Shown here one piece after another: positions 1 to 64,000 of a stretch of DNA of 64,000 nucleotides. The DNA lies in contig CACXCB010000252.1 of the NCBI GenBank assembly GCA_902766005.1, positions 1 to 64,000 of the forward strand, written 5' to 3'. The DNA comes from an uncultured Erysipelotrichaceae bacterium (lineage in GTDB: Bacteria > Bacillota_I > Bacilli_A > Erysipelotrichales > Erysipelotrichaceae). The notes below the pieces were generated by a model, which was not told where the DNA came from, ran no database searches, and saw only the letters and a program-made list of their open reading frames with translations. Within the stretch, counting starts at the first letter, position 1. Every line of letters starts with the position of its first letter. The position numbers and the translations under genes are program-made.

Positions 1-50
1 CCACCAGCCGGGAATTGAAGTTTGCATACTTTTGCGATTTTCTTTGCCAT
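1..50 (-). CDS. rplK: 50S ribosomal protein L11, 5' fragment
   Basis: Only the first 16 codons lie in the window and the gene runs off its left edge. The visible N-terminus MAKKIAKVCKLQFPAGG matches the conserved start of L11, which forms the GTPase-associated centre of the large subunit with 23S rRNA. The ATG is preceded by AAAGGAGG at ideal spacing. No nusG or secE lies upstream, so rplK starts its own transcription unit from the promoter at 144-172. Confidence 0.85.
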   Translation of the reverse strand, partial: MAKKIAKVCKLQFPAG

Positions 51-143
51 GTGGCTTCCTCCTTTTTCTAGAAATATCCACATGCAGTGGTTCAACGGAC
101 ATTATCCTCCCACGCATGAGCACACGAAAAAACGTGCCTAAAT

Positions 144-172
144 ATAATAATATAGAATACATGTTTTTTCAA
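144..172 (-). promoter_or_regulatory. promoter of rplK
   Basis: On the minus strand TTGAAA (167-172) and TATTAT (144-149) are separated by 17 bp, about 95 bp upstream of the rplK start codon. The leader in between contains a CATGCAGTGG/CCACTGCATG self-complementary stretch that could fold, but I cannot assign it to a known ribosomal leader class. Confidence 0.6.
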
Positions 173-200
173 CTATGAATTGAAGAGAAACCGGGATAAT

Positions 201-231
201 AAGGAAAAGGTACCATTTTCCATGGTACCTG
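201..231 (-). terminator. intrinsic terminator of the TPM-domain operon
   Basis: AGGTACCAT (208-216) and ATGGTACCT (222-230) form a perfect 9-bp stem with a 5-nt loop. On the minus strand it is followed by TTTTCCTTATT, so it ends transcription of the gene stopping at 241. Confidence 0.75.
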
Positions 232-240
232 GGATTTTGT

Positions 241-1005
241 TCAGAAGCTATGACCGCCTCCGCCACCGGAGGAACCTCCGCCTCCGCCGAAGGAGCCTCC
301 GCCTCCGCCGGAACTGCTTTCTATGCGTTTTTTAGACTGGCTCTTAAACACTGCAGCACCGACATTTGCTGCTGCAAATGTGGTAATTGCCGCTACAGCT
401 GCATCGGATTTATCTACTCTTCTTCTGCGTGTAAATATTACCAGAGCATAATTGAGCAATATACTGATGATGATTGCCAATAATATATTGGTGATGATTT
501 TCATCGGTCTGGCAATTTTACCGCCTTCCAGCAATATATTCATCTGGTCAAATGCATGGGATGTACATGTATAATAGTCTCCCTCAGATGCATATGTATA
601 AACATTATCCGTGATCGTATTGGCATATGACTTTGTAATTGTCCTGTACACTTCTCCATCACTGAAGATATACAGATTTCTCTTATACATGTCTATCAGA
701 AATACTGTCCCGCTGTCTGTACCGAAATATTGTCGGAACATGGATTCAGCTAAATCACTGCTTGAAGAGGTGTATTCCTCATTTGAAACAAATGCAACTC
801 CGCCATAAGCTGTAACCGGCTTCATCTTTTCTATGAGGTTTTTCTCTTCTGTTTCTGTCAGCAAATCTGCTGCATCATTGAAATATACGCTGTATCCCGT
901 ATCCGGATTGGTATAAACAGCACTTTCTGCATAAACCTTCTGAATCATGCATATCATTAACAAGCAAAGAAACAATCTCTTAATAATCTTTAGCACTGTT
1001 ATCAC
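241..1005 (-). CDS. secreted/membrane TPM-domain protein with glycine-rich tail
   Basis: 254 residues. A signal peptide spans about residues 1-26 (ending KVYA). A TPM-type domain (TPM_phosphatase/YgcG family) follows at about 40-150, one membrane helix lies near 172-193, and the tail (about 230-254) has runs of five glycines. This layout is typical of YgcG-like membrane-anchored proteins of unclear function. The start is GTG at 1005, which overlaps the upstream gene by 26 bp with GGAAGG close in front; a second GTG three codons later is possible. Translational coupling to the zinc-ribbon protein suggests that they work together, perhaps in the envelope. The family call is good; the biochemical role is unknown. 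Confidence 0.75.
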   Translation of the reverse strand: MITVLKIIKRLFLCLLMICMIQKVYAESAVYTNPDTGYSVYFNDAADLLTETEEKNLIEKMKPVTAYGGVAFVSNEEYTSSSSDLAESMFRQYFGTDSGTVFLIDMYKRNLYIFSDGEVYRTITKSYANTITDNVYTYASEGDYYTCTSHAFDQMNILLEGGKIARPMKIITNILLAIIISILLNYALVIFTRRRRVDKSDAAVAAITTFAAANVGAAVFKSQSKKRIESSSGGGGGSFGGGGGSSGGGGGHSF

Positions 1006-2527
1006 CGCCTTCCCTGTCTGTAAATACCGGTATCGGTCTGGTTGCGATCATATTATAATGATGTACTAATATGAAACAGGCAATCAGAACTGCTGCAAGA
1101 ACGATAATCCCTGTACCATAATAATAAAGATCACTTACCGGATTAAAGATAAACATCAATAATACAAGAACATTGACAATTGTGAGCATCAAAGCGGATA
1201 AAGACAATGTTTTATCTTTTACCGCATCGGAAAAATCTTTGATGAATACATATGCGAAAAGACAGATCGCAATAGCTCCTGCAGCGATAGTCCACAACAT
1301 CTCTCCTTCTGTCAGCCATATCCAGACAGCACCTATCGCAATGATTCCCATTCCGAAATAATCACCTGAATTATCTGTATCCAGTTTTTCTCCTTTTATT
1401 GCATTTCCATACCCTTTGTCTTCTAAATGGAATTCTCTCTTATAGATTTTAGCAGCTTCAAGATTAATCAGAATTGATACCAGTGCGCTGATACAGCTGA
1501 TCATTGCCAGTGCCACTCTTGCGGTAACTGCAAGAAAGGAATTCAAAAGAAAGAAAACACCTGCTGCAACAACCGCTATACCGATAAACATCTTCTTCAA
1601 ATCTACCGGCATGGTAAAGGAAACTTTTCCGGTTTGTCCGTTCATGATCGCATAGGCAACTCTGTTTTTATTTCTCCATGTCAGAAACCATACAGGAAAC
1701 AATACAGAATCAAAACTTTCGATTTTCGCACCGATCATCTTTACTACACTGTTCATGGATTCCCTGTTTGTCTGAACACCCTTATCCAACGATTCATCCA
1801 CTCTGTCCAGCAGATTTTCAGCCGCCTTTATAACCGCATCTTTTTTATATTGATCAGCAGATACATTTGCACGGTCTGCATAAAAGCCTGCCAGATATTC
1901 CTCCTGAAAAGGTTTTACATCCTCTTTGCGGAAAGGAGCAAGTTCCTCGGCAATCTGATCATCAAAGCTCTTTGCCGCATCAAAAGGAACACCATACGTA
2001 TCTCCATCCATCTTGACATCTACAAGATATCTGTCCGTATACTCATAATTTCCTTTTGTATATGTCTTTATGGCAGGAACTGAAGCTTTGTCGCTATATT
2101 GAATCTGATACATCCAATATGGGATATAAATGCCTCTGAATCCTTCCAGGAAGACATCATTCTTAAATGCAGAAGGAACATATGGTGCACGAACTTTCTG
2201 TTTGAACTGTTTACGGCATTGTTCTTTTGTAATTTTAAACGGGATGACATATTTCGGTCTTTTTTCTTCATCCATTCTTTCCTGCATGACGACTTCAGAA
2301 CCGCAATATGAGCAGAATCCTGTAACGGATGTATCCGGGCTGATAATCTCAGCACCGCAATTCGGACATAATGAAACCGTTACGCCATATGCATCCGTGC
2401 CTGTATCAGCATTGTTGGTTTTATGGTAATCTTCTACCTGCATTGTACTATTACAATGCAGACAACGCAAAGCCTGTGTTTTTATGTCAAATACAAGACT
2501 TCCGTTACAATTCGGACATTTAAACAT
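980..2527 (-). CDS. zinc-ribbon membrane protein of unknown function
   Basis: 515 residues. Two zinc ribbons are visible at the N-terminus: CPNC near residue 4 with CLHC near 22, and CPNC near 54 with CSYC near 72. A soluble middle part contains a conserved-looking YIPYWMYQ segment, and several membrane helices lie in the C-terminal half (from about 310). Such proteins are often annotated as TFIIB-type zinc ribbon or PriA-like from the cysteine motifs alone, but no helicase domain is present. It is first gene of a two-gene unit with the TPM protein. The start is supported by GAGGT seven bases before ATG, and a -10-like TATAAT lies at about 2544-2549. Confidence 0.7.
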   Translation of the reverse strand: MFKCPNCNGSLVFDIKTQALRCLHCNSTMQVEDYHKTNNADTGTDAYGVTVSLCPNCGAEIISPDTSVTGFCSYCGSEVVMQERMDEEKRPKYVIPFKITKEQCRKQFKQKVRAPYVPSAFKNDVFLEGFRGIYIPYWMYQIQYSDKASVPAIKTYTKGNYEYTDRYLVDVKMDGDTYGVPFDAAKSFDDQIAEELAPFRKEDVKPFQEEYLAGFYADRANVSADQYKKDAVIKAAENLLDRVDESLDKGVQTNRESMNSVVKMIGAKIESFDSVLFPVWFLTWRNKNRVAYAIMNGQTGKVSFTMPVDLKKMFIGIAVVAAGVFFLLNSFLAVTARVALAMISCISALVSILINLEAAKIYKREFHLEDKGYGNAIKGEKLDTDNSGDYFGMGIIAIGAVWIWLTEGEMLWTIAAGAIAICLFAYVFIKDFSDAVKDKTLSLSALMLTIVNVLVLLMFIFNPVSDLYYYGTGIIVLAAVLIACFILVHHYNMIATRPIPVFTDREGGDNSAKDY

Positions 2528-2556
2528 ATACTTACCTCAACAAAATTATATAGAAA

Positions 2557-2581
2557 AAGAAGTCTCAATAAAAGACTTCTT
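2557..2581 (-). terminator. intrinsic terminator after the esterase gene
   Basis: AAGAAGTCT and AGACTTCTT pair around a short loop, overlapping the stop codon of the esterase. The minus-strand tail is TTTTTCTATATAAT. Confidence 0.65.
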
Positions 2582-3482
2582 AAAAGCATCTTTGCATAAA
2601 TGCATCGACTGTATTAATGACTTCTTCTGTCCAGAATTCAGGCCCTCCGTGATCTGCACCTTTCAATAAGATCATATCCACATCATGGCCTGTCTTTTTC
2701 ATCTGTTCATACAATCTGGTGCTGCATTCCGGATGAACCGTTCTGTCTTTTGTACCATGCAGAATTAACATCGGAGCAATCTTTGTATTTTCATCAATAT
2801 TACACTCTGCAGACATGGCAATCTTCATCGCTTCATTTTCAGATAAATCGATGTTTCCGGCCTCTCTTCCTTCCGGAGAATCCGGTTTCAGATGATTCGG
2901 AGTAGAAGGATTACTGTAATCAAACATGAAGCTGCATGATCCGTAATAATTCACGATACCCTTGACTTCTGCAGATACACCGGGAAACATGTTCTCATCT
3001 GTATCATCATTATGCCTGAAACCCGCAAATACCGCTGTATGTCCTCCCGAAGAACTTCCCGCAAGAATCATTCTCTCAGGATCGATTTTATACATTTCCG
3101 CATTCTTTCTTAAGAAACGCACTGCGTTTAATGCATCAACAATCGGTGATGGGAAAGCAGCAATTCCGGAATGTCTGTATTCGACAATTGCACATACATA
3201 TCCTCTGGATGCAATCCTGGATAAGAAAGGCACTCCGGCATGAATATCCTGTTTGAACCAGCCGCTTCCCTGTACATACACCATGCATGGATAACTTGTT
3301 TCTTTATTATTGCGGGTGTGAGGTACCATGATCTGTAAATGTAATGGTGTGCCATTCATATTCACATATTCCACATCATTGATATACCTGACACCGATTT
3401 CATCACCTGTAGTATCCATTGATTTTATAGAATCATTTACATATTCCGGATACTCTTCATATGTCCATTTTTTCAGTTCCAT
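2580..3482 (-). CDS. alpha/beta hydrolase (BD-FAE/acetyl-esterase type)
   Basis: 300 residues of alpha/beta-hydrolase fold. The oxyanion segment QGSGW (about 71-75), nucleophile motif GSSSG (Ser about 144), an acid in HGTKDRTV (about 242-249) and histidine in GADHGG give the usual catalytic triad. There is no signal peptide, so it is probably a cytoplasmic esterase, perhaps on acylated sugars. It starts one base after the stop of the oxidoreductase gene, so the two form an operon, which suggests a shared substrate. The exact substrate cannot be read from the sequence. Confidence 0.8.
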   Translation of the reverse strand: MELKKWTYEEYPEYVNDSIKSMDTTGDEIGVRYINDVEYVNMNGTPLHLQIMVPHTRNNKETSYPCMVYVQGSGWFKQDIHAGVPFLSRIASRGYVCAIVEYRHSGIAAFPSPIVDALNAVRFLRKNAEMYKIDPERMILAGSSSGGHTAVFAGFRHNDDTDENMFPGVSAEVKGIVNYYGSCSFMFDYSNPSTPNHLKPDSPEGREAGNIDLSENEAMKIAMSAECNIDENTKIAPMLILHGTKDRTVHPECSTRLYEQMKKTGHDVDMILLKGADHGGPEFWTEEVINTVDAFMQRCF

Positions 3483-3483
3483 A

Positions 3484-4515
3484 CTATTTTAATCCTTTCA
3501 CTCCTTCTTCTAACATTTCCAACTGTAATAAAGTTTCCCATGGTTTGACACATGGTTCTTTCCCGTTAACTAAAGTTTCATACAATGCATCATAGTAGTA
3601 TGCATAATCACCTTTGACGGTAGGCACTTTTTCTTCATGGTAGATTCCATCTTCATAGTAAATTAATGTGCCATACTCTTCCGGTGTGTCCACACCGAAA
3701 TCAGAATGCTCTGTCGGCAGATAGAATTTCTTTAAATCTGCTTCCTGTTTGTCCTTGGTGTATTTTTCAAACATACCCTTCTTTCCATAGATGACAAAGG
3801 AAGGCCTGCTCTTTACACGGAAGTAGGATGATTTGACCGACACTTTCAATGTTCCGTAATACATATCCACATCAAAGTAGTCGTTCATTCTCCCTTCACC
3901 CAGTAACTGTCTGACATCGTAATGCACTCTGTCCGGTTTTCCAAAGTAGGAAATCACCTGATCCAGGGTATGGCATCCATGTCCGTACAGATATGAGAAT
4001 TCCGGACGGAATTCTTTTACAGACTCAGGAATTTCCGGACGATAATAATCAAAATGCATTTCCAGCTCCAATAGATCTCCTAATTTTCCCGATTCAATGA
4101 CTTTCTGTGTCGTTAAGAAATCTCCATCGAATCTTCTGTTCTGGTATGCCTGAACCATCAGTCCTTTTTCTTGTGCCAGTGCAAATAACTCTTCCGCTTC
4201 TGCTTTTGTCGAAGTGAACGGTTTTTCCACAACACAGTTTTTTCCTGCATTGAGCACTTCTTTGGCACATGCATAATGCACATGATGCGGCAAAGACAAA
4301 ATAACGACATCAATTTCCGGATCCTTTAACATTTCATCCAGATTGTCTGTGTACTTTACACCTTCGATTCTCTTCCAAGGTGATTTTCCTAAATGCCTTT
4401 CATAAACCGTTTTGACAATGAATTTATCCGGACGATTTAATACAAAAGGCATATGGTAACGATTGGCACTCTTACCGTTGCCGTAAAATCCCACAACAAC
4501 TTTATTATCTCTCAT
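3484..4515 (-). CDS. Gfo/Idh/MocA-family oxidoreductase
   Basis: 343 residues. The N-terminal Rossmann fold begins VVVGFYGNGKSANRYH, and the family's active-site lysine sits in VEKPFT. The C-terminal alpha/beta domain has the DxxxH-like YGHGCHTLDQ. Family members oxidise or reduce sugars, inositols or sugar derivatives with NAD(P). I chose ATG 4515, six bases after AGAGGA, rather than an upstream start in the same frame at 4560, which would add an unconserved stretch. It precedes the esterase with a 1-bp gap. Confidence 0.82.
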   Translation of the reverse strand: MRDNKVVVGFYGNGKSANRYHMPFVLNRPDKFIVKTVYERHLGKSPWKRIEGVKYTDNLDEMLKDPEIDVVILSLPHHVHYACAKEVLNAGKNCVVEKPFTSTKAEAEELFALAQEKGLMVQAYQNRRFDGDFLTTQKVIESGKLGDLLELEMHFDYYRPEIPESVKEFRPEFSYLYGHGCHTLDQVISYFGKPDRVHYDVRQLLGEGRMNDYFDVDMYYGTLKVSVKSSYFRVKSRPSFVIYGKKGMFEKYTKDKQEADLKKFYLPTEHSDFGVDTPEEYGTLIYYEDGIYHEEKVPTVKGDYAYYYDALYETLVNGKEPCVKPWETLLQLEMLEEGVKGLK

Positions 4516-4550
4516 AGATGGTCCTCTTTTCTTAACCATTGTAACATAAA

Positions 4551-4572
4551 ACGGAATCATTCACGATTCCGT
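4551..4572 (-). terminator. intrinsic terminator after the YoaK gene
   Basis: ACGGAATC and GATTCCGT form an 8-bp stem; the minus-strand tail is TTTATGTTAC. It lies four bases beyond the stop codon at 4577. Confidence 0.65.
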
Positions 4573-4576
4573 TCAT

Positions 4577-5266
4577 TTATTTTATATCTGCATGCGTATA
4601 TTTTTCGAAAACAATTGTGATATGTATGAATGCACTCACTAACAATCCTGCAGGCACAAGGATTGATTTGATTCCGAGATATTCCGATATGAATGATCCC
4701 GCTATAACACCGGCAATAAATAAACCATTGATTAGGAAGAATTCACCGGATGCCTTCCATTTCTCTTTGTCTTTTTCTTTCACAGCGTGATAGAGATATT
4801 CCATCGCTTTTCTTAAATTGCCGGTAGCTACAGTTGTTGCAATGCCTTGATTTTTAAATACCTGGAATGTCTGCATCTGCATCGCACATAGCAGTGATAC
4901 CAGAATATTCGAAAGAATATTGAATACTTCTGTCTGTGGTAGAAAAGAGATGATAACCATCATGCATATCTCAGCAGCCAATACAGACCTTCTCATATAT
5001 TTATGGCCATGTTTTTCAAATGTCTCTTCGAGAAACAAGCTTAAATAAACACCTGCCATAAATGCCAGTATCGGTAACAGATAATAGATACAATGTTCCA
5101 GATTTCTTTCCGCAATGGAAATTCCTAATTTAATTACATTTCCGGTCTGTGCATTGGCAAATACACCACCCCTGACAAAATATGTATATGCATCGAGATA
5201 CCCGCCTGTTAAAGTTAACAGAACAGCGGATAAAAAACTTCTAGATCCTCTCTGGTCCGGTCGCAT
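4577..5266 (-). CDS. YoaK/DUF1275 family membrane protein
   Basis: 229 residues with about six hydrophobic helices. The N-terminal segment LTGGYLDAYTYFVRGGVFANAQ followed shortly by TGNV is characteristic of the DUF1275 (YoaK) family, which is widespread and of unknown transport function. The start at 5266 is set by AAGGAGAA just upstream; a longer in-frame start at 5299 would lie across this ribosome binding site. It stands alone between a terminator and the divergent dehydrogenase gene. Confidence 0.85.
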   Translation of the reverse strand: MRPDQRGSRSFLSAVLLTLTGGYLDAYTYFVRGGVFANAQTGNVIKLGISIAERNLEHCIYYLLPILAFMAGVYLSLFLEETFEKHGHKYMRRSVLAAEICMMVIISFLPQTEVFNILSNILVSLLCAMQMQTFQVFKNQGIATTVATGNLRKAMEYLYHAVKEKDKEKWKASGEFFLINGLFIAGVIAGSFISEYLGIKSILVPAGLLVSAFIHITIVFEKYTHADIK

Positions 5267-5424
5267 GATGTTCTCCTTACGCGGAATATTGTAGTACAAA
5301 TGATATTTATGATAAAGATGCGATTCACTGTATTCATTATTCTTAACAGGAATAATTGTTGCATCACAGATGCATCCACACTGATAGTTCTATATAATGA
5401 ACCCAACAGAATGAGGAATGATTT

Positions 5425-6369
5425 ATGAACACAAAAGTTATCATTACGGGAAAACATACCAAAGAAAGTATTCAGCGATACCAGAACCTGCCGGATGCAG
5501 AAGTTGTTTTTTGCGAAGAACCTTCCACACTAGATCAGGAAGAACTGCAGGATGTCGAATTATTTGCGGGTGCTGTTACGCCTGCACTTGTCGCAAAAAT
5601 GCCAAAACTTCGTTTTGTCCAATTATACAGTGCAGGTGCAAATCGTTATGCCTGGCTTCCGGAGCATATTGTTCTTGCCAATGCTTATGGTGCCTATGGG
5701 GATTCCATTGCCGAACATATGTTGACAACGACGTTAATGGCAATGAAAAGAATGCCGGAATATTTCGAAGGACAGAAGAACAAAGAATGGAATCTCTTGA
5801 AAGACATCGACCGGTTTGAAGGATCAAACATTCTTTCCGTAGGCATGGGGGCTATCGGTACTGCCTATGCAAAAAAAGCATCTGCTTTAGGTGCAAACTG
5901 TTACGGTGTCAGAAGAACCATTCACGATCAGCCTTCTTTCATCAAACAGCTGGTTACACTTGCAGATATGGATGATCTGCTTCCGCAAATGGATGTGGTC
6001 GCTTTAAGCTTACCGGGAACGGAAGATGTCAAAGGTTTATTTGATTACCGGAGACTTTCATTGATGAAGAAAAATGCAATTCTGATCAATGTTGGTAGAG
6101 GCAATTCCGTTGTAACGGATGATCTGATAAGAATCATGAATGAAGGACATTTAAAAGCAGCATGTCTCGATGTCATGGATCCTGAGCCATTACCAAAAGA
6201 TCATCCTCTATGGACTGCACCTCGTGTATATTTAACACCGCATATTTCCGGAGGATATCGTGCAGGAGTCAACTATGAAAGGGTGAATGATGTTGTGATA
6301 CAGAACCTAACTTTAGTTTTGCAGGGGAAAGATCCGATTCACATTGTGGATAAAAAACTGGGATATTAA
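5425..6369 (+). CDS. D-isomer 2-hydroxyacid dehydrogenase family protein
   Basis: 314 residues. The NAD-binding fingerprint GMGAIG lies near residue 137. The catalytic arginine is in NVGRGN, the glutamate in DPEPLP and the histidine in LTPHISGG, as in D-lactate, glyoxylate and phosphoglycerate dehydrogenases. The N-terminal substrate domain does not identify the acid. Ribosome binding site GAGGAA precedes the ATG, and a TATAAT at 5393-5398 may be its -10 element, though no good -35 is seen. It ends at a very strong terminator. Confidence 0.85.
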   Translation: MNTKVIITGKHTKESIQRYQNLPDAEVVFCEEPSTLDQEELQDVELFAGAVTPALVAKMPKLRFVQLYSAGANRYAWLPEHIVLANAYGAYGDSIAEHMLTTTLMAMKRMPEYFEGQKNKEWNLLKDIDRFEGSNILSVGMGAIGTAYAKKASALGANCYGVRRTIHDQPSFIKQLVTLADMDDLLPQMDVVALSLPGTEDVKGLFDYRRLSLMKKNAILINVGRGNSVVTDDLIRIMNEGHLKAACLDVMDPEPLPKDHPLWTAPRVYLTPHISGGYRAGVNYERVNDVVIQNLTLVLQGKDPIHIVDKKLGY

Positions 6370-6431
6370 TGAATATAACATTGTTTTATCTTTTTATATG
6401 ATTTTGTAATTGTTTACACAATACATACTAA

Positions 6432-6460
6432 TCCCCGGGAATCTGAATGATTCCCGGGGA
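6432..6460 (+). terminator. strong intrinsic terminator
   Basis: A perfect 12-bp GC-rich stem (TCCCCGGGAATC with its complement) around a 5-nt loop, followed on the plus strand by ATTTCATGATTTTC. It ends the dehydrogenase gene and may also block read-through from the convergent operon. Confidence 0.75.
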
Positions 6461-6574
6461 ATTTCATGATTTTCTCGATTTTCAAATGAAAGATCGGGTT
6501 TGATAATCGTATATATTGAATTATAAAGATCTTAAAGATTCAGAAACATGATGCAGTATGTTTCGATTTGTTTT

Positions 6575-8368
6575 TTACATTACAGCGTGTCCGGTGATAA
6601 ATGTTGCACCGACAACTCCGACAAATCCACCGAAGATTGCACTGATAAACAAACCTAACCAGATATTATTTGTCTTTTTGTAGAAATATGTACTCATGCC
6701 TGCAGAGAAACCCATGATCAGCGGGAATCCGAATGCGAAGTCCAGAGAACCTGCAGAAGTACCGCCTCCTCCAAGGTTCTCAAACTGCGGCATAATATAC
6801 TGTGTTGTTGCCCAGCCTACACCATACTGAACCAGCAGCAGGAATGTGACGACACCGGCAGAAACCAAGACATTCAGTGCAACTGCTTTTGCCATATCTT
6901 TTGTCGGATTGTCTGTATCGGGAAGTCTTCTTGTTGTATTCATACCGATGTTGGCAGCAAGCATAATGAAGATATTGCAACAGATAAACGGAATTGCCTT
7001 GAAGAAACGCTGTGGAGGAATTTCAGAAATATTCAATACGTTCCAGATCTGATAGTTGATACCGAGGAATGTTTCTACGAAACGAACCCATGCAAATACA
7101 ACCGCTACGACAATTACTGCAAGCAAGAATGCTCTGCCGACTTTATACCACTGCAAACTCTCACCAGGACCTGCCATACCAAAATCTGCAGCAGTCATAG
7201 GAGTTCCATTCTTCTTTGCCTTATTTGCTTTAACAGCGGAAATGACCAAATTAATGATTGCATTAAATAACAGCCATCCGATTACACCGCGCAGATTTCT
7301 GGACTGGAAGATAGGATTCAGGAATTCGGCATTGTGGCATGCCCATGATACAGGGAAGAAATCAATTAAAGGAATCAGGAGAGAGATGATGACATTCTTT
7401 GTTAATGCACTTCCTCTTAAACCGTTATTTGGTGTAGGAGCATTACCGATTTCATGGAAATACGGAACATTCTGATAAATTGTATTTCCTAAAGCAAGTA
7501 CAGTCATAATAACACCTGCATAGGCAAATATCTGCGTCAGCTGATACCATCCTACGATTAATCCGTTCGGACCTTTTCCTGCCTGGGACGGCCATACTTC
7601 TGCAAGGAAGCTTTGTTGTGCTTTCATACCTGCAAAATCAAGGGCAGAAATCTGATGAATGGAATTTGTTACAACGTACTGTTTTAATGTGTTATCACTT
7701 GCACTGCCATACAATTTCCCCTCTTCTACAGGACTTTCGAGTTGCCAGGCTTCAGTCAGCTTCTGAACTACAGCTTCATGATCGCCTACGAAATTATTTA
7801 CATACTGGTCTGCTTTTGCCTGAATGACAAGCATATTCGCATTTTCCGGAAGATCTCCAATCAGTACCGGATGAACATCATCTACATAAACATTTACATT
7901 TTCAGGATAAAGGGTAAATGCTGCTACAGCTGCACTGTTACCTGCAGAATTTCCTAATACACCGATATTCTTTGTATCAACAAATGGCATATCCAGTACA
8001 GCATCCATCAATGCAGATACATATGCATCCTGAGAAGACATCAGATCTGTTTCACCGTTTCCGTTCCAGTCAACTGTAATACCGACAATTCCTTGACGAG
8101 CTGATTCAATAGCCCAGTTGTCCAGCTGATGGCTGTTTGAACTTCTTCCCGGAAAATAAATCATTACTGGAGCAGGATTTTCATTTGTTGCACTCTTTGG
8201 AATAAAAGTAACAAAACTCATAGTAGCTCCATTTTCGCCGGCTACGGTTGAACGACGAATTTTTGTATTTCCAAATCCACTTGCGATACCCCATGACAAG
8301 ATAGTGGAAATAACAAGTGTACATAAAGCTATAATCAGGAACTTATTCTTTTTTACAATAGTATTCAT
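6575..8368 (-). CDS. alpha/beta hydrolase fused to a polytopic membrane domain
   Basis: 597 residues. A signal-anchor helix (about 12-32) is followed by an alpha/beta-hydrolase-like domain (about 40-250) with a YFPGRSSNS oxyanion-type segment and nucleophile motif GNSAGN; NSIHQISALD could supply the histidine. From about 275 to the end there are eight or nine hydrophobic helices. I do not recognise the membrane part as a known transporter family. It is the last gene of the acid-sugar operon, 21 bp after the DUF1537 kinase gene, and is the only membrane protein there, so a role in releasing or importing the acid-sugar substrate is an inference. The topology would place the hydrolase domain outside the cell. 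Confidence 0.6.
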   Translation of the reverse strand: MNTIVKKNKFLIIALCTLVISTILSWGIASGFGNTKIRRSTVAGENGATMSFVTFIPKSATNENPAPVMIYFPGRSSNSHQLDNWAIESARQGIVGITVDWNGNGETDLMSSQDAYVSALMDAVLDMPFVDTKNIGVLGNSAGNSAAVAAFTLYPENVNVYVDDVHPVLIGDLPENANMLVIQAKADQYVNNFVGDHEAVVQKLTEAWQLESPVEEGKLYGSASDNTLKQYVVTNSIHQISALDFAGMKAQQSFLAEVWPSQAGKGPNGLIVGWYQLTQIFAYAGVIMTVLALGNTIYQNVPYFHEIGNAPTPNNGLRGSALTKNVIISLLIPLIDFFPVSWACHNAEFLNPIFQSRNLRGVIGWLLFNAIINLVISAVKANKAKKNGTPMTAADFGMAGPGESLQWYKVGRAFLLAVIVVAVVFAWVRFVETFLGINYQIWNVLNISEIPPQRFFKAIPFICCNIFIMLAANIGMNTTRRLPDTDNPTKDMAKAVALNVLVSAGVVTFLLLVQYGVGWATTQYIMPQFENLGGGGTSAGSLDFAFGFPLIMGFSAGMSTYFYKKTNNIWLGLFISAIFGGFVGVVGATFITGHAVM

Positions 8369-8389
8369 TTTCTCTTTCCTTTCTAATTT

Positions 8390-9820
8390 TTACTCTGTAA
8401 ATACTTTCACTGTTTTGAGTAACGTATCTGCATCTCCTACATTACCCGGAAAAATAACATATGGTATACCCGGAAATTTCGCTTCCGAGGATAACTGCCA
8501 GACCGGAATACCCGGCATAATCTGTCCCAACACAAGTGCATACTTTACTTGTAACGCCATTGTTCCGATTTCGCTGGAAGTAATACCTCCTTTGGCAACA
8601 ATGAATGATGGTGTTACATTAAGGTTTGCAACAAGTGACTGCACACTGTGAGATATCGTGACAGATCTTTTCAAAGCCTCTTCCTTGGTATCATTTTCCA
8701 GGAACATGACTTTTCTTTTTGTATATACAACGATATTCTTCCCTTCAAGAATTGTTTTCTCAATCTTCTCTATTACCCGTTCAACTTCTTTCTGTAATTG
8801 TTCAGGATAAAGAACCAGATCGGAATTCAGTTCTTCTGTGACAATACCCGGCAGCTTCTTCAGCTCATTGAGCTGTGCTGTTGTTTTTGCGGTATGAGAT
8901 CCGACTACAATTAATCCACCGGTATTTGTTTCTCTTGTAATCAGTTTTTCTTTTGTTAATAAAGGTTGATCAGAGATTCCGCCTAATTCTTTCACAAAAG
9001 CCGCTGCTGTTCTGAATAGAAAGTTTTTACCTTTGGCAACAGCCCTGTATAAAGCCGTCACAAACACTCGCACATCAGTTGCATCTATAGCGTTGACAAT
9101 GACTTTATTAAAACCGTGTACATTTTCCAATTGAGACTCAATCTTTGCATAATCACACTTTCTGAGATCATCCAGACTGATGCATGTTACATCTGTTGCT
9201 TTATATTTACCTTTGGTTTTTTCTTCAATATACTCACACATATTACTGGAGCTATATCCAAATGTTGCATCTTTGGCAAATTCTGTCTCACCGGCCGGCA
9301 CAAGTTCATCTCCGTATTGCACATAATGCACATTCCCAATGGTAAATCTGCCGCCTTCCTTGAAGAAAGGAAAGAGGATTTCTCCGTCATAAACAACAGA
9401 TGTTTCTTTTTCAATTGTCTCTTTTAACAATTCGGTTTCCAAAGGATAGTGGCCTCTTAAAGTAGAATCACTTCTGCTTATGACAATAAACTCTTTATCG
9501 GTCTGTTTGGAAACTTCGCAGAGATTATGTGCAATTTCCTTGTGAACAGCCGTCGTTTCACTTACCGTCAGTCCGCGTGAATTTGTCAGGATATAGAACA
9601 GATTTTCCTTCGCAAGAAATGCTTTTTTCATGGTTTCTGTATCCCAATGTGTATAAACGTAAATATCATGTACAGTCTGCACACCGGTCGGATCATCATC
9701 TAACACAACAATCTTTTTATTATTCTTACGCACTTCTTTCATCATCTCTTGTAAAACAGATTCTTCATCTGTTTTAGGAAATGAAGCAAGAATGGAAGCA
9801 TTTATTCTTTGTACAGTCAT
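8390..9820 (-). CDS. otnK: four-carbon acid sugar kinase (DUF1537, OtnK-like)
   Basis: 476 residues. The N-terminal LDDDPTG motif (about 40-46) and the C-terminal AKGGITSSEIG and FPGNVGDADTL segments match the DUF1537 kinase family, which phosphorylates D-threonate, D-erythronate or related acids with ATP. In known pathways the kinase acts on the 3-keto acid made by an LtnD-type dehydrogenase, and an aldolase/decarboxylase then gives dihydroxyacetone phosphate. The dehydrogenase is next door, but no OtnC/OtnI-type partner is in the window. The exact acid is not determined; the gene symbol follows the family. Confidence 0.8.
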   Translation of the reverse strand: MTVQRINASILASFPKTDEESVLQEMMKEVRKNNKKIVVLDDDPTGVQTVHDIYVYTHWDTETMKKAFLAKENLFYILTNSRGLTVSETTAVHKEIAHNLCEVSKQTDKEFIVISRSDSTLRGHYPLETELLKETIEKETSVVYDGEILFPFFKEGGRFTIGNVHYVQYGDELVPAGETEFAKDATFGYSSSNMCEYIEEKTKGKYKATDVTCISLDDLRKCDYAKIESQLENVHGFNKVIVNAIDATDVRVFVTALYRAVAKGKNFLFRTAAAFVKELGGISDQPLLTKEKLITRETNTGGLIVVGSHTAKTTAQLNELKKLPGIVTEELNSDLVLYPEQLQKEVERVIEKIEKTILEGKNIVVYTKRKVMFLENDTKEEALKRSVTISHSVQSLVANLNVTPSFIVAKGGITSSEIGTMALQVKYALVLGQIMPGIPVWQLSSEAKFPGIPYVIFPGNVGDADTLLKTVKVFTE

Positions 9821-9868
9821 AGTATTCCTTTCTGTTGCAATTGAAATATGAAGTATGTTTCACTACCG

Positions 9869-10753
9869 CTATTCTTTTGTGCCCTTCACCTGAACACCTG
9901 CAAGCTGTTCGAAGTATTGAATGATTCCTCCATGATCATCATTCATATGGCCACCGACTTTCAAACATTGCATAATTTCAAATAATTGCGCAGTCAATGG
10001 CATTGGCACATCAATTTCATGTGCTGTTGCGAGAACATTCTTAATATCTTTATGATTTATTGAAATCTTTCCACCAGGTTTAAAATTCCGATCAAGAATC
10101 ATTGGAATTTTAGCATCCAGAACTGCAGAGCCTGCCAGTCCTCCCCGGATTGCCTCATAAACTTTTCTCGGATCTGCGCCTGCCTTTTGTGCAAGAACGA
10201 AAGCTTCTGAAACGGATGCAATTGTCATGTTGACAATAACCTGATTCGTCAGTTTTGTAACAGAACCACTGCCGACAGGTCCGATTAGAACAGCACTGGA
10301 TCCCATGATATTGAAATACGGAGTCAGTTTATCAAAAACTTCCTTCTTACCACCGGCCATAAATGCAAGTGTACCGTTTACAGCACCCGGCTCCCCTCCG
10401 GATACAGGTGCATCCATAAATTCAACACCCTGATCAGCAAGCTTTTCTGCACAATACTTTGATTCCACAGGTGTAACAGAACTCATATCCAGTACAACCG
10501 TACCTGGTTTTAACTGTCCGACCCCGTTTTCGCCAAACAATACCGACTGAACGATTTTTCCATTAGGCAGAATCGTCATAATAATGTCACAATTCTGTCC
10601 GATCTCTTTCTGAGATGCAGGTTTCCCTCCAGACAGGGAAACTTCTTTTAATGCTTCTTCATTCAGATCATTGACCATAACCTCGACATTATTTTTCAAC
10701 AAATTCAATGCCATAGGTTTCCCCATAATACCTAAACCGATAAATCCTATCAT
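9869..10753 (-). CDS. 3-hydroxyacid dehydrogenase, GarR/LtnD type
   Basis: 294 residues of the beta-hydroxyacid dehydrogenase family. The dinucleotide fingerprint GLGIMGKPMA is at residues 6-15, the substrate-binding DAPVSGG near 115, and the catalytic lysine in GSVTKLTNQ near 170. Members include tartronate semialdehyde reductase (GarR) and L-threonate dehydrogenase (LtnD). Beside a DUF1537 kinase, the LtnD role (oxidation of a four-carbon acid sugar) is more likely. It is first in the operon, with GGAGG before its ATG and the palindromic operator directly upstream. Confidence 0.8.
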   Translation of the reverse strand: MIGFIGLGIMGKPMALNLLKNNVEVMVNDLNEEALKEVSLSGGKPASQKEIGQNCDIIMTILPNGKIVQSVLFGENGVGQLKPGTVVLDMSSVTPVESKYCAEKLADQGVEFMDAPVSGGEPGAVNGTLAFMAGGKKEVFDKLTPYFNIMGSSAVLIGPVGSGSVTKLTNQVIVNMTIASVSEAFVLAQKAGADPRKVYEAIRGGLAGSAVLDAKIPMILDRNFKPGGKISINHKDIKNVLATAHEIDVPMPLTAQLFEIMQCLKVGGHMNDDHGGIIQYFEQLAGVQVKGTKE

Positions 10754-10765
10754 ATAAGTCCTCCA

Positions 10766-10797
10766 TACTTACATACCGGTATACCGGTATGTAAGTA
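10766..10797. promoter_or_regulatory. 32-bp perfect palindrome, probable GntR operator
   Basis: Half-site TACTTACATACCGGTA is followed immediately by its exact reverse complement. Inside it two ATACCGGTAT decamers overlap. It covers roughly +1 to +31 of the acid-sugar operon promoter and abuts the ribosome binding site, so a bound repressor would block elongation. The divergent GntR regulator is the obvious ligand. Confidence 0.8.
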
Positions 10798-10802
10798 CTA
10801 AT

Positions 10803-10831
10803 AGTATAGTTAATGAAAACGCTTACGTCAA
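10803..10831 (-). promoter_or_regulatory. promoter of the acid-sugar operon
   Basis: TTGACG (10826-10831) and TATACT (10803-10808) are 17 bp apart on the minus strand, giving a start near 10796 at the edge of the palindrome. Confidence 0.75.
10814..10827. promoter_or_regulatory. candidate CcpA cre site
   Basis: TGAAAACGCTTACG agrees with the cre consensus TGWAANCGNTNWCA at 13 of 14 positions and lies between and over the -35/-10 elements of the operon, where CcpA would repress. This suggests glucose repression. Confidence 0.55.
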
Positions 10832-10889
10832 GTGGGAAACAATCTTTTTTTCATTTATTTTGCAACATCAATTGTGTATAATTATTTCC

Positions 10890-11579
10890 ATGAAACAGGC
10901 AGAGATACTTCAAGCAAAAGCTTATGAACATATCAGAAATATGATTATCAGCGGGTCCTTTCAATTTGATACAGTTTATTCTGAATCAGGACTGGCCAGA
11001 GAACTCGGAATATCAAGAACCCCTGTTCGGGATGCAATTCATAAGTTATCTTCGGAAGGATACATTGATATTCTTCCAAGTCGCGGCTTCGTATTACACT
11101 CATTGAATCTTTCGGAAGCTTTACAACTGCTGAACGTTAGATCTGCAATTGAAGGATTTTGTTGTTATAATGCTGTCAGTTCTTTAGATAAAAAAGAATT
11201 TGATGAATTAATTAAAGTCCTTGAAGATTCCATAAAAAGACAAAAAGAATTTCAGAAATCTTCTTCTGATAAGGATATCGTTGCTTTTGTTAATGAAGAT
11301 ATGGCTTTTCATTATTTCCTTATTAAATCTTCAAAGAATTCATTTTTCAAAGATACTTTTGCTCATTATAATTTTCTGAACCAGCAAGCTACGGATAGAA
11401 CTTTACATACAGAAAACAGAATGCTGGAAACAATTCGAGAACATGAAAAAATTGTTGAATCTATGAAAAATGGTTCTCCTATGGATGCTTATAACGCATT
11501 AATCGAACATATGTCTTCCACAGAAAAACTTATCTTAACTTTATTCAACAACAATCCGGTTCGTAACAGCTTTCTCTGA
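10890..11579 (+). CDS. GntR-family transcriptional regulator with FCD domain
   Basis: 229 residues. A winged helix-turn-helix occupies about 1-70 (SGLARELGISRTPVRDAIH contains the recognition helix) and a helical FCD-type ligand-binding domain follows. It is divergent from the acid-sugar operon and very probably represses it through the 32-bp palindrome, with a pathway acid as inducer. I chose ATG 10890 although it lacks a ribosome binding site: TATAAT at 10877-10882 places the transcript start almost on the ATG, suggesting a leaderless message. A start at 10860 would lie upstream of that -10 element. Confidence 0.8.
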   Translation: MKQAEILQAKAYEHIRNMIISGSFQFDTVYSESGLARELGISRTPVRDAIHKLSSEGYIDILPSRGFVLHSLNLSEALQLLNVRSAIEGFCCYNAVSSLDKKEFDELIKVLEDSIKRQKEFQKSSSDKDIVAFVNEDMAFHYFLIKSSKNSFFKDTFAHYNFLNQQATDRTLHTENRMLETIREHEKIVESMKNGSPMDAYNALIEHMSSTEKLILTLFNNNPVRNSFL

Positions 11580-11667
11580 TACTACCACCTTTCATTACTT
11601 TCCGTATGATTCCATAAAAAGCTTTTTATAAAAAATAGTGAAATAACATTTCTATTAGCATTATCTG

Positions 11668-11698
11668 AAAACTCATTGGAAACATTTTGATGAGTTTT
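11668..11698 (+). terminator. terminator after the GntR gene
   Basis: AAACTCAT and ATGAGTTT pair around a 15-nt loop, followed by TTTTATTTC. Between it and 11825 I see no further feature. Confidence 0.6.
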
Positions 11699-11825
11699 TT
11701 ATTTCGTCTGTCCGATGTTTCTATATCCCCTTTTTCAGATTATTTTCAAGGTTAACAAGCATACCATCTCCCTTCGTAACTTTATTGCATCTGCAAGTAA
11801 ATTCCGAAAGTATTTCTTTGCCTCC

Positions 11826-11856
11826 AAAAAAAAGGCGTAAATCGAATTACGCCTTT
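11826..11856 (-). terminator. terminator of the polysaccharide operon
   Basis: Minus-strand stem AAAGGCGTAA paired with TTACGCCTTT, followed by eight T residues, overlapping the stop codon at 11855. Confidence 0.8.
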
Positions 11857-13591
11857 AAATTCCAAGATATTTCTTCCAAGCTGTATAGCTAGTCAGATAT
11901 TTGAATCTCTCCCTGTACTGTTTCTGTGCTTGGGGATATTTTTCTTTTAAGAGCTTTAAGATCTGCAGATAATAGCCAATGCTTCTTTTTAATAAAGCAT
12001 AGCTCTTCTCACCCTTAATTCCTTTATGCGTATCCGGATCGAAGAGAACGATTTCCTTCTTTCTGAATAAGGCATATGGCCAGATTCCCATCGGGAAAGG
12101 ATAAACCTTTTTGTTGTCTGCAGGGAATAACCATCCATTGGCTGTTAAGGCATAGAACCATTTGTTTTTCTTTTTCATGTTGTCATAGATTTCAGAAACA
12201 TTTTCCGGTTCTTCGTATTCTTCAATTTCCTTTAACACTTCCGGATCATCAATCAGCTCTTCTACCGGTTTCATGGAATAGCCATGTTCCATGATCTCTT
12301 TATTTTTGGCTTCCGGATCCAGGGTGCAAAGATATTCCGGTCCTTTTAAGAAATCCTCGACTGCCATTAATACAAGATAGGCATCATCATAACGATATCT
12401 TAACGTATTTGCCAGTATTCTCTTCCAGCAGTATTTCTTCATAGCAGAAAGATTACCGTCTTCCCTGTACAACGCATTGACCAGCATGGCATTTCTGACA
12501 TCGTAATAGGATAGTGTAGACGATCTCTTGTTTTCAAAACCAGGCGACCATACACATACGCCATTCAACAATAAAAATCCATTCTGGTTTCTTAAGCCGT
12601 ATTCCGTATCATCATTGTGCAGGAATAAAGGCAAGGGCAGATTATCCATTGTCGCTACCGCCAATGGATAACATGCATACCACCATGCAGCATAATTCGG
12701 TTCATCAATGGTTTCATTCAGAAGAACATTTTCTCTTGTTCTTAAATCCAATCCCGGATGCCTTGTCCATGGATCAGTTCCCGCCCAATGGCTTCCTGCT
12801 TCATGCGAGGAATACGGTATATCCTGCCTTAACATTGCCCCCGAAATACATGCCTTGGCATACTCATCTTTGATATAAGACAAAAGGCCGAACGTTCTTA
12901 CCAGGCTGTCCGGTTCAAGAACCGCATCATCATCCATGAAGATCATATGCGTTAAGCCAAGTTTTTCTTTCGCTTTGTTGATTTCAATCAATCCTCTGGT
13001 AAAACCGCCGGATCCGCCTGCATTCATATTCGGAAACAAGTGAATCTGTTCTGTTTCAACCTCAGCCGGATTTAACGTTCTGCCATTATCCACTAAGAAA
13101 ATGTCCATTTTCCCGTATAAAGGACTGTCTTCATTTTCCAGATGGTTTTTCTTTAAGATATCCAGGTTGTGTTTGACATAGGCTTCCCTTTTAAAAGTAC
13201 AGATATCACAGGCAAGATGAACAGCTCTTTTTGGCTTTTCCATCGTTTCATACCAGCCGTATTCCATCGTAAAACCGACTTTATCTTCAATGGAAAACCA
13301 GACACATTCCCCTTCACTGTCCGGAATACGGATATGGATTTCTTCCATTGCCGGCAGGGAAAATGACTGTCTGTCCAATACACCCCGATCATCTTCAAAG
13401 ATTAAATCAAAATCACCTCTGGCCCTCATACAGAGATAAAAAGAAGAAATGGATGTATATGTTTTCCATTTATGCAGGGAGAACATATTGAAATATGTAT
13501 CAAACAGAATATGATCCTCGTCTCTGCGATAGTATAAAGCCTCTTCCATGCATGTATCTTCTGATGGAACCAGTATATTCTGCAGAATCAT
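11855..13591 (-). CDS. GlfT2-like galactofuranosyltransferase (GT2 family)
   Basis: 578 residues. A beta-sandwich-like N-terminal domain (about 1-140) precedes a GT-A catalytic domain with the metal-binding MDDDAVLEP segment, the acceptor-site HNDDTEYG, and GGSGGFTRG as in GlfT2 enzymes. A helical C-terminal extension follows. Such enzymes add galactofuranose from UDP-Galf to surface glycans at the inner membrane face. The ATG overlaps the stop of the preceding glycosyltransferase gene (ATGA), so it is translationally coupled and last in the four-gene operon. No UDP-galactopyranose mutase is in the window, so the donor sugar is inferred from similarity. Confidence 0.75.
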   Translation of the reverse strand: MILQNILVPSEDTCMEEALYYRRDEDHILFDTYFNMFSLHKWKTYTSISSFYLCMRARGDFDLIFEDDRGVLDRQSFSLPAMEEIHIRIPDSEGECVWFSIEDKVGFTMEYGWYETMEKPKRAVHLACDICTFKREAYVKHNLDILKKNHLENEDSPLYGKMDIFLVDNGRTLNPAEVETEQIHLFPNMNAGGSGGFTRGLIEINKAKEKLGLTHMIFMDDDAVLEPDSLVRTFGLLSYIKDEYAKACISGAMLRQDIPYSSHEAGSHWAGTDPWTRHPGLDLRTRENVLLNETIDEPNYAAWWYACYPLAVATMDNLPLPLFLHNDDTEYGLRNQNGFLLLNGVCVWSPGFENKRSSTLSYYDVRNAMLVNALYREDGNLSAMKKYCWKRILANTLRYRYDDAYLVLMAVEDFLKGPEYLCTLDPEAKNKEIMEHGYSMKPVEELIDDPEVLKEIEEYEEPENVSEIYDNMKKKNKWFYALTANGWLFPADNKKVYPFPMGIWPYALFRKKEIVLFDPDTHKGIKGEKSYALLKRSIGYYLQILKLLKEKYPQAQKQYRERFKYLTSYTAWKKYLGI

Positions 13592-14412
13592 TTCCTGCCC
13601 TCCTTCTGTTTCTGTATGTCATTACCGATAATGCCTTTCAGTGACTGTATGAATGCATCTTTCGGCGAAATGGATTTTTCATATTGTGATTTCTTCACAA
13701 TTGTATAATAAGCCGCATAAAACAAAGCAACAGGTGCTCCTAACATATAGCGGTTAACGGTTCCTCTCTGGTAGAAGAATTTTTCATCATATCCTTCAAA
13801 CCACGTTCCTTCCGCTTCACCGGATTGCAGGTAGTTGTTTTTCACATTTCCGATATCTTCCGGAATAAAATACGCTTTTAATTTGCGGTGGATGCAGTCT
13901 CTTAAAAACTTCACTTCCTCACTCGCACCATTACCGGAACCTGCCCCTAAAAGCGGATCAAAATACAATCCCATAGCACGTATGGCATCCGGCCTGAAGG
14001 TAATCTGCCACGAAGAAATGCGTAATGCAGTCCACCGGTTTAATCTTTGCTCTTCCTGTTTCAGACGGCTTGGCTGATTATGCATCCGGAAGGCGATGAT
14101 ATCTGCATCCGGAATTTTTTCATAACCGGAAACAATCTTTTCAACATAATCCTCATCCAGAATCTCATCATCATCACACAGAAGACAGATGCTTCCGATT
14201 GCATTCTGAATGGCCATATTACGGCTGTTAGAAAGACCCCTTTCAGTCGTGCGTATTTCCCGGACTCTGTATCCGTTATATTCATATTCCTTTGTCTGAT
14301 TTTCATCGCATTGGTTGATCAAAAGGACATCACTGTGAATATTCATTCTTTCAATCACCGAAAGATCATTCTGATGCATGCATGATACCAGCAGTTCTAC
14401 TTTTTCTTTCAT
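13588..14412 (-). CDS. GT2-like glycosyltransferase
   Basis: 274 residues. A GT-A fold is suggested by ERGLSNSRNMAI (nucleotide-sugar region) and the DXD-like LCDDDEILD near residues 95-104. The C-terminal part has a hydrophobic stretch (LGAPVALFYAAYYTIV) that may contact the membrane. It overlaps both neighbours by 4 bp (ATGA), showing a tightly coupled operon for surface glycan synthesis. Donor and acceptor are not identifiable. Confidence 0.7.
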   Translation of the reverse strand: MKEKVELLVSCMHQNDLSVIERMNIHSDVLLINQCDENQTKEYEYNGYRVREIRTTERGLSNSRNMAIQNAIGSICLLCDDDEILDEDYVEKIVSGYEKIPDADIIAFRMHNQPSRLKQEEQRLNRWTALRISSWQITFRPDAIRAMGLYFDPLLGAGSGNGASEEVKFLRDCIHRKLKAYFIPEDIGNVKNNYLQSGEAEGTWFEGYDEKFFYQRGTVNRYMLGAPVALFYAAYYTIVKKSQYEKSISPKDAFIQSLKGIIGNDIQKQKEGRK

Positions 14413-15170
14413 TTGATTTTCCTGTATTTCTGTATTCCTTTTATGGCATAACTTCCCATGGAAGCGATAGCGGTAAGTGCCGGCACATTTGCATATTTGT
14501 ATGTACGCCAGTTCATATATGCTGCTTTGAGCTTATTATGGGATTTGGAGTTTTCCGTCAATCTGTATGTCAGCAAAGGTTCATCTACCGCATAGGCATA
14601 ATCAGTATCCTTTAATACGTTCAGCCATACCGCATAATCTTCATGAATGGTACGCACATCGGGAAACGGATGCTTCAGAATCATTTCCTTTCGGATCATC
14701 ACAGACGAACAGGAAATGACATTCTGTTTCAGCAAAGTATGAAAATCTACTTTTTCAGGCACATGCATGACATAATCAAAAACATGGCCATCATCATCCA
14801 TAAACCTGGACCCTGTATACAAAAGAACCGGATCTTTTAGGGAATGCATAAGCTGTACCTGTTTTTCCAGCTTTGTCTTTTCCCACATGTCATCGGCATC
14901 CAAAAAAGCAATCCAGGAAGAGAAGGATTCCGAAATGCCTCTCATTCTGGAATATGCCGTTCCGCTGTTTTTTTCATTATGAAAAACATGAATTTTATCA
15001 TCGGAAATTCCATCAAGAATTCTTCCCGTATCATCATTGGAACTGTCATCCACAATAATCAGTTCCCAGTTTTTGTAGGTCTGCGCAACAACACTGTCAA
15101 TGGCTCTTTTCAAATACCGATCTGCATTATAAACAGGCATCACAACAGAGATTAGCTCTTTCTCATTCAT
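14409..15170 (-). CDS. family 2 glycosyltransferase
   Basis: 253 residues. A classic GT2 N-terminus: SVVMPVYNADRYLKRAIDS, followed by IIVDDSSNDDTG and the DXD motif in FLDADDMWEK. It probably transfers a sugar to the lipid-linked intermediate made by the upstream sugar-phosphate transferase. I start it at ATG 15170, four bases after the upstream stop with an AGGGGAATAGG region in front; an in-frame start at 15290 would lie inside the neighbouring gene and lacks support. Confidence 0.82.
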   Translation of the reverse strand: MNEKELISVVMPVYNADRYLKRAIDSVVAQTYKNWELIIVDDSSNDDTGRILDGISDDKIHVFHNEKNSGTAYSRMRGISESFSSWIAFLDADDMWEKTKLEKQVQLMHSLKDPVLLYTGSRFMDDDGHVFDYVMHVPEKVDFHTLLKQNVISCSSVMIRKEMILKHPFPDVRTIHEDYAVWLNVLKDTDYAYAVDEPLLTYRLTENSKSHNKLKAAYMNWRTYKYANVPALTAIASMGSYAIKGIQKYRKIK

Positions 15171-15174
15171 GATC

Positions 15175-16539
15175 CTATTCCCCTGCATCCACTTCACCTT
15201 CACCGATGCCTTCTGTGCTCTCCGGCATGAAGATAACTTTGATTGTTGATAATATAATCGTAAAATCCGTGGCGATACTCTGTTTGGCAATATACATCAA
15301 ATCCATCTGCAATTTATCATACGGACTTGTATTATATTTGCCATGAACTTGTGCATATCCTGTCAATCCTGCTTTTACCTGTAAACGAAGCGTGAATTCC
15401 GGCATGCCTTTTTCATAACGTGTTGTAATTTCCGGTCTTTCCGGACGGGGTCCTACCACACTCATATCCCCTTTCAGGATATTTATCATCTGCGGCAGTT
15501 CATCAATTCTGGTAGCACGGATGAACTTGCCGATCGGTGTAATACGATCATCATCCTGGCTGGCAAGTCGTGCAACACCGTCTTTCTCTGCATTCACTTT
15601 CATTGAACGGAATTTATAGATTTTAAATTGCTTGCCATCCTTTGTCAGACGTACCTGGCTGTATAACACAGGTCCTTTATCATACGCATGAATCAGATAG
15701 CCGACAATGATCAATATCGGACTGGTTAATATTAAAATGACCAATGAAAAAATAATATCAAACAATCTCTTACATAACAGATATAAAGCAGACGGTTCAG
15801 CTCTTTGGCAAAGCATGACCGGCAGACTTGCCATCTGCAGTTGCTTGGAGCTGTTAACCACATAATCTCCGATATTCGGACGAATATAAACCATAATATC
15901 CTTTTCAATGCAATATTTCAGAACATCGTTTCTTTGTGAGGAATGGATGCCGCAAAGCATGACCGCTTCCGGCCTTTTGTGTCTTAAATATTCAAAGATC
16001 ATCTGATTGCCGACAGATACATCAATAACTCCGACAACCTTAAAACGCCAATGCACCTGTTTCGTGATAGCTTCACCTTTATGGAAAGCTGTCAGATTAT
16101 CATAAATAATAACTGTCCTTGCAGGCGGATATACTTTATTGGTTAAAAGATTGGCGGGTTTTGACCAGACGACGCTGTTCAGGCTCCATAAAGCAATTCC
16201 CAATAACATCGGCATAATCGGCGGTATGTGATAAATCAGCAGCAACAATACAATCAACATTGTCAAACCTGTCATTACCGATGCAATGACATGGGAATAG
16301 ACAAGTTCACTGGTTCTGCTTGTTTTCAAGTCAAAACCGCCATACAGTTTCGCAAAAGAAATATACAATACGAGAAAGATTGCAATGACCGCATAGTTAC
16401 CCAGCGTAACAAACGGTGTTCTGATCCTTCCGAAATAGTATTTATACCAGAGCCAGCGGAACCACAAAGTGTTCGCGATAACGATACTCATATTTATCAA
16501 AAGAAGAAACAGGTCCCTCTTCTGTCTTTCATTCAACAT
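15175..16539 (-). CDS. undecaprenyl-phosphate sugar phosphotransferase (initiating transferase)
   Basis: 454 residues, a polyprenyl glycosylphosphotransferase. Four membrane helices lie in the first 120 residues, a CoA-binding-like domain follows, and a fifth helix (about 262-285) begins the catalytic part with KRLFDIIFS, YKFRSM, IDELPQ and GPRPERPE motifs of the WbaP/CpsE/EpsL family. It starts glycan synthesis by putting a sugar-1-phosphate on undecaprenyl phosphate at the membrane. It is first gene of the operon, with AAGGAGTG before ATG 16539. No flippase or polymerase gene lies here, so the pathway is incomplete in the window. Confidence 0.88.
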   Translation of the reverse strand: MLNERQKRDLFLLLINMSIVIANTLWFRWLWYKYYFGRIRTPFVTLGNYAVIAIFLVLYISFAKLYGGFDLKTSRTSELVYSHVIASVMTGLTMLIVLLLLIYHIPPIMPMLLGIALWSLNSVVWSKPANLLTNKVYPPARTVIIYDNLTAFHKGEAITKQVHWRFKVVGVIDVSVGNQMIFEYLRHKRPEAVMLCGIHSSQRNDVLKYCIEKDIMVYIRPNIGDYVVNSSKQLQMASLPVMLCQRAEPSALYLLCKRLFDIIFSLVILILTSPILIIVGYLIHAYDKGPVLYSQVRLTKDGKQFKIYKFRSMKVNAEKDGVARLASQDDDRITPIGKFIRATRIDELPQMINILKGDMSVVGPRPERPEITTRYEKGMPEFTLRLQVKAGLTGYAQVHGKYNTSPYDKLQMDLMYIAKQSIATDFTIILSTIKVIFMPESTEGIGEGEVDAGE

Positions 16540-16728
16540 TTATAACCACTCCTTTGCACAACAAAAACATCATTGTCTTTGAACGTACACTACGATTTTA
16601 ACATAGTTCGTTGAATTAAAACACCGTTTCAAAGAATCTTAAGAGAAATCCACATCTGTTTCAAGCATTTATAAGACATGCATACAACATGATTCATGCT
16701 AAAATAAAAGACAGATAAGGAGATCAAG

Positions 16729-17847
16729 ATGGAACAATTTACATTTATCAAAAAGAATTTTGGTTTTGGCTGTATGCGTCTGCCTATGAAAGACAAAGAA
16801 GTTGACTTTGAACAGACAAAAGAGATGGTTGACTACTTTATCGATCATGGATTCAACTACTTCGATACTGCCCATGGATATATCGGCGGAAAAAGCGAAA
16901 CTGCATTGAAAGAATGTCTGACAAGCCGTTACCCAAGGGAAAAGTATATTCTGACAGATAAACTGACCGGAAGCTATTTCAACAAAGAAGAAGATATCCG
17001 CCCACTTTTCCAATCCCAGCTGGATGCATGCGGTGTAGAATATTTTGATTTTTATCTGATGCATGCACAAAACAGCGAAGTTTTTCAGAAATTCAAGAAG
17101 TGCAATGCGTACGAAACTGCTTTTGCCTTAAAAAAGGAAGGCAAAGTGAAACATGTCGGTATCTCTTTCCACGACAAAGCAGTTGTCCTGGATCAGATCC
17201 TTACAGAATATCCCGAAATTGAAATCGTACAGATTCAATTCAATTACCTGGACTATGAAAGTGCATCAGTTGAATCCCGCCGTGTTTATGAGGTATGTGA
17301 GAAACACGATAAACCGGTACTTGTCATGGAGCCTGTCAAAGGCGGCAGCTTAGTCAATCTTCCTGCAGAAGCTCAGAAAGCCCTGGATGAATTACATGGC
17401 GGATCCAATGCAAGCTATGCTATCCGTTTTGCGGCAGGTTTCAAAAACATGCGAGTTGTCCTTTCCGGCATGAGCAACATGGAACAGATGATGGATAATG
17501 TATCTTTCATGGAGGATTTCCAGCCTCTGAATGAAAAAGAACTCGCTGCTGTCAAAATGGTTTGTGATGTTTACAATAACATGCATTCAATCCCATGCAC
17601 ATCCTGCAGGTATTGCATTGAAGAAAGCTCCTGTCCGAAACATATTTTGATTCCCGATCTGTTCTCCAGCTACAATGCAAAGATGATCTTCAATGACTGG
17701 AATGCAGACCATTATTACGAAAGAGCCATCAGCAATAACGGAAAAGCATCCGATTGCATCAGATGCGGAAAATGTGAACGAGTCTGTCCGCAGCATCTTC
17801 CGATTCGAGATTTGCTGCAAACCGTCGCAAAAGAATTCAAAGAATAA
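16729..17847 (+). CDS. aldo/keto reductase with C-terminal ferredoxin-type domain
   Basis: 372 residues. The barrel keeps the catalytic Asp and Tyr in YFDTAHGY, the Lys in LTDKL and the His in LMHAQ. The C-terminal part has two cysteine clusters, CTSCRYCIEESSCPKH and CIRCGKCERVCPQH, that can bind [4Fe-4S] centres. This fused type is common in anaerobes and probably couples carbonyl or flavin chemistry to ferredoxin, though the substrate is unknown. AAGGAGAT precedes the ATG, and it is monocistronic with its own terminator. Confidence 0.87.
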   Translation: MEQFTFIKKNFGFGCMRLPMKDKEVDFEQTKEMVDYFIDHGFNYFDTAHGYIGGKSETALKECLTSRYPREKYILTDKLTGSYFNKEEDIRPLFQSQLDACGVEYFDFYLMHAQNSEVFQKFKKCNAYETAFALKKEGKVKHVGISFHDKAVVLDQILTEYPEIEIVQIQFNYLDYESASVESRRVYEVCEKHDKPVLVMEPVKGGSLVNLPAEAQKALDELHGGSNASYAIRFAAGFKNMRVVLSGMSNMEQMMDNVSFMEDFQPLNEKELAAVKMVCDVYNNMHSIPCTSCRYCIEESSCPKHILIPDLFSSYNAKMIFNDWNADHYYERAISNNGKASDCIRCGKCERVCPQHLPIRDLLQTVAKEFKE

Positions 17848-17852
17848 CATTC

Positions 17853-17877
17853 AAAAAGGCAGAATATCTGTCTTTTT
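17853..17877 (+). terminator. terminator of the aldo/keto reductase gene
   Basis: AAAAAGGCAG and CTGTCTTTTT pair (one G-T) around a short loop directly after the stop, with the T-run inside the 3' arm. Confidence 0.65.
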
Positions 17878-17941
17878 TCAGGTCAATTTTTACATTAAAT
17901 TGCACCTGAAGACGATAAAACAGTATTGGAGGTGCAAAAAA

Positions 17942-18150
17942 ATGGCGAAAGGATCGGAAAACGAATACTTCAAACTTTCAAAGGATGAATTTCAAAATTA
18001 TTGGATAATATACGTAATAATCCGCAGAAAGCAAGTTTTCTAAAACTGTTTACCATAAGCTCAAGAAAATCTGAGATAACTCTACAGGTTCTTTCTGCAA
18101 TGCACTCCCGTGTTTATCATCACAATACATCTCTTAAAAAATCGCTGTAA
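17942..18150 (+). pseudogene. small frameshifted gene, unknown family
   Basis: ATG 17942 has a perfect GGAGGTG ribosome binding site but the frame stops after 33 codons (18041-18043). A second frame opens near 17998 and continues the coding character as LLDNIRNNPQKASFLKLF and onward to a stop at 18148-18150, just before a terminator. One missing T in the TCAAAATTATTGG region would join them into a protein of about 68 residues. I read this as a recent single-base frameshift in a small gene; a sequencing error is possible. The family is not recognised. TGCACCT (17901-17907) can pair with AGGTGCA (17930-17936) and hide the ribosome binding site. Confidence 0.5.
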
Positions 18151-18163
18151 ACCAGCGATTTTT
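18137..18163. terminator. bidirectional terminator
   Basis: AAAAATCGCTG and CAGCGATTTTT form an 11-bp stem with a 5-nt loop. T-rich tails exist on both strands, serving the small frameshifted gene (+) and the HAD lipoprotein gene (-). Confidence 0.8.
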
Positions 18164-18183
18164 CAATCTGTCTTTTATCGGAT

Positions 18184-19218
18184 CTATTCTGCAGAGCGTG
18201 ATGTTTTAATCGCATCCATCTTGTAAATCGTTTCAAACTCATCATGCATGGAAACTGTTTCAAATCCCAAATCCTGACATGTTTCCATAAAGGATTCTGC
18301 TGTTGCAATGTCACCATAGTCACGTTCTGTATCATCGCAAAGAAGCATATACGCTCTTCCGCCATTCTGCAGGGCATACTGGGCCATGGATACATCACCC
18401 GAGCTGTTTCCGAATACAAGCAAAGGTGCTTCACCGATCTCATCAACAATGGTAATGACCTTATTCATCTTTTGGTTCTTCTGTGTCAAATTTCCTTCCA
18501 GCAGCACCTGATCATCCGGTGCATACGTATACTTTCTTCCTTCCTGATCTTCCTGCCCGGAAGCCTCCAGGGAAAAAGTACTGCCGATGACACAGTATGG
18601 AGGAATCCATTCACCTAATGTATCCGCAATCAATTCTCTTGCAAGCAGGCGTTCCGATCCGCTGCTGATAAAAATCGTAAAGTTGTTTTCTGCAAGATAC
18701 TGTACCAATGCCACCATCGGCAGATAAAACCCTTCTCCATAGGTCATATTTTCAAATCCAACGACAGGTTCATTCATAAAGTCACGCACATACGCTTGGT
18801 ATTCCTCTATGGTAAAACCTGCAAAAGCTTCCGCTGCCATTTGTGCAGAAGACCGTGGAGAATCCGGTTCCGGCTCACCCTTTAGAAAAGCATCTTCCGC
18901 CGATTGTGCCCAAGCTTTATCTTCTTCAGAAGCCTGATAACTGTCATCATGCAACAAACGATGCAAAAGAAGACTTTCATCAAAATAGGTCGGAAACAAT
19001 TCCCCATACAGCGTTCCATCCATATCAAATACCGCAATCCTCTTTTCCTCAGGCACAAAATCTTCACTCTTTTCATTCGTTACTGCAGAAACATAGGAAA
19101 TAACAGAAGCCATCGCCGGAGAATCTTCTTTCCAGTATTTGATTTTTTCTTCTTTTTTGGTGCATCCTGTGATCAACAGGATGAAGCATAGTATAAAAAC
19201 AAATAATTTTCTTTTCAT
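18184..19218 (-). CDS. HAD-superfamily phosphatase lipoprotein
   Basis: 344 residues. The signal peptide ends in the lipobox LITGC (Cys about 19), so the protein should be lipid-anchored outside the membrane. HAD motif I is FDMDGTLYG, motif II is in FISSGSER and the acidic motif IV region is FGNSSGDVSMAQ. It resembles extracellular acid-phosphatase-like HAD proteins that release phosphate from organic compounds; the substrate is not known. GAGGTG precedes the ATG. It is monocistronic. Confidence 0.8.
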   Translation of the reverse strand: MKRKLFVFILCFILLITGCTKKEEKIKYWKEDSPAMASVISYVSAVTNEKSEDFVPEEKRIAVFDMDGTLYGELFPTYFDESLLLHRLLHDDSYQASEEDKAWAQSAEDAFLKGEPEPDSPRSSAQMAAEAFAGFTIEEYQAYVRDFMNEPVVGFENMTYGEGFYLPMVALVQYLAENNFTIFISSGSERLLARELIADTLGEWIPPYCVIGSTFSLEASGQEDQEGRKYTYAPDDQVLLEGNLTQKNQKMNKVITIVDEIGEAPLLVFGNSSGDVSMAQYALQNGGRAYMLLCDDTERDYGDIATAESFMETCQDLGFETVSMHDEFETIYKMDAIKTSRSAE

Positions 19219-19325
19219 GTCACACCTCAGTCTGTATTTTTCTTCCTCTATATTGGCATCTTTCCAGCATGAACGTCAATACTATTTCCAAAGATATAAA
19301 CATCAAAGATGTTCATTATGCAAAA

Positions 19326-19355
19326 CAATCTCCCGGATAAAATCCCGGGAGACTG
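19326..19355 (-). terminator. terminator of bglA
   Basis: CAGTCTCCCGG and CCGGGAGATTG (minus strand) pair around an 8-nt loop and are followed by TTTTGC, 23 bp past the bglA stop codon. Confidence 0.7.
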
Positions 19356-19377
19356 TTTATTACAAAACGGTGATTTA

Positions 19378-20874
<1,497 letters not shown>

Positions 20875-20935
20875 TTACGATTTTCTTTATTATACATCAA
20901 TTCTGTAGGTTATAATAAATATAGCGAGGTGAATT

Positions 20936-22555
20936 ATGTCAATCAATAATACAGCTATTAAGGAAGTACAGGTATACCGCCATGGTGCTGAGATTACACG
21001 TAAAGGCACCATTACTCTTGAAGAAGGAAGAAACAGGGTCAGAATTGCAGGATTAAGTGAAAATGCAGATGCAAATACATTAAAACTCTTTTTCCCTGAA
21101 TCTGTCAGCGGAAACAATATTCATACCATCAATCCTGCCATGGATCTGCAGGATGAAGAAAAAGAATCCGATGACATCAAACAGAAAATCGAATTTCTGA
21201 CAAAAGAAATCGAAATCCTGAATGAACAGCAGCAGCTATGGAAAACAAACGGCAATTTTCAGAAATTGAACTCTGTCGACATGAAGGATATGGAATCCTA
21301 TATTGAGAAAATGCCTGAGAGGGTTATGGAAATAACCCGCAAAATTGCAGAGCTGAACAAAGAAAAAAAGCAGCTGGAAAAGAAGCTTAACAAGATTCTG
21401 GAACAGGAACGCAAGCCGGTCATTGAAGCTGACTTTTATGCAGAAAAAGCAGGAACATATCCATTCCGGATGCAATATCATGATTATGCGGCAAGCTGGA
21501 ATCCTGTCTATGAAGTACATACAGAAGGAAAAGGGGAAGATCTTGAATTCCGTCTAAGAGCTAATATCACCCAGACAACAAATGAAGACTGGAAAGATGT
21601 ACAGATTTCCCTGTTTACCGGAAATCCTTCCATTTCCAATGATCTTCCGATTTTAAATCCTCTGTATCTCAATATCCGCCAGGAAGCACCAAATCTTTTC
21701 ACAGGATCGAGCAGATCCATGGCTGCACCTATGATGATGGCTTCTTCGATGGCTATGTCAGATTCTGCACCGATGTTTGAAGAAGATATGGAAGAAACAG
21801 CACAGTTTAAACGCATTGAGACACCGCAGGCAGAAGTCAATGACAATGATACAATGACAGAATATGCATTAACTCAGAAACAGGATATCCTTTCCGGTAA
21901 TGAAGGAACGATAGTTGATCTGCATACATTTACGATTCCTGCAGACTATAAGCTCATTGCCATTCCGAAGATGGATAATCATGCCTATCTCTGTGCAGAA
22001 ATAAAGACAGAAGATCTTCCTGTCATGATTCGCGGTACTGCTTCCGTATATCTGAATAATGCTTATGCAGGCAATATCCAGATTTCTCCGAATATGACTC
22101 AGGAATCTTTCCGTATCTCTCTTGGCAAGGATGAAAAGATACAGATTCAAAGAAAAGAAGTCATGAAGAAAAATGCATCTGCATTCATCCGTAATCAGAA
22201 AACAAGAGAACAGGAATACGAAATCATCCTCTCTAACAAAAAACAGGAAGAGGTTACCATTCATGTTTTCGACCAGGTTCCTGTATCACAAGACAAAACC
22301 ATTATCGTTGAAATCGTAAAGATGGTTCAGGGCGACTGGGATAAACTCACCGGTAAAATTGCCTGGGAAATCACATTGCAGCCGAATACTTCTAAATCCA
22401 TCCAGCTTGGCTACCGTACCACATGGCCGAAAGACAAAAATCTGCAGGAAAGCCGAATTCCATCACTTCTCAGAAGAGTCTGTCCGATTTGCGGCAGTAT
22501 TGTTTACGGAAAATTCTGTCCGGAATGCGGTGCACAAATTGATATCATACAATAA
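20936..22555 (+). CDS. MuiA-like DUF4139 protein with C-terminal zinc ribbon
   Basis: 539 residues. The N-terminal DUF4140-like strand-rich domain (VQVYRHGAEITRKG) is followed by a coiled coil (about 80-160), then the DUF4139 beta domain typical of the mucoidy-inhibitor MuiA family. A methionine/alanine-rich linker lies near 265-290, and the end is a zinc ribbon CPICG/CPECG (about 515-530), which is not usual in MuiA. There is no signal peptide. Its function is unknown. The ATG is preceded by GCGAGGTG, with a TATAAT near 20913 as possible -10. Confidence 0.75.
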   Translation: MSINNTAIKEVQVYRHGAEITRKGTITLEEGRNRVRIAGLSENADANTLKLFFPESVSGNNIHTINPAMDLQDEEKESDDIKQKIEFLTKEIEILNEQQQLWKTNGNFQKLNSVDMKDMESYIEKMPERVMEITRKIAELNKEKKQLEKKLNKILEQERKPVIEADFYAEKAGTYPFRMQYHDYAASWNPVYEVHTEGKGEDLEFRLRANITQTTNEDWKDVQISLFTGNPSISNDLPILNPLYLNIRQEAPNLFTGSSRSMAAPMMMASSMAMSDSAPMFEEDMEETAQFKRIETPQAEVNDNDTMTEYALTQKQDILSGNEGTIVDLHTFTIPADYKLIAIPKMDNHAYLCAEIKTEDLPVMIRGTASVYLNNAYAGNIQISPNMTQESFRISLGKDEKIQIQRKEVMKKNASAFIRNQKTREQEYEIILSNKKQEEVTIHVFDQVPVSQDKTIIVEIVKMVQGDWDKLTGKIAWEITLQPNTSKSIQLGYRTTWPKDKNLQESRIPSLLRRVCPICGSIVYGKFCPECGAQIDIIQ

Positions 22556-22574
22556 ATTATTTATAACGCTTATC

Positions 22575-22605
22575 AAATGCCCTGTCATAACACAGGGCAT
22601 TTTTC
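22575..22605 (+). terminator. terminator of the MuiA-like gene
   Basis: AAATGCCCTGT pairs with ACAGGGCATTT around a 6-nt loop, followed by TTC. Confidence 0.8.
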
Positions 22606-22763
22606 AATTGACATCTTTTCTCAAAAACTGATTTGTATGAATCTCCCTATGAAAAAAAGTATAACCGACAGGGGGTTTACTTCCTGTCAATTACACTTTT
22701 ATCGCCTGCTCCATCGATGCAAAGATGTTCAGCCTGTCATTTTATAAGGTCGGCAAAATTCAT

Positions 22764-22958
22764 TCAATGCCCGCAATGAGGACATACAATAACAGACTCT
22801 GTAATCAGCTGCTGCGGGGTTACGGGGATAAATCCCTGACACGTAGGGCAAGACATTCCGGACGGCTTATTGAGATTAGGTGTAACTCCTATATCGCCTG
22901 CAGCTTCTTCTAAATCATCGAGCAATAACTCTTCTTTAATTTCTTTTTCGTTGACCAT
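22764..22958 (-). CDS. small acidic zinc-ribbon protein, unknown function
   Basis: 64 residues. The first 30 are acidic and helix-prone (ELLLDDLEEAAGDIG), then a zinc ribbon with CPTC (37-40) and CPHC (59-62) ends the protein two residues after the last cysteine. I start it at ATG 22958, which has AGGAG ten bases upstream; a longer in-frame start at 23090 would run through the promoter and leader. The N-terminal part resembles leader segments of some ribosomally made peptides, but no modification enzyme is near, so a nucleic-acid or protein-binding zinc ribbon is as likely. I do not recognise the family. Confidence 0.6.
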   Translation of the reverse strand: MVNEKEIKEELLLDDLEEAAGDIGVTPNLNKPSGMSCPTCQGFIPVTPQQLITESVIVCPHCGH

Positions 22959-23081
22959 GTTGTTTTTTCTCCTATATTCTTTTTGATCGTACGCTAAGCA
23001 GAAAACCTCCTGCCCGAACGAATTGCTTACGATTCCATCGAAGTGTATCTTCGGCGCAGAACCTGTTCTGTGTGTATTATA
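22959..23081 (-). promoter_or_regulatory. promoter and ~110-nt structured leader of the zinc-ribbon gene
   Basis: An extended -10 (TGGTATAAT, hexamer at 23076-23081) places the start near 23069. The leader can form AGAAC/GTTCT and CGAAG/CTTCG hairpins, a GCAG/CTGC hairpin, and an enclosing ATCGT..AGCA with TGCT..ACGAT pairing before the ribosome binding site. That much potential structure for a 64-codon gene suggests a cis-regulatory RNA. It matches no riboswitch class I know. Confidence 0.4.
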
Positions 23082-23200
23082 CCACACCATTCAATTCATC
23101 TCATTCAGGGTGTCTGCCTTTCTCTTAATATCAAAAAGGGATGAATGATCTGTTTCTTGTGTGCCTTTGTTCCTTTGACCATCTATAAAAAATAAAGAAA

Positions 23201-23228
23201 AACAATGATGCTTGTAAACACCATTGTT
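23201..23228 (-). terminator. terminator of the sigma/anti-sigma operon
   Basis: Minus-strand AACAATGGTG pairs with CATCATTGTT (one G-T) around an 8-nt loop and is followed by TTTCTTTATTT, six bases past the stop at 23234. Confidence 0.7.
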
Positions 23229-23233
23229 AAGAA

Positions 23234-24415
23234 TCAATTGTCCAGACGATTCATTTTAATATCCTGCATATGAGTGGATAAAATATTATCTTCTTCCAAT
23301 ATGCGGAGTGCATCCTTTCGGGATAAATAAAATCTAATGCCAAGTACTTTTATTTCATTCTCTTTCATATCTTCCAGTACTTTTTCGCAGACATTCTCAT
23401 GATGTTCATCCAAAACATGATTGTTTAACAGAAGCTGTATTGCTGATTGATAATAATTCCTATAACTTTCAGCCGTCTTTTTTCTTAAACCTTCCTGTTG
23501 CAAAGTACGAATATAACCGGAATCATTCCGATACTGATCTGCGAGCTGTATTGTATTCAGAGTGAATAAACCCGGATATTTATCTAATGCTTCTTTTGAA
23601 GGAAACATAAACTGACCTTGTCCACTCACATTGAATCCCATCAGTTTTTTATATCCGTCATTCAGTTCAATCTCATGTGTAATGACATAGGCAATTCTTG
23701 AATCCGGATATTCTGATTGTAAAAGAAGAAGTTCCTCAAAGCTGCATGGATTCTCAAACTGCATATCCATATTTACATAAGCAGAATCAGGGAGCTGGTC
23801 CAGCACTTCTTTCTGTTGGCTCCGGTCAATGGTCCAATCATATACCGAGTAGGAATTAGGAAGATTCCACCATACCGGAAGAGTATCATAGGAATATAAA
23901 TCATAGGTTTCTGATGGTTCTGTCATTATTCCGTCAATGAATTGAATACTCTGTAAAGGTTCATGGACAAATGACAATGTTTCAAAAGAAGTTCGAAAAC
24001 TATCCAGCAGCTTGAAATCCAATTGGTATTTACCATAATCCAATCTTTCATATGTCATTGGCCATTGATTAAACCAAGCGATATATCCCGGTGCGAATAT
24101 ACTGTAATATGCCTGAATATAATACATGGCATTGGATGCTTCTTTTTCTGCATTAGTTCTTCCATCATATGGTTCTTCTTGTGAAATCCATTCCAGTTCA
24201 TTTATATGCCAGGAATTCTTCTCCAGGTAAATATCTCTTCCTTTAAAAAATCCTGTCACCAGCAATGCCACGATAATCAGTACCAGAAGAATGCGTCCAT
24301 ACACATACTTACGCATTTTTTTCTGCACATTTCTGTTTAATTCTTTCATTGCTTCGTCATCATATGCAGAATGCCCTTCCAGCAATTTTTCAATTGTATC
24401 TTTCTCACTCATCAA
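23234..24415 (-). CDS. anti-sigma factor-type membrane protein
   Basis: 393 residues. A short cytoplasmic N-terminus (about 1-40) precedes one membrane helix (about 42-60), and a large extracellular domain resembles the sigma-regulator C-terminal domain of Bacillota anti-sigma factors. The start overlaps the sigma-factor gene by 11 bp, the usual coupling of such pairs. It should hold the sigma factor at the membrane until a surface signal arrives; the signal is unknown. Confidence 0.75.
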   Translation of the reverse strand: MMSEKDTIEKLLEGHSAYDDEAMKELNRNVQKKMRKYVYGRILLVLIIVALLVTGFFKGRDIYLEKNSWHINELEWISQEEPYDGRTNAEKEASNAMYYIQAYYSIFAPGYIAWFNQWPMTYERLDYGKYQLDFKLLDSFRTSFETLSFVHEPLQSIQFIDGIMTEPSETYDLYSYDTLPVWWNLPNSYSVYDWTIDRSQQKEVLDQLPDSAYVNMDMQFENPCSFEELLLLQSEYPDSRIAYVITHEIELNDGYKKLMGFNVSGQGQFMFPSKEALDKYPGLFTLNTIQLADQYRNDSGYIRTLQQEGLRKKTAESYRNYYQSAIQLLLNNHVLDEHHENVCEKVLEDMKENEIKVLGIRFYLSRKDALRILEEDNILSTHMQDIKMNRLDN

Positions 24416-24899
24416 TATATCCTTCTTTCTTTGCCAACTCTTTCAGTTTTTCTTTTGTACGATAACGAATCACCCTGACATTCTGTACGCTTGTATTGAC
24501 AATCTTTGCGATTTCTTCATCCTTTAATCCCGCTGTCACCGTTAACAGAATAATATTTTTCTCCAATGGTTCCATCGAAAAGATCTTCTCATACAGCCAT
24601 AATCTCTGTTCCTGCTTCTCTTTATAGAAATAAGAAGGATCAGGTATGTTTTTAATCTTTTCTGCATCCATATCCAGCATTCGTTTTCGCTTCCGCACCT
24701 TCATGTAGAAAAGATTCTTCAAAACCAGAAACAGCCAGGCCTGTATATTTTCATGAGAATCCAACGTCAGAAAAGCCTTCAAAAAAGTCTCCTCTGTCAG
24801 ATCCTCGGCCTCTTGCACATGATGTGTCAAAGAGAGTGCATACAGATACAAAGGCTTATAATATAATTTGTATATTTCTGTGAATAATTTGTTTTCCAT
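24405..24899 (-). CDS. ECF-type RNA polymerase sigma factor
   Basis: 164 residues from ATG 24899. Region 2 is seen in LYLYALSLTHHVQEAEDLTEETFLKAF and its continuation, and region 4 in LTVTAGLKDEEIAKIVNTS followed by the recognition helix VQNVRVIRYRTKEKL. I reject an in-frame start at 24941 because it would lie inside the preceding gene. No strong ribosome binding site is visible, and the start lies five bases after the upstream stop, so translation probably depends on coupling. It should direct transcription of an envelope-response regulon. Confidence 0.8.
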   Translation of the reverse strand: MENKLFTEIYKLYYKPLYLYALSLTHHVQEAEDLTEETFLKAFLTLDSHENIQAWLFLVLKNLFYMKVRKRKRMLDMDAEKIKNIPDPSYFYKEKQEQRLWLYEKIFSMEPLEKNIILLTVTAGLKDEEIAKIVNTSVQNVRVIRYRTKEKLKELAKKEGYIDE

Positions 24900-24904
24900 A
24901 CTTT

Positions 24905-25222
24905 TTATGCATACAATAAGACAAGCCCTGCCACAATGCATGTCAAGCCTGCCAAGGCAATCGTCATGTCATTGTTTGTCTCTTTATATCTGCATTCCAT
25001 TTTGTTTGCAGACAAAAAGAGATTATCATTTCTTTTCAAGCCGGAATATCCGGAAGGCATTCCCCCTCTTTGCGGCTGGATTCCATTACCGAAGATTAAC
25101 ACTATGAATCCTGCAACGATCAGTGCAACAGAAAAAGATATACCTTTCAGTAATATTGAAAATATGCAGCTGCATAAAACACATATAACTACAGATATCA
25201 GATATTTCTTTGAGAGCTTCAT
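24905..25222 (-). CDS. small membrane protein at head of the sigma operon
   Basis: 105 residues with three predicted helices (about 8-24, 28-46 and 86-104) and a polar middle (about 50-85). AGGAGAC precedes the ATG. It is first gene of the operon with the ECF sigma factor and its anti-sigma factor, so it may sense or respond to the same stress. Not assigned to a family. Confidence 0.6.
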   Translation of the reverse strand: MKLSKKYLISVVICVLCSCIFSILLKGISFSVALIVAGFIVLIFGNGIQPQRGGMPSGYSGLKRNDNLFLSANKMECRYKETNNDMTIALAGLTCIVAGLVLLYA

Positions 25223-25266
25223 GAATGTCTCCTACATTAATAATGCTTATACAAGAAAAACATTAC

Positions 25267-25295
25267 AAAAAAATCTTCTTTTACAGAAGATTTTT
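25267..25295. terminator. bidirectional terminator
   Basis: AAAAATCTTCT and AGAAGATTTTT pair around a short loop. On the minus strand it follows the small gene ending at 25299. Confidence 0.7.
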
Positions 25296-25298
25296 CAG

Positions 25299-25532
25299 TC
25301 AGTCATCATATTCTCTTTTCACACGTGGAATCGACGGAAAAATAATTGTTTGTTCCTCTTTGATCTCTGCCTCCAACCAGCGATCATATAACTCAGCCGG
25401 TGTTTCATCAAAAACAGGCTTTAAATGTGCAACAACCTCATCTTTGTCCATTCCATGTTCAATCACAAATACAACGCCATCTTCTTCATGGATGCTCAGG
25501 CTGCATTCCTCATATTTGTCTCTGTTTTTCAT
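25299..25532 (-). CDS. conserved-looking small acidic protein
   Basis: 77 residues, soluble, acidic, with no recognised domain. Residues 40-65 (LKPVFDETPAELYDRWLEAE) look helical. I start it at ATG 25532: TATAAT at 25539-25544 on the minus strand lies six bases upstream, so the transcript would begin at the ATG and be leaderless. It has its own terminator and is divergent from the CoA-transferase gene. Confidence 0.55.
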   Translation of the reverse strand: MKNRDKYEECSLSIHEEDGVVFVIEHGMDKDEVVAHLKPVFDETPAELYDRWLEAEIKEEQTIIFPSIPRVKREYDD

Positions 25533-25612
25533 ACTATTATTATAGCGCAATTTTATCAAACGATAATCAGATTCATAAAAAAGATGATGATCTTTCCGCT
25601 ATAATAATAGTA
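25532..25612. repeat. 16-bp inverted repeat carrying two divergent -10 elements
   Basis: TACTATTATTATAGCG (25532-25547) and its perfect reverse complement (25597-25612) are separated by 49 bp. Each arm contains a TATAAT, one for the small minus-strand gene and one for the CoA-transferase gene. Neither promoter has a good -35, so an activator or paired binding sites may be involved. Confidence 0.7.
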
Positions 25613-25632
25613 ACCAAACACGGAGTAATCAC

Positions 25633-26964
25633 ATGAAAAACATAATAGAAGAATATCAAAGCAAATTGCGTACCCCTGAGCAGGCTGTACAAATTGTTAA
25701 AAACGGTGACTGGGTAGACTATGGAGGAAATGTATGTTTTCCTTCCCTTCTGGATAAAGCTTTATCCAAAAGAAAAGAAGAATTAAAAGATATCAAAATC
25801 AGAGGCAATCTCTGTTTCGGACCGATACAGGTTGCAGAATGTGATCCTACCAGAGAACACTTTCTCTATAACAGCTGGCATTGTTCTGCCTATGAAAGAA
25901 AACTCAGCGACAGAGGTTTATGTAATTACATCCCGATGATCTTTCGCAATGTTGTGCCGTATTACCGTCATTTTTTAACCGTGAATGTAGCAATGATGTG
26001 TGTGACACCGATGGATAAGCACGGTTACTTTAATTTATCCTGTGCAGCAGGAGTAGCTAAAGGCATATTGGATAAAGCGGAGTATATCATTCTGGAGATC
26101 AATGAACACCTTCCCCGTATCTTAGGTGGGTTTGATGAAAGCATACATATTTCCGAAGTCGACTGCATCGTCGAAGGTAAGCATGATCCTCTTCCCGAAT
26201 TTCCGATTCCCAAACCGACAAAAGAAGATATTCAGATTGCCGAGCACATTCTTCCGTATATTGTTGATGGGGCAACATTGCAGCTTGGCATAGGCAGTCT
26301 TCCGAATGTGGTAGGAAGCATGCTTGCAAAATCGGATTTAAAAGATCTGGGCATGCATACAGAGTTATGCGGAGATGCTTATTACGAATTATTCAAAGCC
26401 GGTAAATTAACAAACAAGAAAAAAACCTATCAGCCGGAAAAAGGCGTGACAGGCATGGTATTCGGTTCTCATTCTCTTTATGAATGGGTGGATAATAATC
26501 CCGGCGTCATTGTTGAACCATTGGAATTTGTCAATGCATCCGAAATCATTGCCTTACAAGAAAACATGGTAGCCATAAACAACTGTATATCCATAGATCT
26601 CTATGGACAAACCGGTGCAGAAAGTGCAGGCTTCAGACATATCAGCGGAACAGGAGGACAATTGGATTATTTAACCGGTGCAGCCATGAGCAAAGGCGGC
26701 AAAGCCTTTGCCTGCTTGACATCCACTTTTACGGATAAACAAGGAAAAATCCATTCCCGCATTGTTCCTTATTTCACCGGTGATATTGTCACCATTCCAA
26801 GAAGCCAGGATCACTTTGTGGTTACGGAATACGGTGCAGTCAACTTAGCCGGAAGATCCACATGGGAAAGGGCGGAAATGTTAATATCCATTGCTCATCC
26901 GGATTTCAGGGAAGAACTGATTCAGGCTGCTGAGAAACAGGGAATCTGGAGAAAAAAACATTAA
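25633..26964 (+). CDS. acetyl-CoA hydrolase/transferase family; 4-hydroxybutyrate-type CoA-transferase
   Basis: 443 residues. The protein follows the 4-hydroxybutyrate/butyrate:acetyl-CoA CoA-transferase layout. The likely catalytic glutamate is in GMHTELCGD, and glycine-rich CoA-site segments are [10 protein letters not shown] and [10 protein letters not shown]. Such enzymes swap CoA between acetate and 4-hydroxybutyrate or butyrate, linking fermentation to ATP yield. The etfBA/acyl-CoA dehydrogenase cluster 12 kb away fits a short-chain acyl-CoA metabolism, but no thiolase, crotonase or dehydratase is here. The acyl specificity is inferred only. CGGAG precedes the ATG. Confidence 0.82.
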
Positions 26965-26998
26965 CAGAAACTATCACAAATGATGAAGAAAGAAAAAT

Positions 26999-28123
26999 AT
27001 GAAAAAGCCAGACTATGTACTATTAAGAAACGGAAAGAATGCCTTTCCTGAAATCATACAATGTATACGAAATGCCAGAGAATCCATCCTGATTGTCATG
27101 TTTATCTGGCGTGGCGATCACATCGGCCACGTTCTTGCAAAAGAAGTATTGGATGCGGCAGACCGAGGAGTCCAAATAGAGATCATTAAGGACAGATACG
27201 GTGTATTGTTTGAACTTAGTGAAGAAGATCAGACCGCTATGCTGCATGATAAAATAAGCATTATCGAGAATTTCAAAATCCTTGGCATGGAGATGTTCTA
27301 TCATCCATCTCAGTTTAACAGGCATCACATACATAAAGACCCACTGTTTCAAAAGATGAAAACACATCCCAACATCACCATCCACAACAACAAAACACTG
27401 TACGATCATTCCAAGATTTATATCTTTGACAATAAAATCATGATCTTCGGCGGCATCAATATCGAAGACAAAGAGAACGGGAAAGATAAAGAAAATCGTT
27501 ATTACAAAGATTTGATGGTAAAAACAGATGATGAAAGACTGATCCGGCAGTATCTTGATGTAACAGGAGGCTTTGATAAGGAACTTCCCGCAGTGGTCTA
27601 TAACAGATATTCACCAGAGAAGCATTTTGACATTAAGCAGATGTATCTGCAGATGCTGATGCAGGCAAAAGAAAAGATCTTTATCATGATGCCGTATCTT
27701 TCGCCTGTCAAAGAGATTACAGATGAACTGACTAAGGCATTGGACCGTGATGTCACACTGGAGATCCTTGTTCCCATCAGAAGCAATCTGTCTTCCGATT
27801 TAAACAAAAGTGTCATTGCAAAACTATATTCTTATGCAAAGGAACATGACAAAAAGATACATGTGTTCTTTACAAATGACATGAGTCATACCAAACTGGT
27901 ATGCACCGATCAAATGATTTCTTTTGGTTCAGCCAATATGACACGAAAAGCCTTTGAACTATTAGGTGAAACGAATATTTTAATTCAAAATGATGATTCT
28001 CCCCTGGCAAAATCCATCCGGGAATTTATTCAGGATGAAAAGGACAATGCAACAGAAATACAAGGAAATAGAGATCTTACGTATTCTTCCTTACGTGTAT
28101 TCATCGAGAACCTGTTTACGTAA
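26999..28123 (+). CDS. phospholipase D-like protein (cardiolipin synthase-like)
   Basis: 374 residues with two HKD motifs: HSKIYIFD followed by FGGIN, and HTKLVCTD followed by FGSANM. Both active-site halves are complete, so it should be active as a phosphodiesterase or transphosphatidylase. Classical cardiolipin synthases have two N-terminal membrane helices, which are absent, so a soluble or peripheral PLD enzyme is more likely. It lies 34 bp after the CoA-transferase gene with a weak GAAAGA ribosome binding site and is followed by a long terminator. Confidence 0.8.
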   Translation: MKKPDYVLLRNGKNAFPEIIQCIRNARESILIVMFIWRGDHIGHVLAKEVLDAADRGVQIEIIKDRYGVLFELSEEDQTAMLHDKISIIENFKILGMEMFYHPSQFNRHHIHKDPLFQKMKTHPNITIHNNKTLYDHSKIYIFDNKIMIFGGINIEDKENGKDKENRYYKDLMVKTDDERLIRQYLDVTGGFDKELPAVVYNRYSPEKHFDIKQMYLQMLMQAKEKIFIMMPYLSPVKEITDELTKALDRDVTLEILVPIRSNLSSDLNKSVIAKLYSYAKEHDKKIHVFFTNDMSHTKLVCTDQMISFGSANMTRKAFELLGETNILIQNDDSPLAKSIREFIQDEKDNATEIQGNRDLTYSSLRVFIENLFT

Positions 28124-28176
28124 ACATCCTGCATGAGCAGCGGTCCAGATAATTTATGCAATATCGCTGCAAAATT

Positions 28177-28223
28177 AAAAATGCGAGTTTCTAATACCAC
28201 ATATAGAAATTCTCGCATTTTTT
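28177..28223 (+). terminator. terminator with long stem after the PLD gene
   Basis: AAAATGCGAG and TTTCTA pair with TAGAAA and CTCGCATTTT to give about 14 bp interrupted by one small bulge, followed by TTTT. Confidence 0.8.
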
Positions 28224-28319
28224 ACCACTTGGCTGTCAAAGACGGGATTATACCAAAGTTTTTTCTGTGAAACATCATAAATGTATGTAAACACAAAACA
28301 CAATCATTCTTTCCGGCAC

Positions 28320-28348
28320 AAAAAGACGAGCACTTATTCCTGCTCGTC
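28320..28348 (-). terminator. terminator of the agrBD operon
   Basis: GACGAGCA and TGCTCGTC form an 8-bp stem with an 8-nt loop; on the minus strand it is followed by TTTTTGTG, 20 bp past the agrD stop codon. Confidence 0.8.
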
Positions 28349-28367
28349 CGTCCTTTATAATTGGGAA

Positions 28368-28499
28368 TTAATATTGCTTCAGTTTTCTGACTGATTCAGG
28401 CATCTTCTCCTGATATGAACTTTTGACTGAGGGTGAATTTGCTGCATTTGTTGCAGATTGAACCAGGAAGTTCACAATCAGTTCAAACAATAAATCCAT
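28368..28499 (-). CDS. agrD: AgrD-like autoinducing peptide precursor, no cysteine
   Basis: 43 residues, starting three bases after the agrB stop with AAAGGGG upstream. An amphipathic N-terminal helix (MDLLFELIVNFLVQSA) and a C-terminal acidic/proline tail (EKMPESVRKLKQY) have the usual AgrD layout. The core between them, NSPSVKSSY, has no cysteine, so a ring would have to be a serine lactone, as in FsrD of Enterococcus (GBAP also begins QNSP). AgrB is expected to cut before the EKMPES tail and close the ring. Ring residues and exact cleavage are inferred. Confidence 0.75.
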   Translation of the reverse strand: MDLLFELIVNFLVQSATNAANSPSVKSSYQEKMPESVRKLKQY

Positions 28500-28502
28500 T
28501 TT

Positions 28503-29057
28503 TCATACCCCTTTCCTATTTTGAAATTGCTGAATCAAGCATAACAATGACAGCCATAAAACAACATAGAATTGCATTCGCATCCATATATATTGATCCA
28601 TAACCCATAGTGCAAAATATGCAATACACGAAATCATCAACCGTATTCTCACTTGCTTTTTGTGAACTTCTTTTTCTTCTTTACATAACGGATTATTCTC
28701 ATTTTGTACCGGTGAAACTAGATACAAATAAGCAATCGGTACCAAGATGAGCCATTCATGCCCTTTTAGGACAAATAAACAATTCAACAAACAGCTGCTG
28801 AAAACCATGCATATGTATAAACTGCCGCATGTAAAATAAGTCTTGCAATGATATCCGCCGCATTCCGTTCTCAAGAAAGAGAATGCAGTAATAAATGCCA
28901 GTGATTGCCATGTTTGATCAATGAAGGAACAAACCAGCACTGCAAGAAAAACATCAATCAGAAAAGCCATTTCCACTTTGAAACCATATTCAATTATTTC
29001 AAAGTCTATTTGTTTTTCCTCTGCTTTCTTTTTCACACCTGTGATCAACCGGTTCAT
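28503..29057 (-). CDS. agrB: AgrB-family peptide-processing membrane endopeptidase
   Basis: 184 residues from ATG 29057, which has AAGGAA ten bases upstream; an ATG at 29075 is also possible. Five to six membrane helices are visible. The catalytic pair is His and Cys seven residues apart in GGYHCKTYFTC, the AgrB signature. It should cleave the C-terminal tail of the AgrD precursor next to it and form the cyclic signal. A candidate promoter TTGTAT-16 bp-CATAAT lies upstream, in the region divergent from a LytTR regulator. Confidence 0.88.
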   Translation of the reverse strand: MNRLITGVKKKAEEKQIDFEIIEYGFKVEMAFLIDVFLAVLVCSFIDQTWQSLAFITAFSFLRTECGGYHCKTYFTCGSLYICMVFSSCLLNCLFVLKGHEWLILVPIAYLYLVSPVQNENNPLCKEEKEVHKKQVRIRLMISCIAYFALWVMDQYIWMRMQFYVVLWLSLLCLIQQFQNRKGV

Positions 29058-29182
29058 CTTGTTTGTTCCTTGCATTCTGATTATGAATCTTTTCCACAAA
29101 AATACAAGTTATGGGTGACAAGATGCATGTATAAGGGGATATTCGGTATTTTCATTCATGTAAAACAGAGTAAAATAGAACC

Positions 29183-29881
29183 ATGAAAACGGCTTATATA
29201 GATGATGAAGAAATTTATTTTCCTTTACTGAGAAAAGTATTAAATAATAACAATTGGAATGATGACATTGACACTTTTTCCGATACCGAAGTATTTCTTT
29301 GTTCAATGAAAAACAATCACTATGATCTTGTCTTTCTGGATATAGAGATGCCGGATAATAATGGTATTTTTTTGTCGGAACAAATACGTGACATCAATGC
29401 TGATACAATGATTGTCTATTTGACAAATCATACAGAAACAATGTTTCGTGCATACGGAATCAATGTCATTGGATTTATTGATAAATCTAGAATTGATGAA
29501 CAGATGCCATTCGTATTAAGAAAGGCTATGGACTTATTTGGTCAAAAAAAAACAGTATCCATGAAATCTAAAGATGGTCAGACCATTCAGTTGGAACTCT
29601 CTAAAATACTGTTTTGTGAGATTAAAAACAGAAAGATATTCTTATACACTTCGTACGGTTCGAAATACATATTAAATTACAGCACAATCAATGATGTCTA
29701 TTCATTGCTTGATTCCGATCAGATGGTGTACATTACCCGTTCTGCTTTTATCAATATCAAAAAAATTGAAAGCATCGGAAAAGAAGAGTTGCATCTTTTC
29801 GGATATTCCAAGCCATTGTTTATCAGCAGGACAAGACGTGAACAGGTCAATACAATGTTTCTGCACTCATTGCATATGTGA
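29183..29881 (+). CDS. LytTR-family response regulator (AgrA type)
   Basis: 232 residues. The receiver domain (about 1-115) has acidic residues DDEE at the N-terminus, phospho-acceptor Asp in LVFLDIEMPD and a lysine in FIDKS. The LytTR DNA-binding domain (about 125-225) has ILFCEIKNRKIFLYT and YITRSAFINIKKI. It is divergent from agrBD, and its 3' end overlaps the convergent kinase gene by 15 bp. TAAAAT ends six bases before the ATG, so the message may be leaderless. Likely partner of the AgrC-like kinase, in competition or cooperation with the second LytTR regulator. Confidence 0.85.
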   Translation: MKTAYIDDEEIYFPLLRKVLNNNNWNDDIDTFSDTEVFLCSMKNNHYDLVFLDIEMPDNNGIFLSEQIRDINADTMIVYLTNHTETMFRAYGINVIGFIDKSRIDEQMPFVLRKAMDLFGQKKTVSMKSKDGQTIQLELSKILFCEIKNRKIFLYTSYGSKYILNYSTINDVYSLLDSDQMVYITRSAFINIKKIESIGKEELHLFGYSKPLFISRTRREQVNTMFLHSLHM

Positions 29882-31144
29882 TATGTCATTCAATATAACT
29901 GTGGCATAGAACCTGTTATCCATGATATCCATGTATAATTGTCCGTTATATTTTTCTGTAATAATCCTGACAGAATTCAATCCGATTCCATGATTCCGAC
30001 TGTCTGTTTTCCCGGTTTTCAAATTGACATTCTTCATGTCAGTGGAATTGGATACTTCAATTTTCAATTGATCATTATGTGTAATGACAACACGTATGTC
30101 CCGATTCAACCGGGATATGTTTTCAATTGCATTATCAAGAAGATTGGCAAGTACCATGGCAATATCATATTCCGCATCTGAAGACAAATTGCCTATTTGT
30201 ATCATTGTCTGAATGGATATGTCTTTTTCTTTTGCGCTGTTTATTTTATTGGTGACAATTGCATCAATTGCCGTATACCCTGTATTTGTGCTTACAGGAA
30301 CATGATCCAGAATGGAAACATTCTTTTGAATATATTCATTGATTTTATCCGTTTTGCCCTGATCCAGATAATTTTTAACAATCGTTAATTGATTCTTCAG
30401 ATCATGACGCATGATACGAACTGTTTCTTCTTTTTCCCTGAAAGCTTGTGCATTATTTTTTAATGTCTCCATTTCCATCTCAAAAGATTTTCTCTGCATC
30501 TCCAAGAAATGATCATACTGGGCATGATAAAACACGATGTATAACAATGCCGTCAAAAAGAACAAAAAGAAATTGATAAAAATCAGCATAACAAAACGAT
30601 CGCCGTCTATAATCATCGATTCTATTAATGTAGTCACTACCAACAATATGGAAAATCCACAAGCAAAAATCCAATCATATTTTGTTTGTAAAGTGCGGTA
30701 TTTCTTTGTGTATTTATTGATGAGCAGCATGATGAAAAGAAGTACAAGTCTTCCACCGAGAAAACGATAAATAATACTGATTGAGTAAATGGTTTTCAAT
30801 GGTTCAAACCCGTACATCCAATAGCTGATTAAAAAGACTAGCTCATTACCTACACTGACTGCAATATCCAGAACAATGGCATATATCAGCAAATTTATCG
30901 GCATATCCTTTCCATTTTCTCTGAAAAAATACATGACCAAAAAAAGAATAACTACCATTAGTACAGTAAGCAGCCCCTCATACACATAAAAATAATTAAA
31001 TACAGTGATTTCAACTGTACCGATGATTGCATACGTTAGAAGGAACAGTTGTCTTTTCTTACTTTTCAATTCCAGATAATCTGCCATTAATACAGCATAT
31101 AAGATACTTTCAATAATATTTATCCCGATATCCAATAATCCCAT
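29867..31144 (-). CDS. AgrC-like sensor histidine kinase (GHKL)
   Basis: 425 residues. Six to seven membrane helices occupy about 1-200, then a coiled linker and the phosphorylated histidine in MRHDLKNQL (about 245). The ATP-binding GHKL domain has the N-box in LANLLDNAIEN and the G-box in NHGIGLNSVR. This is the layout of AgrC/FsrC-type receptors for cyclic peptides, so it should sense the agrD product. It follows the frameshifted LytTR regulator by 11 bp in the operon XRE-LytTR-kinase. Confidence 0.88.
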   Translation of the reverse strand: MGLLDIGINIIESILYAVLMADYLELKSKKRQLFLLTYAIIGTVEITVFNYFYVYEGLLTVLMVVILFLVMYFFRENGKDMPINLLIYAIVLDIAVSVGNELVFLISYWMYGFEPLKTIYSISIIYRFLGGRLVLLFIMLLINKYTKKYRTLQTKYDWIFACGFSILLVVTTLIESMIIDGDRFVMLIFINFFLFFLTALLYIVFYHAQYDHFLEMQRKSFEMEMETLKNNAQAFREKEETVRIMRHDLKNQLTIVKNYLDQGKTDKINEYIQKNVSILDHVPVSTNTGYTAIDAIVTNKINSAKEKDISIQTMIQIGNLSSDAEYDIAMVLANLLDNAIENISRLNRDIRVVITHNDQLKIEVSNSTDMKNVNLKTGKTDSRNHGIGLNSVRIITEKYNGQLYMDIMDNRFYATVILNDISHMQ

Positions 31145-31155
31145 GCATATCCCCT

Positions 31156-31838
31156 CTAGAAATTATTGTAATATCTTTTTCTGAACGTTGCATAATATTT
31201 TCTGGAAATATAGACGGTTTCTCCGCATTCCATAGTCATTCTATTGTTTTGCACTTTTTTTATCTTTTCCAGATTAATGATGTAGGATTGATGGATCTGT
31301 ATAAATCTATGGTCTTCTAAAATGTTACTCTCATTGAGAAATCTGGATAATGATTTTTTCATTTGGAATACCTGCCCTTTGCATAGACAGATAATATATT
31401 CCTGTTAATTTCTATTAACTCTATATTTTCCGGGTGAATACTGACGTCTCTTCCGTGAAAAGGTATCAGCAATGTTTTTTCTTCCTGAAAATATCTTTGC
31501 AAAACACGCAAAAGATGATCACTCAATCTGTCTTTCAGGATAAAATCATATGCATAATGAGAAAAACTATTAAACACATAGTTTTCTATCGAAGTAACAA
31601 AAACGATCTTTCCATGATTATGCTTACGGATTTCTTCAGCTATTTCAAAACCGTTCTTTCCCGGCATCCTGATATCAAGAAGAAATAGATCATATTCTGC
31701 TTGCAATTTAATCCCTTTGACTGAATTGAAAGAATGAATACTGATTTCAGCATCTATTCTCTGAGCAGTCTTTTTGATTTCTTCTTCAATAATTCCCAAA
31801 AACTCTACTTCATCATCAATGACACAGATATTCATCAT
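31156..31838 (-). CDS. LytTR response regulator interrupted by a -1 frameshift
   Basis: The receiver domain (IDDEVEFLG, phospho-acceptor in LFLLDIRMPG, lysine in FILKD) and the first strands of a LytTR domain are in one frame ending at a TGA (31359-31361). The rest of LytTR (MKKSLSRFLNES onward) is in the -1 frame, 31156-31362. The heptamer A AAG GGC (31374-31380, minus strand) is in the correct phase for a tandem -1 slip. Slippage would give VYAKG followed by QVFQMKKSL, which restores a normal LytTR domain of about 227 residues. It could instead be a mutated gene, or two coupled chains. I start it at ATG 31838, overlapping the XRE gene stop (ATGATGA). Confidence 0.65.
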
Positions 31839-32134
31839 TTTTTGAATTTCTGATCCCAAAAATAAAAATACAAACGCAGAATAACTTCCAGCTGGTCATG
31901 ATCAAGCCAAGATAAATCCAGAACACTGTTATAAGAATCTCCAAGTAAGAAATCAATTGATACACCCGTAGAATGAGAAATATCTTTAAGACTGAGTGCA
32001 GAAGGATAACTTTCTCCTTTTTCCCACTCACTGATAGTCAATTCACTGAAACCAAGATACCTGGCAAATTCTTTCTGGTTCATTCCCATTGCTTTACGTA
32101 CCATCTTAAAATTGTTCTGTACTTCTATTTCCAA
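31835..32134 (-). CDS. XRE-family helix-turn-helix regulator
   Basis: 99 residues. The Cro/CI-type DNA-binding domain (about 10-70) has NQKEFARYLGFSELTISEWE and GVSIDFLLG. The start is TTG 32134 with AAGGA upstream. It heads the XRE-LytTR-kinase operon, is coupled to the regulator by ATGATGA, and is divergent from the secreted-peptide operon. It may set basal expression in the intergenic region, for example at the palindrome 32321-32334. Confidence 0.75.
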   Translation of the reverse strand: MEIEVQNNFKMVRKAMGMNQKEFARYLGFSELTISEWEKGESYPSALSLKDISHSTGVSIDFLLGDSYNSVLDLSWLDHDQLEVILRLYFYFWDQKFKK

Positions 32135-32200
32135 AATATCCTTTTTCTTCTTACTTATAAGAGAATAGTAAAGGATAATAACAAAATACTTTACTGTTTT

Positions 32201-32223
32201 AAATCCGGAATTACCGGATTTTT
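32201..32223 (+). terminator. terminator-like hairpin upstream of the peptide promoter
   Basis: AAATCCGG and CCGGATTT form an 8-bp stem followed by TT and an AT-rich stretch. It would stop plus-strand read-through into the regulated promoter, insulating it; it could also be part of the XRE promoter region. Confidence 0.5.
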
Positions 32224-32236
32224 ATAATTAATGATG

Positions 32237-32267
32237 ACCGTCGCTCGTAAAAACGTAACCGTCGCTC
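32237..32267. promoter_or_regulatory. direct repeat with 21-bp period, probable LytTR binding site
   Basis: ACCGTCGCTC occurs at 32237-32246 and exactly again at 32258-32267. Two helical turns between copies is the arrangement used by AgrA/ComE/FsrA-type LytTR activators (9-10 bp repeats spaced by 11-12 bp). The second copy ends 8 bp before the -35 element, an ideal activator position. Confidence 0.7.
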
Positions 32268-32275
32268 ATGCCATA

Positions 32276-32304
32276 TTGAATTTGAACACATTCACAAATA
32301 CAAT
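32276..32304 (+). promoter_or_regulatory. promoter of the secreted-peptide operon
   Basis: TTGAAT (32276-32281) and TACAAT (32299-32304) are 17 bp apart; the predicted start is near 32311, giving a leader of about 70 nt. Confidence 0.65.
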
Positions 32305-32320
32305 GAAGTCACCACCTGGG

Positions 32321-32334
32321 GTAAAACGTTTTAC
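32321..32334. promoter_or_regulatory. 14-bp perfect palindrome in the peptide leader
   Basis: GTAAAACGTTTTAC lies about 10-24 bp downstream of the predicted start. It may be an operator, for example for the divergent XRE protein, or a short RNA hairpin. Confidence 0.45.
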
Positions 32335-32382
32335 ATCGTTCTTCAAAACCACATCAAATTAATTACAACAGAAAGGAACAGT

Positions 32383-32754
32383 ATGAACTCAATAGCAAAG
32401 AAACTTAAAAAGTTATTTATCAGCTTTGCATGTTTGTTTGCATTTACAAGTATGATGACATTTGTAAATGCAGCAGTCAAACAGAAAACAAAAACCGGAT
32501 ATGCATACACAAGTCTGGCAACAGCCACTGTCTATTGTACCGGAACCCATTATTCAACCGGCAATACACGTTGGGCTGCTTCAGGGAGTGTTTCAAGCAG
32601 TCAGCCACATAACAGTGTAAATTTTGTTAAAACATATATCTCTGATTCAACGTTGCGAGTCAGAGCTGATGTTACAGTTACAACAGTGGGTTATCAATCA
32701 GCTTCTGCATCCACAAATTTTACATTTACTTATGCAAACGGTGAAGTAAGCTAA
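32383..32754 (+). CDS. small secreted peptide, bacteriocin-like candidate
   Basis: 123 residues. A strong signal peptide (KKLKKLFISFACLFAF core) ends at about residue 30 (FVNA). The mature 93-residue part is rich in Ser, Thr, Ala and aromatic residues, has one cysteine, and reads like alternating beta strands. GAAAGGAAC precedes the ATG. Export would use the Sec pathway. Its place before two ABC fusion proteins and after a quorum-sensing module recalls lactococcin-972-type bacteriocin loci, whose peptides also have Sec signals and ABC neighbours. I see no clear family motif, so a signalling or adhesion role is possible. Confidence 0.65.
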   Translation: MNSIAKKLKKLFISFACLFAFTSMMTFVNAAVKQKTKTGYAYTSLATATVYCTGTHYSTGNTRWAASGSVSSSQPHNSVNFVKTYISDSTLRVRADVTVTTVGYQSASASTNFTFTYANGEVS

Positions 32755-32842
32755 ATTTAATCAAGCTTATCACAAGAAGGTTGGAATACTTTCCAGCCTT
32801 CTTGTACTTTCACTTAAATCACTTTTATAGGAAGGAACATAC

Positions 32843-34879
32843 ATGGAGATTTTGTTTGACACAATTAAATACAAAGAGCATCTTATATTGTATGACGGAA
32901 CGATTACAGTTTCCGGTAAATGTATTACGGCTATTGCAGGTGAAAGCGGGAGCGGAAAAACATCATTATTCAAAGCTATCGAGAATCAATCTAGGACAAA
33001 CGTTCGAATAGCTTCCTGTCCACAAGAACCTTTATTTCTTGACCGACTGACAATCGGTAATCATTTTTCCCTTCTGAAAGATATCTATCAAAAAAATGAT
33101 GAAATAGAAAATGATATACAGTCATTGCAATTAGAAAATGTATTGGATAAGATTCCGGCACAACTTTCAGGAGGAGAGAACAAAAGAGCAGCATTTCTTT
33201 TAACCTGTTTTCAGGAAGCGGATATCTATATGTTTGATGAACCTACTGCATCTGTGAACAGTGAGTACAGGGAAGCATATCTTTCCATAATGAAAAAGCT
33301 TCTGAATAATGGGAAATCTATTATTCTTTTCACACATGACAAGGAGCTGTTTGAAATCGCCGAATTTCAATATCAAATACATCAGCATGAATTGAAGCAG
33401 ATTAAGTCAGTTTCGAAAACAGAGAAATTATCTCTATCAAAAGATACTGATCTTTCTCTTTTACAAACACCCTCATATTTCTTCAAGATGAAGAAAAGCC
33501 AAAAAAAATATCTGAAAGTCATTGAAACAATCATTATCATTTGTACCGTTTTAATTGGAATAGGCTACAGTTATAGCAATATTGTTTATCATAGCCAGCA
33601 GGCTATTGTAAAACAAATGCAGTCTGATGAACTGATTGTTTATAAACCTTGGCCGATAGATGACACCTATACGTATGGAGCAGAAACTCCATTAAATGAA
33701 GAAGATATTCAGAAAATCAATTCTGTCAGTCATGTAAAAGAAACCGAATGGCGTTACGATTTTGACGAATATGACAGATTGCTGGATTATGACATCACAG
33801 AGGAACATATTTTCAATGAATCATCATATACAGTCGGAATTTATAAAAATGATAGTTTTTTCATGTCATTTGAACCGGATATGAGCAATGGAATGCTTGT
33901 ATGCACGTATATGAAAGATAATAAATCTTTCAGCGAGATAGAAGTCGATTTCGGGGGTGAAGGGATTTATATTTCAAGATTTTTTGCAAATGGCTTAAAA
34001 CGCAACATCGGAATCAAAAATGATGAAGAATTACAAAATTATTCTTTACGCTTCGAAATATCTGTTCCGACTTATACAACATACGGAAGATGGAAATGTG
34101 CAGGAGGAGACGATACAGAAATATATAATCGCTATTCTCCGACGGTAGAATCGGATGAACTGTATCTTCCCATTTCCGGCATTTTAAAATGGAGCTCCTT
34201 CGGATTGCAGAATACCGGCGCGAATGCTGTTTTTGTCGAAAGAAGCAACATAGAACCGTTAATTGAAAAGCACAAAAAAGACCGTGAAAGAACAATCTAT
34301 GTTTTTAATGAGGATTGTACAGATTTTTCCATTGACATTCTGCCTGAAAACAATAAAGAAGTCCTTTATATTTTCGAGGATAAGCCATGGACACCTTCTT
34401 CTGTTTCCGTATTTGTTGATCAAATAGAATGTGTTCCTGATGTTGTTGAAGATTTAAAAGACATGGGTTATGCGATCAACAGTGCCTACACACAACAAGC
34501 ACCTGTATTCGGCGGTGCAAAAGCAATCCGAGAAGCATTTCTGACAGGTTCATTACTTCTTGCGGCTATTACAATATTGCTTGGATGCGGTTTACAAATC
34601 ATGCAGCAAAAAGCAGAAAGAAATACTGATTGTTATTTTAGACATATCGGTCTGTCATCACTTGAAATACGGAATGTCCGTAAACAGTTTTATATAGAAA
34701 ATACAAAAAGAAAAATGCTTGCAGTATGTGTTGTTTCAGGTATTTCTTTTCTGCTGCTGTCGATTCTTGTTCGTTATCCATTACTTCCATCGGTTACCGC
34801 CTTATTTCTGATTGCTGTGACAGTATTCACAATATACTGCATTGTTCCAATCATATCTGACAGGTATAGAAAATGTTAA
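32843..34879 (+). CDS. ABC transporter, ATPase fused to FtsX/MacB-like permease (first)
   Basis: 678 residues. The N-terminal ATPase (about 1-190) has Walker A GESGSGKT, signature LSGGEN and Walker B MFDEPTAS. One helix lies near 225-250, a large extracellular domain spans about 255-565, and three helices close the protein (about 568-590, 625-645, 648-670), as in MacB/FtsX-type permeases. AGGAAGG-like ribosome binding. It overlaps the next gene by 7 bp; the two half-transporters probably pair. Likely role: export or self-immunity for the secreted peptide, or extraction of a membrane-active compound. Fusion of ATPase and permease in both partners is unusual for bacteriocin-associated pairs. 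Confidence 0.8.
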   Translation: MEILFDTIKYKEHLILYDGTITVSGKCITAIAGESGSGKTSLFKAIENQSRTNVRIASCPQEPLFLDRLTIGNHFSLLKDIYQKNDEIENDIQSLQLENVLDKIPAQLSGGENKRAAFLLTCFQEADIYMFDEPTASVNSEYREAYLSIMKKLLNNGKSIILFTHDKELFEIAEFQYQIHQHELKQIKSVSKTEKLSLSKDTDLSLLQTPSYFFKMKKSQKKYLKVIETIIIICTVLIGIGYSYSNIVYHSQQAIVKQMQSDELIVYKPWPIDDTYTYGAETPLNEEDIQKINSVSHVKETEWRYDFDEYDRLLDYDITEEHIFNESSYTVGIYKNDSFFMSFEPDMSNGMLVCTYMKDNKSFSEIEVDFGGEGIYISRFFANGLKRNIGIKNDEELQNYSLRFEISVPTYTTYGRWKCAGGDDTEIYNRYSPTVESDELYLPISGILKWSSFGLQNTGANAVFVERSNIEPLIEKHKKDRERTIYVFNEDCTDFSIDILPENNKEVLYIFEDKPWTPSSVSVFVDQIECVPDVVEDLKDMGYAINSAYTQQAPVFGGAKAIREAFLTGSLLLAAITILLGCGLQIMQQKAERNTDCYFRHIGLSSLEIRNVRKQFYIENTKRKMLAVCVVSGISFLLLSILVRYPLLPSVTALFLIAVTVFTIYCIVPIISDRYRKC

Positions 34880-36693
34880 ATATCAGTAATATACAAATAG
34901 AATTTGAAGATTTAGTTTTAGGTAAATCATCTTTTACTATTCCCGAACATTGCGTCACCCTGATCAGGGGATTCAGCGGATCCGGAAAAACATCACTTCT
35001 TTACAGAGTAACATTAATCAGTGAAGATACAGATTTTATTTATGAGATCGGTAATCTTAATATTTCAAAATTATCTGATCGTGAAAAATGCGCTTTTCGG
35101 AAAGAACATATTGCTTTTGTAATGCAGGATAACAGTTTATTTGAACAATATGATGTACTTGGTAATATGATGCTGTATGCGGATTTCAATAATCAAAAAT
35201 ACAGCCATGAACAATATATTGCATTCCTGAATAATGTTAATTTACATGTTCCGCTTCATCAGTCAATTAAAACCTTATCCGGCGGCGAAAGGCAAAGGCT
35301 TGCTATTGCTTGTGCCCTCTGCAAGAATACAGAGCTGATAGTACTTGATGAACCGACAAGTTTTCTGGATGAAGAAAATGAATTACATGTTTTTCATGTT
35401 TTAAGAAATATCGCCGATATCTTTAAAAAGACAATTATCATCACAAGTCACAGTGATCATGCAATAGATATAAGTGATGAAATCCTGGAAATAAAAGATA
35501 AACGACTCATCGAAATAAAACATTATGAAGAAGAAAATCATGATACATTTTCCCTGACAACAAAAAGTTTTCCTCATTCTTTTTATCAGTCTTATATACG
35601 ATATTTTTATAAAAAATACAGAAACTTTGAAGCCGGTATTATCTTCTTTCTGTCAGCAGCTTTATTCATACTGAGTGTTATGATTATACATACAGACAAT
35701 TCAACAGAGAAAAGTATTACTTCTTATCAGAAGATGTCAGAAAACCAGATATTTGTCACAAAAGATACTGAAAACAAAACAGTTGACACAACGCTTTCGC
35801 CATTTTCCTTTACCTTGGATGAATATACTGTCTATCCATATATCCGGACAATCGGGATGCTGAATAATACTCCTTTCCCTGTCCTCCCCTTTTTTTCCAA
35901 TAACAACATTGAAGACAGGCTTGCAGCGAAATATAACGATAATGGTCTGTATATAAGTTTTGAATGCTATAGAGAAATCATGAATGCTATGATGAATCCG
36001 GAGAATATAAGTATTGATATAGTCATACAAACAGATGAAGACACATATGAAACATATAGCCACCCGGTTAAGATTGCAGGAATTCTCGACAGCAGTTTCC
36101 AATCTCCCTATCTTTCCGCAGGAAACAGTCGGTTTTTATATGCTGATTATTCAATGTTAGAAGAAATATACAGGGAATACGGATTAACCGGGAAGAAACA
36201 ATATGATGGTTATACGATTTTTACAGATAACTTCGATACTTATGTGTCCCTTTCTGATGAATTGTCGAAAAACAGTTATGGGGTCACCTTGTTTTTCACT
36301 TATATTGATGAAATGAAAGAATTAGAATCTATAAACCGGAAAGTAAAGATCGGTATATCATCCTTAGGGTTTATTGTAACGTTTTTTCTGTTTGCTATCA
36401 TAGAAACACTATATACAAGAAAAAGAAGCAAAGAATTGATGATGTTGAAACTGAATGGTGCTGACAATAGAGAAATATTATATGTACTGATTGTGAATGC
36501 CTCCATGCAATGTATCACCGCCTGGTTCTTTCAAACCATTCTTTTGTATATTCTTTCTTTGTTTTCACCTATATCTGTCTTTTACTATATTAAACTTGCT
36601 GCAGGATTTATTATCATTGTTTATCTGGTCAATCTCTTCCTTTTGAATCGATTTGTAAAGGATATCTCTGTTGAGAAAATACTCAGAAGCTGA
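34873..36693 (+). CDS. ABC transporter, ATPase fused to FtsX/MacB-like permease (second)
   Basis: 606 residues with the same layout as its neighbour. Walker A is GFSGSGKT, the signature LSGGERQRLAIA and Walker B IVLDEPTSFLD, all complete. A helix near 250-270 precedes an extracellular domain and a C-terminal three-helix bundle (about 495-600) with an FtsX-like KLNGADNREI turn. The extracellular domain is smaller than in the first protein. Start and upstream stop overlap, so the pair is made together. Function as for the first gene. Confidence 0.8.
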   Translation: MLNISNIQIEFEDLVLGKSSFTIPEHCVTLIRGFSGSGKTSLLYRVTLISEDTDFIYEIGNLNISKLSDREKCAFRKEHIAFVMQDNSLFEQYDVLGNMMLYADFNNQKYSHEQYIAFLNNVNLHVPLHQSIKTLSGGERQRLAIACALCKNTELIVLDEPTSFLDEENELHVFHVLRNIADIFKKTIIITSHSDHAIDISDEILEIKDKRLIEIKHYEEENHDTFSLTTKSFPHSFYQSYIRYFYKKYRNFEAGIIFFLSAALFILSVMIIHTDNSTEKSITSYQKMSENQIFVTKDTENKTVDTTLSPFSFTLDEYTVYPYIRTIGMLNNTPFPVLPFFSNNNIEDRLAAKYNDNGLYISFECYREIMNAMMNPENISIDIVIQTDEDTYETYSHPVKIAGILDSSFQSPYLSAGNSRFLYADYSMLEEIYREYGLTGKKQYDGYTIFTDNFDTYVSLSDELSKNSYGVTLFFTYIDEMKELESINRKVKIGISSLGFIVTFFLFAIIETLYTRKRSKELMMLKLNGADNREILYVLIVNASMQCITAWFFQTILLYILSLFSPISVFYYIKLAAGFIIIVYLVNLFLLNRFVKDISVEKILRS

Positions 36694-36706
36694 TCATTCA
36701 TTCTGA

Positions 36707-36904
36707 ATTCATAGTCACAGTCAGCTGTTATCGTTATTGCCTTTGGAATACACACAACATCGTGATATTTTTAAGAAATTCGCATGGTTTTTGGGTTATA
36801 TATCATTTCTGACGCTATGGTTAATGCACTCTCACTCAGGAATAAACTTAACATTCTTCATTGAAGGAATACTTTTGATTCTGATGGAAATTGTCTTGGT
36901 ATGA
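36707..36904 (+). pseudogene. possible membrane-protein remnant
   Basis: An open frame of 65 codons without a plausible start follows the second ABC gene. It has coding-like character with two hydrophobic stretches (FAWFLGYISFLTLWLM and ILLILMEIVLV) and ends in TGA at 36902-36904. It may be the end of a lost membrane gene of the same operon. The evidence is weak. Nothing else is seen between 36694 and 36970. Confidence 0.3.
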
Positions 36905-36974
36905 GTTATCGGGTCAACATATTCTTCATCAGGATTTTCAGACATAAGATTCTAAGTGACTGGAATGCACTATA

Positions 36975-37030
36975 AAAAAGAGCTGTTTAACTCCCGGAAA
37001 TAAACAGAGTTTTTCACAGCCCTTTTCATT
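36975..37030 (-). terminator. terminator of the acyl-CoA dehydrogenase/etf operon
   Basis: On the minus strand AAAAGGGCTGT pairs with ACAGCTCTTTT (one G-T), enclosing a second small hairpin, and is followed by TTTATAG. Confidence 0.55.
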
Positions 37031-37035
37031 TATAT

Positions 37036-38013
37036 TTACAGTTTTGAAGCAACAGCAGCCAGTATCTTTTCTGCATCCCCTGCTACACCGTAATCCGAAT
37101 AAGCAAATATCGGTGCTTTAGGATCCTTGTTGATGCTGATGACTTTTTTCGCTCTTGTAATACCGCAGACATATTGTGCTGCACCGGATACGCCGGCATT
37201 AATCAATAGCTTTGGCTTAACCGATTTTCCGCTTGTTCCGATCATGGAACTTTCATCTTTGACTCTGCCTGTATCAATAAAGCTTCTGGACCATGCAATA
37301 GCACCATCTGTCTTTTCAGCAACCTGCTTTAATGCATTCCAGGATGCATCAGAAGTAATGCCTCTTCCTGCAGAAACCACTACATCTGCTTCTTCAATGT
37401 TATTGGTTCCTTTCTGGTTTTCTTCAAATCCAAGGAACTCTTCTGCTGATTCAGCATGATCGAGATATGATACATCTTCTTTCACTGCTTCAGCAGTATA
37501 TTTTACCGGTTCTTCTGACTGCAGAATACCCGGACGGACAGATGCCATAACCGGTCTTGCATTTGGAATATAGATCTCACTGACTACTTTTCCGCCGAAT
37601 GCAGGAACCATACAGTTTAATCTGTCTTTGCCATAGCGAAGATCGATGCAATGTGCTGCAAGTCCTGTTTTTAATAATGCTGCAACAGTCGGTGCCAGTT
37701 CTGAGCCAATAGCTGTAGCACCAAAGAAGAAGTATTCAGGTTCATATTTCTGCACCAGTTTCTGTAATGCTTCTCCATACAGGTCACAACGGTATTCCTT
37801 TAAAGAAGCATGATCTAAAAGATATACTTTTTCTGCACCGAGATCTCCAAGTGTCTTTTCATCATCCTTCACGTTCTCACCAAGAGAAACTGCACAGATG
37901 ATACAATCACCGATCTGTTTTGCGATCTCCTGTGATTTGGCTAACAGTTCACCGACCACTTCTGCATATCCGTCTTTGTTCTTTTGAGCATATACCCAGA
38001 TTTCCTTTGCCAT
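37036..38013 (-). CDS. etfA: electron transfer flavoprotein alpha subunit
   Basis: 325 residues. The C-terminal FAD-binding domain is complete: VSAGRGI, SRSFIDTG, GTSGKSVKPKLLINAGVSGA and ISINKDPKAPIFAYSDYG. The start shares a base with the etfB stop (TAATG). With EtfB it passes electrons between acyl-CoA dehydrogenase and a quinone, ferredoxin or NAD pool. Whether it bifurcates electrons cannot be decided here. Confidence 0.92.
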   Translation of the reverse strand: MAKEIWVYAQKNKDGYAEVVGELLAKSQEIAKQIGDCIICAVSLGENVKDDEKTLGDLGAEKVYLLDHASLKEYRCDLYGEALQKLVQKYEPEYFFFGATAIGSELAPTVAALLKTGLAAHCIDLRYGKDRLNCMVPAFGGKVVSEIYIPNARPVMASVRPGILQSEEPVKYTAEAVKEDVSYLDHAESAEEFLGFEENQKGTNNIEEADVVVSAGRGITSDASWNALKQVAEKTDGAIAWSRSFIDTGRVKDESSMIGTSGKSVKPKLLINAGVSGAAQYVCGITRAKKVISINKDPKAPIFAYSDYGVAGDAEKILAAVASKL

Positions 38014-38816
38014 TATGCTTCCTCCTTCACACCGATGACCTGGTGAATGATTTCAACAATCTGATCCGCAATTTCTGTTTCCGTACCATTCAACATCTTG
38101 CATTCCTTATCTCCGGACATTGCTTCTACTTCACCGTTTTGTGAAGGAGATCCTTTTAATCCGAGATACTGATCATCAACATCTTTCAAATCAGCAGCAC
38201 TTAATACTTTTAATGTTTTATTTTTAGCTTCAAGAATTGTTCTGACATTTTTGAATCTGACTTCGTTTGCCTTCGGCATGACACCGATAACACATGGTGT
38301 CTTTAATCTGTATTTACCTCTTCCTGTTTCAAATTGTTTCGTGACAACTATACCGTTGTCATAGCACAGTTCCACTACATTAGTAGCATGTGCAGCATTC
38401 AGCCAGACACCCAATTGAGAAGGAACGTGTGCTGTTGCACCGTCTGCACTTTCATTGCCTGTCAGAATGGCATCAAATGATCCGACTGTTTCAATCAATT
38501 TACTTAAGGTATAAGAGGTAGCTAATGAATCTGCACCGCCGACTTTACGGTCACTGATCAGATATGCTGCATCAGCTCCCATTGCCAATCCTTCCAAAAG
38601 CTGTTCTTTTGCGGCAGGAGGTCCCATGGAGACCAGTGTTATTGTTCCGCCTGTCTGTTCTTTTAAACGTAGTGCTGCTTCTATCGCATGACAGTCTGCT
38701 TCATTAATGACTGCAGGAATACCATCGCGAACTAATCTTTTTGACTCCGGATCAATGGTGATCTTTTCATAGTATTCCGGATCCGGCACAGATTTTATAC
38801 ATACTGCAATATTCAT
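38013..38816 (-). CDS. etfB: electron transfer flavoprotein beta subunit
   Basis: 267 residues. N-terminus MNIAVCIKSVPDP, then INEADCHAIEAALRLK, nucleotide-binding TGNESADGATAHVPSQLG and the C-terminal KNVRTILEAK segment are typical of EtfB. It is 15 bp after the acyl-CoA dehydrogenase gene and overlaps etfA by one base. Confidence 0.92.
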   Translation of the reverse strand: MNIAVCIKSVPDPEYYEKITIDPESKRLVRDGIPAVINEADCHAIEAALRLKEQTGGTITLVSMGPPAAKEQLLEGLAMGADAAYLISDRKVGGADSLATSYTLSKLIETVGSFDAILTGNESADGATAHVPSQLGVWLNAAHATNVVELCYDNGIVVTKQFETGRGKYRLKTPCVIGVMPKANEVRFKNVRTILEAKNKTLKVLSAADLKDVDDQYLGLKGSPSQNGEVEAMSGDKECKMLNGTETEIADQIVEIIHQVIGVKEEA

Positions 38817-38831
38817 CTTATTCTTCCTTTC

Positions 38832-39959
38832 TTACAAACTGTTTGCGACAGTATCTAAAAATGTCTTGTCACTGAAACATGCGATCTGCAAAGCCTTTGC
38901 ATCACGATAGTACTGTTCAATCCCTGTTTCATGAATAACACCTGTTCCACCCATCAGCAGCATGCATTCACTGGAAACCTTTTCCAATAACGGTCCGCAT
39001 GCTGACTTAATTGCGCCTGCTTCAATGGAATCATGAATACCGCAGTTACGGTTCATCAGATGTCCATATAATGCATTACGGAAATTCAATACTTCCAGCT
39101 GTAACTTAGCAAGATCATGTCTTGCAGCCTGATAAGAATCCCATAAGGATCTTCCCATCTGTACACGTTTCTTCAGATAATCAGCAGTCTTGGCAATCAT
39201 TGCTTCACAACCACCTAAAGCAATTGCTCCATATCCGCTTAACTCCGGCCCAAACAGCATCAATAGTGCCATAGGATAAGGCATTCTGTCAGATTCAGGA
39301 ACTCTGATATTATCAAAATATACACTGCCTGTACGGCTTCCGTTTAAGCCGACTTTGTTTTCAATATGGCCTGCAGAGAATCCGGGATCACTTGTATGTA
39401 CAAAGAAGACATCCAGACCTTCCATGGTTCTGTAATCAATCTGATCTCTTGTCAAAGCGATGACCATGAATACATCCACATCATCTGCCTGTGTAACCAG
39501 AACTTTGCCACCATTGATGACCCATTCATCACCATCTTTGACAGCCTTTGTCTGATATTCAAACAGGTTATTTCCACCTGCAGGTTCATTTCCTGCAAGG
39601 CCGATCAGAATTTCACCGTTGATTGCAGGGATGACATATTTTTCAATCTGTTCTTGCGAACATGACTTCAGTAACGGTCCGTTAAATACCTGGCGCAATA
39701 ATGTCAGGAAACCGAAAGTAGAACTTTCCTTACTGACCTCTTCCAGCAACAATCCCCAGCTGATATAGTCAGGACCTGTACCCGTATATTCTTCCGGAAT
39801 CGGCATTGTAAACATGCCGAGTTTACCCATTTCCTTCAGTATTTCTTTCGGGCTTGCTTCTTCATCTTCCAATTGTTTAGCGAACGGACGAACTCTCTTC
39901 TGTGCAAATTCAGTAAAGCTTTTTTGAAGTAGTTTCCGGTCTTCATTCATGTACCACAC
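38832..39959 (-). CDS. acyl-CoA dehydrogenase, catalytic Glu at the isovaleryl-type position
   Basis: 375 residues. N-terminal helices, a middle beta domain and a C-terminal helical domain (YLKKRVQMGRSLWDSYQA) are all present. The usual catalytic YEGT near the C-terminus is replaced by ACFSD, but GPELSGYG in the earlier helix aligns its glutamate with the catalytic Glu of isovaleryl-CoA dehydrogenase. The enzyme may therefore be active with this base. I chose GTG 39959, eight bases after AGGAGG; the ATG at 39950 is less well spaced and the start at 40016 would lie upstream of the ribosome binding site. The substrate is unknown. First gene of the etf operon. Confidence 0.82.
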   Translation of the reverse strand: MWYMNEDRKLLQKSFTEFAQKRVRPFAKQLEDEEASPKEILKEMGKLGMFTMPIPEEYTGTGPDYISWGLLLEEVSKESSTFGFLTLLRQVFNGPLLKSCSQEQIEKYVIPAINGEILIGLAGNEPAGGNNLFEYQTKAVKDGDEWVINGGKVLVTQADDVDVFMVIALTRDQIDYRTMEGLDVFFVHTSDPGFSAGHIENKVGLNGSRTGSVYFDNIRVPESDRMPYPMALLMLFGPELSGYGAIALGGCEAMIAKTADYLKKRVQMGRSLWDSYQAARHDLAKLQLEVLNFRNALYGHLMNRNCGIHDSIEAGAIKSACGPLLEKVSSECMLLMGGTGVIHETGIEQYYRDAKALQIACFSDKTFLDTVANSL

Positions 39960-40018
39960 GATTATTTCCTCCTGCTGTTTTCTTCTAAACAAAGAATAGC
40001 GAAGAATCATAACCATTT

Positions 40019-40071
40019 ATACAAACATTTTTCTGTTTTGTATGTTATTTATACATTTTTTATTTTTGTAT
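40019..40071. promoter_or_regulatory. inverted repeats between the operon and its TetR regulator
   Basis: ATACAAA (40019-40025) with TTTGTAT (40037-40043), and ATACA (40051-40055) with TGTAT (40067-40071), form two adjacent inverted repeats in the divergent promoter region. They are good candidates for TetR-family operators controlling both directions. Confidence 0.5.
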
Positions 40072-40101
40072 GAATGATAAAATAGTAGAGAGGTAAATAT
40101 C

Positions 40102-40650
40102 ATGCTGAAAACATACACAAAAAAACTATTTGCGGATACATTACAGGACATGACAAAAAACATGCCTTTTGAAAAGATCAAGGTGAAAGACATCTGTGAA
40201 AACATAGGATGTGACAGGCAGACCTTCTATTATCATTTCCGTGACAAATATGATCTTGCCGCATGGATATTCACAAAAGATTATGAAAATGCTCTTCTTT
40301 CCACAAACGGAGTATTTCTTGAAGAGCACGCTGCAGAAACGTTAAGAACGATGTATAAAAACAGACATTTTTACCGAAAGGCTTTTACGGATAAATCGCA
40401 GAATGCAATATCCCGTTATATTTTTGCTTATTTTGTCAACCTTGGATCACAGGCTGTCAAAGAAATGCAGGATACAGAAATTATTGATAAAGAAACTCTC
40501 TATTCCATTAAAAGTCATGGTTTTGCCTGTGTAGGACATACCATAGAATGGTTATGCGGAGAAACAGACTATACAGCCGAAGAATTTGCCCATTTACAAT
40601 ATTTGACAATGCCACTCATTTTAAAAAAGGCTTATGGAATCAATTCTTAG
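40102..40650 (+). CDS. TetR-family transcriptional regulator
   Basis: 182 residues. The N-terminal helix-turn-helix (about 8-52) contains KVKDICENIGCDRQTFYYHF, typical of TetR/DhaS-type proteins; the C-terminal domain is helical and ligand-binding. GAGAGG precedes the ATG and a GATAAAAT lies upstream as possible -10. It is divergent from the acyl-CoA dehydrogenase/etf operon and probably controls it in response to an acyl-CoA. Confidence 0.82.
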   Translation: MLKTYTKKLFADTLQDMTKNMPFEKIKVKDICENIGCDRQTFYYHFRDKYDLAAWIFTKDYENALLSTNGVFLEEHAAETLRTMYKNRHFYRKAFTDKSQNAISRYIFAYFVNLGSQAVKEMQDTEIIDKETLYSIKSHGFACVGHTIEWLCGETDYTAEEFAHLQYLTMPLILKKAYGINS

Positions 40651-40666
40651 TTCCAAAGCCTTTTTC
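40623..40666. terminator. bidirectional terminator between tetR and ktrA
   Basis: AAAAAGGCTT and TGGAA pair with TTCCA and AAGCCTTTTT around the tetR stop codon. T-rich tails exist on both strands. Confidence 0.65.
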
Positions 40667-41335
40667 TTAATCCAAATTTAATGCAGATATACGTGCGGTA
40701 TCCGCCGCAATAGTCAGAAAGTCATCTTTCTGGATGACATAATCCTTTTTGACATTAGTAATCACTTTATTCTCGGATTCCTTGCGAACACCGATAATAT
40801 TGACACCGTATACTTCACGCAGATTTAACTGTTGTAATTCCCTGTTCCACCATAATTCAGGTGCTTTGATTTCCATGATTGCATAGTCATTTGTAATCTG
40901 AAAGATATCGATGATCTTCGGATTCATTAAGGCAATTGCCACCCTCTGTCCCATTTCATTTTCCGGCTGGATAACTGTATCTGCTCCTACTCTTTCTAAT
41001 ACATATTTGTATCTTTCGTTGTTAGCTTTAGCGATGATATGCTTAATTCCCAGTTCTTTCAAATTCAGTATTGTGATGACACTAGGCTCAAGATGAGATC
41101 CCATGGCAACAATCACAACATCAGCATCCTGCACGCCTGCTTCTTTTAACAATTCAATATCCATGGAATCTGCACATACTGCATTAGGCACTACATCCGC
41201 AATTTTCTGTACCACTAACATATCTTTATCAATCGCTATTACATCCTGTCCTGCATTGGCAATGGTTGTTGCCATTGCAGAGCCGAAGTTACCTAAGCCG
41301 ATTACCACATATAAACTTGCATTTGATTCTGACAT
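40667..41335 (-). CDS. ktrA: KtrA-type potassium uptake regulatory subunit
   Basis: 222 residues. The RCK-N Rossmann domain has YVVIGLGNFGSAMA at the start and DADVVIVAMGS; the RCK-C domain covers about 145-222. It forms the cytosolic ring that gates the KtrB channel subunit on nucleotide binding; in Bacillota the RCK-C domain often binds c-di-AMP, whose phosphodiesterase GdpP is in this window. Starts 12 bp after the ktrB stop. Confidence 0.9.
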   Translation of the reverse strand: MSESNASLYVVIGLGNFGSAMATTIANAGQDVIAIDKDMLVVQKIADVVPNAVCADSMDIELLKEAGVQDADVVIVAMGSHLEPSVITILNLKELGIKHIIAKANNERYKYVLERVGADTVIQPENEMGQRVAIALMNPKIIDIFQITNDYAIMEIKAPELWWNRELQQLNLREVYGVNIIGVRKESENKVITNVKKDYVIQKDDFLTIAADTARISALNLD

Positions 41336-41347
41336 AACATCCTCCTG

Positions 41348-42775
41348 TTATCCGATAATAATATTTGCATCAGGGTAGCGGACATGTTCTGTCGCTACTC
41401 TTCCTTCTTTATGGAAAGCCATGTATAAGCTTAACGGTCCAAGTCGGCCTACGAACATGAGAATCATGATCACGATTTTGCCAACTACCGAAAGTGATCC
41501 GGTAATACCTGTAGATATACCTACAGTTGCAATTGCAGAAAACACTTCAAATACTAATGGCAATAAATCCATGGACGGTTCACTGACTGTCAGAATCACC
41601 GTCATCATGAAGACTATGGAAATGTACAACGTCAAAATGGTAAAGGCATGTCTTAACAAGGTCGGTGAAATCCTTCTGTGAGATACAACTGCATCTGAAT
41701 GCTCACTGTCCAGTGTATTTAATGCAGTTTTGAATAACACAACTGCAGTTGTAGTTTTCATGCCGCCTGCTGTACCACCCGGTGATCCGCCGATCAGCAT
41801 ATACACACACATAATCAATAACATAGGTCTGGTACATCTTCCTATGTAAACTGTTGCAAAACCAGCTGTACGTAAAGTGACAGACTGAAACAGGCTGATC
41901 AATACCCTGTTAAAACCATTCTCCAAAGCAAGTGTACTCTGATTACCGTTTTCTAATAGAAGAAAGAAGAATGCTCCTGATGCCAGTAATATTGCAGTAG
42001 CCTTTAAGACGACAGTTGCATGCACAGAAAGTCTTTTTTTCACTCTTGAAATTGCATTACCGCTGTTTCTGCGCTGCTTTGCCAGATCATATAATTCAAA
42101 CCAGACCATGAAACCAAGTCCTCCTGTTATGATCAAAAACATAACAGTGAAGTTTATTAACGGATCAGCCGCAAAAAAGACAAGGCTGTCTGAGGCAAAA
42201 CAATCAAAACCGGCATTAGTAAATGCAGAAACGGCAAGAAATAATGCATTGAATAAACCGGTCTTCATGCCATATACACCGGTCATTCTGATACTTAATA
42301 GCACAAAACCGATAGATTCAAATATAAGTGTATATAAAATAATCTTTCTGATATACATCGGCACATCATACAAATCACTCTTTCCGGAAGCTGTCGCAAA
42401 CAGTCGCTTTTCCACCGTAGCCATTCTTTTGCGGTTTCTCTGCATGATGATTGCAATGATGGTCATCGGCCCTAAGCCACCGATCTGCATCAGAAAGATC
42501 ATGACAATTTTCCCAAGCATGTTATATTGCGTGGCAACCGTTACGGTAGACAATCCCGTTACACATACAGCACTGACAGCCACAAACAGATTATTGAGAT
42601 AAGAAACAGGCTTCTGCAGATTAGTGATTGGCAGACTCAATAAAACTGATCCGATAAAGATCACAATTAAAAAAGCCATCACCAGTATCTTCTCCGGACT
42701 GTTTGATTTTTCCAGTCTTTCAACCCAGGATGATTCTCTTTTTAAGAACAGTTCTTTTCCGTTAAATGTACTCAT
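41348..42775 (-). CDS. ktrB: KtrB/TrkH-type potassium transporter subunit
   Basis: 475 residues from ATG 42775. Multiple helices with the four selectivity-filter loops expected of the Trk/Ktr family are seen, including SAVCVTGLSTV, SAFTNAGFDCF, TLRTAGFATV and ATVGISTGITG. No good ribosome binding site is seen at this ATG; an in-frame GTG at 42811 is the alternative. It imports K+ together with KtrA. Confidence 0.87.
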   Translation of the reverse strand: MSTFNGKELFLKRESSWVERLEKSNSPEKILVMAFLIVIFIGSVLLSLPITNLQKPVSYLNNLFVAVSAVCVTGLSTVTVATQYNMLGKIVMIFLMQIGGLGPMTIIAIIMQRNRKRMATVEKRLFATASGKSDLYDVPMYIRKIILYTLIFESIGFVLLSIRMTGVYGMKTGLFNALFLAVSAFTNAGFDCFASDSLVFFAADPLINFTVMFLIITGGLGFMVWFELYDLAKQRRNSGNAISRVKKRLSVHATVVLKATAILLASGAFFFLLLENGNQSTLALENGFNRVLISLFQSVTLRTAGFATVYIGRCTRPMLLIMCVYMLIGGSPGGTAGGMKTTTAVVLFKTALNTLDSEHSDAVVSHRRISPTLLRHAFTILTLYISIVFMMTVILTVSEPSMDLLPLVFEVFSAIATVGISTGITGSLSVVGKIVIMILMFVGRLGPLSLYMAFHKEGRVATEHVRYPDANIIIG

Positions 42776-42844
42776 ATGTAATATGATATCATGCAGAGTT
42801 TTATTTGACACACAAATTCACTTCTCATGAAGCAGAAAGATAAT

Positions 42845-43060
42845 CTATTGATTATTCTCCGGTAATCCTAATATTTCATGTATCTCTGCCAGCACATTCA
42901 ATATGGCATTTTTTTGTACATCATGAAGATATGCCTTGTTCAGTTTTGATTTTGCATAATGCAGATAAGAATCCTTTGTCTCCTGAATTAACAGATTGGT
43001 ATAGAATTGTTCCCAGCTGAAATAAAATCGTTTTTTTAGGCTTAAAAAGGGAGATACCTT
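42845..43060 (-). pseudogene. 3' remnant of an unknown gene
   Basis: A 71-codon open frame with coding character but no start codon: SWEQFYTNLLIQETKDSYLH is followed by AYLHDVQKNAILNVLAEIHE. It reads like the C-terminus of a helical protein whose 5' part is gone; the break coincides with the start of the DUF234 remnant on the other strand. Family not recognised. Confidence 0.4.
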
Positions 43061-43062
43061 TT

Positions 43063-43359
43063 ATGCCTTTGCACTTTGGAAAATGGTGGGGAAATATATG
43101 TGAGAATGGAAAATGGCATGAAACAGAAGTAGATATTATCGAATATAATGAATCTTCCGTTATTATTGGCGAATGCAAGTATAAATCAAAAAAAATCGGT
43201 AAATCTATCTTGGACGACCTAAAAACCAAATCCCTCTTTATCCCAATCGGTAACAGAAAAATCTACTATCTCCTTGCCGGTAAATCCGGTTTCACCGATG
43301 ATATTCTATCTTTAAAAGATGACAATCTTCTTCTAATTGAATCCTGTGAGCTATTATAG
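43063..43359 (+). pseudogene. C-terminal remnant of a DUF234-type ATPase
   Basis: 98 codons. FGKWWGNICENG, EVDIIEYNESSVIIGECKY and the KSGFTDD segment match the nuclease-like DUF234 domain found at the C-terminus of archaeal-type AAA ATPases. The whole ATPase part is missing. An ATG with GGGAGA upstream might still be translated, but I treat it as a remnant, possibly from a mobile or defence-related gene. Confidence 0.6.
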
Positions 43360-43458
43360 AATAACCCGAGCCAAACTCCTGTTGTAAAAAGCATTTCTCT
43401 TACCTATCACATTTTATATCACTGAAAATACCTTGGTTTCACATCAATTTATGCAGTA

Positions 43459-43492
43459 TAAAAGCCGACACCATTACGATGCCGGCTTTTTC
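43459..43492 (-). terminator. terminator of the phosphoglucomutase gene
   Basis: Minus-strand AAAAAGCCGGCA pairs with TGTCGGCTTTT around a 9-nt loop (one mismatch), followed by ATAC. Nothing else is seen between 43360 and 43515. Confidence 0.65.
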
Positions 43493-43515
43493 AGACCATG
43501 TTTTAAGATTTTCAA

Positions 43516-45198
43516 TTAGGAAAGAATTGGTTTCAATGCTTCAGCAAGAGCATCTTTCTCTGCCTGAGCTTCTTCGAGGTCTTTACCTAATGTAGTGAAG
43601 TATGTCTTGATCTTCGGTTCTGTTCCGGAAGGTCTGACAACGACTGTAGCACCATCTTCGAGACCGTAAATCAATACATTGGACTTCGGTAATCCTGTTT
43701 CTTCCGGTTTATTGTAGTCAGTTACTTTTGTAACTTTCTTTCCTGCAAATTCAACCGGCGGATTTTCTCTCAGGTTGCTCATGATTCCTGCCATCTTATC
43801 CATTCCGGAGAGGCCCGGGAATTCAAAGCTGTCAACCTTGTTGAGATAACGGCCGTATTCAGCATAGATTTCTTCCAGTCTCTGCTTGATGGAAGAACCG
43901 ATGCTTCTGTAGTATGCAGCCATTTCACAAATCAGCATAGAGCCGATAATTGCATCCTTATCACGTACATACGGTCCTGCAAGGTAGCCATAGCTCTCTT
44001 CAAAACCGAAGATGAAACGATCAACTTCACCATCAGCTTCAAGTTTAGCAATCTGATCACCAATCCACTTGAAACCTGTCAATGTATGTCTGAGTTCAAC
44101 ACCATAGTGCTCTGCAACTGCATCTGCCAAAGGTGTGGAAACGATGGACTTAACTGCTACAGGTCTTTCAGGCATTGTTCCCTTTTCAATTCTTCCTGCA
44201 CAGATGTAGTCAAGAAGGAGAACACCCATTTCATTACCGGATACGAGTTCATAAGATCCATCCGGACACTTCATGGCAATACCGACTCTGTCTGCGTCTG
44301 GGTCAGTAGCCAGCATGAGATCTGCACCGACTTCTTTTGCCAGTTCCAAGCCTTTTTCCAAAGCTTCATAGATTTCAGGGTTCGGATATGGACATGTGGT
44401 GAAGTAACCATTTGGATATTCCTGTTCAGGAACGATTGTGATATCTGTGATGCCCATATGTTTCAAAACAGTTGTAACAGGGACTAAACCTGTACCGTTC
44501 AATGGGGAATAAACAAGCTTTAATCCTGCTGTCTTGCAAAGACCCGGGCGAACCTGTCTTGCTTCAATTGCTTCATACAATGCATTCTTGCATTCATCAG
44601 AAACAAACTTGATTAATCCTTTTTCTACGCCTTCTGCAAAGGACATGTATTTTGCACCTGTGAGTACATCTGTCTTCTGAATGGAATCATATACTACAGC
44701 TGCTGCATCATCTGTCATCTGGCATCCATCCGGTCCATAAGCCTTGAATCCATTATATTTTGCAGGGTTATGGGAAGCTGTCAGCATGATACCGGCATTG
44801 CACTTGTAATATCTTGTTGCGAAACTGAGAGCAGGAACAGGCATTAATTCATCATAAATCACAACATTGATGCCATTAGCAGCCAATACACCTGCTGCAT
44901 CTCTTGCAAAGTTCCATCCTTTTAATCTGGAGTCATAGGAAATAGCTACCAACTGATTGCCGCCCTGTGTTTTAACCCAGTCAGCAACACCCTGTGTAGC
45001 CTGTCTGACAACCCAGATATTCATTCTGTTTGTACCGGCACCGAGTGTTCCTCTCAATCCGGCTGTACCAAACTGAAGAGATACCGCAAAACGCTCTTTA
45101 ATAGCGTCATCATCACCGGCAATACTCTGTAATTCCGTGTTGAGGTCAATGTCTAATAAGTCTGTTTCAGACCAACGCTTATATTCATCTAAATACAT
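43516..45198 (-). CDS. pgcA: phosphoglucomutase/phosphomannomutase family protein
   Basis: 560 residues, the length of the PgcA-type alpha-D-phosphohexomutases. The phosphoserine loop TASHNPAKYNG, metal-binding DPDADRVG, sugar-binding GFEESYGY and phosphate-binding RPSGTEPKIK are all intact. It interconverts glucose-6- and glucose-1-phosphate for glycan and lipid precursor supply, which fits the polysaccharide genes at 12-16 kb. AAAGGAAATC precedes the ATG. Confidence 0.88.
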   Translation of the reverse strand: MYLDEYKRWSETDLLDIDLNTELQSIAGDDDAIKERFAVSLQFGTAGLRGTLGAGTNRMNIWVVRQATQGVADWVKTQGGNQLVAISYDSRLKGWNFARDAAGVLAANGINVVIYDELMPVPALSFATRYYKCNAGIMLTASHNPAKYNGFKAYGPDGCQMTDDAAAVVYDSIQKTDVLTGAKYMSFAEGVEKGLIKFVSDECKNALYEAIEARQVRPGLCKTAGLKLVYSPLNGTGLVPVTTVLKHMGITDITIVPEQEYPNGYFTTCPYPNPEIYEALEKGLELAKEVGADLMLATDPDADRVGIAMKCPDGSYELVSGNEMGVLLLDYICAGRIEKGTMPERPVAVKSIVSTPLADAVAEHYGVELRHTLTGFKWIGDQIAKLEADGEVDRFIFGFEESYGYLAGPYVRDKDAIIGSMLICEMAAYYRSIGSSIKQRLEEIYAEYGRYLNKVDSFEFPGLSGMDKMAGIMSNLRENPPVEFAGKKVTKVTDYNKPEETGLPKSNVLIYGLEDGATVVVRPSGTEPKIKTYFTTLGKDLEEAQAEKDALAEALKPILS

Positions 45199-45221
45199 AA
45201 TGATTTCCTTTCTTCAATGAA

Positions 45222-45253
45222 AAAAAGGAGAGATACGATAGATCTCCCTTTTT
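45222..45253 (-). terminator. terminator of ptsH
   Basis: Minus-strand AAAAAGGGAGATCT pairs imperfectly with AGATCTCTCCTTTTT-type sequence around a short loop and ends in seven T residues. Confidence 0.65.
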
Positions 45254-45267
45254 GCGTCTTCTCTACC

Positions 45268-45534
45268 TTAAGCGATTACTTTCTGTGTACGAAGTACTTC
45301 TTCAATTGTCTTAATTGCTTCGTCTTCGTCATCACCCTCGCAGCTGACTGTGATCTCAGACTGTGTTGGGATACCGAGAGACATAACGCCCATGATGGAC
45401 TTCATATTAACGGAACGGCCCTTGTAAGCAACTTTAACATCACTCTTGAACTTGCTTGCTGCGTTAACTGCTACTGTAGCTGGACGTGCATGGAGTCCTA
45501 CCGGATCGATAACTGTAACTGAAATCTGCTTCAT
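45268..45534 (-). CDS. ptsH: phosphocarrier protein HPr
   Basis: 88 residues. His-15 lies in GLHARPAT, the PEP-dependent phosphorylation site, and Ser-46 lies in NMKSIMGVMSLGI, the HPr-kinase site that makes HPr a CcpA co-repressor. It is monocistronic here, with ptsI elsewhere. AGGAGG precedes the ATG. A promoter and a perfect cre site lie upstream, suggesting feedback by CcpA. Confidence 0.95.
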   Translation of the reverse strand: MKQISVTVIDPVGLHARPATVAVNAASKFKSDVKVAYKGRSVNMKSIMGVMSLGIPTQSEITVSCEGDDEDEAIKTIEEVLRTQKVIA

Positions 45535-45568
45535 TATTTATTTTCCTCCTGTTTCATTTACTACTAGT

Positions 45569-45597
45569 ATTTTAATACAAGCTTTAAATACACGCAA
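45569..45597 (-). promoter_or_regulatory. promoter of ptsH
   Basis: TTGCGT (45592-45597) and TAAAAT (45569-45574) are 17 bp apart on the minus strand. Confidence 0.65.
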
Positions 45598-45605
45598 TGA
45601 TTTTT

Positions 45606-45619
45606 TGTAAACGCTAACA
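45606..45619. promoter_or_regulatory. perfect cre (CcpA) site upstream of ptsH
   Basis: TGTAAACGCTAACA fits the consensus TGWAANCGNTNWCA at all 14 positions. It ends 8 bp upstream of the -35 element, a position where CcpA often activates. The remaining sequence up to 45810 shows only the antitoxin promoter (TATAAT near 45789). Confidence 0.7.
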
Positions 45620-45810
45620 TTATGACTGTTATAGAAAGTTAAATGTACAAACTATCTTACAAATGTTTCAACATTCAAAGCATCGATTATCCCAAGTTTA
45701 TTGTAAAGATAACATTATTTCTTTTATGATAAACATGTTTCTTATGAAATCGACAAGTCTTTTATTGAAAGTATTCATTGAATACCTTATAATAGTTTTG
45801 GAGAAACAAA

Positions 45811-46272
45811 ATGAATATAAAACAAATACGTAAACAATCAGGCATGACCCAAAAAGATTTTTGTAACGAGTATCACATTCCTATTCAGACCTTGAAACAA
45901 TGGGAATCCGATGAGAACAGCACAAGTCATCGTAATCCACCGGAATATGTTGAATATTTATTAGAAATCGCTGTTTCAAAAAACCGGAAAGACAAAGCAA
46001 CCTTGCTGATTGAAGCAAGCCATGAATCAGCATTTAATGCAAACCACTGGTTCAGATATCTACGAAAAGAATTCGATAAAAAACAATGTAAATTGAATGA
46101 ATTTGAAATCAATAAATTATTGAAAAGCAATGATCTGACTATGTTTCAAAAGATCACTTTCAAAAGAGCAATTCAATCTGGAACACCGACAAACCTGTAT
46201 GTGGCCGGTCTAAATCAACAGGCAAAAACAAATATGTTGGATGAAATTATGAGAAGGTATCAAAATGATTGA
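45811..46272 (+). CDS. XRE-type antitoxin of a nucleotidyltransferase toxin-antitoxin pair
   Basis: 153 residues. The N-terminal helix-turn-helix (IKQIRKQSGMTQKDFCNEYH, about 3-40) is followed by a helical domain of unknown fold. TATAAT and GGAGAA precede the ATG. Its end overlaps the following nucleotidyltransferase-like gene by 8 bp, the arrangement of a toxin-antitoxin operon, so it probably represses the operon and neutralises the toxin. Confidence 0.7.
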   Translation: MNIKQIRKQSGMTQKDFCNEYHIPIQTLKQWESDENSTSHRNPPEYVEYLLEIAVSKNRKDKATLLIEASHESAFNANHWFRYLRKEFDKKQCKLNEFEINKLLKSNDLTMFQKITFKRAIQSGTPTNLYVAGLNQQAKTNMLDEIMRRYQND

Positions 46273-46840
46273 TAAAGAATACAAAATATTCGAAGCATTT
46301 AACAAGCAATTAAAAAAAGCAAATATTCATTTGACAATTATTTGTGCCGGCGGATTTGTGCTTCAGCATTATGGTATGCGTGCAACCGTAGACATAAATG
46401 CTTTCTATAATGAGACAAATGAAATCCGGACAATCATCAGAAAAACCGGTGATCTTCTCGACATAAATCCGGCGGACGAAAATTGGCTGAACAATTCCAT
46501 TCAAAGCATGAATGAAGTTCCGCCAAAAGATATATGTAAGGTACTTTACCAATTTTCAAATCTGCAGGTTCTTATTCCTCCTCTAGCTTATATTGCAGGA
46601 ATGAAGCTCAAAAGTGCTCGGGAGCAGGATATACGTGATGTTGCCTTAATCTTAGAACGTTTATCTATTGATTCTCCGGAACAATTTGAAAAAATATTAA
46701 ATGATTATGGTTTTATAAATATAGATGAGTCTCTGATATTGGAAGCTTTCGGAACAGCATATGGATTCGAATGGCTTGAAAAATACTATATTGAAAACGA
46801 AGAGGCTATCATACAAAAAATCAGAAATAATATTCACTAA
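46265..46840 (+). CDS. nucleotidyltransferase-fold toxin candidate (AbiEii/DUF6036-like)
   Basis: 191 residues. The motif CAGGFVLQHYGMRATVDINAF resembles the GG..DxD active site of minimal nucleotidyltransferases, and LAGMKLKSAREQDIRDV-like spacing occurs in AYIAGMKLKSAREQDIRDVA, typical of this toxin family (the Lys and two Asp near 117-127). The second Asp of DxD is Asn here, so activity may be reduced or the metal site may differ. It is overlapped by the upstream XRE gene. Confidence 0.68.
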   Translation: MIDKEYKIFEAFNKQLKKANIHLTIICAGGFVLQHYGMRATVDINAFYNETNEIRTIIRKTGDLLDINPADENWLNNSIQSMNEVPPKDICKVLYQFSNLQVLIPPLAYIAGMKLKSAREQDIRDVALILERLSIDSPEQFEKILNDYGFINIDESLILEAFGTAYGFEWLEKYYIENEEAIIQKIRNNIH

Positions 46841-46889
46841 AACGGATGTTGAAAATTGTGACATTCTGATTGCTTTTCAAAACAGACTG

Positions 46890-46918
46890 AAAGAAGCATG
46901 ATTTCATGCTTCTTTTTT
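46890..46918 (+). terminator. terminator of the toxin-antitoxin operon
   Basis: AAAGAAGCATG and CATGCTTCTTT form an 11-bp stem with a 4-nt loop followed by TTT. Confidence 0.85.
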
Positions 46919-46926
46919 ATCACATT

Positions 46927-47118
46927 TCATGGTATGATGACAAGTGTTATAAGGTTTTCTACATCTTCTGTATAATGGAGTTTCCCGCTATATTTTTGCA
47001 AAAGTTGTCTGACACTGAATATGCCATATCCATGATCTTCAGATTTCAATGCACAGATTTCACCGTCTTTATCCAATACAGGAAGGTCAATTGAATTTGT
47101 AATGGAAAATATGATTTT
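46927..47118 (-). pseudogene. C-terminal remnant of an AgrC-like histidine kinase
   Basis: 64 codons without a start. KIIFSITNSID and DHGYGIFSVRQLLQKYSGKL correspond to the last strands and G-box of a GHKL kinase, comparable with NHGIGLNSVRIITEKYNGQL in the intact kinase at 29867-31144. The 5' part is missing and the frame runs directly into the peptide remnant on the other strand at about 47116. Confidence 0.65.
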
Positions 47119-47385
47119 AGCGGATGGTCCTACTATCAGCCATTATATACAAATTACAAATTTACGGGGAAAACCACATATTCACTTTTTGTAAAAAACG
47201 AGTCAACCAGTAATACCCTAAAAGTTTATGCTCAAAATGCAACTCAGACTTTTGCCCAAACACAGATTGCCGCAAATTCGAGCTCATGGATTACTTTCTC
47301 AGGTATGAATACATCCACTCAGTTTTATTTAAGATTTGAAGGTACAAGCGGTGGTTATTATTCTTTCAGCGGCTATATAAATTGA
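47116..47385 (+). pseudogene. 3' remnant of a small secreted beta-rich peptide gene
   Basis: 89 codons with no start or signal peptide. The sequence is rich in Tyr, Thr, Ser and Asn with alternating strands (TTYSLFVKNEST, FYLRFEGTSGGYYSF), like the mature part of a secreted peptide. Its position opposite a kinase C-terminus mirrors the intact kinase-to-peptide order at 29.9-32.8 kb, so it is likely a deletion derivative of a second locus of that type. Confidence 0.55.
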
Positions 47386-47404
47386 TTTTGAAAGGTATTT
47401 TATT

Positions 47405-48268
47405 ATGTCTTTATTCACGATCAAACTTATTGCCTTATTGGCAATGACTCTTGATCATCTCGCAATATTTTTCCCTTATGTAAAACATGCACTCCTGTTT
47501 CATTGGATCGGCAGAATTGCCGCACCTGTATTTATATGGGGAATTATTAATGGCATGAAACATACTTCTGATAAAAAGAAGTATGTTTTTCGCCTATATA
47601 CATGCAGCATTATTATGTCTGTCATTCAAACGATCTGGTCTTTGGATTTAAATTTCTTCCGTTTGTTATTTTTCTTTGCATTGCTTCTGTACCTCCATGA
47701 AGAAAACAGAGAATATCTAAAGTATTTCTGTATTTATCAGTTTTTTGGAATTATATTATTTTATATTATGATGCATAATATTGCATTTTCTTCTAACATA
47801 AGTGGATTTTTTACTTACATTATTCCGGCAATCTTCGGATTATGCTTCAATATGGAAGGCGGTCTGTTATATGTTGCATTAGGAATACTTATGTATATGG
47901 CAAAAGAAAAAAGACACAAGCTGATACTTTATATATCATTTTGGTGTTTCATTTATACTCTTGCCTTCAGTTATCCCTTTGCAGAAATACTCTGGCATAA
48001 ACTCCAAATCAAATTTTCACTAAGCAGCCCCGCTTTTACAGATGTCAAAAATCATCTGTTCACAATTCTTTACAGAACACTTGGTTTAGATGAAATGCAT
48101 ATAGGCGGAAATCTCATTTATGAGAATTACAGTTTTTTAGCATTTTTCAGCCTTCCGCTGATACTTTTCTACAATGGAAAAAGAGGCTGCAAAAATAAAT
48201 ATAAATATTTCTTTTACATTTATTATCCGCTGCATATTATAGTTTTAAAGATACTGTCCTGCAGATAA
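47405..48268 (+). CDS. TraX-family membrane protein
   Basis: 287 residues with eight or so membrane helices. LLAMTLDHLAIFFPY near the start, WIGRIAAPVFIW and the C-terminal KYFFYIYYPLHI are the TraX/acyltransferase-like signatures. F-plasmid TraX acetylates pilin; chromosomal versions in Bacillota have unknown acyl-transfer roles. It follows the peptide remnant by 19 bp with GAAAGG before the ATG and may once have modified or exported that peptide. Confidence 0.8.
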   Translation: MSLFTIKLIALLAMTLDHLAIFFPYVKHALLFHWIGRIAAPVFIWGIINGMKHTSDKKKYVFRLYTCSIIMSVIQTIWSLDLNFFRLLFFFALLLYLHEENREYLKYFCIYQFFGIILFYIMMHNIAFSSNISGFFTYIIPAIFGLCFNMEGGLLYVALGILMYMAKEKRHKLILYISFWCFIYTLAFSYPFAEILWHKLQIKFSLSSPAFTDVKNHLFTILYRTLGLDEMHIGGNLIYENYSFLAFFSLPLILFYNGKRGCKNKYKYFFYIYYPLHIIVLKILSCR

Positions 48269-48294
48269 ACCTCATAAAGTTTTAACTGCACAAA

Positions 48295-48340
48295 CAAAGA
48301 AGAAGGAATGTATCTCCTAATAACACATTCCTTCTCTTTT
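48295..48340. terminator. bidirectional terminator between traX and yfbR-like genes
   Basis: AAGAAGGAATGT and ACATTCCTTCT pair around an 11-13 nt loop; plus-strand tail CTTTTTTC, minus-strand tail CTTTGTTTG. Confidence 0.7.
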
Positions 48341-48343
48341 TTC

Positions 48344-48961
48344 TTACAATGCTTTTTCTTCTCGGGACAATAACTCATCCAGTGTACTTCCATAGGATGG
48401 CAGAAACTCAAGTATAAAATCCTGTATTTCCGGTATTTCTTCAACCATTTCCATGATGGAATTTCTGGTAGATACAGCAGCGGTTTTGAACTCTGTATTA
48501 CCGGAATGTTCCTCTTCGATACATTTAATCAGTGCAGATAATTTATCTGCTGCTTTTACATATCTTCTTAACAATCTGTTTTCTGTATCATCATCTTCTT
48601 TGATGATGGATGCATAATAAGGACGCAAATCTTCCGGAAGCTGATTTAACAGCTGATCCTCTGCTACTGCCTCTACGGTCTTATATGCTTCTTTGATTTC
48701 CTCACTGTAATATTTGACAGGTGTAGGCAGATCACCAGTGATGATCTCAGAAGCATCATGATAGATAGCCATTAAACTTGCTTTTTCACCGTTCAAATGT
48801 TTGCCATAGCGTACATTACCGATAGTGCATAAAGCATGCGTAATCATTGCCACTTCCAATGAATGTTCACTCAAATTTTCAAATCGTGAATTACGCATTA
48901 ATGCCCATCGGTTGATATATTTCATGCGTGAAACCGTGGCAAAAAAATGATAATCCGTCAT
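48344..48961 (-). CDS. yfbR: YfbR-like HD-domain 5'-deoxynucleotidase
   Basis: 205 residues. HD-domain metal ligands appear in SEHSLEVA, IYHDASE and KAADKLSALI, and TGDLPTPVKY is characteristic of YfbR enzymes that dephosphorylate dNMPs. I start it at ATG 48961, overlapping the malQ stop (ATGA); the longer frame to 49081 lies inside malQ. Last gene of the ten-gene operon. Confidence 0.85.
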   Translation of the reverse strand: MTDYHFFATVSRMKYINRWALMRNSRFENLSEHSLEVAMITHALCTIGNVRYGKHLNGEKASLMAIYHDASEIITGDLPTPVKYYSEEIKEAYKTVEAVAEDQLLNQLPEDLRPYYASIIKEDDDTENRLLRRYVKAADKLSALIKCIEEEHSGNTEFKTAAVSTRNSIMEMVEEIPEIQDFILEFLPSYGSTLDELLSREEKAL

Positions 48962-50478
48962 TCCTTCTCCTTTGGGTCCGTCTTTGCATTCCAGTTGTTT
49001 CTGCAATACAGCAACATCATCTCTTTCAGCTTCGCAGACTGTTTTTCTGTGAAAGCACCTTTCTTGCATCTCCATGTCCATGGCGTACTGTGTCCGCTTG
49101 CATCATTCATTCTTGCTTCAGAGCCAAGTTCCAGGACATCCTGCATCTGTACGATGGCAAGATCGGAATTGCTTGCATAAGCCCCTCTTAACATGCCCCA
49201 GACAAAGCCTTCCTTAGCATGCAGGCCAAGGTACTTTGTCACTCTTTCAATTCTGGCTTTCTGATTCGGATCATTCTTCCATCCCATCAATGTATCGTTA
49301 TCATGCGTACCGGTATAAACAACAGTATTCTTTTCGTACTGGAAAGGCATGTATATTGATCCCGGATCATTCGGATCAAACGCATATTCCAGAATTCTCA
49401 TGCCTGGATAGCCGCTGTCTTTAACCATCTGCAAGAATTCCGGTGTCAGCTGTCCAAGGTCTTCCACGATAATCTGTAATTTACCCAGTCTTTCTTCCAT
49501 CTTTTTGAATAAATCCAACCCCGGTCCTTTTTCAAAGTGTCCGTTTGTAGCATCGGGATCATTGGCGGGAATGGCAAAGAAGGATTCATATCCTCTGAAA
49601 TGGTCGATACGGATCGCATCAAACAATCTTGTCTGATGTCTCATTCTCTCTATCCACCAGTTATAGCCCTCATTACGCATGTGGTTCCAGTTAAATAACG
49701 GATTGCCCCACTTCTGCCCTTTCGGATTCCCTCCATCCGGTGCAAAACCGGAGACAAAAGTCATCTCATAATTATCATTCATGTCAAACTGCTCCGGATG
49801 AGACCAGACATCAATGGAATCCGAGGCGACATAGAACGGCAGATCCCCCATGATCTGAATACCTTTGTCATTCGCATATTTTCTGAGTGACAGGAATTGC
49901 TTGTAGAATAAATACTGAATTCTTTCGTAGAAGATGACATCTTCCTTCAGTCTTTCCGCTTCCATTCTGACCGCATCACTGTTATGAATACGCAGTTCCT
50001 TCGGCCATGTCAGCCATGCCTTGCCTTTCTGTTCCTTTTTGATTGCCATAAATACGGCATAATCTCTGACCCAGTCTTTTTCTTTTTGAATAAAGTCTAG
50101 GTAATCCTGTGGATGTTTTGAAGAAAGTCTGTCAGTCGCCTTTTTCAGGATTTTAAATCTTTCTTCATACAGAATACCAAAATCTACAACAGTCTCTTTC
50201 TTATACCATTTGACACTGCTGACTTCCTCTTTTGTCAGTAATCCTTCTTCAACCAGCTCATCCAGATCAATCAGATAAGGATTCCCCGCATAAGAAGACA
50301 AGGACTGGTATGGTGAATTGCCGAAACCGGTAGGCCCGATCGGCAGAATCTGCCAGAACAGCTGTCCTGATTCAGCGAGAAAGTCCACAAATTCTCTTGC
50401 TTCCTTTCCCATAGTGCCAATCCCATATGGTGATGGCAATGAAGTAATGTGCATTAATATTCCTGCGCTTCTGATCAT
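48958..50478 (-). CDS. malQ: 4-alpha-glucanotransferase
   Basis: 506 residues of GH77. N-terminal GILMHITSLPSPYGIG, the catalytic nucleophile in IRIDHFRGYESF, acid/base in IVEDLGQLT and third carboxylate in YTGTHDNDTLMGW are intact. It rearranges malto-oligosaccharides in the cytoplasm. GGGGGAAGAA precedes the ATG. It lies at the end of an information-processing operon, 15 bp after rlmH, an unexpected place for a starch gene. Confidence 0.93.
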   Translation of the reverse strand: MIRSAGILMHITSLPSPYGIGTMGKEAREFVDFLAESGQLFWQILPIGPTGFGNSPYQSLSSYAGNPYLIDLDELVEEGLLTKEEVSSVKWYKKETVVDFGILYEERFKILKKATDRLSSKHPQDYLDFIQKEKDWVRDYAVFMAIKKEQKGKAWLTWPKELRIHNSDAVRMEAERLKEDVIFYERIQYLFYKQFLSLRKYANDKGIQIMGDLPFYVASDSIDVWSHPEQFDMNDNYEMTFVSGFAPDGGNPKGQKWGNPLFNWNHMRNEGYNWWIERMRHQTRLFDAIRIDHFRGYESFFAIPANDPDATNGHFEKGPGLDLFKKMEERLGKLQIIVEDLGQLTPEFLQMVKDSGYPGMRILEYAFDPNDPGSIYMPFQYEKNTVVYTGTHDNDTLMGWKNDPNQKARIERVTKYLGLHAKEGFVWGMLRGAYASNSDLAIVQMQDVLELGSEARMNDASGHSTPWTWRCKKGAFTEKQSAKLKEMMLLYCRNNWNAKTDPKEKE

Positions 50479-50493
50479 TTCTTCCCCCTTAAC

Positions 50494-50970
50494 TTATTTG
50501 TGATATGGCTCATTGTGCAAAATCCGGAAACAGCGGTAAATCTGTTCGAGCACAATGATTCTGCATAGCTGATGCGGAAATGTACAATCTGACAATTTCC
50601 ATCTCTGATCCGCCCTTTGAATCAGTTCCGGACTGACACCCAGTGATCCCCCGATCACGAAGGTGATTTTGTTGCGGGAACGGTTATACAGATTCTGCAG
50701 GTTTTCCGCCATCTTTTCCGATGTATATGCAGATCCTTTCAGATCAAGCAGTATGACATACTCATCCTCTTTGATCAGTCTGAGTATTCTTTCCCCTTCT
50801 TTCTTTTTTACTATTTCATTTTCAGCAGCAGAATTGGATTCCGGTGCTTTTTCATCCTGCACTTCCGCAAGTTCAATCCTGTCGTATGGACGAATCCGCT
50901 TCTCATACTCCTGAATGCCGCCTTTCATCCATTTTTCCCTGACTTTTCCACAGGCAATCAGACGTATCAT
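50494..50970 (-). CDS. rlmH: 23S rRNA (pseudouridine-1915-N3)-methyltransferase
   Basis: 158 residues of the SPOUT family. FVIGGSLGVSPELIQRAD, WKLSDCTFPHQL and the C-terminal QIYRCFRILHNEPYHK are the hallmarks of RlmH. It overlaps the htrA-like gene by 4 bp (ATGA). It methylates pseudouridine 1915 in helix 69. Confidence 0.95.
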   Translation of the reverse strand: MIRLIACGKVREKWMKGGIQEYEKRIRPYDRIELAEVQDEKAPESNSAAENEIVKKKEGERILRLIKEDEYVILLDLKGSAYTSEKMAENLQNLYNRSRNKITFVIGGSLGVSPELIQRADQRWKLSDCTFPHQLCRIIVLEQIYRCFRILHNEPYHK

Positions 50971-52025
50971 AACAGCACCACATTGACCTGAATTTCCTGG
51001 CCGTCCCGAATAACCGTCAGTATGATGGTATCACCTGTCGAATGATCATAGAGTTTTCTTCTCAAATCATTTTTATCAGATAATCTGCTTCCATCCATTG
51101 CGGTTAATAAGTCACCATAGGAAAGAATTCCCTGAGCAGCAGAACCTTCAGGTATATTGGTCACAAAGACTCCGTTGGTGCGATCCAATGAGATGCCGTT
51201 TGCACTTTTTTCATATGTCCGCATTTCCGAAATATTTCTGACTGTGATGCCGAGAACACCTCTAGAAACTTCTCCCTGTTCTTTCAGTTCCGCATAGATA
51301 TACTTCAATTCGTTTGTGCTGAGGGCATATCCCATTCTTTCCTGGGTATTGGTTCTGCTCAGACAAATGCCTGTCAGTTCACCGCCGGCATTCATTAGCG
51401 GACCCCCATAGTTCTCATTTGTAATGATCGCATCGGTTTCAATCACGTTCGCCATCCATCCGCGGCTATTTGAAATTTTCTTTTCCCCGATGGAAGAAAC
51501 AACACCATAGCTGACCATGCTGCTGGAAGTTTCCTTTCTGCGGCATCCCATCGCAATGACATTTTCCCCCTGATCCAAAAGATCACTGTCACTCACAACA
51601 AAAGCTGTTGCTTCAAAACCGGGTTGTGTTTTGATTAATCCGAGTCCTGTATCCTCATCCAGTCCGATAATTTCCCCCAGAACATTTACACCATTATCAT
51701 AAGTAACCATGACACTCTCACTGCCCGAAAGTACATCATACGTTGTAAAAATATAGACATCATCTGCTTCTACGGCATAGATAACACCGCTTGCAATTTT
51801 TTCAACTTCATTTGTGTCGGTGTGCACCGTGACAATCTTGCTTTGGGCATTTTTGACGGTTTCACTGATACCGGAAGTAAAATCCGTGACTTTCGTCTCT
51901 ACCACAACCGTCTCGCTTGTATCCTGAACCGGTTCTGTTGTTTCAGGTATATTAAATACCTTTTGTGTCAGCCAAATATTCCATGCCAAGACGACAGCTA
52001 ACAGTGCCAAGATCCCTTTCTTCAT
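50967..52025 (-). CDS. HtrA/DegP-like protein with all three catalytic residues lost
   Basis: 352 residues: membrane anchor (about 5-20), trypsin-like domain (about 75-230), PDZ domain (about 255-350). Alignment with HtrA motifs shows ITNNHV replaced by FTTYDV (His to Asp, about 97), TDLAVL by TGLGLI (Asp to Gly, about 127), and GNSGGPL by NENYGGPL (Ser to Tyr, about 206). It should be a pseudoprotease that binds proteins through fold and PDZ domain. It holds the htrC/yyxA position between walJ and rlmH. I use ATG 52025 with AAAGGA seven bases upstream; ATG 52028 is possible. Confidence 0.82.
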   Translation of the reverse strand: MKKGILALLAVVLAWNIWLTQKVFNIPETTEPVQDTSETVVVETKVTDFTSGISETVKNAQSKIVTVHTDTNEVEKIASGVIYAVEADDVYIFTTYDVLSGSESVMVTYDNGVNVLGEIIGLDEDTGLGLIKTQPGFEATAFVVSDSDLLDQGENVIAMGCRRKETSSSMVSYGVVSSIGEKKISNSRGWMANVIETDAIITNENYGGPLMNAGGELTGICLSRTNTQERMGYALSTNELKYIYAELKEQGEVSRGVLGITVRNISEMRTYEKSANGISLDRTNGVFVTNIPEGSAAQGILSYGDLLTAMDGSRLSDKNDLRRKLYDHSTGDTIILTVIRDGQEIQVNVVLL

Positions 52026-52773
52026 CATCAAATCCTTTCCGTATCATTTCATGCTGGCCGGCTGCACAAAGTACAAGATCCTTATGCAGCGGTCCATCGT
52101 GATTTTCAAGAATATAATTGCGGTTTACTTCCAATGCTTTTTCACGTGTATTTCCTTGTCTGCTGATATGGGCAAGGATAATCATCTTTGTTTTCTCGGT
52201 TATGATTGCATTCAACACACCCGCACAATCTTCATTCGACAAATGTCCCTGATCCGAAATAATTCTTGATTTGACATATTGCGGACGGGAAGTTCTCATT
52301 AACATTGCCGTATCATGATTGCTTTCCATGACAATATAATCCGCCCCCTTCAGAAGAGGCATATATTTCTGATTGACATATCCTGTATCGGTAATATACA
52401 CAAATTTTTCAAATCCATTTTCCAGGATATACCCTGTTGTATTCAATGCATCATGTGATAAAGCGATCGGCGTTATCTGAACCGATCCAATCACAAAGGA
52501 ACGATTTGGCCTTACCGTGAATACCTCTGCATCCGGAAGATCAATCGGAGAATAAATATCCTGATGCAGAAAATGCCGTAATTGAGAGACATGATCCGTA
52601 TGGTCATGCGTGACCAATAATGCATCAATATCCGAAAATTGCAGATGTATCTTTTCAAATGAAGCAAGCAGATGTTTCTTCGTACTGCCGCAATCGATCA
52701 TGATAACTGTCTCATCATCCCTGAGTACAAAACAGTTTCCCTGTGATCCGCTGGCCAGTAATGCAAATTCCAT
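51952..52773 (-). CDS. walJ: WalJ (YycJ) metallo-beta-lactamase-fold hydrolase
   Basis: 273 residues. Metal ligands lie in VTHDHTDHVSQL, in the DTGY segment and in DQGHLSNED, as in the WalJ exonuclease-like proteins. GGAGGT precedes ATG 52773. The 3' end overlaps the htrA-like gene by about 75 bp. In Bacillus walJ follows walRKHI, which are absent here; instead it follows an M23 peptidase gene. Confidence 0.88.
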   Translation of the reverse strand: MEFALLASGSQGNCFVLRDDETVIMIDCGSTKKHLLASFEKIHLQFSDIDALLVTHDHTDHVSQLRHFLHQDIYSPIDLPDAEVFTVRPNRSFVIGSVQITPIALSHDALNTTGYILENGFEKFVYITDTGYVNQKYMPLLKGADYIVMESNHDTAMLMRTSRPQYVKSRIISDQGHLSNEDCAGVLNAIITEKTKMIILAHISRQGNTREKALEVNRNYILENHDGPLHKDLVLCAAGQHEMIRKGFDDEERDLGTVSCRLGMEYLADTKGI

Positions 52774-52775
52774 CA

Positions 52776-54281
52776 TTACCTCCCGGAACAATTCAGAACT
52801 GTACAGGCATCTCTTCGGGATCCCTGCCATTCCAGGAAGAAATGAACATGCGGGCCGGTCGCCAGACCCGTCATACCGATATCTCCGATCTCATCTCCCT
52901 TGTCAACAACTGTACCGACAGGCAGAGGACACGGAGAACGCAAATGTCCATAATAAGAAACCCAGCCGTTGTTATGGTTGATTTTAACCCAGTTTCCACC
53001 CCAGCGGTCATAAGAAACCTGCATAATGACACCACGGTCTGCTGCCAGAACCTTACCCCAGCGATCATACCGGTTTTGTATGTCTGTACCCCTGTGTCCG
53101 TAATAGCATCCCCAACCACAGGAAATCATTGCATTATCTACAGGAAAGCGGAATTCACCGGTTCCTACATCCGGCAGTTCCATAATACCGACTGCCACAA
53201 CTTCACTTTGCGGCTGTTTGGTTTCTACACTGGATACTTCAACACCGCTGACAAGAACGCCATTAACCCATTTCTCCGAAAACAGTGTATTCTTTGATCC
53301 GTTGACACCGGCCTGTACCGTTTCCAGTTCACCTTTTAAGATCGTATCATCTTCATAATATGTTGTTTCATAGTAAATATCCTGCTGACGCAAAGTTTCC
53401 TTATACACGATGATCTCAATCGGTGAAGTGAAATAGGTAATACACAATTCCATGCCTTCGCTCAATACCTGGTCGATACTGGAAATTTTATCACGGTTGA
53501 TATTCATGACCTGTGTAGCCGAAAGACCGTAGTTTTTTGAACCTACACCGGCTACGGTATCATACTGTTTTACCGTATAGTATTCTCTTTCCTTATTGTC
53601 ACCGTATTTCAGATATTCCAGAATTTCTTCCTTGGTTGTTTTGATTTCTTCAGGACGGGCATAGTCATCTGCCGTTGTGATGGTCTGAGAGATGGAAATA
53701 CCTACATCTCTGGAACCATACGTCGTTAACTCAGGTGTTGTCTGCCCGCTTGTCAGTATCGTAATGGTTTCCGGAGAAATAAACAGGGACAGATATTCAT
53801 TCATTGCCTCTTCATACATTTCCTCGGAAGAAACATAGATACGGGAATAGACTTCATCATCCTGCGAAAAAGATACGGCTGTTGCTCCTAAACAATACTT
53901 ATCCTTTTCATCGAGATATGCGAGAATCTCATCATCCACATCATTATATTCAAAATATGTCTGTTCATCGGTAATGTATAAATCCTTGGACAGATATACT
54001 TCGGTATTAGGATACTTTTCTTCATATTTCTCATGATAAACCTGATCCAGATGCTGATCCAGTTTCTTTCTGTCACGTAGTATTCCGATAAGATTTCCTT
54101 CTTCATAAACACAGTGGATTGTAGCCGGATCGCTGTTTATGCGCGTGACAATTTGATGAAACAGTCCCGTTTCCACATTTTCCTCAAGGGCATATCCCGA
54201 AGTAGTCCGCATGGAAGGTAGAAACATGACAATCGCAACCGAAGCCGCAAGGCTTGCCAGAATTACCAGTAATTTCTTCAT
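52776..54281 (-). CDS. secreted M23 peptidase with LysM-like and G5 domains
   Basis: 501 residues. An N-terminal signal or anchor helix (about 3-22) precedes a mixed domain, a LysM-like YTVKQYDTVAGVGSKNYGLSATQV segment (about 238-262), a G5 domain (about 285-365) and the M23 peptidase (about 385-495) with HRGTDI and GPHVHFF zinc motifs and YYGH. This is a cell-wall endopeptidase, similar in layout to SpoIIQ/CwlP-type proteins. AGGAGG precedes the ATG; the TAA stop overlaps the walJ ribosome binding site. It lies between dnaB and walJ in one operon. Confidence 0.85.
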   Translation of the reverse strand: MKKLLVILASLAASVAIVMFLPSMRTTSGYALEENVETGLFHQIVTRINSDPATIHCVYEEGNLIGILRDRKKLDQHLDQVYHEKYEEKYPNTEVYLSKDLYITDEQTYFEYNDVDDEILAYLDEKDKYCLGATAVSFSQDDEVYSRIYVSSEEMYEEAMNEYLSLFISPETITILTSGQTTPELTTYGSRDVGISISQTITTADDYARPEEIKTTKEEILEYLKYGDNKEREYYTVKQYDTVAGVGSKNYGLSATQVMNINRDKISSIDQVLSEGMELCITYFTSPIEIIVYKETLRQQDIYYETTYYEDDTILKGELETVQAGVNGSKNTLFSEKWVNGVLVSGVEVSSVETKQPQSEVVAVGIMELPDVGTGEFRFPVDNAMISCGWGCYYGHRGTDIQNRYDRWGKVLAADRGVIMQVSYDRWGGNWVKINHNNGWVSYYGHLRSPCPLPVGTVVDKGDEIGDIGMTGLATGPHVHFFLEWQGSRRDACTVLNCSGR

Positions 54282-54293
54282 CCTGCATCCTCC

Positions 54294-55643
54294 TTATTGT
54301 GGTGCATTCACAATGTTGTAAAGAGCGTTTGTAGCGCCTTCAAAAGCAAGGAAAACCTTCCTTGTTGCACCGTTTCTATGCTTGGCAATGTTGATCTCCA
54401 GTCTTTCATTGCCGGCCTGTTCTGCTTCCTCTTTTACTTTTTCATCATAATATGCTTCCCTGTAAAGCATCATGACAATATCTGCATCCTGCTCAATGGC
54501 ACCGGATTCTCTTAAGTCACTCAGCATCGGATGCTTGTTTTCCCTCTGTTCAACCGAACGGCTCAATTGGGACAATGCAATAACAGGTACATTCAGTTCT
54601 CTTGCAAGAGCTTTGAGGTTACGTGAGATCTCAGATACTTCCTGCTGACGGTTTTCGCCGGCTTTTCCGCTTCCCGTAATCAGCTGGATATAGTCAATTA
54701 ATATTAAACTTAACCCATGTTCCGACTGCAGTCTGCGACATTTGGAAAAGATTTCCGACACCTTTACACCGGGCGTGTCATCAATAAAAATATTGGACAT
54801 CTTCAATTCTGCCGCAGCTTCATTTACACGGTTCCAGTCATCATTACTCAATCTTCCTGTTTTCAGCTGATCACCGGCAATTCTGCTTTTTGCGGATAAA
54901 AGACGCATTGCCAATTGTTCCGCAGCCATTTCCAAAGAGAATATCGCCACGGCGTGATCAGGCTGATACGCTGCAACATTCATGGCCAGATTCAAAGATA
55001 CCGCAGTCTTACCCATTGAAGGTCTTGCTGCCACAATGATCAGATCCCCTTTCTGCAAACCGTGCAGAGTATGATCCAGGTCAAAAAAACCTGTTTTGAA
55101 TCCGGTGATGTCGGATTTGTTGTCAGACATCTTCTGGATCATATCCAGAACATTTGTCATCAGTTCCGGTGAAGTTTTGAATTCACCGGCTCTTCTGTTA
55201 CGGGAAACATTCAGGATTTCTTTTTCTGCCCTGTCCAGATACTCATTGACATCTGTCTGGCCTGCAAAACCCTCTTCAGCGACACCTTCTGCCGCTTCGA
55301 TCATATTTCGCATCAATGCCTTTTCATGAATCATTGTGACATAATTCTTCGTATTGGCACTTGTGACAGCCGCATCACTGAGGTCCGTCAAATAGGAAAT
55401 GCCTCCTGCTTTATCCAGGAGGTTCATGTCCTTTAATCTTGTCGCTACCGTTGTCAGATCAATCGGGCTGCCGGTTTTATACAAACTCTCACATGCCTGA
55501 AAGACCCTCTTGTTTGTTTCAATGAAAAAGTCATCCTCGCTGACCCCTTCCTCCATTGCGATACGGGCAGCATTGGGATAAACCATCATCGTACCAAGCA
55601 ATGAGGCTTCTGCTTCCGGTGCGGATGGAAGCACCTTAGGCAT
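54294..55643 (-). CDS. dnaB: replicative DNA helicase
   Basis: 449 residues. N-terminal PSAPEAEASLLGTMM domain, Walker A in ARPSMGKTAVSLN, Walker B in LILIDYIQLI, and the arginine-rich LRESGAIEQDADIVMML and KHRNGATRKV motifs of DnaB. It unwinds DNA at the fork. It is 2 bp upstream-linked to rplI and 12 bp before the M23 peptidase gene. Confidence 0.96.
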   Translation of the reverse strand: MPKVLPSAPEAEASLLGTMMVYPNAARIAMEEGVSEDDFFIETNKRVFQACESLYKTGSPIDLTTVATRLKDMNLLDKAGGISYLTDLSDAAVTSANTKNYVTMIHEKALMRNMIEAAEGVAEEGFAGQTDVNEYLDRAEKEILNVSRNRRAGEFKTSPELMTNVLDMIQKMSDNKSDITGFKTGFFDLDHTLHGLQKGDLIIVAARPSMGKTAVSLNLAMNVAAYQPDHAVAIFSLEMAAEQLAMRLLSAKSRIAGDQLKTGRLSNDDWNRVNEAAAELKMSNIFIDDTPGVKVSEIFSKCRRLQSEHGLSLILIDYIQLITGSGKAGENRQQEVSEISRNLKALARELNVPVIALSQLSRSVEQRENKHPMLSDLRESGAIEQDADIVMMLYREAYYDEKVKEEAEQAGNERLEINIAKHRNGATRKVFLAFEGATNALYNIVNAPQ

Positions 55644-55645
55644 AA

Positions 55646-56095
55646 TCAGCCTTCACTTCCTGTCAGTTTGACATTGATGGTACCAATGACATTCTTATGC
55701 AGTTCCACACGCACCTTTGTCGTGCCGAGTGTCTGAATCGGTGCTGTATCAAGAATTTTCTTTTTATCAATCTGAAATCCCTGACGGTTTAATCTTTCAG
55801 CAATCTGCTTTGTGGAAACGGAACCGAATACCTTTCCCTCAACACCGGATTTCACATGGAATTCCACAGACATTGTTTCCAGCTTCTTTGCCAGCTCTCT
55901 TGCCTCTGCTTCTCTTTGTGCTTCCAATGCAGCTTCTTCTTCTTTTTGTTTGGATAAAATCTCTTTGGATTTCTTTGTCTCAGGAATTGCCAGGCCTCTG
56001 GCAATCAGAAAGTTCTGTCCATATCCGTCTGCAACAGTGACTGTATCACCTTTTTTTCCTACTTTTTTTACGTCTTCTTTAAGAATGACTCTCAT
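55646..56095 (-). CDS. rplI: 50S ribosomal protein L9
   Basis: 149 residues. N-terminal MRVILKEDVKKVGKKGD and YGQNFLIARGLA are typical of L9, followed by the long helix and C-terminal domain. The ATG overlaps the gdpP stop (ATGA), and AAGGAGG is supplied by the end of gdpP. Confidence 0.96.
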   Translation of the reverse strand: MRVILKEDVKKVGKKGDTVTVADGYGQNFLIARGLAIPETKKSKEILSKQKEEEAALEAQREAEARELAKKLETMSVEFHVKSGVEGKVFGSVSTKQIAERLNRQGFQIDKKKILDTAPIQTLGTTKVRVELHKNVIGTINVKLTGSEG

Positions 56096-58047
56096 TTTTT
56101 TTCCTCCTTAAAATAATCATCAATTGTTTCTATCAGTTCTTTGCGGATTGCATCCACATTCGTATTCTTTCTCTGCATTGCAGCAGCTGTCATATGGCCG
56201 CCACCCTTCATCTCTTCCATAATCATCTGTACATTGATCGAGCCGTTGGAACGTGCAGAAATAGCCGTCTCAACATCTGATGTATTGGCTATAACAAATG
56301 CCGCCTGCACATTCTGAATGCCTAAGAGAATATCAGCAACCTGTGACATCAGGGATCTTGTCAGCTGCTTATCCTTTACGGAAGCAATGATCACACCGTT
56401 CTTGTATCTTTCACTTTCGGAAATAACCTTACTCTTGAGGGAGTATTCATCAAAAGTATCCTTCAGGTAATCATTGGCGGTTAAAGGATCTGCGCCCATC
56501 TGTCTTAACTGGCTTGCTGCATCGTATGTTCTTGCACCGGTTCTGACACGATATTTCTGGGTATCTACAATAATACCTGCCAGCATGATTGTTGCAGCCA
56601 ATGGGCTGATATCAATTCTCTGCGAAACATACGGAATCATCTCTGTCAAAAGCTCACAGGTACTGCTTGCACCTGCTTCAATATAAACCATGACCGGTTT
56701 AACGCCCATTTCCGTGCTTCTTCTATGGTGATCGATGATGACTACTTTCTTTGCCCTTTCCAGAACACCTGCACCGTTTGACTGTTTGACATTATGGTGG
56801 TCTGTCATAATGACAAGAGAATTCTCCTGAAGCTGGTTAATTGCTTCACTTTCCGTGACGAAATTAACCTCTTCCTTCAATTCTTTCATATTTGCCTTCA
56901 TGGCTTCATCCAGTTTTTCCTCAATACCGCCGGTTTTAGCAATAATGCAAACATTCTTATGCAGAGCAGTCGCCATGCGGGAAAGACAGATCGCTGAACC
57001 GATACAGTCAAAATCCGCTGTTTTATGGCCGCAGATAATCACATTGGATGATTTCTGCATCAGATCACGCAGGGCATGGGACATGACACGTACCCTGACT
57101 CTGCTTCTTTTCTCTGTCGCTTCGGATGAGCCACCGAAATATTTGACTTCTTCCCCTTCGCCTTGGACTGCTACCTGGTCACCGCCTCTTGTCTGTGCCA
57201 AATCCATCAGTTTGGCAACCATATCATCCATTTCTTCAAAATCCGATGCGCCTCTGGCAAATGCCATGGAAAGAGTAATGGAAACATCCAGCTTCTGGGC
57301 AGATTTTCTGACCTTGTTCAATATGGAAAAGTGGTCATCCATCAGTTTGGAGAAGATCTTTTCATTCAATACAAGCAGATAACGGTTGTTGCTGAGACGC
57401 TTGTACAGTATGCCGAACTGGTTGCAGTAATCTGTCAATGGAGTACGGATGGCAGCGTTGATGTTTGCCGCATCTGCTTCATCCACATAGTTTATGCTTT
57501 CATCGTAGTTATCATAGCTGGCCATACCGACCACAACATGCTCATCGTTATACTTTTCCTTGTATGTGGTTGTTTCGGTAATATCCCTAAAGATGATCAA
57601 AGGAGCATCTTCCTTTCGTTTGATCTGATAGATCCTGTCTTCAACCTTGCATACAGAGGTATCTGCCTTTCCGGAGATCAGATCATCCGCTTCAGGAATC
57701 CAGGTTAAAACCTTCATTCCCAGTTTATCAATACCTCTTTCCTCAAACAGGTCGCTCATCCACGTGATAATGTAATTATCATCATAGATGATCATGCCGA
57801 CTTCACCGGTAAGATATGCTTCTTTTGCGGCACTGCCCAAAGCATTCTTCACTCCCTTTGATTGTTCATCTGAAAAAACATTAAATCTTTCAAACACAAA
57901 AAACAGGATACCCGCTTCCACTACCAGAATGATCAATGCGAAGAAGATATTTGTATGAAAAAAAGATTGCAAAAGGAACAGGCCTGCAGCCTGAGCGGCA
58001 AGTAATCCAATCGTCCATTGTTTAAGATTCTTCAGTTTCAGACGCAT
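56092..58047 (-). CDS. gdpP: cyclic-di-AMP phosphodiesterase GdpP
   Basis: 651 residues. Two N-terminal helices, a PAS-like domain (about 80-160), a degenerate GGDEF domain (about 170-300), then the DHH domain with GHKTADFDCIGS and TDHH and the DHHA1 domain with GGGHMTAAA near the end. It hydrolyses c-di-AMP, the second messenger that controls potassium uptake proteins such as KtrA in this window. AAGGAGG lies eight bases before the ATG; it overlaps yybS by 26 bp. Confidence 0.94.
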   Translation of the reverse strand: MRLKLKNLKQWTIGLLAAQAAGLFLLQSFFHTNIFFALIILVVEAGILFFVFERFNVFSDEQSKGVKNALGSAAKEAYLTGEVGMIIYDDNYIITWMSDLFEERGIDKLGMKVLTWIPEADDLISGKADTSVCKVEDRIYQIKRKEDAPLIIFRDITETTTYKEKYNDEHVVVGMASYDNYDESINYVDEADAANINAAIRTPLTDYCNQFGILYKRLSNNRYLLVLNEKIFSKLMDDHFSILNKVRKSAQKLDVSITLSMAFARGASDFEEMDDMVAKLMDLAQTRGGDQVAVQGEGEEVKYFGGSSEATEKRSRVRVRVMSHALRDLMQKSSNVIICGHKTADFDCIGSAICLSRMATALHKNVCIIAKTGGIEEKLDEAMKANMKELKEEVNFVTESEAINQLQENSLVIMTDHHNVKQSNGAGVLERAKKVVIIDHHRRSTEMGVKPVMVYIEAGASSTCELLTEMIPYVSQRIDISPLAATIMLAGIIVDTQKYRVRTGARTYDAASQLRQMGADPLTANDYLKDTFDEYSLKSKVISESERYKNGVIIASVKDKQLTRSLMSQVADILLGIQNVQAAFVIANTSDVETAISARSNGSINVQMIMEEMKGGGHMTAAAMQRKNTNVDAIRKELIETIDDYFKEEKK

Positions 58048-58972
58048 GCTTCAATCCTCCTTTCAGCCATCTCTCATGATAATCCGTTGTGATATACAAA
58101 AATCCGACCATCGCTGTAAATACTGCCAGAAACAACATGCAGGCAAAGGCAATCAATCCAGACCATCTCTGTAAAGATGGCACAAATGAGGGTAGGATCA
58201 GCGCTATCGCAATAGCCCCAAACAGAGCAAGATAGAGATAGCCGCACATACCCAATCCCTGACAGAATCCCTGAATCAGCTCATTTTCAAAGGTATACTG
58301 CAGTGAAACGATATACCCGATAAATCCGATGACAGCCACATATCCTGACCATTTCGGCGGAAAATAGGCATGTATAGGCGTGGATTCCGGTAAAGGGACT
58401 CGCATTCTTTTTAACATCATCCGTGATACCATATGGGTTATAAAGCCTTCTAGAGCACCCGTTAATGCAGCGGACAAAACAAGCATGTTCTTCAAAAAAC
58501 TGTCCATATTGATCATGCTGAGTGCCTGGGTGGAATTAGGTGCCAATACTTCAAGCATGTTCTTATATTCATCCACTTCCATGTTCAGATCAATACCGAA
58601 GAATGCCGCAAAGACAACCATGGCAAACAATTCTACAAGTGCACCGAGAACAATTGTCCGAATCAGGATTCTGCGATTATCCGTATGGCTGTAAATGCCA
58701 CTGCCGTAAATCAAGCCGATAAACGACTCACAGCCGATAAAAAACATGGTTTGCGGTGTTGCCAGCATAAACAGCAGGATGAATATGGACGCCAAAACAA
58801 CCCAGCTGTTCTTCATCCCGTATTTTGCACTGTAAAAAACCATGGGAAGAGGAAATAAAAACAAAAAAGTCCCACTGAGCATTCCGGCAAGTTGTCTATC
58901 AATTAATAAGAGAGCACCGATGATGGCAATCATCATTGCTCCATCTGTCAATCTACGTATATTACGATTCAT
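58022..58972 (-). CDS. yybS: DUF2232 membrane protein (YybS-like)
   Basis: 316 residues with about eight membrane helices. Family call rests on its hydrophobic pattern and on the conserved order yybS-gdpP-rplI-dnaB found in Bacillus. AGGAGAT precedes the ATG. Function is unknown, possibly an ECF-transporter-like membrane component. It is the first coding gene of the long operon. Confidence 0.78.
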   Translation of the reverse strand: MNRNIRRLTDGAMMIAIIGALLLIDRQLAGMLSGTFLFLFPLPMVFYSAKYGMKNSWVVLASIFILLFMLATPQTMFFIGCESFIGLIYGSGIYSHTDNRRILIRTIVLGALVELFAMVVFAAFFGIDLNMEVDEYKNMLEVLAPNSTQALSMINMDSFLKNMLVLSAALTGALEGFITHMVSRMMLKRMRVPLPESTPIHAYFPPKWSGYVAVIGFIGYIVSLQYTFENELIQGFCQGLGMCGYLYLALFGAIAIALILPSFVPSLQRWSGLIAFACMLFLAVFTAMVGFLYITTDYHERWLKGGLKHASETEES

Positions 58973-59015
58973 TTAAAACATCTCCTACATTGAGGCCGCA
59001 ACCATTATAGCATAG

Positions 59016-59048
59016 AAAAAAGAATCCCGCATTTCAATGCAGGATTCC
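59016..59048 (-). terminator. terminator or attenuator upstream of yybS
   Basis: Minus-strand GAATCCTGCATT pairs with AATGCGGGATTC (one G-T) around a 2-4 nt loop and is followed by TTTTTT, 44 bp before the yybS start codon. It ends the putative RNA below or attenuates the operon. Confidence 0.75.
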
Positions 59049-59262
59049 ATGGTGCAATCTGGCTCATCTGAATGCTTTGTGTCTTTCGTCAGGAAATAGA
59101 TTTCAGAGGGATAGATTATGTATTCATCCTATTCTTGCTGGATCACTTTTCTTCAGATTGATCAGATTTTAAAATGATAATTGCAGGTTCCTCACCTGCC
59201 TAGGTAAATTCCGGGGCTTCTCATAACAACCTCCGTTTTCTCCAACAGGAGCTTCTATTTAT
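59016..59262 (-). ncRNA. putative structured RNA or leader, class not identified
   Basis: About 245 nt between a promoter (59269-59296) and the terminator at 59016-59048, without a convincing open frame. Visible helices include CTCC-TGTT-GGAG, GCAGGT-GAGGA-ACCTGC, CTGATCA with TGATCCAG, and GGAT/ATCC. It could be a free RNA (6S-like in length) or a terminator-controlled leader of the yybS operon. I checked by eye for T-box, c-di-AMP (ydaO), SAM, Mg (M-box) and SRP signatures and found none convincing. Confidence 0.4.
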
Positions 59263-59268
59263 ACCATT

Positions 59269-59305
59269 ATGATAGCTGAAATAATGTTCATTTCAAGGCT
59301 ATCAT
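59269..59305. promoter_or_regulatory. minus-strand promoter inside a large inverted repeat
   Basis: TTGAAA (59291-59296) and TATCAT (59269-59274) are 16 bp apart on the minus strand. They lie within the imperfect palindrome ATGATAGC-TGAAAT, 7-nt centre, ATTTCA-AG-GCTATCAT, a likely operator covering the promoter. Confidence 0.55.
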
Positions 59306-59322
59306 CCCCTTGTTTTTATTGC

Positions 59323-59370
59323 TATAATAGTATAGATGAAGATCCTGCCAAAACATGGCCGGATCTTTTT
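59323..59370 (+). ncRNA. very short transcript unit: promoter directly followed by a terminator
   Basis: TATAAT (59323-59328) would start RNA near 59335; AAGATCC and GCC pair with GGC and GGATCTT (59339-59366) and are followed by TTTTT. No coding frame fits. It may make a ~35-nt RNA or serve only to block transcription. From 59371 to 59460 I see nothing definite. Confidence 0.35.
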
Positions 59371-59464
59371 ATCATTTTTTAGTCAAAAACAGTGACATGC
59401 AGAAATATTTCATGAAATTATCACAGTTTTATACTGTCGCTGATGGATCAGGCTATTGAACACG

Positions 59465-59494
59465 TATAATCATTGTGATATCATTTTGATATCA
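59465..59494 (+). promoter_or_regulatory. -10 element and paired TGATATCA boxes before the ABC operon
   Basis: TATAAT at 59465-59470 is followed by the 8-bp palindrome TGATATCA at 59476-59483 and again at 59487-59494 (11-bp period), covering about +1 to +18. This suggests a repressor site; no regulator gene is adjacent. Confidence 0.5.
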
Positions 59495-59513
59495 AATGTA
59501 AGGAGTATTTCAT

Positions 59514-60242
59514 ATGAGTACCAATTCCGTTCTTGAAATCAGGTATTTTTCAAAATCATATAAAGCAGATACCAAAGCTGTTGATGATGTATCAATCAAT
59601 GTTATGGGTGGTGATATTTACGGTTTTATCGGACATAACGGTGCAGGAAAATCAACTACCATTCGTGCGGTAGTCGGTGTTCTTGATTTTACGGATGGGG
59701 AGATCATCATTGACGGCCATTCTGTAAAAGACGAACCGATTGCATGTAAAAAGGTCACTGCATATATCCCGGACAATCCTGATTTATATGATAATCTGAC
59801 CGGTATCCAGTATTTGAACTTTATTGCCGATGTTTTCGGCATCGGTGATACAGAACGCGAACAAAGCATTCGCAAATATGCAGATCTCTTTGAAATAACA
59901 GATGCGCTGGGTGATCTGATCGGTTCCTATTCCCATGGCATGAAACAGAAGGTCGCAATCATTTCCGCTCTGATTCATAAACCAAGATTGATGGTGCTGG
60001 ATGAACCATTTGTCGGTCTGGATCCAAAAGCAACATTCACATTGAAGGAAGTCATGCATGAAATGTGCAATGAAGGGACAGCGATCTTCTTCTCTACACA
60101 TGTTCTGGATGTTGCCGAAAAACTGTGCAATAAAGTTTCCATCATCAAGCATGGAAAGATCATCGTTTCCGGAACCATGAAAGAATTGACAGAAAAACAC
60201 TCTCTGGAAGAAGCATTTCTGGAGGCCGACAACAATGAATGA
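59514..60242 (+). CDS. ABC transporter ATP-binding protein
   Basis: 242 residues. Walker A GHNGAGKST, signature SYSHGMKQK, Walker B LMVLDEPFVGLDP and switch histidine in STHVLD are intact. It is of the ABC-2 exporter class. AAGGAG precedes the ATG; it overlaps its permease gene by 8 bp. Confidence 0.9.
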   Translation: MSTNSVLEIRYFSKSYKADTKAVDDVSINVMGGDIYGFIGHNGAGKSTTIRAVVGVLDFTDGEIIIDGHSVKDEPIACKKVTAYIPDNPDLYDNLTGIQYLNFIADVFGIGDTEREQSIRKYADLFEITDALGDLIGSYSHGMKQKVAIISALIHKPRLMVLDEPFVGLDPKATFTLKEVMHEMCNEGTAIFFSTHVLDVAEKLCNKVSIIKHGKIIVSGTMKELTEKHSLEEAFLEADNNE

Positions 60243-61830
60243 TAATCTGATTCTTTTAAAAACACTGCTTTTATCCACAAGCAGTATCAATGTTTACAAA
60301 TATTCCAAAGACACAAAGAAGCGAAGCAGAGTAATCGGAAATGCCATTGGCACTGTCATCCTTTATCTGCTTCTGATGACTTACTGTGTTCTTCTTTGTG
60401 CCGGATACGGAACAATCGGTCTGACTGCTGTCATACCGGTAATATGCGCTTTGACAATCAGTGCTCTGGCTTTTGTGCTTACCCTTTTCAAGTCAAACGG
60501 ATATCTGTTTAACTTTAAAGAATATGACATGCTGATGTCGCTTCCTTTTGAAGCCAGAACTGTTGCCGGATGCAAGTTTCTGTACATGTACATTCAAAGC
60601 CTTCCGTGGTATCTCAGCATATCTATTGCCATGATGATCGGATATGGCATTTATGCACATCCTGTCATCCTTGTATATCCAGCATGGCTCGTATTGTCTT
60701 TCTTCCTTCCCGTTATTCCTATGCTGATCGCTTCTTTTCTCGGTTTTCTGATCGCAAAAATCAGCTCCGGTTTTCGCAAAACAAACATCATACAGACAAT
60801 ACTCACATTTATCCTTATACTCTTCAGTTTTTCCCTTCGTTTCATTCTGGAAGATGTATTTCGAAATCAGAAGGTACAGATTGTACTGGAAGAGATCTCC
60901 GGTTTATCGGATCAGGCAGGAAAAATGTATCCGCCTGCAGGATGGTTTGCAGAAGCAATCGTTTCAGGCAGACTGTCTGATGCACTTCTGCTGATCGGAG
61001 TCAGCATATTGCTGTTTTCAATGGTGTTTTATATCATCGGCAATTCCTACCGCAGCATCAACTCTGCATTAAAATCCCATGCTGCATCCAAAAACTACAA
61101 AATGACTGTCCCAAAACAGCATAGTGTCATTCAGGCTATTGCATTTAAAGAATTTAAGCGAATGACCGGTTCCCCTACTTACCTTGTAAACGGAGCGACA
61201 GGTGAACTGCTGGCAGTCATTCTCGGCTTAGCCACTCTTTTGATCGGATTTGACAAGATTGTTTCAACCATTACACAAGGCGCACCGATCGATGCCTCCA
61301 TCCTTCATCCTGCAATTCCCTTTATCGTCTACTTTCTCATTGGCATGATGTCCACTACCACATGTTCTCCTTCACTGGAAGGAAAAAACTACTGGATAGT
61401 ACAAAGTCTGCCGATTGAAAAAAAGACCCTTTATCAGGGAAAGATGCTGTTCAACATGGAATTAACTGTACCGTTTATGGTTTTTACAACATTATGCCTT
61501 TGTATTTCCGCAAAAGTATCTGTTTTAAATACAATGTTGTATCTGCTTCTTGGATTAGTACTTTGTGCCTTTTCCACTGCATGGGGATGTGTATGCGGTA
61601 TCAGATATATGCGTCTGAACTGGGAAAATGAAGTAGAGGTGATCAAGCAGGGATCTGCAGTAGTCATTTATATGTTTCCGAATATGTTTGCGGCAATGGG
61701 ATTAGTTGTATTGGCTGTCTATCTCGGTACACGCATGAACCACAGTCTTCTGACACTGATACTGATATTCATAGCTACAGCATTGGCTGCAATCAGTTAC
61801 AGGATCGTTATGATCCTTTCCAAACATTGA
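60235..61830 (+). CDS. ABC-2-type exporter permease
   Basis: 531 residues with about twelve hydrophobic segments in two halves joined by a loop near 270-300. The YDMLMSLPFEARTVAGCKF and later SLPIEKKTLYQGKM segments are internal repeats typical of this large exporter permease group. It works with the preceding ATPase; the substrate is unknown (peptide, antibiotic or lipid). Ends at 61830; from there to 62020 no gene is seen. Confidence 0.82.
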   Translation: MNDNLILLKTLLLSTSSINVYKYSKDTKKRSRVIGNAIGTVILYLLLMTYCVLLCAGYGTIGLTAVIPVICALTISALAFVLTLFKSNGYLFNFKEYDMLMSLPFEARTVAGCKFLYMYIQSLPWYLSISIAMMIGYGIYAHPVILVYPAWLVLSFFLPVIPMLIASFLGFLIAKISSGFRKTNIIQTILTFILILFSFSLRFILEDVFRNQKVQIVLEEISGLSDQAGKMYPPAGWFAEAIVSGRLSDALLLIGVSILLFSMVFYIIGNSYRSINSALKSHAASKNYKMTVPKQHSVIQAIAFKEFKRMTGSPTYLVNGATGELLAVILGLATLLIGFDKIVSTITQGAPIDASILHPAIPFIVYFLIGMMSTTTCSPSLEGKNYWIVQSLPIEKKTLYQGKMLFNMELTVPFMVFTTLCLCISAKVSVLNTMLYLLLGLVLCAFSTAWGCVCGIRYMRLNWENEVEVIKQGSAVVIYMFPNMFAAMGLVVLAVYLGTRMNHSLLTLILIFIATALAAISYRIVMILSKH

Positions 61831-62025
61831 TATATTGCTTATTGCAGATTGAATTGCGAAATATGCGAGAAGCCGGGCATGATTCTGCAAAACAATCCGG
61901 ATGCCTGTGACAATCTGAAAACATATGATAACTGATATCACGGAAAACCTGTATGTTTCAGGACCGATCTTTCTGACTTGCTCACTCTATGGATTAATCC
62001 GATCATCACATTTTACAAATACAAA

Positions 62026-62063
62026 AAAGGCTGTTTGGATTCTGCAGAAATACAACAGCCTTT
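62026..62063 (+). terminator. terminator of the ABC exporter operon
   Basis: AAAGGCTGTT pairs with AACAGCCTTT around a loop of about 17 nt, followed by CTTCATG. It lies almost 200 bp past the permease stop. Confidence 0.6.
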
Positions 62064-62093
62064 CTTCATGTAAAAAGGTCATCTGTCTGTCTA

Positions 62094-62137
62094 TTGACAT
62101 ATCCGGTACCGTGCAGTAATATAGTATCAATTGATAC
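62094..62137 (+). promoter_or_regulatory. promoter and operator of the Panacea toxin-antitoxin operon
   Basis: TTGACA (62094-62099) and TAATAT (62117-62122) are 17 bp apart. The 14-bp perfect palindrome GTATCAATTGATAC (62124-62137) overlaps the expected start site, so the helix-turn-helix antitoxin could autorepress. Confidence 0.75.
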
Positions 62138-62158
62138 CGCCTTTTGGAGGCGATAGCA

Positions 62159-62596
62159 TTGACTGAAACCAGAACAAGAATTGAGACAAAAACAGAAATA
62201 CTTTCTTATTTACAAAATCTACGATATGCATTGGAACATAACGCGAAAATCACATTTCAAATAGAGCGATTTGTTGACAGACAAAGAAATCAGCGATATA
62301 CCAACCGGTATACTGTGGCAGATCTATTTCCAAATGAGAATCCGGTTACAGTAATAAAGAGAGAAATAAAAAAGCTATCGGTTGAAGACTACATGCAGAC
62401 AGTGAAAGACTTACGATTTCCCAACCGAAGCGAAATGCGTGAGTTTGGAAAAGTTTATGCCAGAAAAGGAGATGTATATATCAAGATCCGTGTAGAACTG
62501 TTATCTGAATATGGTAACCATACCATTTTTGTGATGTCATTTCACTATGCAGAAATCCCTTTTATCCAGGATATGTTCCCCTACCGTAATGCATGA
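62159..62596 (+). CDS. probable toxin of a Panacea-type toxin-antitoxin pair
   Basis: 145 residues from TTG 62159, eight bases after GGAGG. An in-frame TTG at 62144 would place the ribosome binding site inside the gene. The protein is soluble and basic, with ITFQIERFVDRQRNQRYTNRYT and KVYARKGDVYIKIRVE segments; I recognise no catalytic motif. Its toxin role is inferred from the adjacent Panacea antitoxin and shared promoter. Confidence 0.6.
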   Translation: MTETRTRIETKTEILSYLQNLRYALEHNAKITFQIERFVDRQRNQRYTNRYTVADLFPNENPVTVIKREIKKLSVEDYMQTVKDLRFPNRSEMREFGKVYARKGDVYIKIRVELLSEYGNHTIFVMSFHYAEIPFIQDMFPYRNA

Positions 62597-62610
62597 GGAG
62601 GCAATAATCA

Positions 62611-63636
62611 ATGAAAATTCTGAGAACCGAAAAAATATTATGTCCATGTTGTATGGAAGAACATTTTGTGAAAACCGTCTCCGTTACAGAGCAAAACACA
62701 TTCAAGACAGTTCCTGTTGATTATCAGGCTGAATACTTCTATTGTGATCAGACTGATGAATTTTATGCTGATGAAAAACAAGTTTCCTTGAATGATTTAG
62801 CCATGAAAGATGCGTATCGAAAAAAGACAGGTTTACTAACTGCTGATCAGATCATAGAGATTCGTTCTAAGTATGGTATCAGTCAGACCGATTTATGTCT
62901 TTTATTAGGTTGGGGTGGAAAAACGATTACACGCTATGAAGGACACCAAGTACAGGATATGGCTCATGATACTATCCTGAGAAAAGTCAATTCGGATCCG
63001 GAATGGTTTCTGCAATTGCTTCATGCCGGAAAACGTTTTCTCTCCGATTCAGCCTACAAAAAGTATTTGAAAACGGCAACAACCCTTTTCGAACAGGATC
63101 ATGATATGTATCTAAGGAGTGCAATTCTTTCAAAATACATAGGATTTTTTGACAAACCGGAAGCGACAGGAAAAAAATCCATTTCAATTGATGTAGTCAC
63201 GGATATGATTCGTTACTATTCTAATTCTTTGAATGTAACAAATTTATTTCTTGTAAAACTTATGAAAATGTTATGGTATGCGGATGCATTATCTTATAAA
63301 CGATATGGTCATTCCATCTCCGGTCTTGTGTACTGTGCTTTACCTATGGGAGCAGTTCCCATCGCCTATGAAACTATCATTGATATAAGTACTATAAATT
63401 ATAAAGTTGTTGAAATTAGTGACGGTATAGGATATAAATTTCTACCCACTGATGATAAGACGTATCCTCATCTGACACCGGAAGACATAAGCATCCTTGA
63501 TACAGTTATTCAACATTTCGGTAAGGCTTCCAAAGCTGATATAGTAGAAACAATGCATCAGGAAGATGCCTATAAAAACACCAAGCCGAATGATATTATT
63601 CAATTCAAATACACACAAACATTAAGCTTGTCTTGA
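62611..63636 (+). CDS. MqsA-like zinc/HTH protein fused to a Panacea (SocA/DUF4065) antitoxin domain
   Basis: 341 residues. A zinc site with CPCC (12-15) and a later cysteine opens the protein. A helix-turn-helix (about 85-115) has YGISQTDLCLLLGWGGKTITRYE, and the Panacea domain (about 205-320) has KLMKMLWYADALSYKRYGHS and YCALPMGAVP. Panacea is known as an antitoxin domain that pairs with many unrelated toxins. Its HTH probably binds the palindrome at 62124-62137. GAGGAG precedes the ATG. Confidence 0.82.
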   Translation: MKILRTEKILCPCCMEEHFVKTVSVTEQNTFKTVPVDYQAEYFYCDQTDEFYADEKQVSLNDLAMKDAYRKKTGLLTADQIIEIRSKYGISQTDLCLLLGWGGKTITRYEGHQVQDMAHDTILRKVNSDPEWFLQLLHAGKRFLSDSAYKKYLKTATTLFEQDHDMYLRSAILSKYIGFFDKPEATGKKSISIDVVTDMIRYYSNSLNVTNLFLVKLMKMLWYADALSYKRYGHSISGLVYCALPMGAVPIAYETIIDISTINYKVVEISDGIGYKFLPTDDKTYPHLTPEDISILDTVIQHFGKASKADIVETMHQEDAYKNTKPNDIIQFKYTQTLSLS

Positions 63637-63689
63637 AAAAACATCGATTTTCAATCCACCAAACAGTTTGATTGACTATCGATGTTTTT
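63636..63689. terminator. bidirectional terminator
   Basis: AAAAAACATCGAT pairs with ATCGATGTTTTT, with an inner CAATC/GATTG stem. It separates the convergent antitoxin and methyltransferase genes. Confidence 0.75.
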
Positions 63690-63691
63690 CT

Positions 63692-64000
63692 TTATTTCAC
63701 TATTGCCACCGCAATACCATCCCCGATATCGGGATAATATGTTGTCTCAAAACGTTCATCTTTCAACAGCTTATCCCTGAAGGATTTGATTTTTCTTGTC
63801 ATCTGCAAGGTACTGCGGTTATGAGATAATTGCGGATCGTCCACAATGCCATGAAATTGCAGATTATCAAACACAAAGACTGTCCCGGGTAATGCATTCC
63901 TTAAAAAGTGTTCCAGATATCTGCGGTATTGTGATTTTGCTGCATCAATAAAAATCAGATCATATCTTTTATCTGTTTCAAATTCAGCTGCATCACAAAG
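63692..64000 (-). CDS. SAM-dependent O-methyltransferase, 3' fragment
   Basis: The last 102 codons of a gene that continues past the right edge. YDLIFIDAAKSQYRRYLEH and PGTVFVFDNLQFHG match the metal-binding class I O-methyltransferase family (YrrM/CCoAOMT-like), and the end GDGIAVAIVK is typical. The complete SAM-binding motif I is outside the window. The substrate is unknown. Confidence 0.78.
   Translation of the reverse strand, partial: LCDAAEFETDKRYDLIFIDAAKSQYRRYLEHFLRNALPGTVFVFDNLQFHGIVDDPQLSHNRSTLQMTRKIKSFRDKLLKDERFETTYYPDIGDGIAVAIVK

Follow-up and report, generated by a model that had tools for sequence, protein, structure and literature searches.

A candidate agr-controlled bacteriocin locus with a paired ABC transporter in an uncultured rumen Erysipelotrichaceae

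Lactococcin 972 and the shape of the locus

Lactococcin-972-like bacteriocins are beta-sandwich proteins whose genes share an operon with ABC genes; for one of them, streptococcin B, the driving regulator is ComE, of the LytTR type (PMC11796350). Our literature search found no paper linking lactococcin 972 to adjacent agr genes, and none on agr-controlled bacteriocins in Erysipelotrichales. Here we describe a locus from an uncultured Erysipelotrichaceae, a rumen gut bacterium, in which agr signalling genes adjoin genes for a secreted protein and ABC proteins. It occupies positions 28368-36693 of the window, the 64,000-nucleotide stretch of DNA that was analysed.

The original prediction had named AgrB, AgrD, an AgrC-like kinase, an XRE regulator and a 123-residue Sec-exported peptide (here PEP) in this interval; all of them were recovered, and the gene set as a whole lies at the coordinates given for it. 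The proposed comparison with lactococcin 972 was apt, as true lactococcin-972 loci in Erysipelotrichales consist of a different peptide, a double-length permease and a separate ATPase. Our locus has in common with lactococcin 972 and streptococcin B a Sec-signal peptide followed by ABC genes, and a beta-sandwich product (here predicted); LytTR control, known for streptococcin B, is suggested here by a LytTR-type operator recognised in the sequence. It differs from both in having two ATPase-permease fusions rather than a double-length permease and separate ATPase, and a cyclic-lactone agr system rather than a competence pheromone.

PEP and its relatives had no match to PF09683 or TIGR01653 and were not homologous to lactococcin 972 by any search; the genome (G000) had no PF09683 match anywhere, and neither ABC permease matched TIGR01654. 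The top family for both ATPase domains was TIGR03608, but at 75.6 and 123 bits against a cut-off of 254.85. The permease of the second ABC protein (ABC2) gave a distant profile match to the first half of the lactococcin-972-type double-length permease, which favours a bacteriocin reading; a similar relationship was considered for the first (ABC1) and rejected, there being no profile match. The locus is best read as analogous to lactococcin 972 and not a member of its family. We count against the bacteriocin reading the missing sequence match to lactococcin 972, and also that the ABC functions have not been experimentally verified in lactococcin-972 loci either (PMC11796350).

Having computed the gene set, its conservation, the predicted folds and the geometry of repeat and promoter, we favour, with a probability of about 0.58, the reading that the locus encodes an agr-controlled secreted bacteriocin and an ABC transporter for self-immunity; the antimicrobial action and the immunity role are what we infer. 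We would give even odds to the broader proposal that PEP represents a family of beta-sandwich bacteriocins, exported by Sec and not described before, which in this sampling is confined to Erysipelotrichales. Every member would have a heterodimeric ATPase-permease transporter dedicated to immunity, and in several lineages it would share a transcript with a Ser-lactone agr system, the signal precursor overlapping the toxin start codon. If true, this would be a bacteriocin family missed by searches with lactococcin-972 family models, none of which the peptide or permeases match. It would also provide a concrete target for the agr systems that Erysipelotrichales of the rumen and gut carry, and a clean setting in which to study how a MacB/LolCE-type transporter shields a producer from the protein it secretes, a role still unproven for lactococcin 972 itself.

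The agr module and the PEP promoter

The agrD (28368-28499) and agrB (28503-29099) genes are neighbours on the minus strand. AgrB matches PF04647 at 97.5 bits (cut-off 23; E 8e-28) and has the catalytic His/Cys pattern GGYH-x6-C; by its sequence, it is an AIP-processing membrane protease. AgrD (TIGR04223, 25 bits against a cut-off of 19) is a 43-aa signal precursor, with ANSPSVKSSY before and QEKMPESVRKLKQY after the predicted cleavage point. Its conserved ring position holds Ser, not Cys, the thiolactone Cys is absent, and Ser or Thr is kept at this position in eight other AgrDs. The Ser sits six residues before the predicted cleavage, whereas staphylococcal AIP rings have five residues. AgrD thus appears to be of the Ser-lactone type, with a predicted ring, and Ser-lactone signals, an accepted variant within agr, are known from S. 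pseudintermedius and as the GBAP of E. faecalis (PMC3673130).

The GHKL kinase and LytTR regulator expected of agr systems were both found by profile search. The AgrC-like kinase (29867-31144, minus strand; PF14501, SPOB_a and HATPase_c) has 6-8 hydrophobic segments. Two LytTR response regulators had been claimed, and of these RR2 (29183-29881, plus strand; PF00072 and PF04397) is intact. RR1 (31156-31859, minus strand) is broken within its LytTR domain, the receiver (31359-31859) and the LytTR remainder (31156-31362; PF04397 profile positions 41-96) being in separate frames; it is either frameshifted or the product of a sequence error, and an intact copy is present in a paralogous module (L088) elsewhere in the genome. 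Overlapping RR1 is an XRE/HTH_3 regulator (31835-32134, minus strand; PF01381), and XRE genes adjoin three other cassettes as well (L008, L009 and L076). We suggest that XRE is a local autoregulator. A dyad, AAATCCGG-AATTA-CCGGATTT (32201-32221, assigned to neither strand), covers the -35 box of its predicted promoter and is a possible XRE operator. The locus thus has the components common to agr and fsr, namely AgrB with catalytic His/Cys, AgrD, a GHKL kinase and a LytTR regulator, and departs from them in having two regulators plus XRE and the presumed target operon adjacent.

Upstream of PEP, on the plus strand, are two perfect copies of ACCGTCGCTC (32237-32267), 21 bp apart from start to start and ending 8 bp before the -35 box of a predicted promoter, TTGAAT-17-TACAAT (32276-32304). 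When the intergenic region was shuffled, the repeat had a P of about 0.002, and the genome contains it at a single place. Published LytTR sites consist of a pair of direct repeats of 9-10 bp, spaced by about 21 bp, that end 4-11 bp before the -35 box (PMC6193735), a geometry that the PEP-promoter repeat shares in both spacing and distance, and this favours the bacteriocin reading. Similar 20-21-bp repeats are present at other loci. Counted against that reading are the absence of the repeat upstream of agrB, where we looked for it, and the broken response regulator. We infer a direction of signalling in which AgrB would trim and cyclise AgrD to a Ser-lactone autoinducer, the kinase would sense it and phosphorylate a LytTR regulator, and the regulator would bind the 21-bp-spaced repeats and activate the promoter of a PEP-ABC1-ABC2 operon.

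The secreted protein and the ABC pair

The claim that PEP (32383-32754, plus strand) is unfamiliar held up: it has no family match in Pfam or NCBIfam, none in the phage set, and chance-level matches only to PDB sequences. A Sec signal is predicted, with cleavage after VNA and a mature part of about 93 aa that starts at 32473, and because PEP carries its own Sec signal, no ABC exporter is needed for it. Its structure model is a six-strand beta-sandwich (pLDDT 94.3), and this confident model also favours the bacteriocin reading. In a fold search the best Z of 5.5 was not meaningful; there was no clear match to a solved structure, which we count against that reading, and lactococcin 972 was not among the matches listed. 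PEP would leave the cell via Sec, be cut, fold to a small beta-sandwich and act on the envelope of competing Gram-positives.

The gap between PEP and ABC1 contains a 15-bp stem-loop (32772-32805, plus strand), likely an attenuator or an mRNA 3'-end stabiliser, which may make PEP more abundant than the pump. Hairpins lie at the equivalent place in three other loci (L055, L056 and L009), and there was no Rfam match.

ABC1 (32843-34879) and ABC2 (34873-36693), both on the plus strand with reading frames that overlap by 7 bp, each carry an N-terminal ATPase. In ABC1 the motifs are intact, and its model resembles MacB, LolE, YtrF and BceB, with Foldseek E values to 7e-12 for LolE and a VIA Z of up to 15.0 for MacB (rmsd 7.1, 347 aligned). 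ABC2 (PF00005, with an FtsX/MacB-type permease) has profile matches to YtrF, BceB and MacB, and the two permeases are homologous to each other. The type VII layout, with TM1, a large extracellular domain, three TMs and stalk helices, was found in ABC1 by model and in ABC2 by profile, and counts in favour of the bacteriocin reading. Both proteins fuse an ATPase to a permease, have the MacB/LolCE/BceB fold and are paralogues of each other. The double fusion that had been described stands, in that each protein is one ATPase-permease chain, and is revised in that the two are best read, most simply, as halves of one heterodimeric transporter. In MacB, too, a single chain contains both the ATPase and the permease, and the locus shares fold and TM layout with the type VII transporters MacB, YknXYZ, LolCDE and BceAB; here, two different paralogous chains stand in tandem, and the probable cargo is the linked secreted peptide. 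No membrane-fusion partner gene was seen among the adjacent ORFs, and ABC1 had no match in plasmids. PADLOC matches, which were to generic ATPase and HTH only, were set aside. In the bacteriocin reading, the transporter, of MacB/LolCE type, would pull PEP off the producer membrane, or away from its target there.

The same features could suit a quorum-controlled surface or matrix protein, serving adhesion or biofilm, that a LolCDE-like ABC1-ABC2 releases or places at the envelope. PEP has a Sec signal and is predicted to form a Ser/Thr-rich beta-sandwich, LolE with bound lipoprotein is among the best structural matches of ABC1, and agr often regulates surface proteins. However, the PEP sequence shows neither a sorting motif nor a lipobox, and no domain for binding the cell wall, the peptide diverges fast while the transporter is conserved, and an operon split by a hairpin is a common arrangement for bacteriocins; we consider this explanation unlikely. 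Somewhat less likely still is a BceAB/YtrEF-like transporter for resistance to, or sensing of, foreign peptides, with PEP as accessory or decoy. The similarity of both proteins to YtrF and BceB agrees with it, and several ABC pairs that lack PEP adjoin LytTR two-component genes, but the kinase is AgrC-like rather than BceS-type, each subunit has 1+3 TMs against the 10 of BceB, and PEP is the first gene and, as the hairpin suggests, the abundant product.

Recurrence and linkage to agr

The PEP-ABC1-ABC2 set recurs in related genomes. Eight PEP family members were found in the order Erysipelotrichales. Each has ABC1 as a neighbour, and at every intact locus PEP immediately precedes ABC1, an association that favours the bacteriocin reading. 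Peptide homologues that mostly lack the ABC pair or the agr genes had been named as a refutation. For the ABC pair this did not come true, with 8 of 8 adjoining ABC1, and for agr the outcome was divided: agr is nearby in three of the eight loci, and three of the remaining five belong to one genome (G015), in which no AgrB was detected. These three cassettes indicate that agr is a frequent, not obligatory, controller, and we count them against the bacteriocin reading. The attachment to agr signalling is conserved in other genera. It is also strongly over-represented: of 34 ABC1 loci, 9 have AgrB at a distance of up to 12 kb, where 0.48 would be expected (P about 1e-10). In a genome of another genus (G218), the order is agrB-agrD-PEP-ABC1, and agrD and PEP overlap by ATGA in two operons. 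Both the enrichment and the overlap favour the bacteriocin reading.

The overlap, and the clustering of signal genes with the peptide, would also agree with PEP acting as a second extracellular signal that the ABC pair exports or senses, with agr as upstream trigger. Against this, a protein of about 10 kDa folded into a beta-sandwich would be an unusual Gram-positive pheromone and no second receptor is conserved, and we regard the idea as very unlikely. It is more improbable again that the agr module and the cassette are chance neighbours, each independently mobile. The agr-less G015 cassettes would fit such an origin, as would the G+C content of the region (a low 33-35%, where most flanking bins have 37-42%) and the agrBD genes that also adjoin some lactococcin-972-type permease-ATPase pairs (as in G071 and G072), but the AgrB enrichment, the ATGA overlap and the LytTR-type operator at the PEP promoter all speak against it.

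Upstream of other ABC pairs are secreted proteins unrelated in sequence, and several pairs have no recognisable peptide; a varied or missing peptide beside a conserved ABC pair is as expected of toxin-immunity turnover, and thus of the bacteriocin reading. At five loci (L060, L068, L081, L082 and L077), the small secreted protein upstream of ABC1 could not be placed in the PEP family. We dropped weak PEP matches in two genomes (G016 and G055; L003 and L004), which had no ABC neighbours, and a PEP-like copy (L010) antisense to a translation-factor gene. ABC2 as a single-protein query against the genome contigs gave no match, and an alignment of the ABC1 permease as query found four loci. In an empty-site comparison, a flanking phospholipase-D-like gene was present in G000 and only one relative.

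Organization of the agr locus

The predicted gene set is present in the window, which is contig C252 in an assembly of 366 contigs totalling 4.05 Mb. On the reverse strand lie agrD (28368-28499), agrB (28503-29099), an AgrC-like kinase gene (29867-31144), the LytTR response regulator gene RR1 (31156-31859) and the HTH regulator gene XRE (31835-32134); divergent from XRE, on the forward strand, are the genes for the secreted peptide PEP (32383-32754) and the ATPase-permease fusions ABC1 (32843-34879) and ABC2 (34873-36693). Of the two LytTR regulators originally called, RR2 (29183-29881, forward strand, opposite to the agr genes) is intact, whereas RR1 has a frame disrupted within its LytTR domain, which may reflect real decay, phase variation or an assembly error. 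The G+C content of the locus is low (33-35%, versus 37-42% in most flanking bins).

We find it most economical to read the locus as encoding a secreted bacteriocin under agr induction, together with an ABC pump that protects the producer. The agr system, responding to its putative AIP, would induce PEP; PEP would kill its target as lactococcin 972 and streptococcin B do; and the ABC1-ABC2 pump would confer immunity on the producer.

The peptide and the transporter

PEP carries a Sec signal, whose hydrophobic segment spans residues 11-29 and is followed by VNA, and has a predicted mature form of 93 residues (pI 9.4, 33% Ser+Thr). It had been called unfamiliar, and indeed Pfam and NCBIfam yielded no match. 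A profile search of 316 Erysipelotrichales genomes found six copies (one in the window, three in G015, two in G218), and profile alignment added two, both end to end (L072, E 3e-5; L073, E 6e-6), where other candidates and decoys scored no better than 0.03. ABC1 adjoins PEP at 8 of 8 loci. An AlphaFold2 model from six sequences has six strands (mean pLDDT 94.3) and no clear match among solved structures (best Z 5.5, rmsd 2.9, 75 aligned), a result that does not in itself establish a new fold. One chief rival to the bacteriocin reading is that this exported peptide is a quorum-controlled envelope protein; the other is a resistance transporter to which PEP is accessory.

ABC1 occurs in 23 of the 316 genomes, and in a 392-genome sample of the phylum strong matches were confined to the order; three further hits, from outside it, were marginal, covering the C-terminal TMs at E ~1e-9. 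Walker A, signature, Walker B and H-loop are intact in both ATPase domains. The ABC1 permease matched no family model; its structural model, with TM1, a large extracellular domain, a stalk and three TMs, matches LolE, MacB, YtrF and BceB, with Foldseek E values down to 7e-12 (against MacB, Z 15.0, rmsd 7.1, 347 aligned). A profile of ABC2 hits YtrF (4e-7), BceB (1e-6) and MacB (2e-4). Because the two permeases are homologous across almost their full length (prob 99.4, E 5e-21), we infer that the double fusion, present as described, would form one heterodimeric transporter.

In the order's lactococcin-972-type loci (L125, L126), as in related permeases of L129 and L068, a single 660-692-residue chain combines the two permease halves, with the ATPase encoded apart. 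The first half of this permease aligns with ABC2 (prob 93, E 2e-7) and ABC1 gives no detectable alignment, so common ancestry is supported, by sequence comparison, for ABC2 only; the fused pair and the double-length permease appear to be different ways of packaging a similar machine. Lactococcin 972 and streptococcin B are beta-sandwich lipid II binders, the latter LytTR-driven (PMC11796350). PEP may work in a similar way, yet we place its system outside that family, because neither peptide nor permease tested as a member.

Linkage to agr and putative operators

The claimed agr linkage is borne out in part. AgrB lies within 12 kb of ABC1 at 9 of 34 loci in the 23 genomes (0.48 expected; 8 of 33 with the window excluded) and within 9 kb at at least six (0.38 expected), figures that involve rounded genome sizes, a distance picked after inspection, inclusion of the window and three non-independent G218 loci. 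At L056 (G218) the order is regulator-kinase-agrB-agrD-PEP-ABC1-ABC2, the agrD stop overlapping the PEP start as ATGA, an overlap shared by L055 (G218); at L057, an unrelated secreted protein comes after agrBD, next to an ABC1-ABC2 pair. Against the linkage, the three PEP cassettes of G015 lack agr, no AgrB being found in that genome; two of them contain decayed parts. The AgrDs have Ser or Thr six residues ahead of an aromatic-Gln junction, which suggests lactone signals of the kind used by S. pseudintermedius and E. faecalis (PMC3673130).

The XRE-PEP intergenic region holds ACCGTCGCTC twice without mismatch, at 21-bp spacing, a pair that occurs once in the whole genome; 10-base matching runs at 20-22-bp spacing arose in 0.2% of shuffles of this region. 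The predicted PEP promoter (TTGAAT-17-TACAAT) begins 8 bp past the second repeat. LytTR-activated promoters have 9-bp repeats that are separated by 11-13 bp and lie 4-11 bp before the -35 (PMC6193735), and the predicted layout here is that geometry. Repeats at other loci of the family, such as those upstream of ABC1 in G004 (L054, GATATCTGGT) and of agrB in L057 (TTTAACAGATTAGACT), differ in sequence and keep a 20-21-bp spacing, as would fit regulators that each have an operator of their own; since the looser threshold used there finds a pair in ~5% of shuffled 350-bp regions, single cases outside the window should be read cautiously.

A 15-bp hairpin separates PEP from ABC1 in the window. Hairpins of differing sequence occupy the equivalent position in L055, L056 and L009, and L007 has none there. 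In bacteriocin operons, hairpins of this kind commonly favour the first gene, a hint that PEP is made in excess of the ABC proteins.

Related modules

The window's genome has six AgrB genes, the other five being on contigs C294, C217, C75, C51 and C39 (L084-L088). A Ser- or Thr-type AgrD adjoins agrB in L085-L088; L085 and L088 are complete modules, each with a kinase and two LytTR regulators besides agrB and agrD, and L088 has XRE as well. The L088 module (11498-13288), paralogous and with RR1 intact, is divergent from other cargo, a secreted protein of 271 aa and a membrane protein of 151 aa, and a 21-bp-spaced repeat of its own lies between. By eye, L084 (C294, 840-8093) is probably a RiPP cluster: agrB lies by an apparent radical-SAM/SPASM protein, a 106-aa protein, a subtilisin-like protease and ABC proteins.

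In G071 (L068) and G072 (L129), agrB-agrD adjoins a lactococcin-972-type permease and ATPase, so agr may serve that system there; L129 also encodes unfamiliar secreted peptides of 111-116 aa. This is apparently a second agr-linked bacteriocin-like arrangement. At L055 (5775-17357), one 12-kb array combines three genes like ABC1 with a single ABC2, a single PEP and agr genes, suggesting stacked immunity genes. At L008 and L009 (G015), PEP or ABC genes are decayed (an in-frame stop, a split ABC1, a displaced ABC2), a pattern like that of toxin-immunity turnover.
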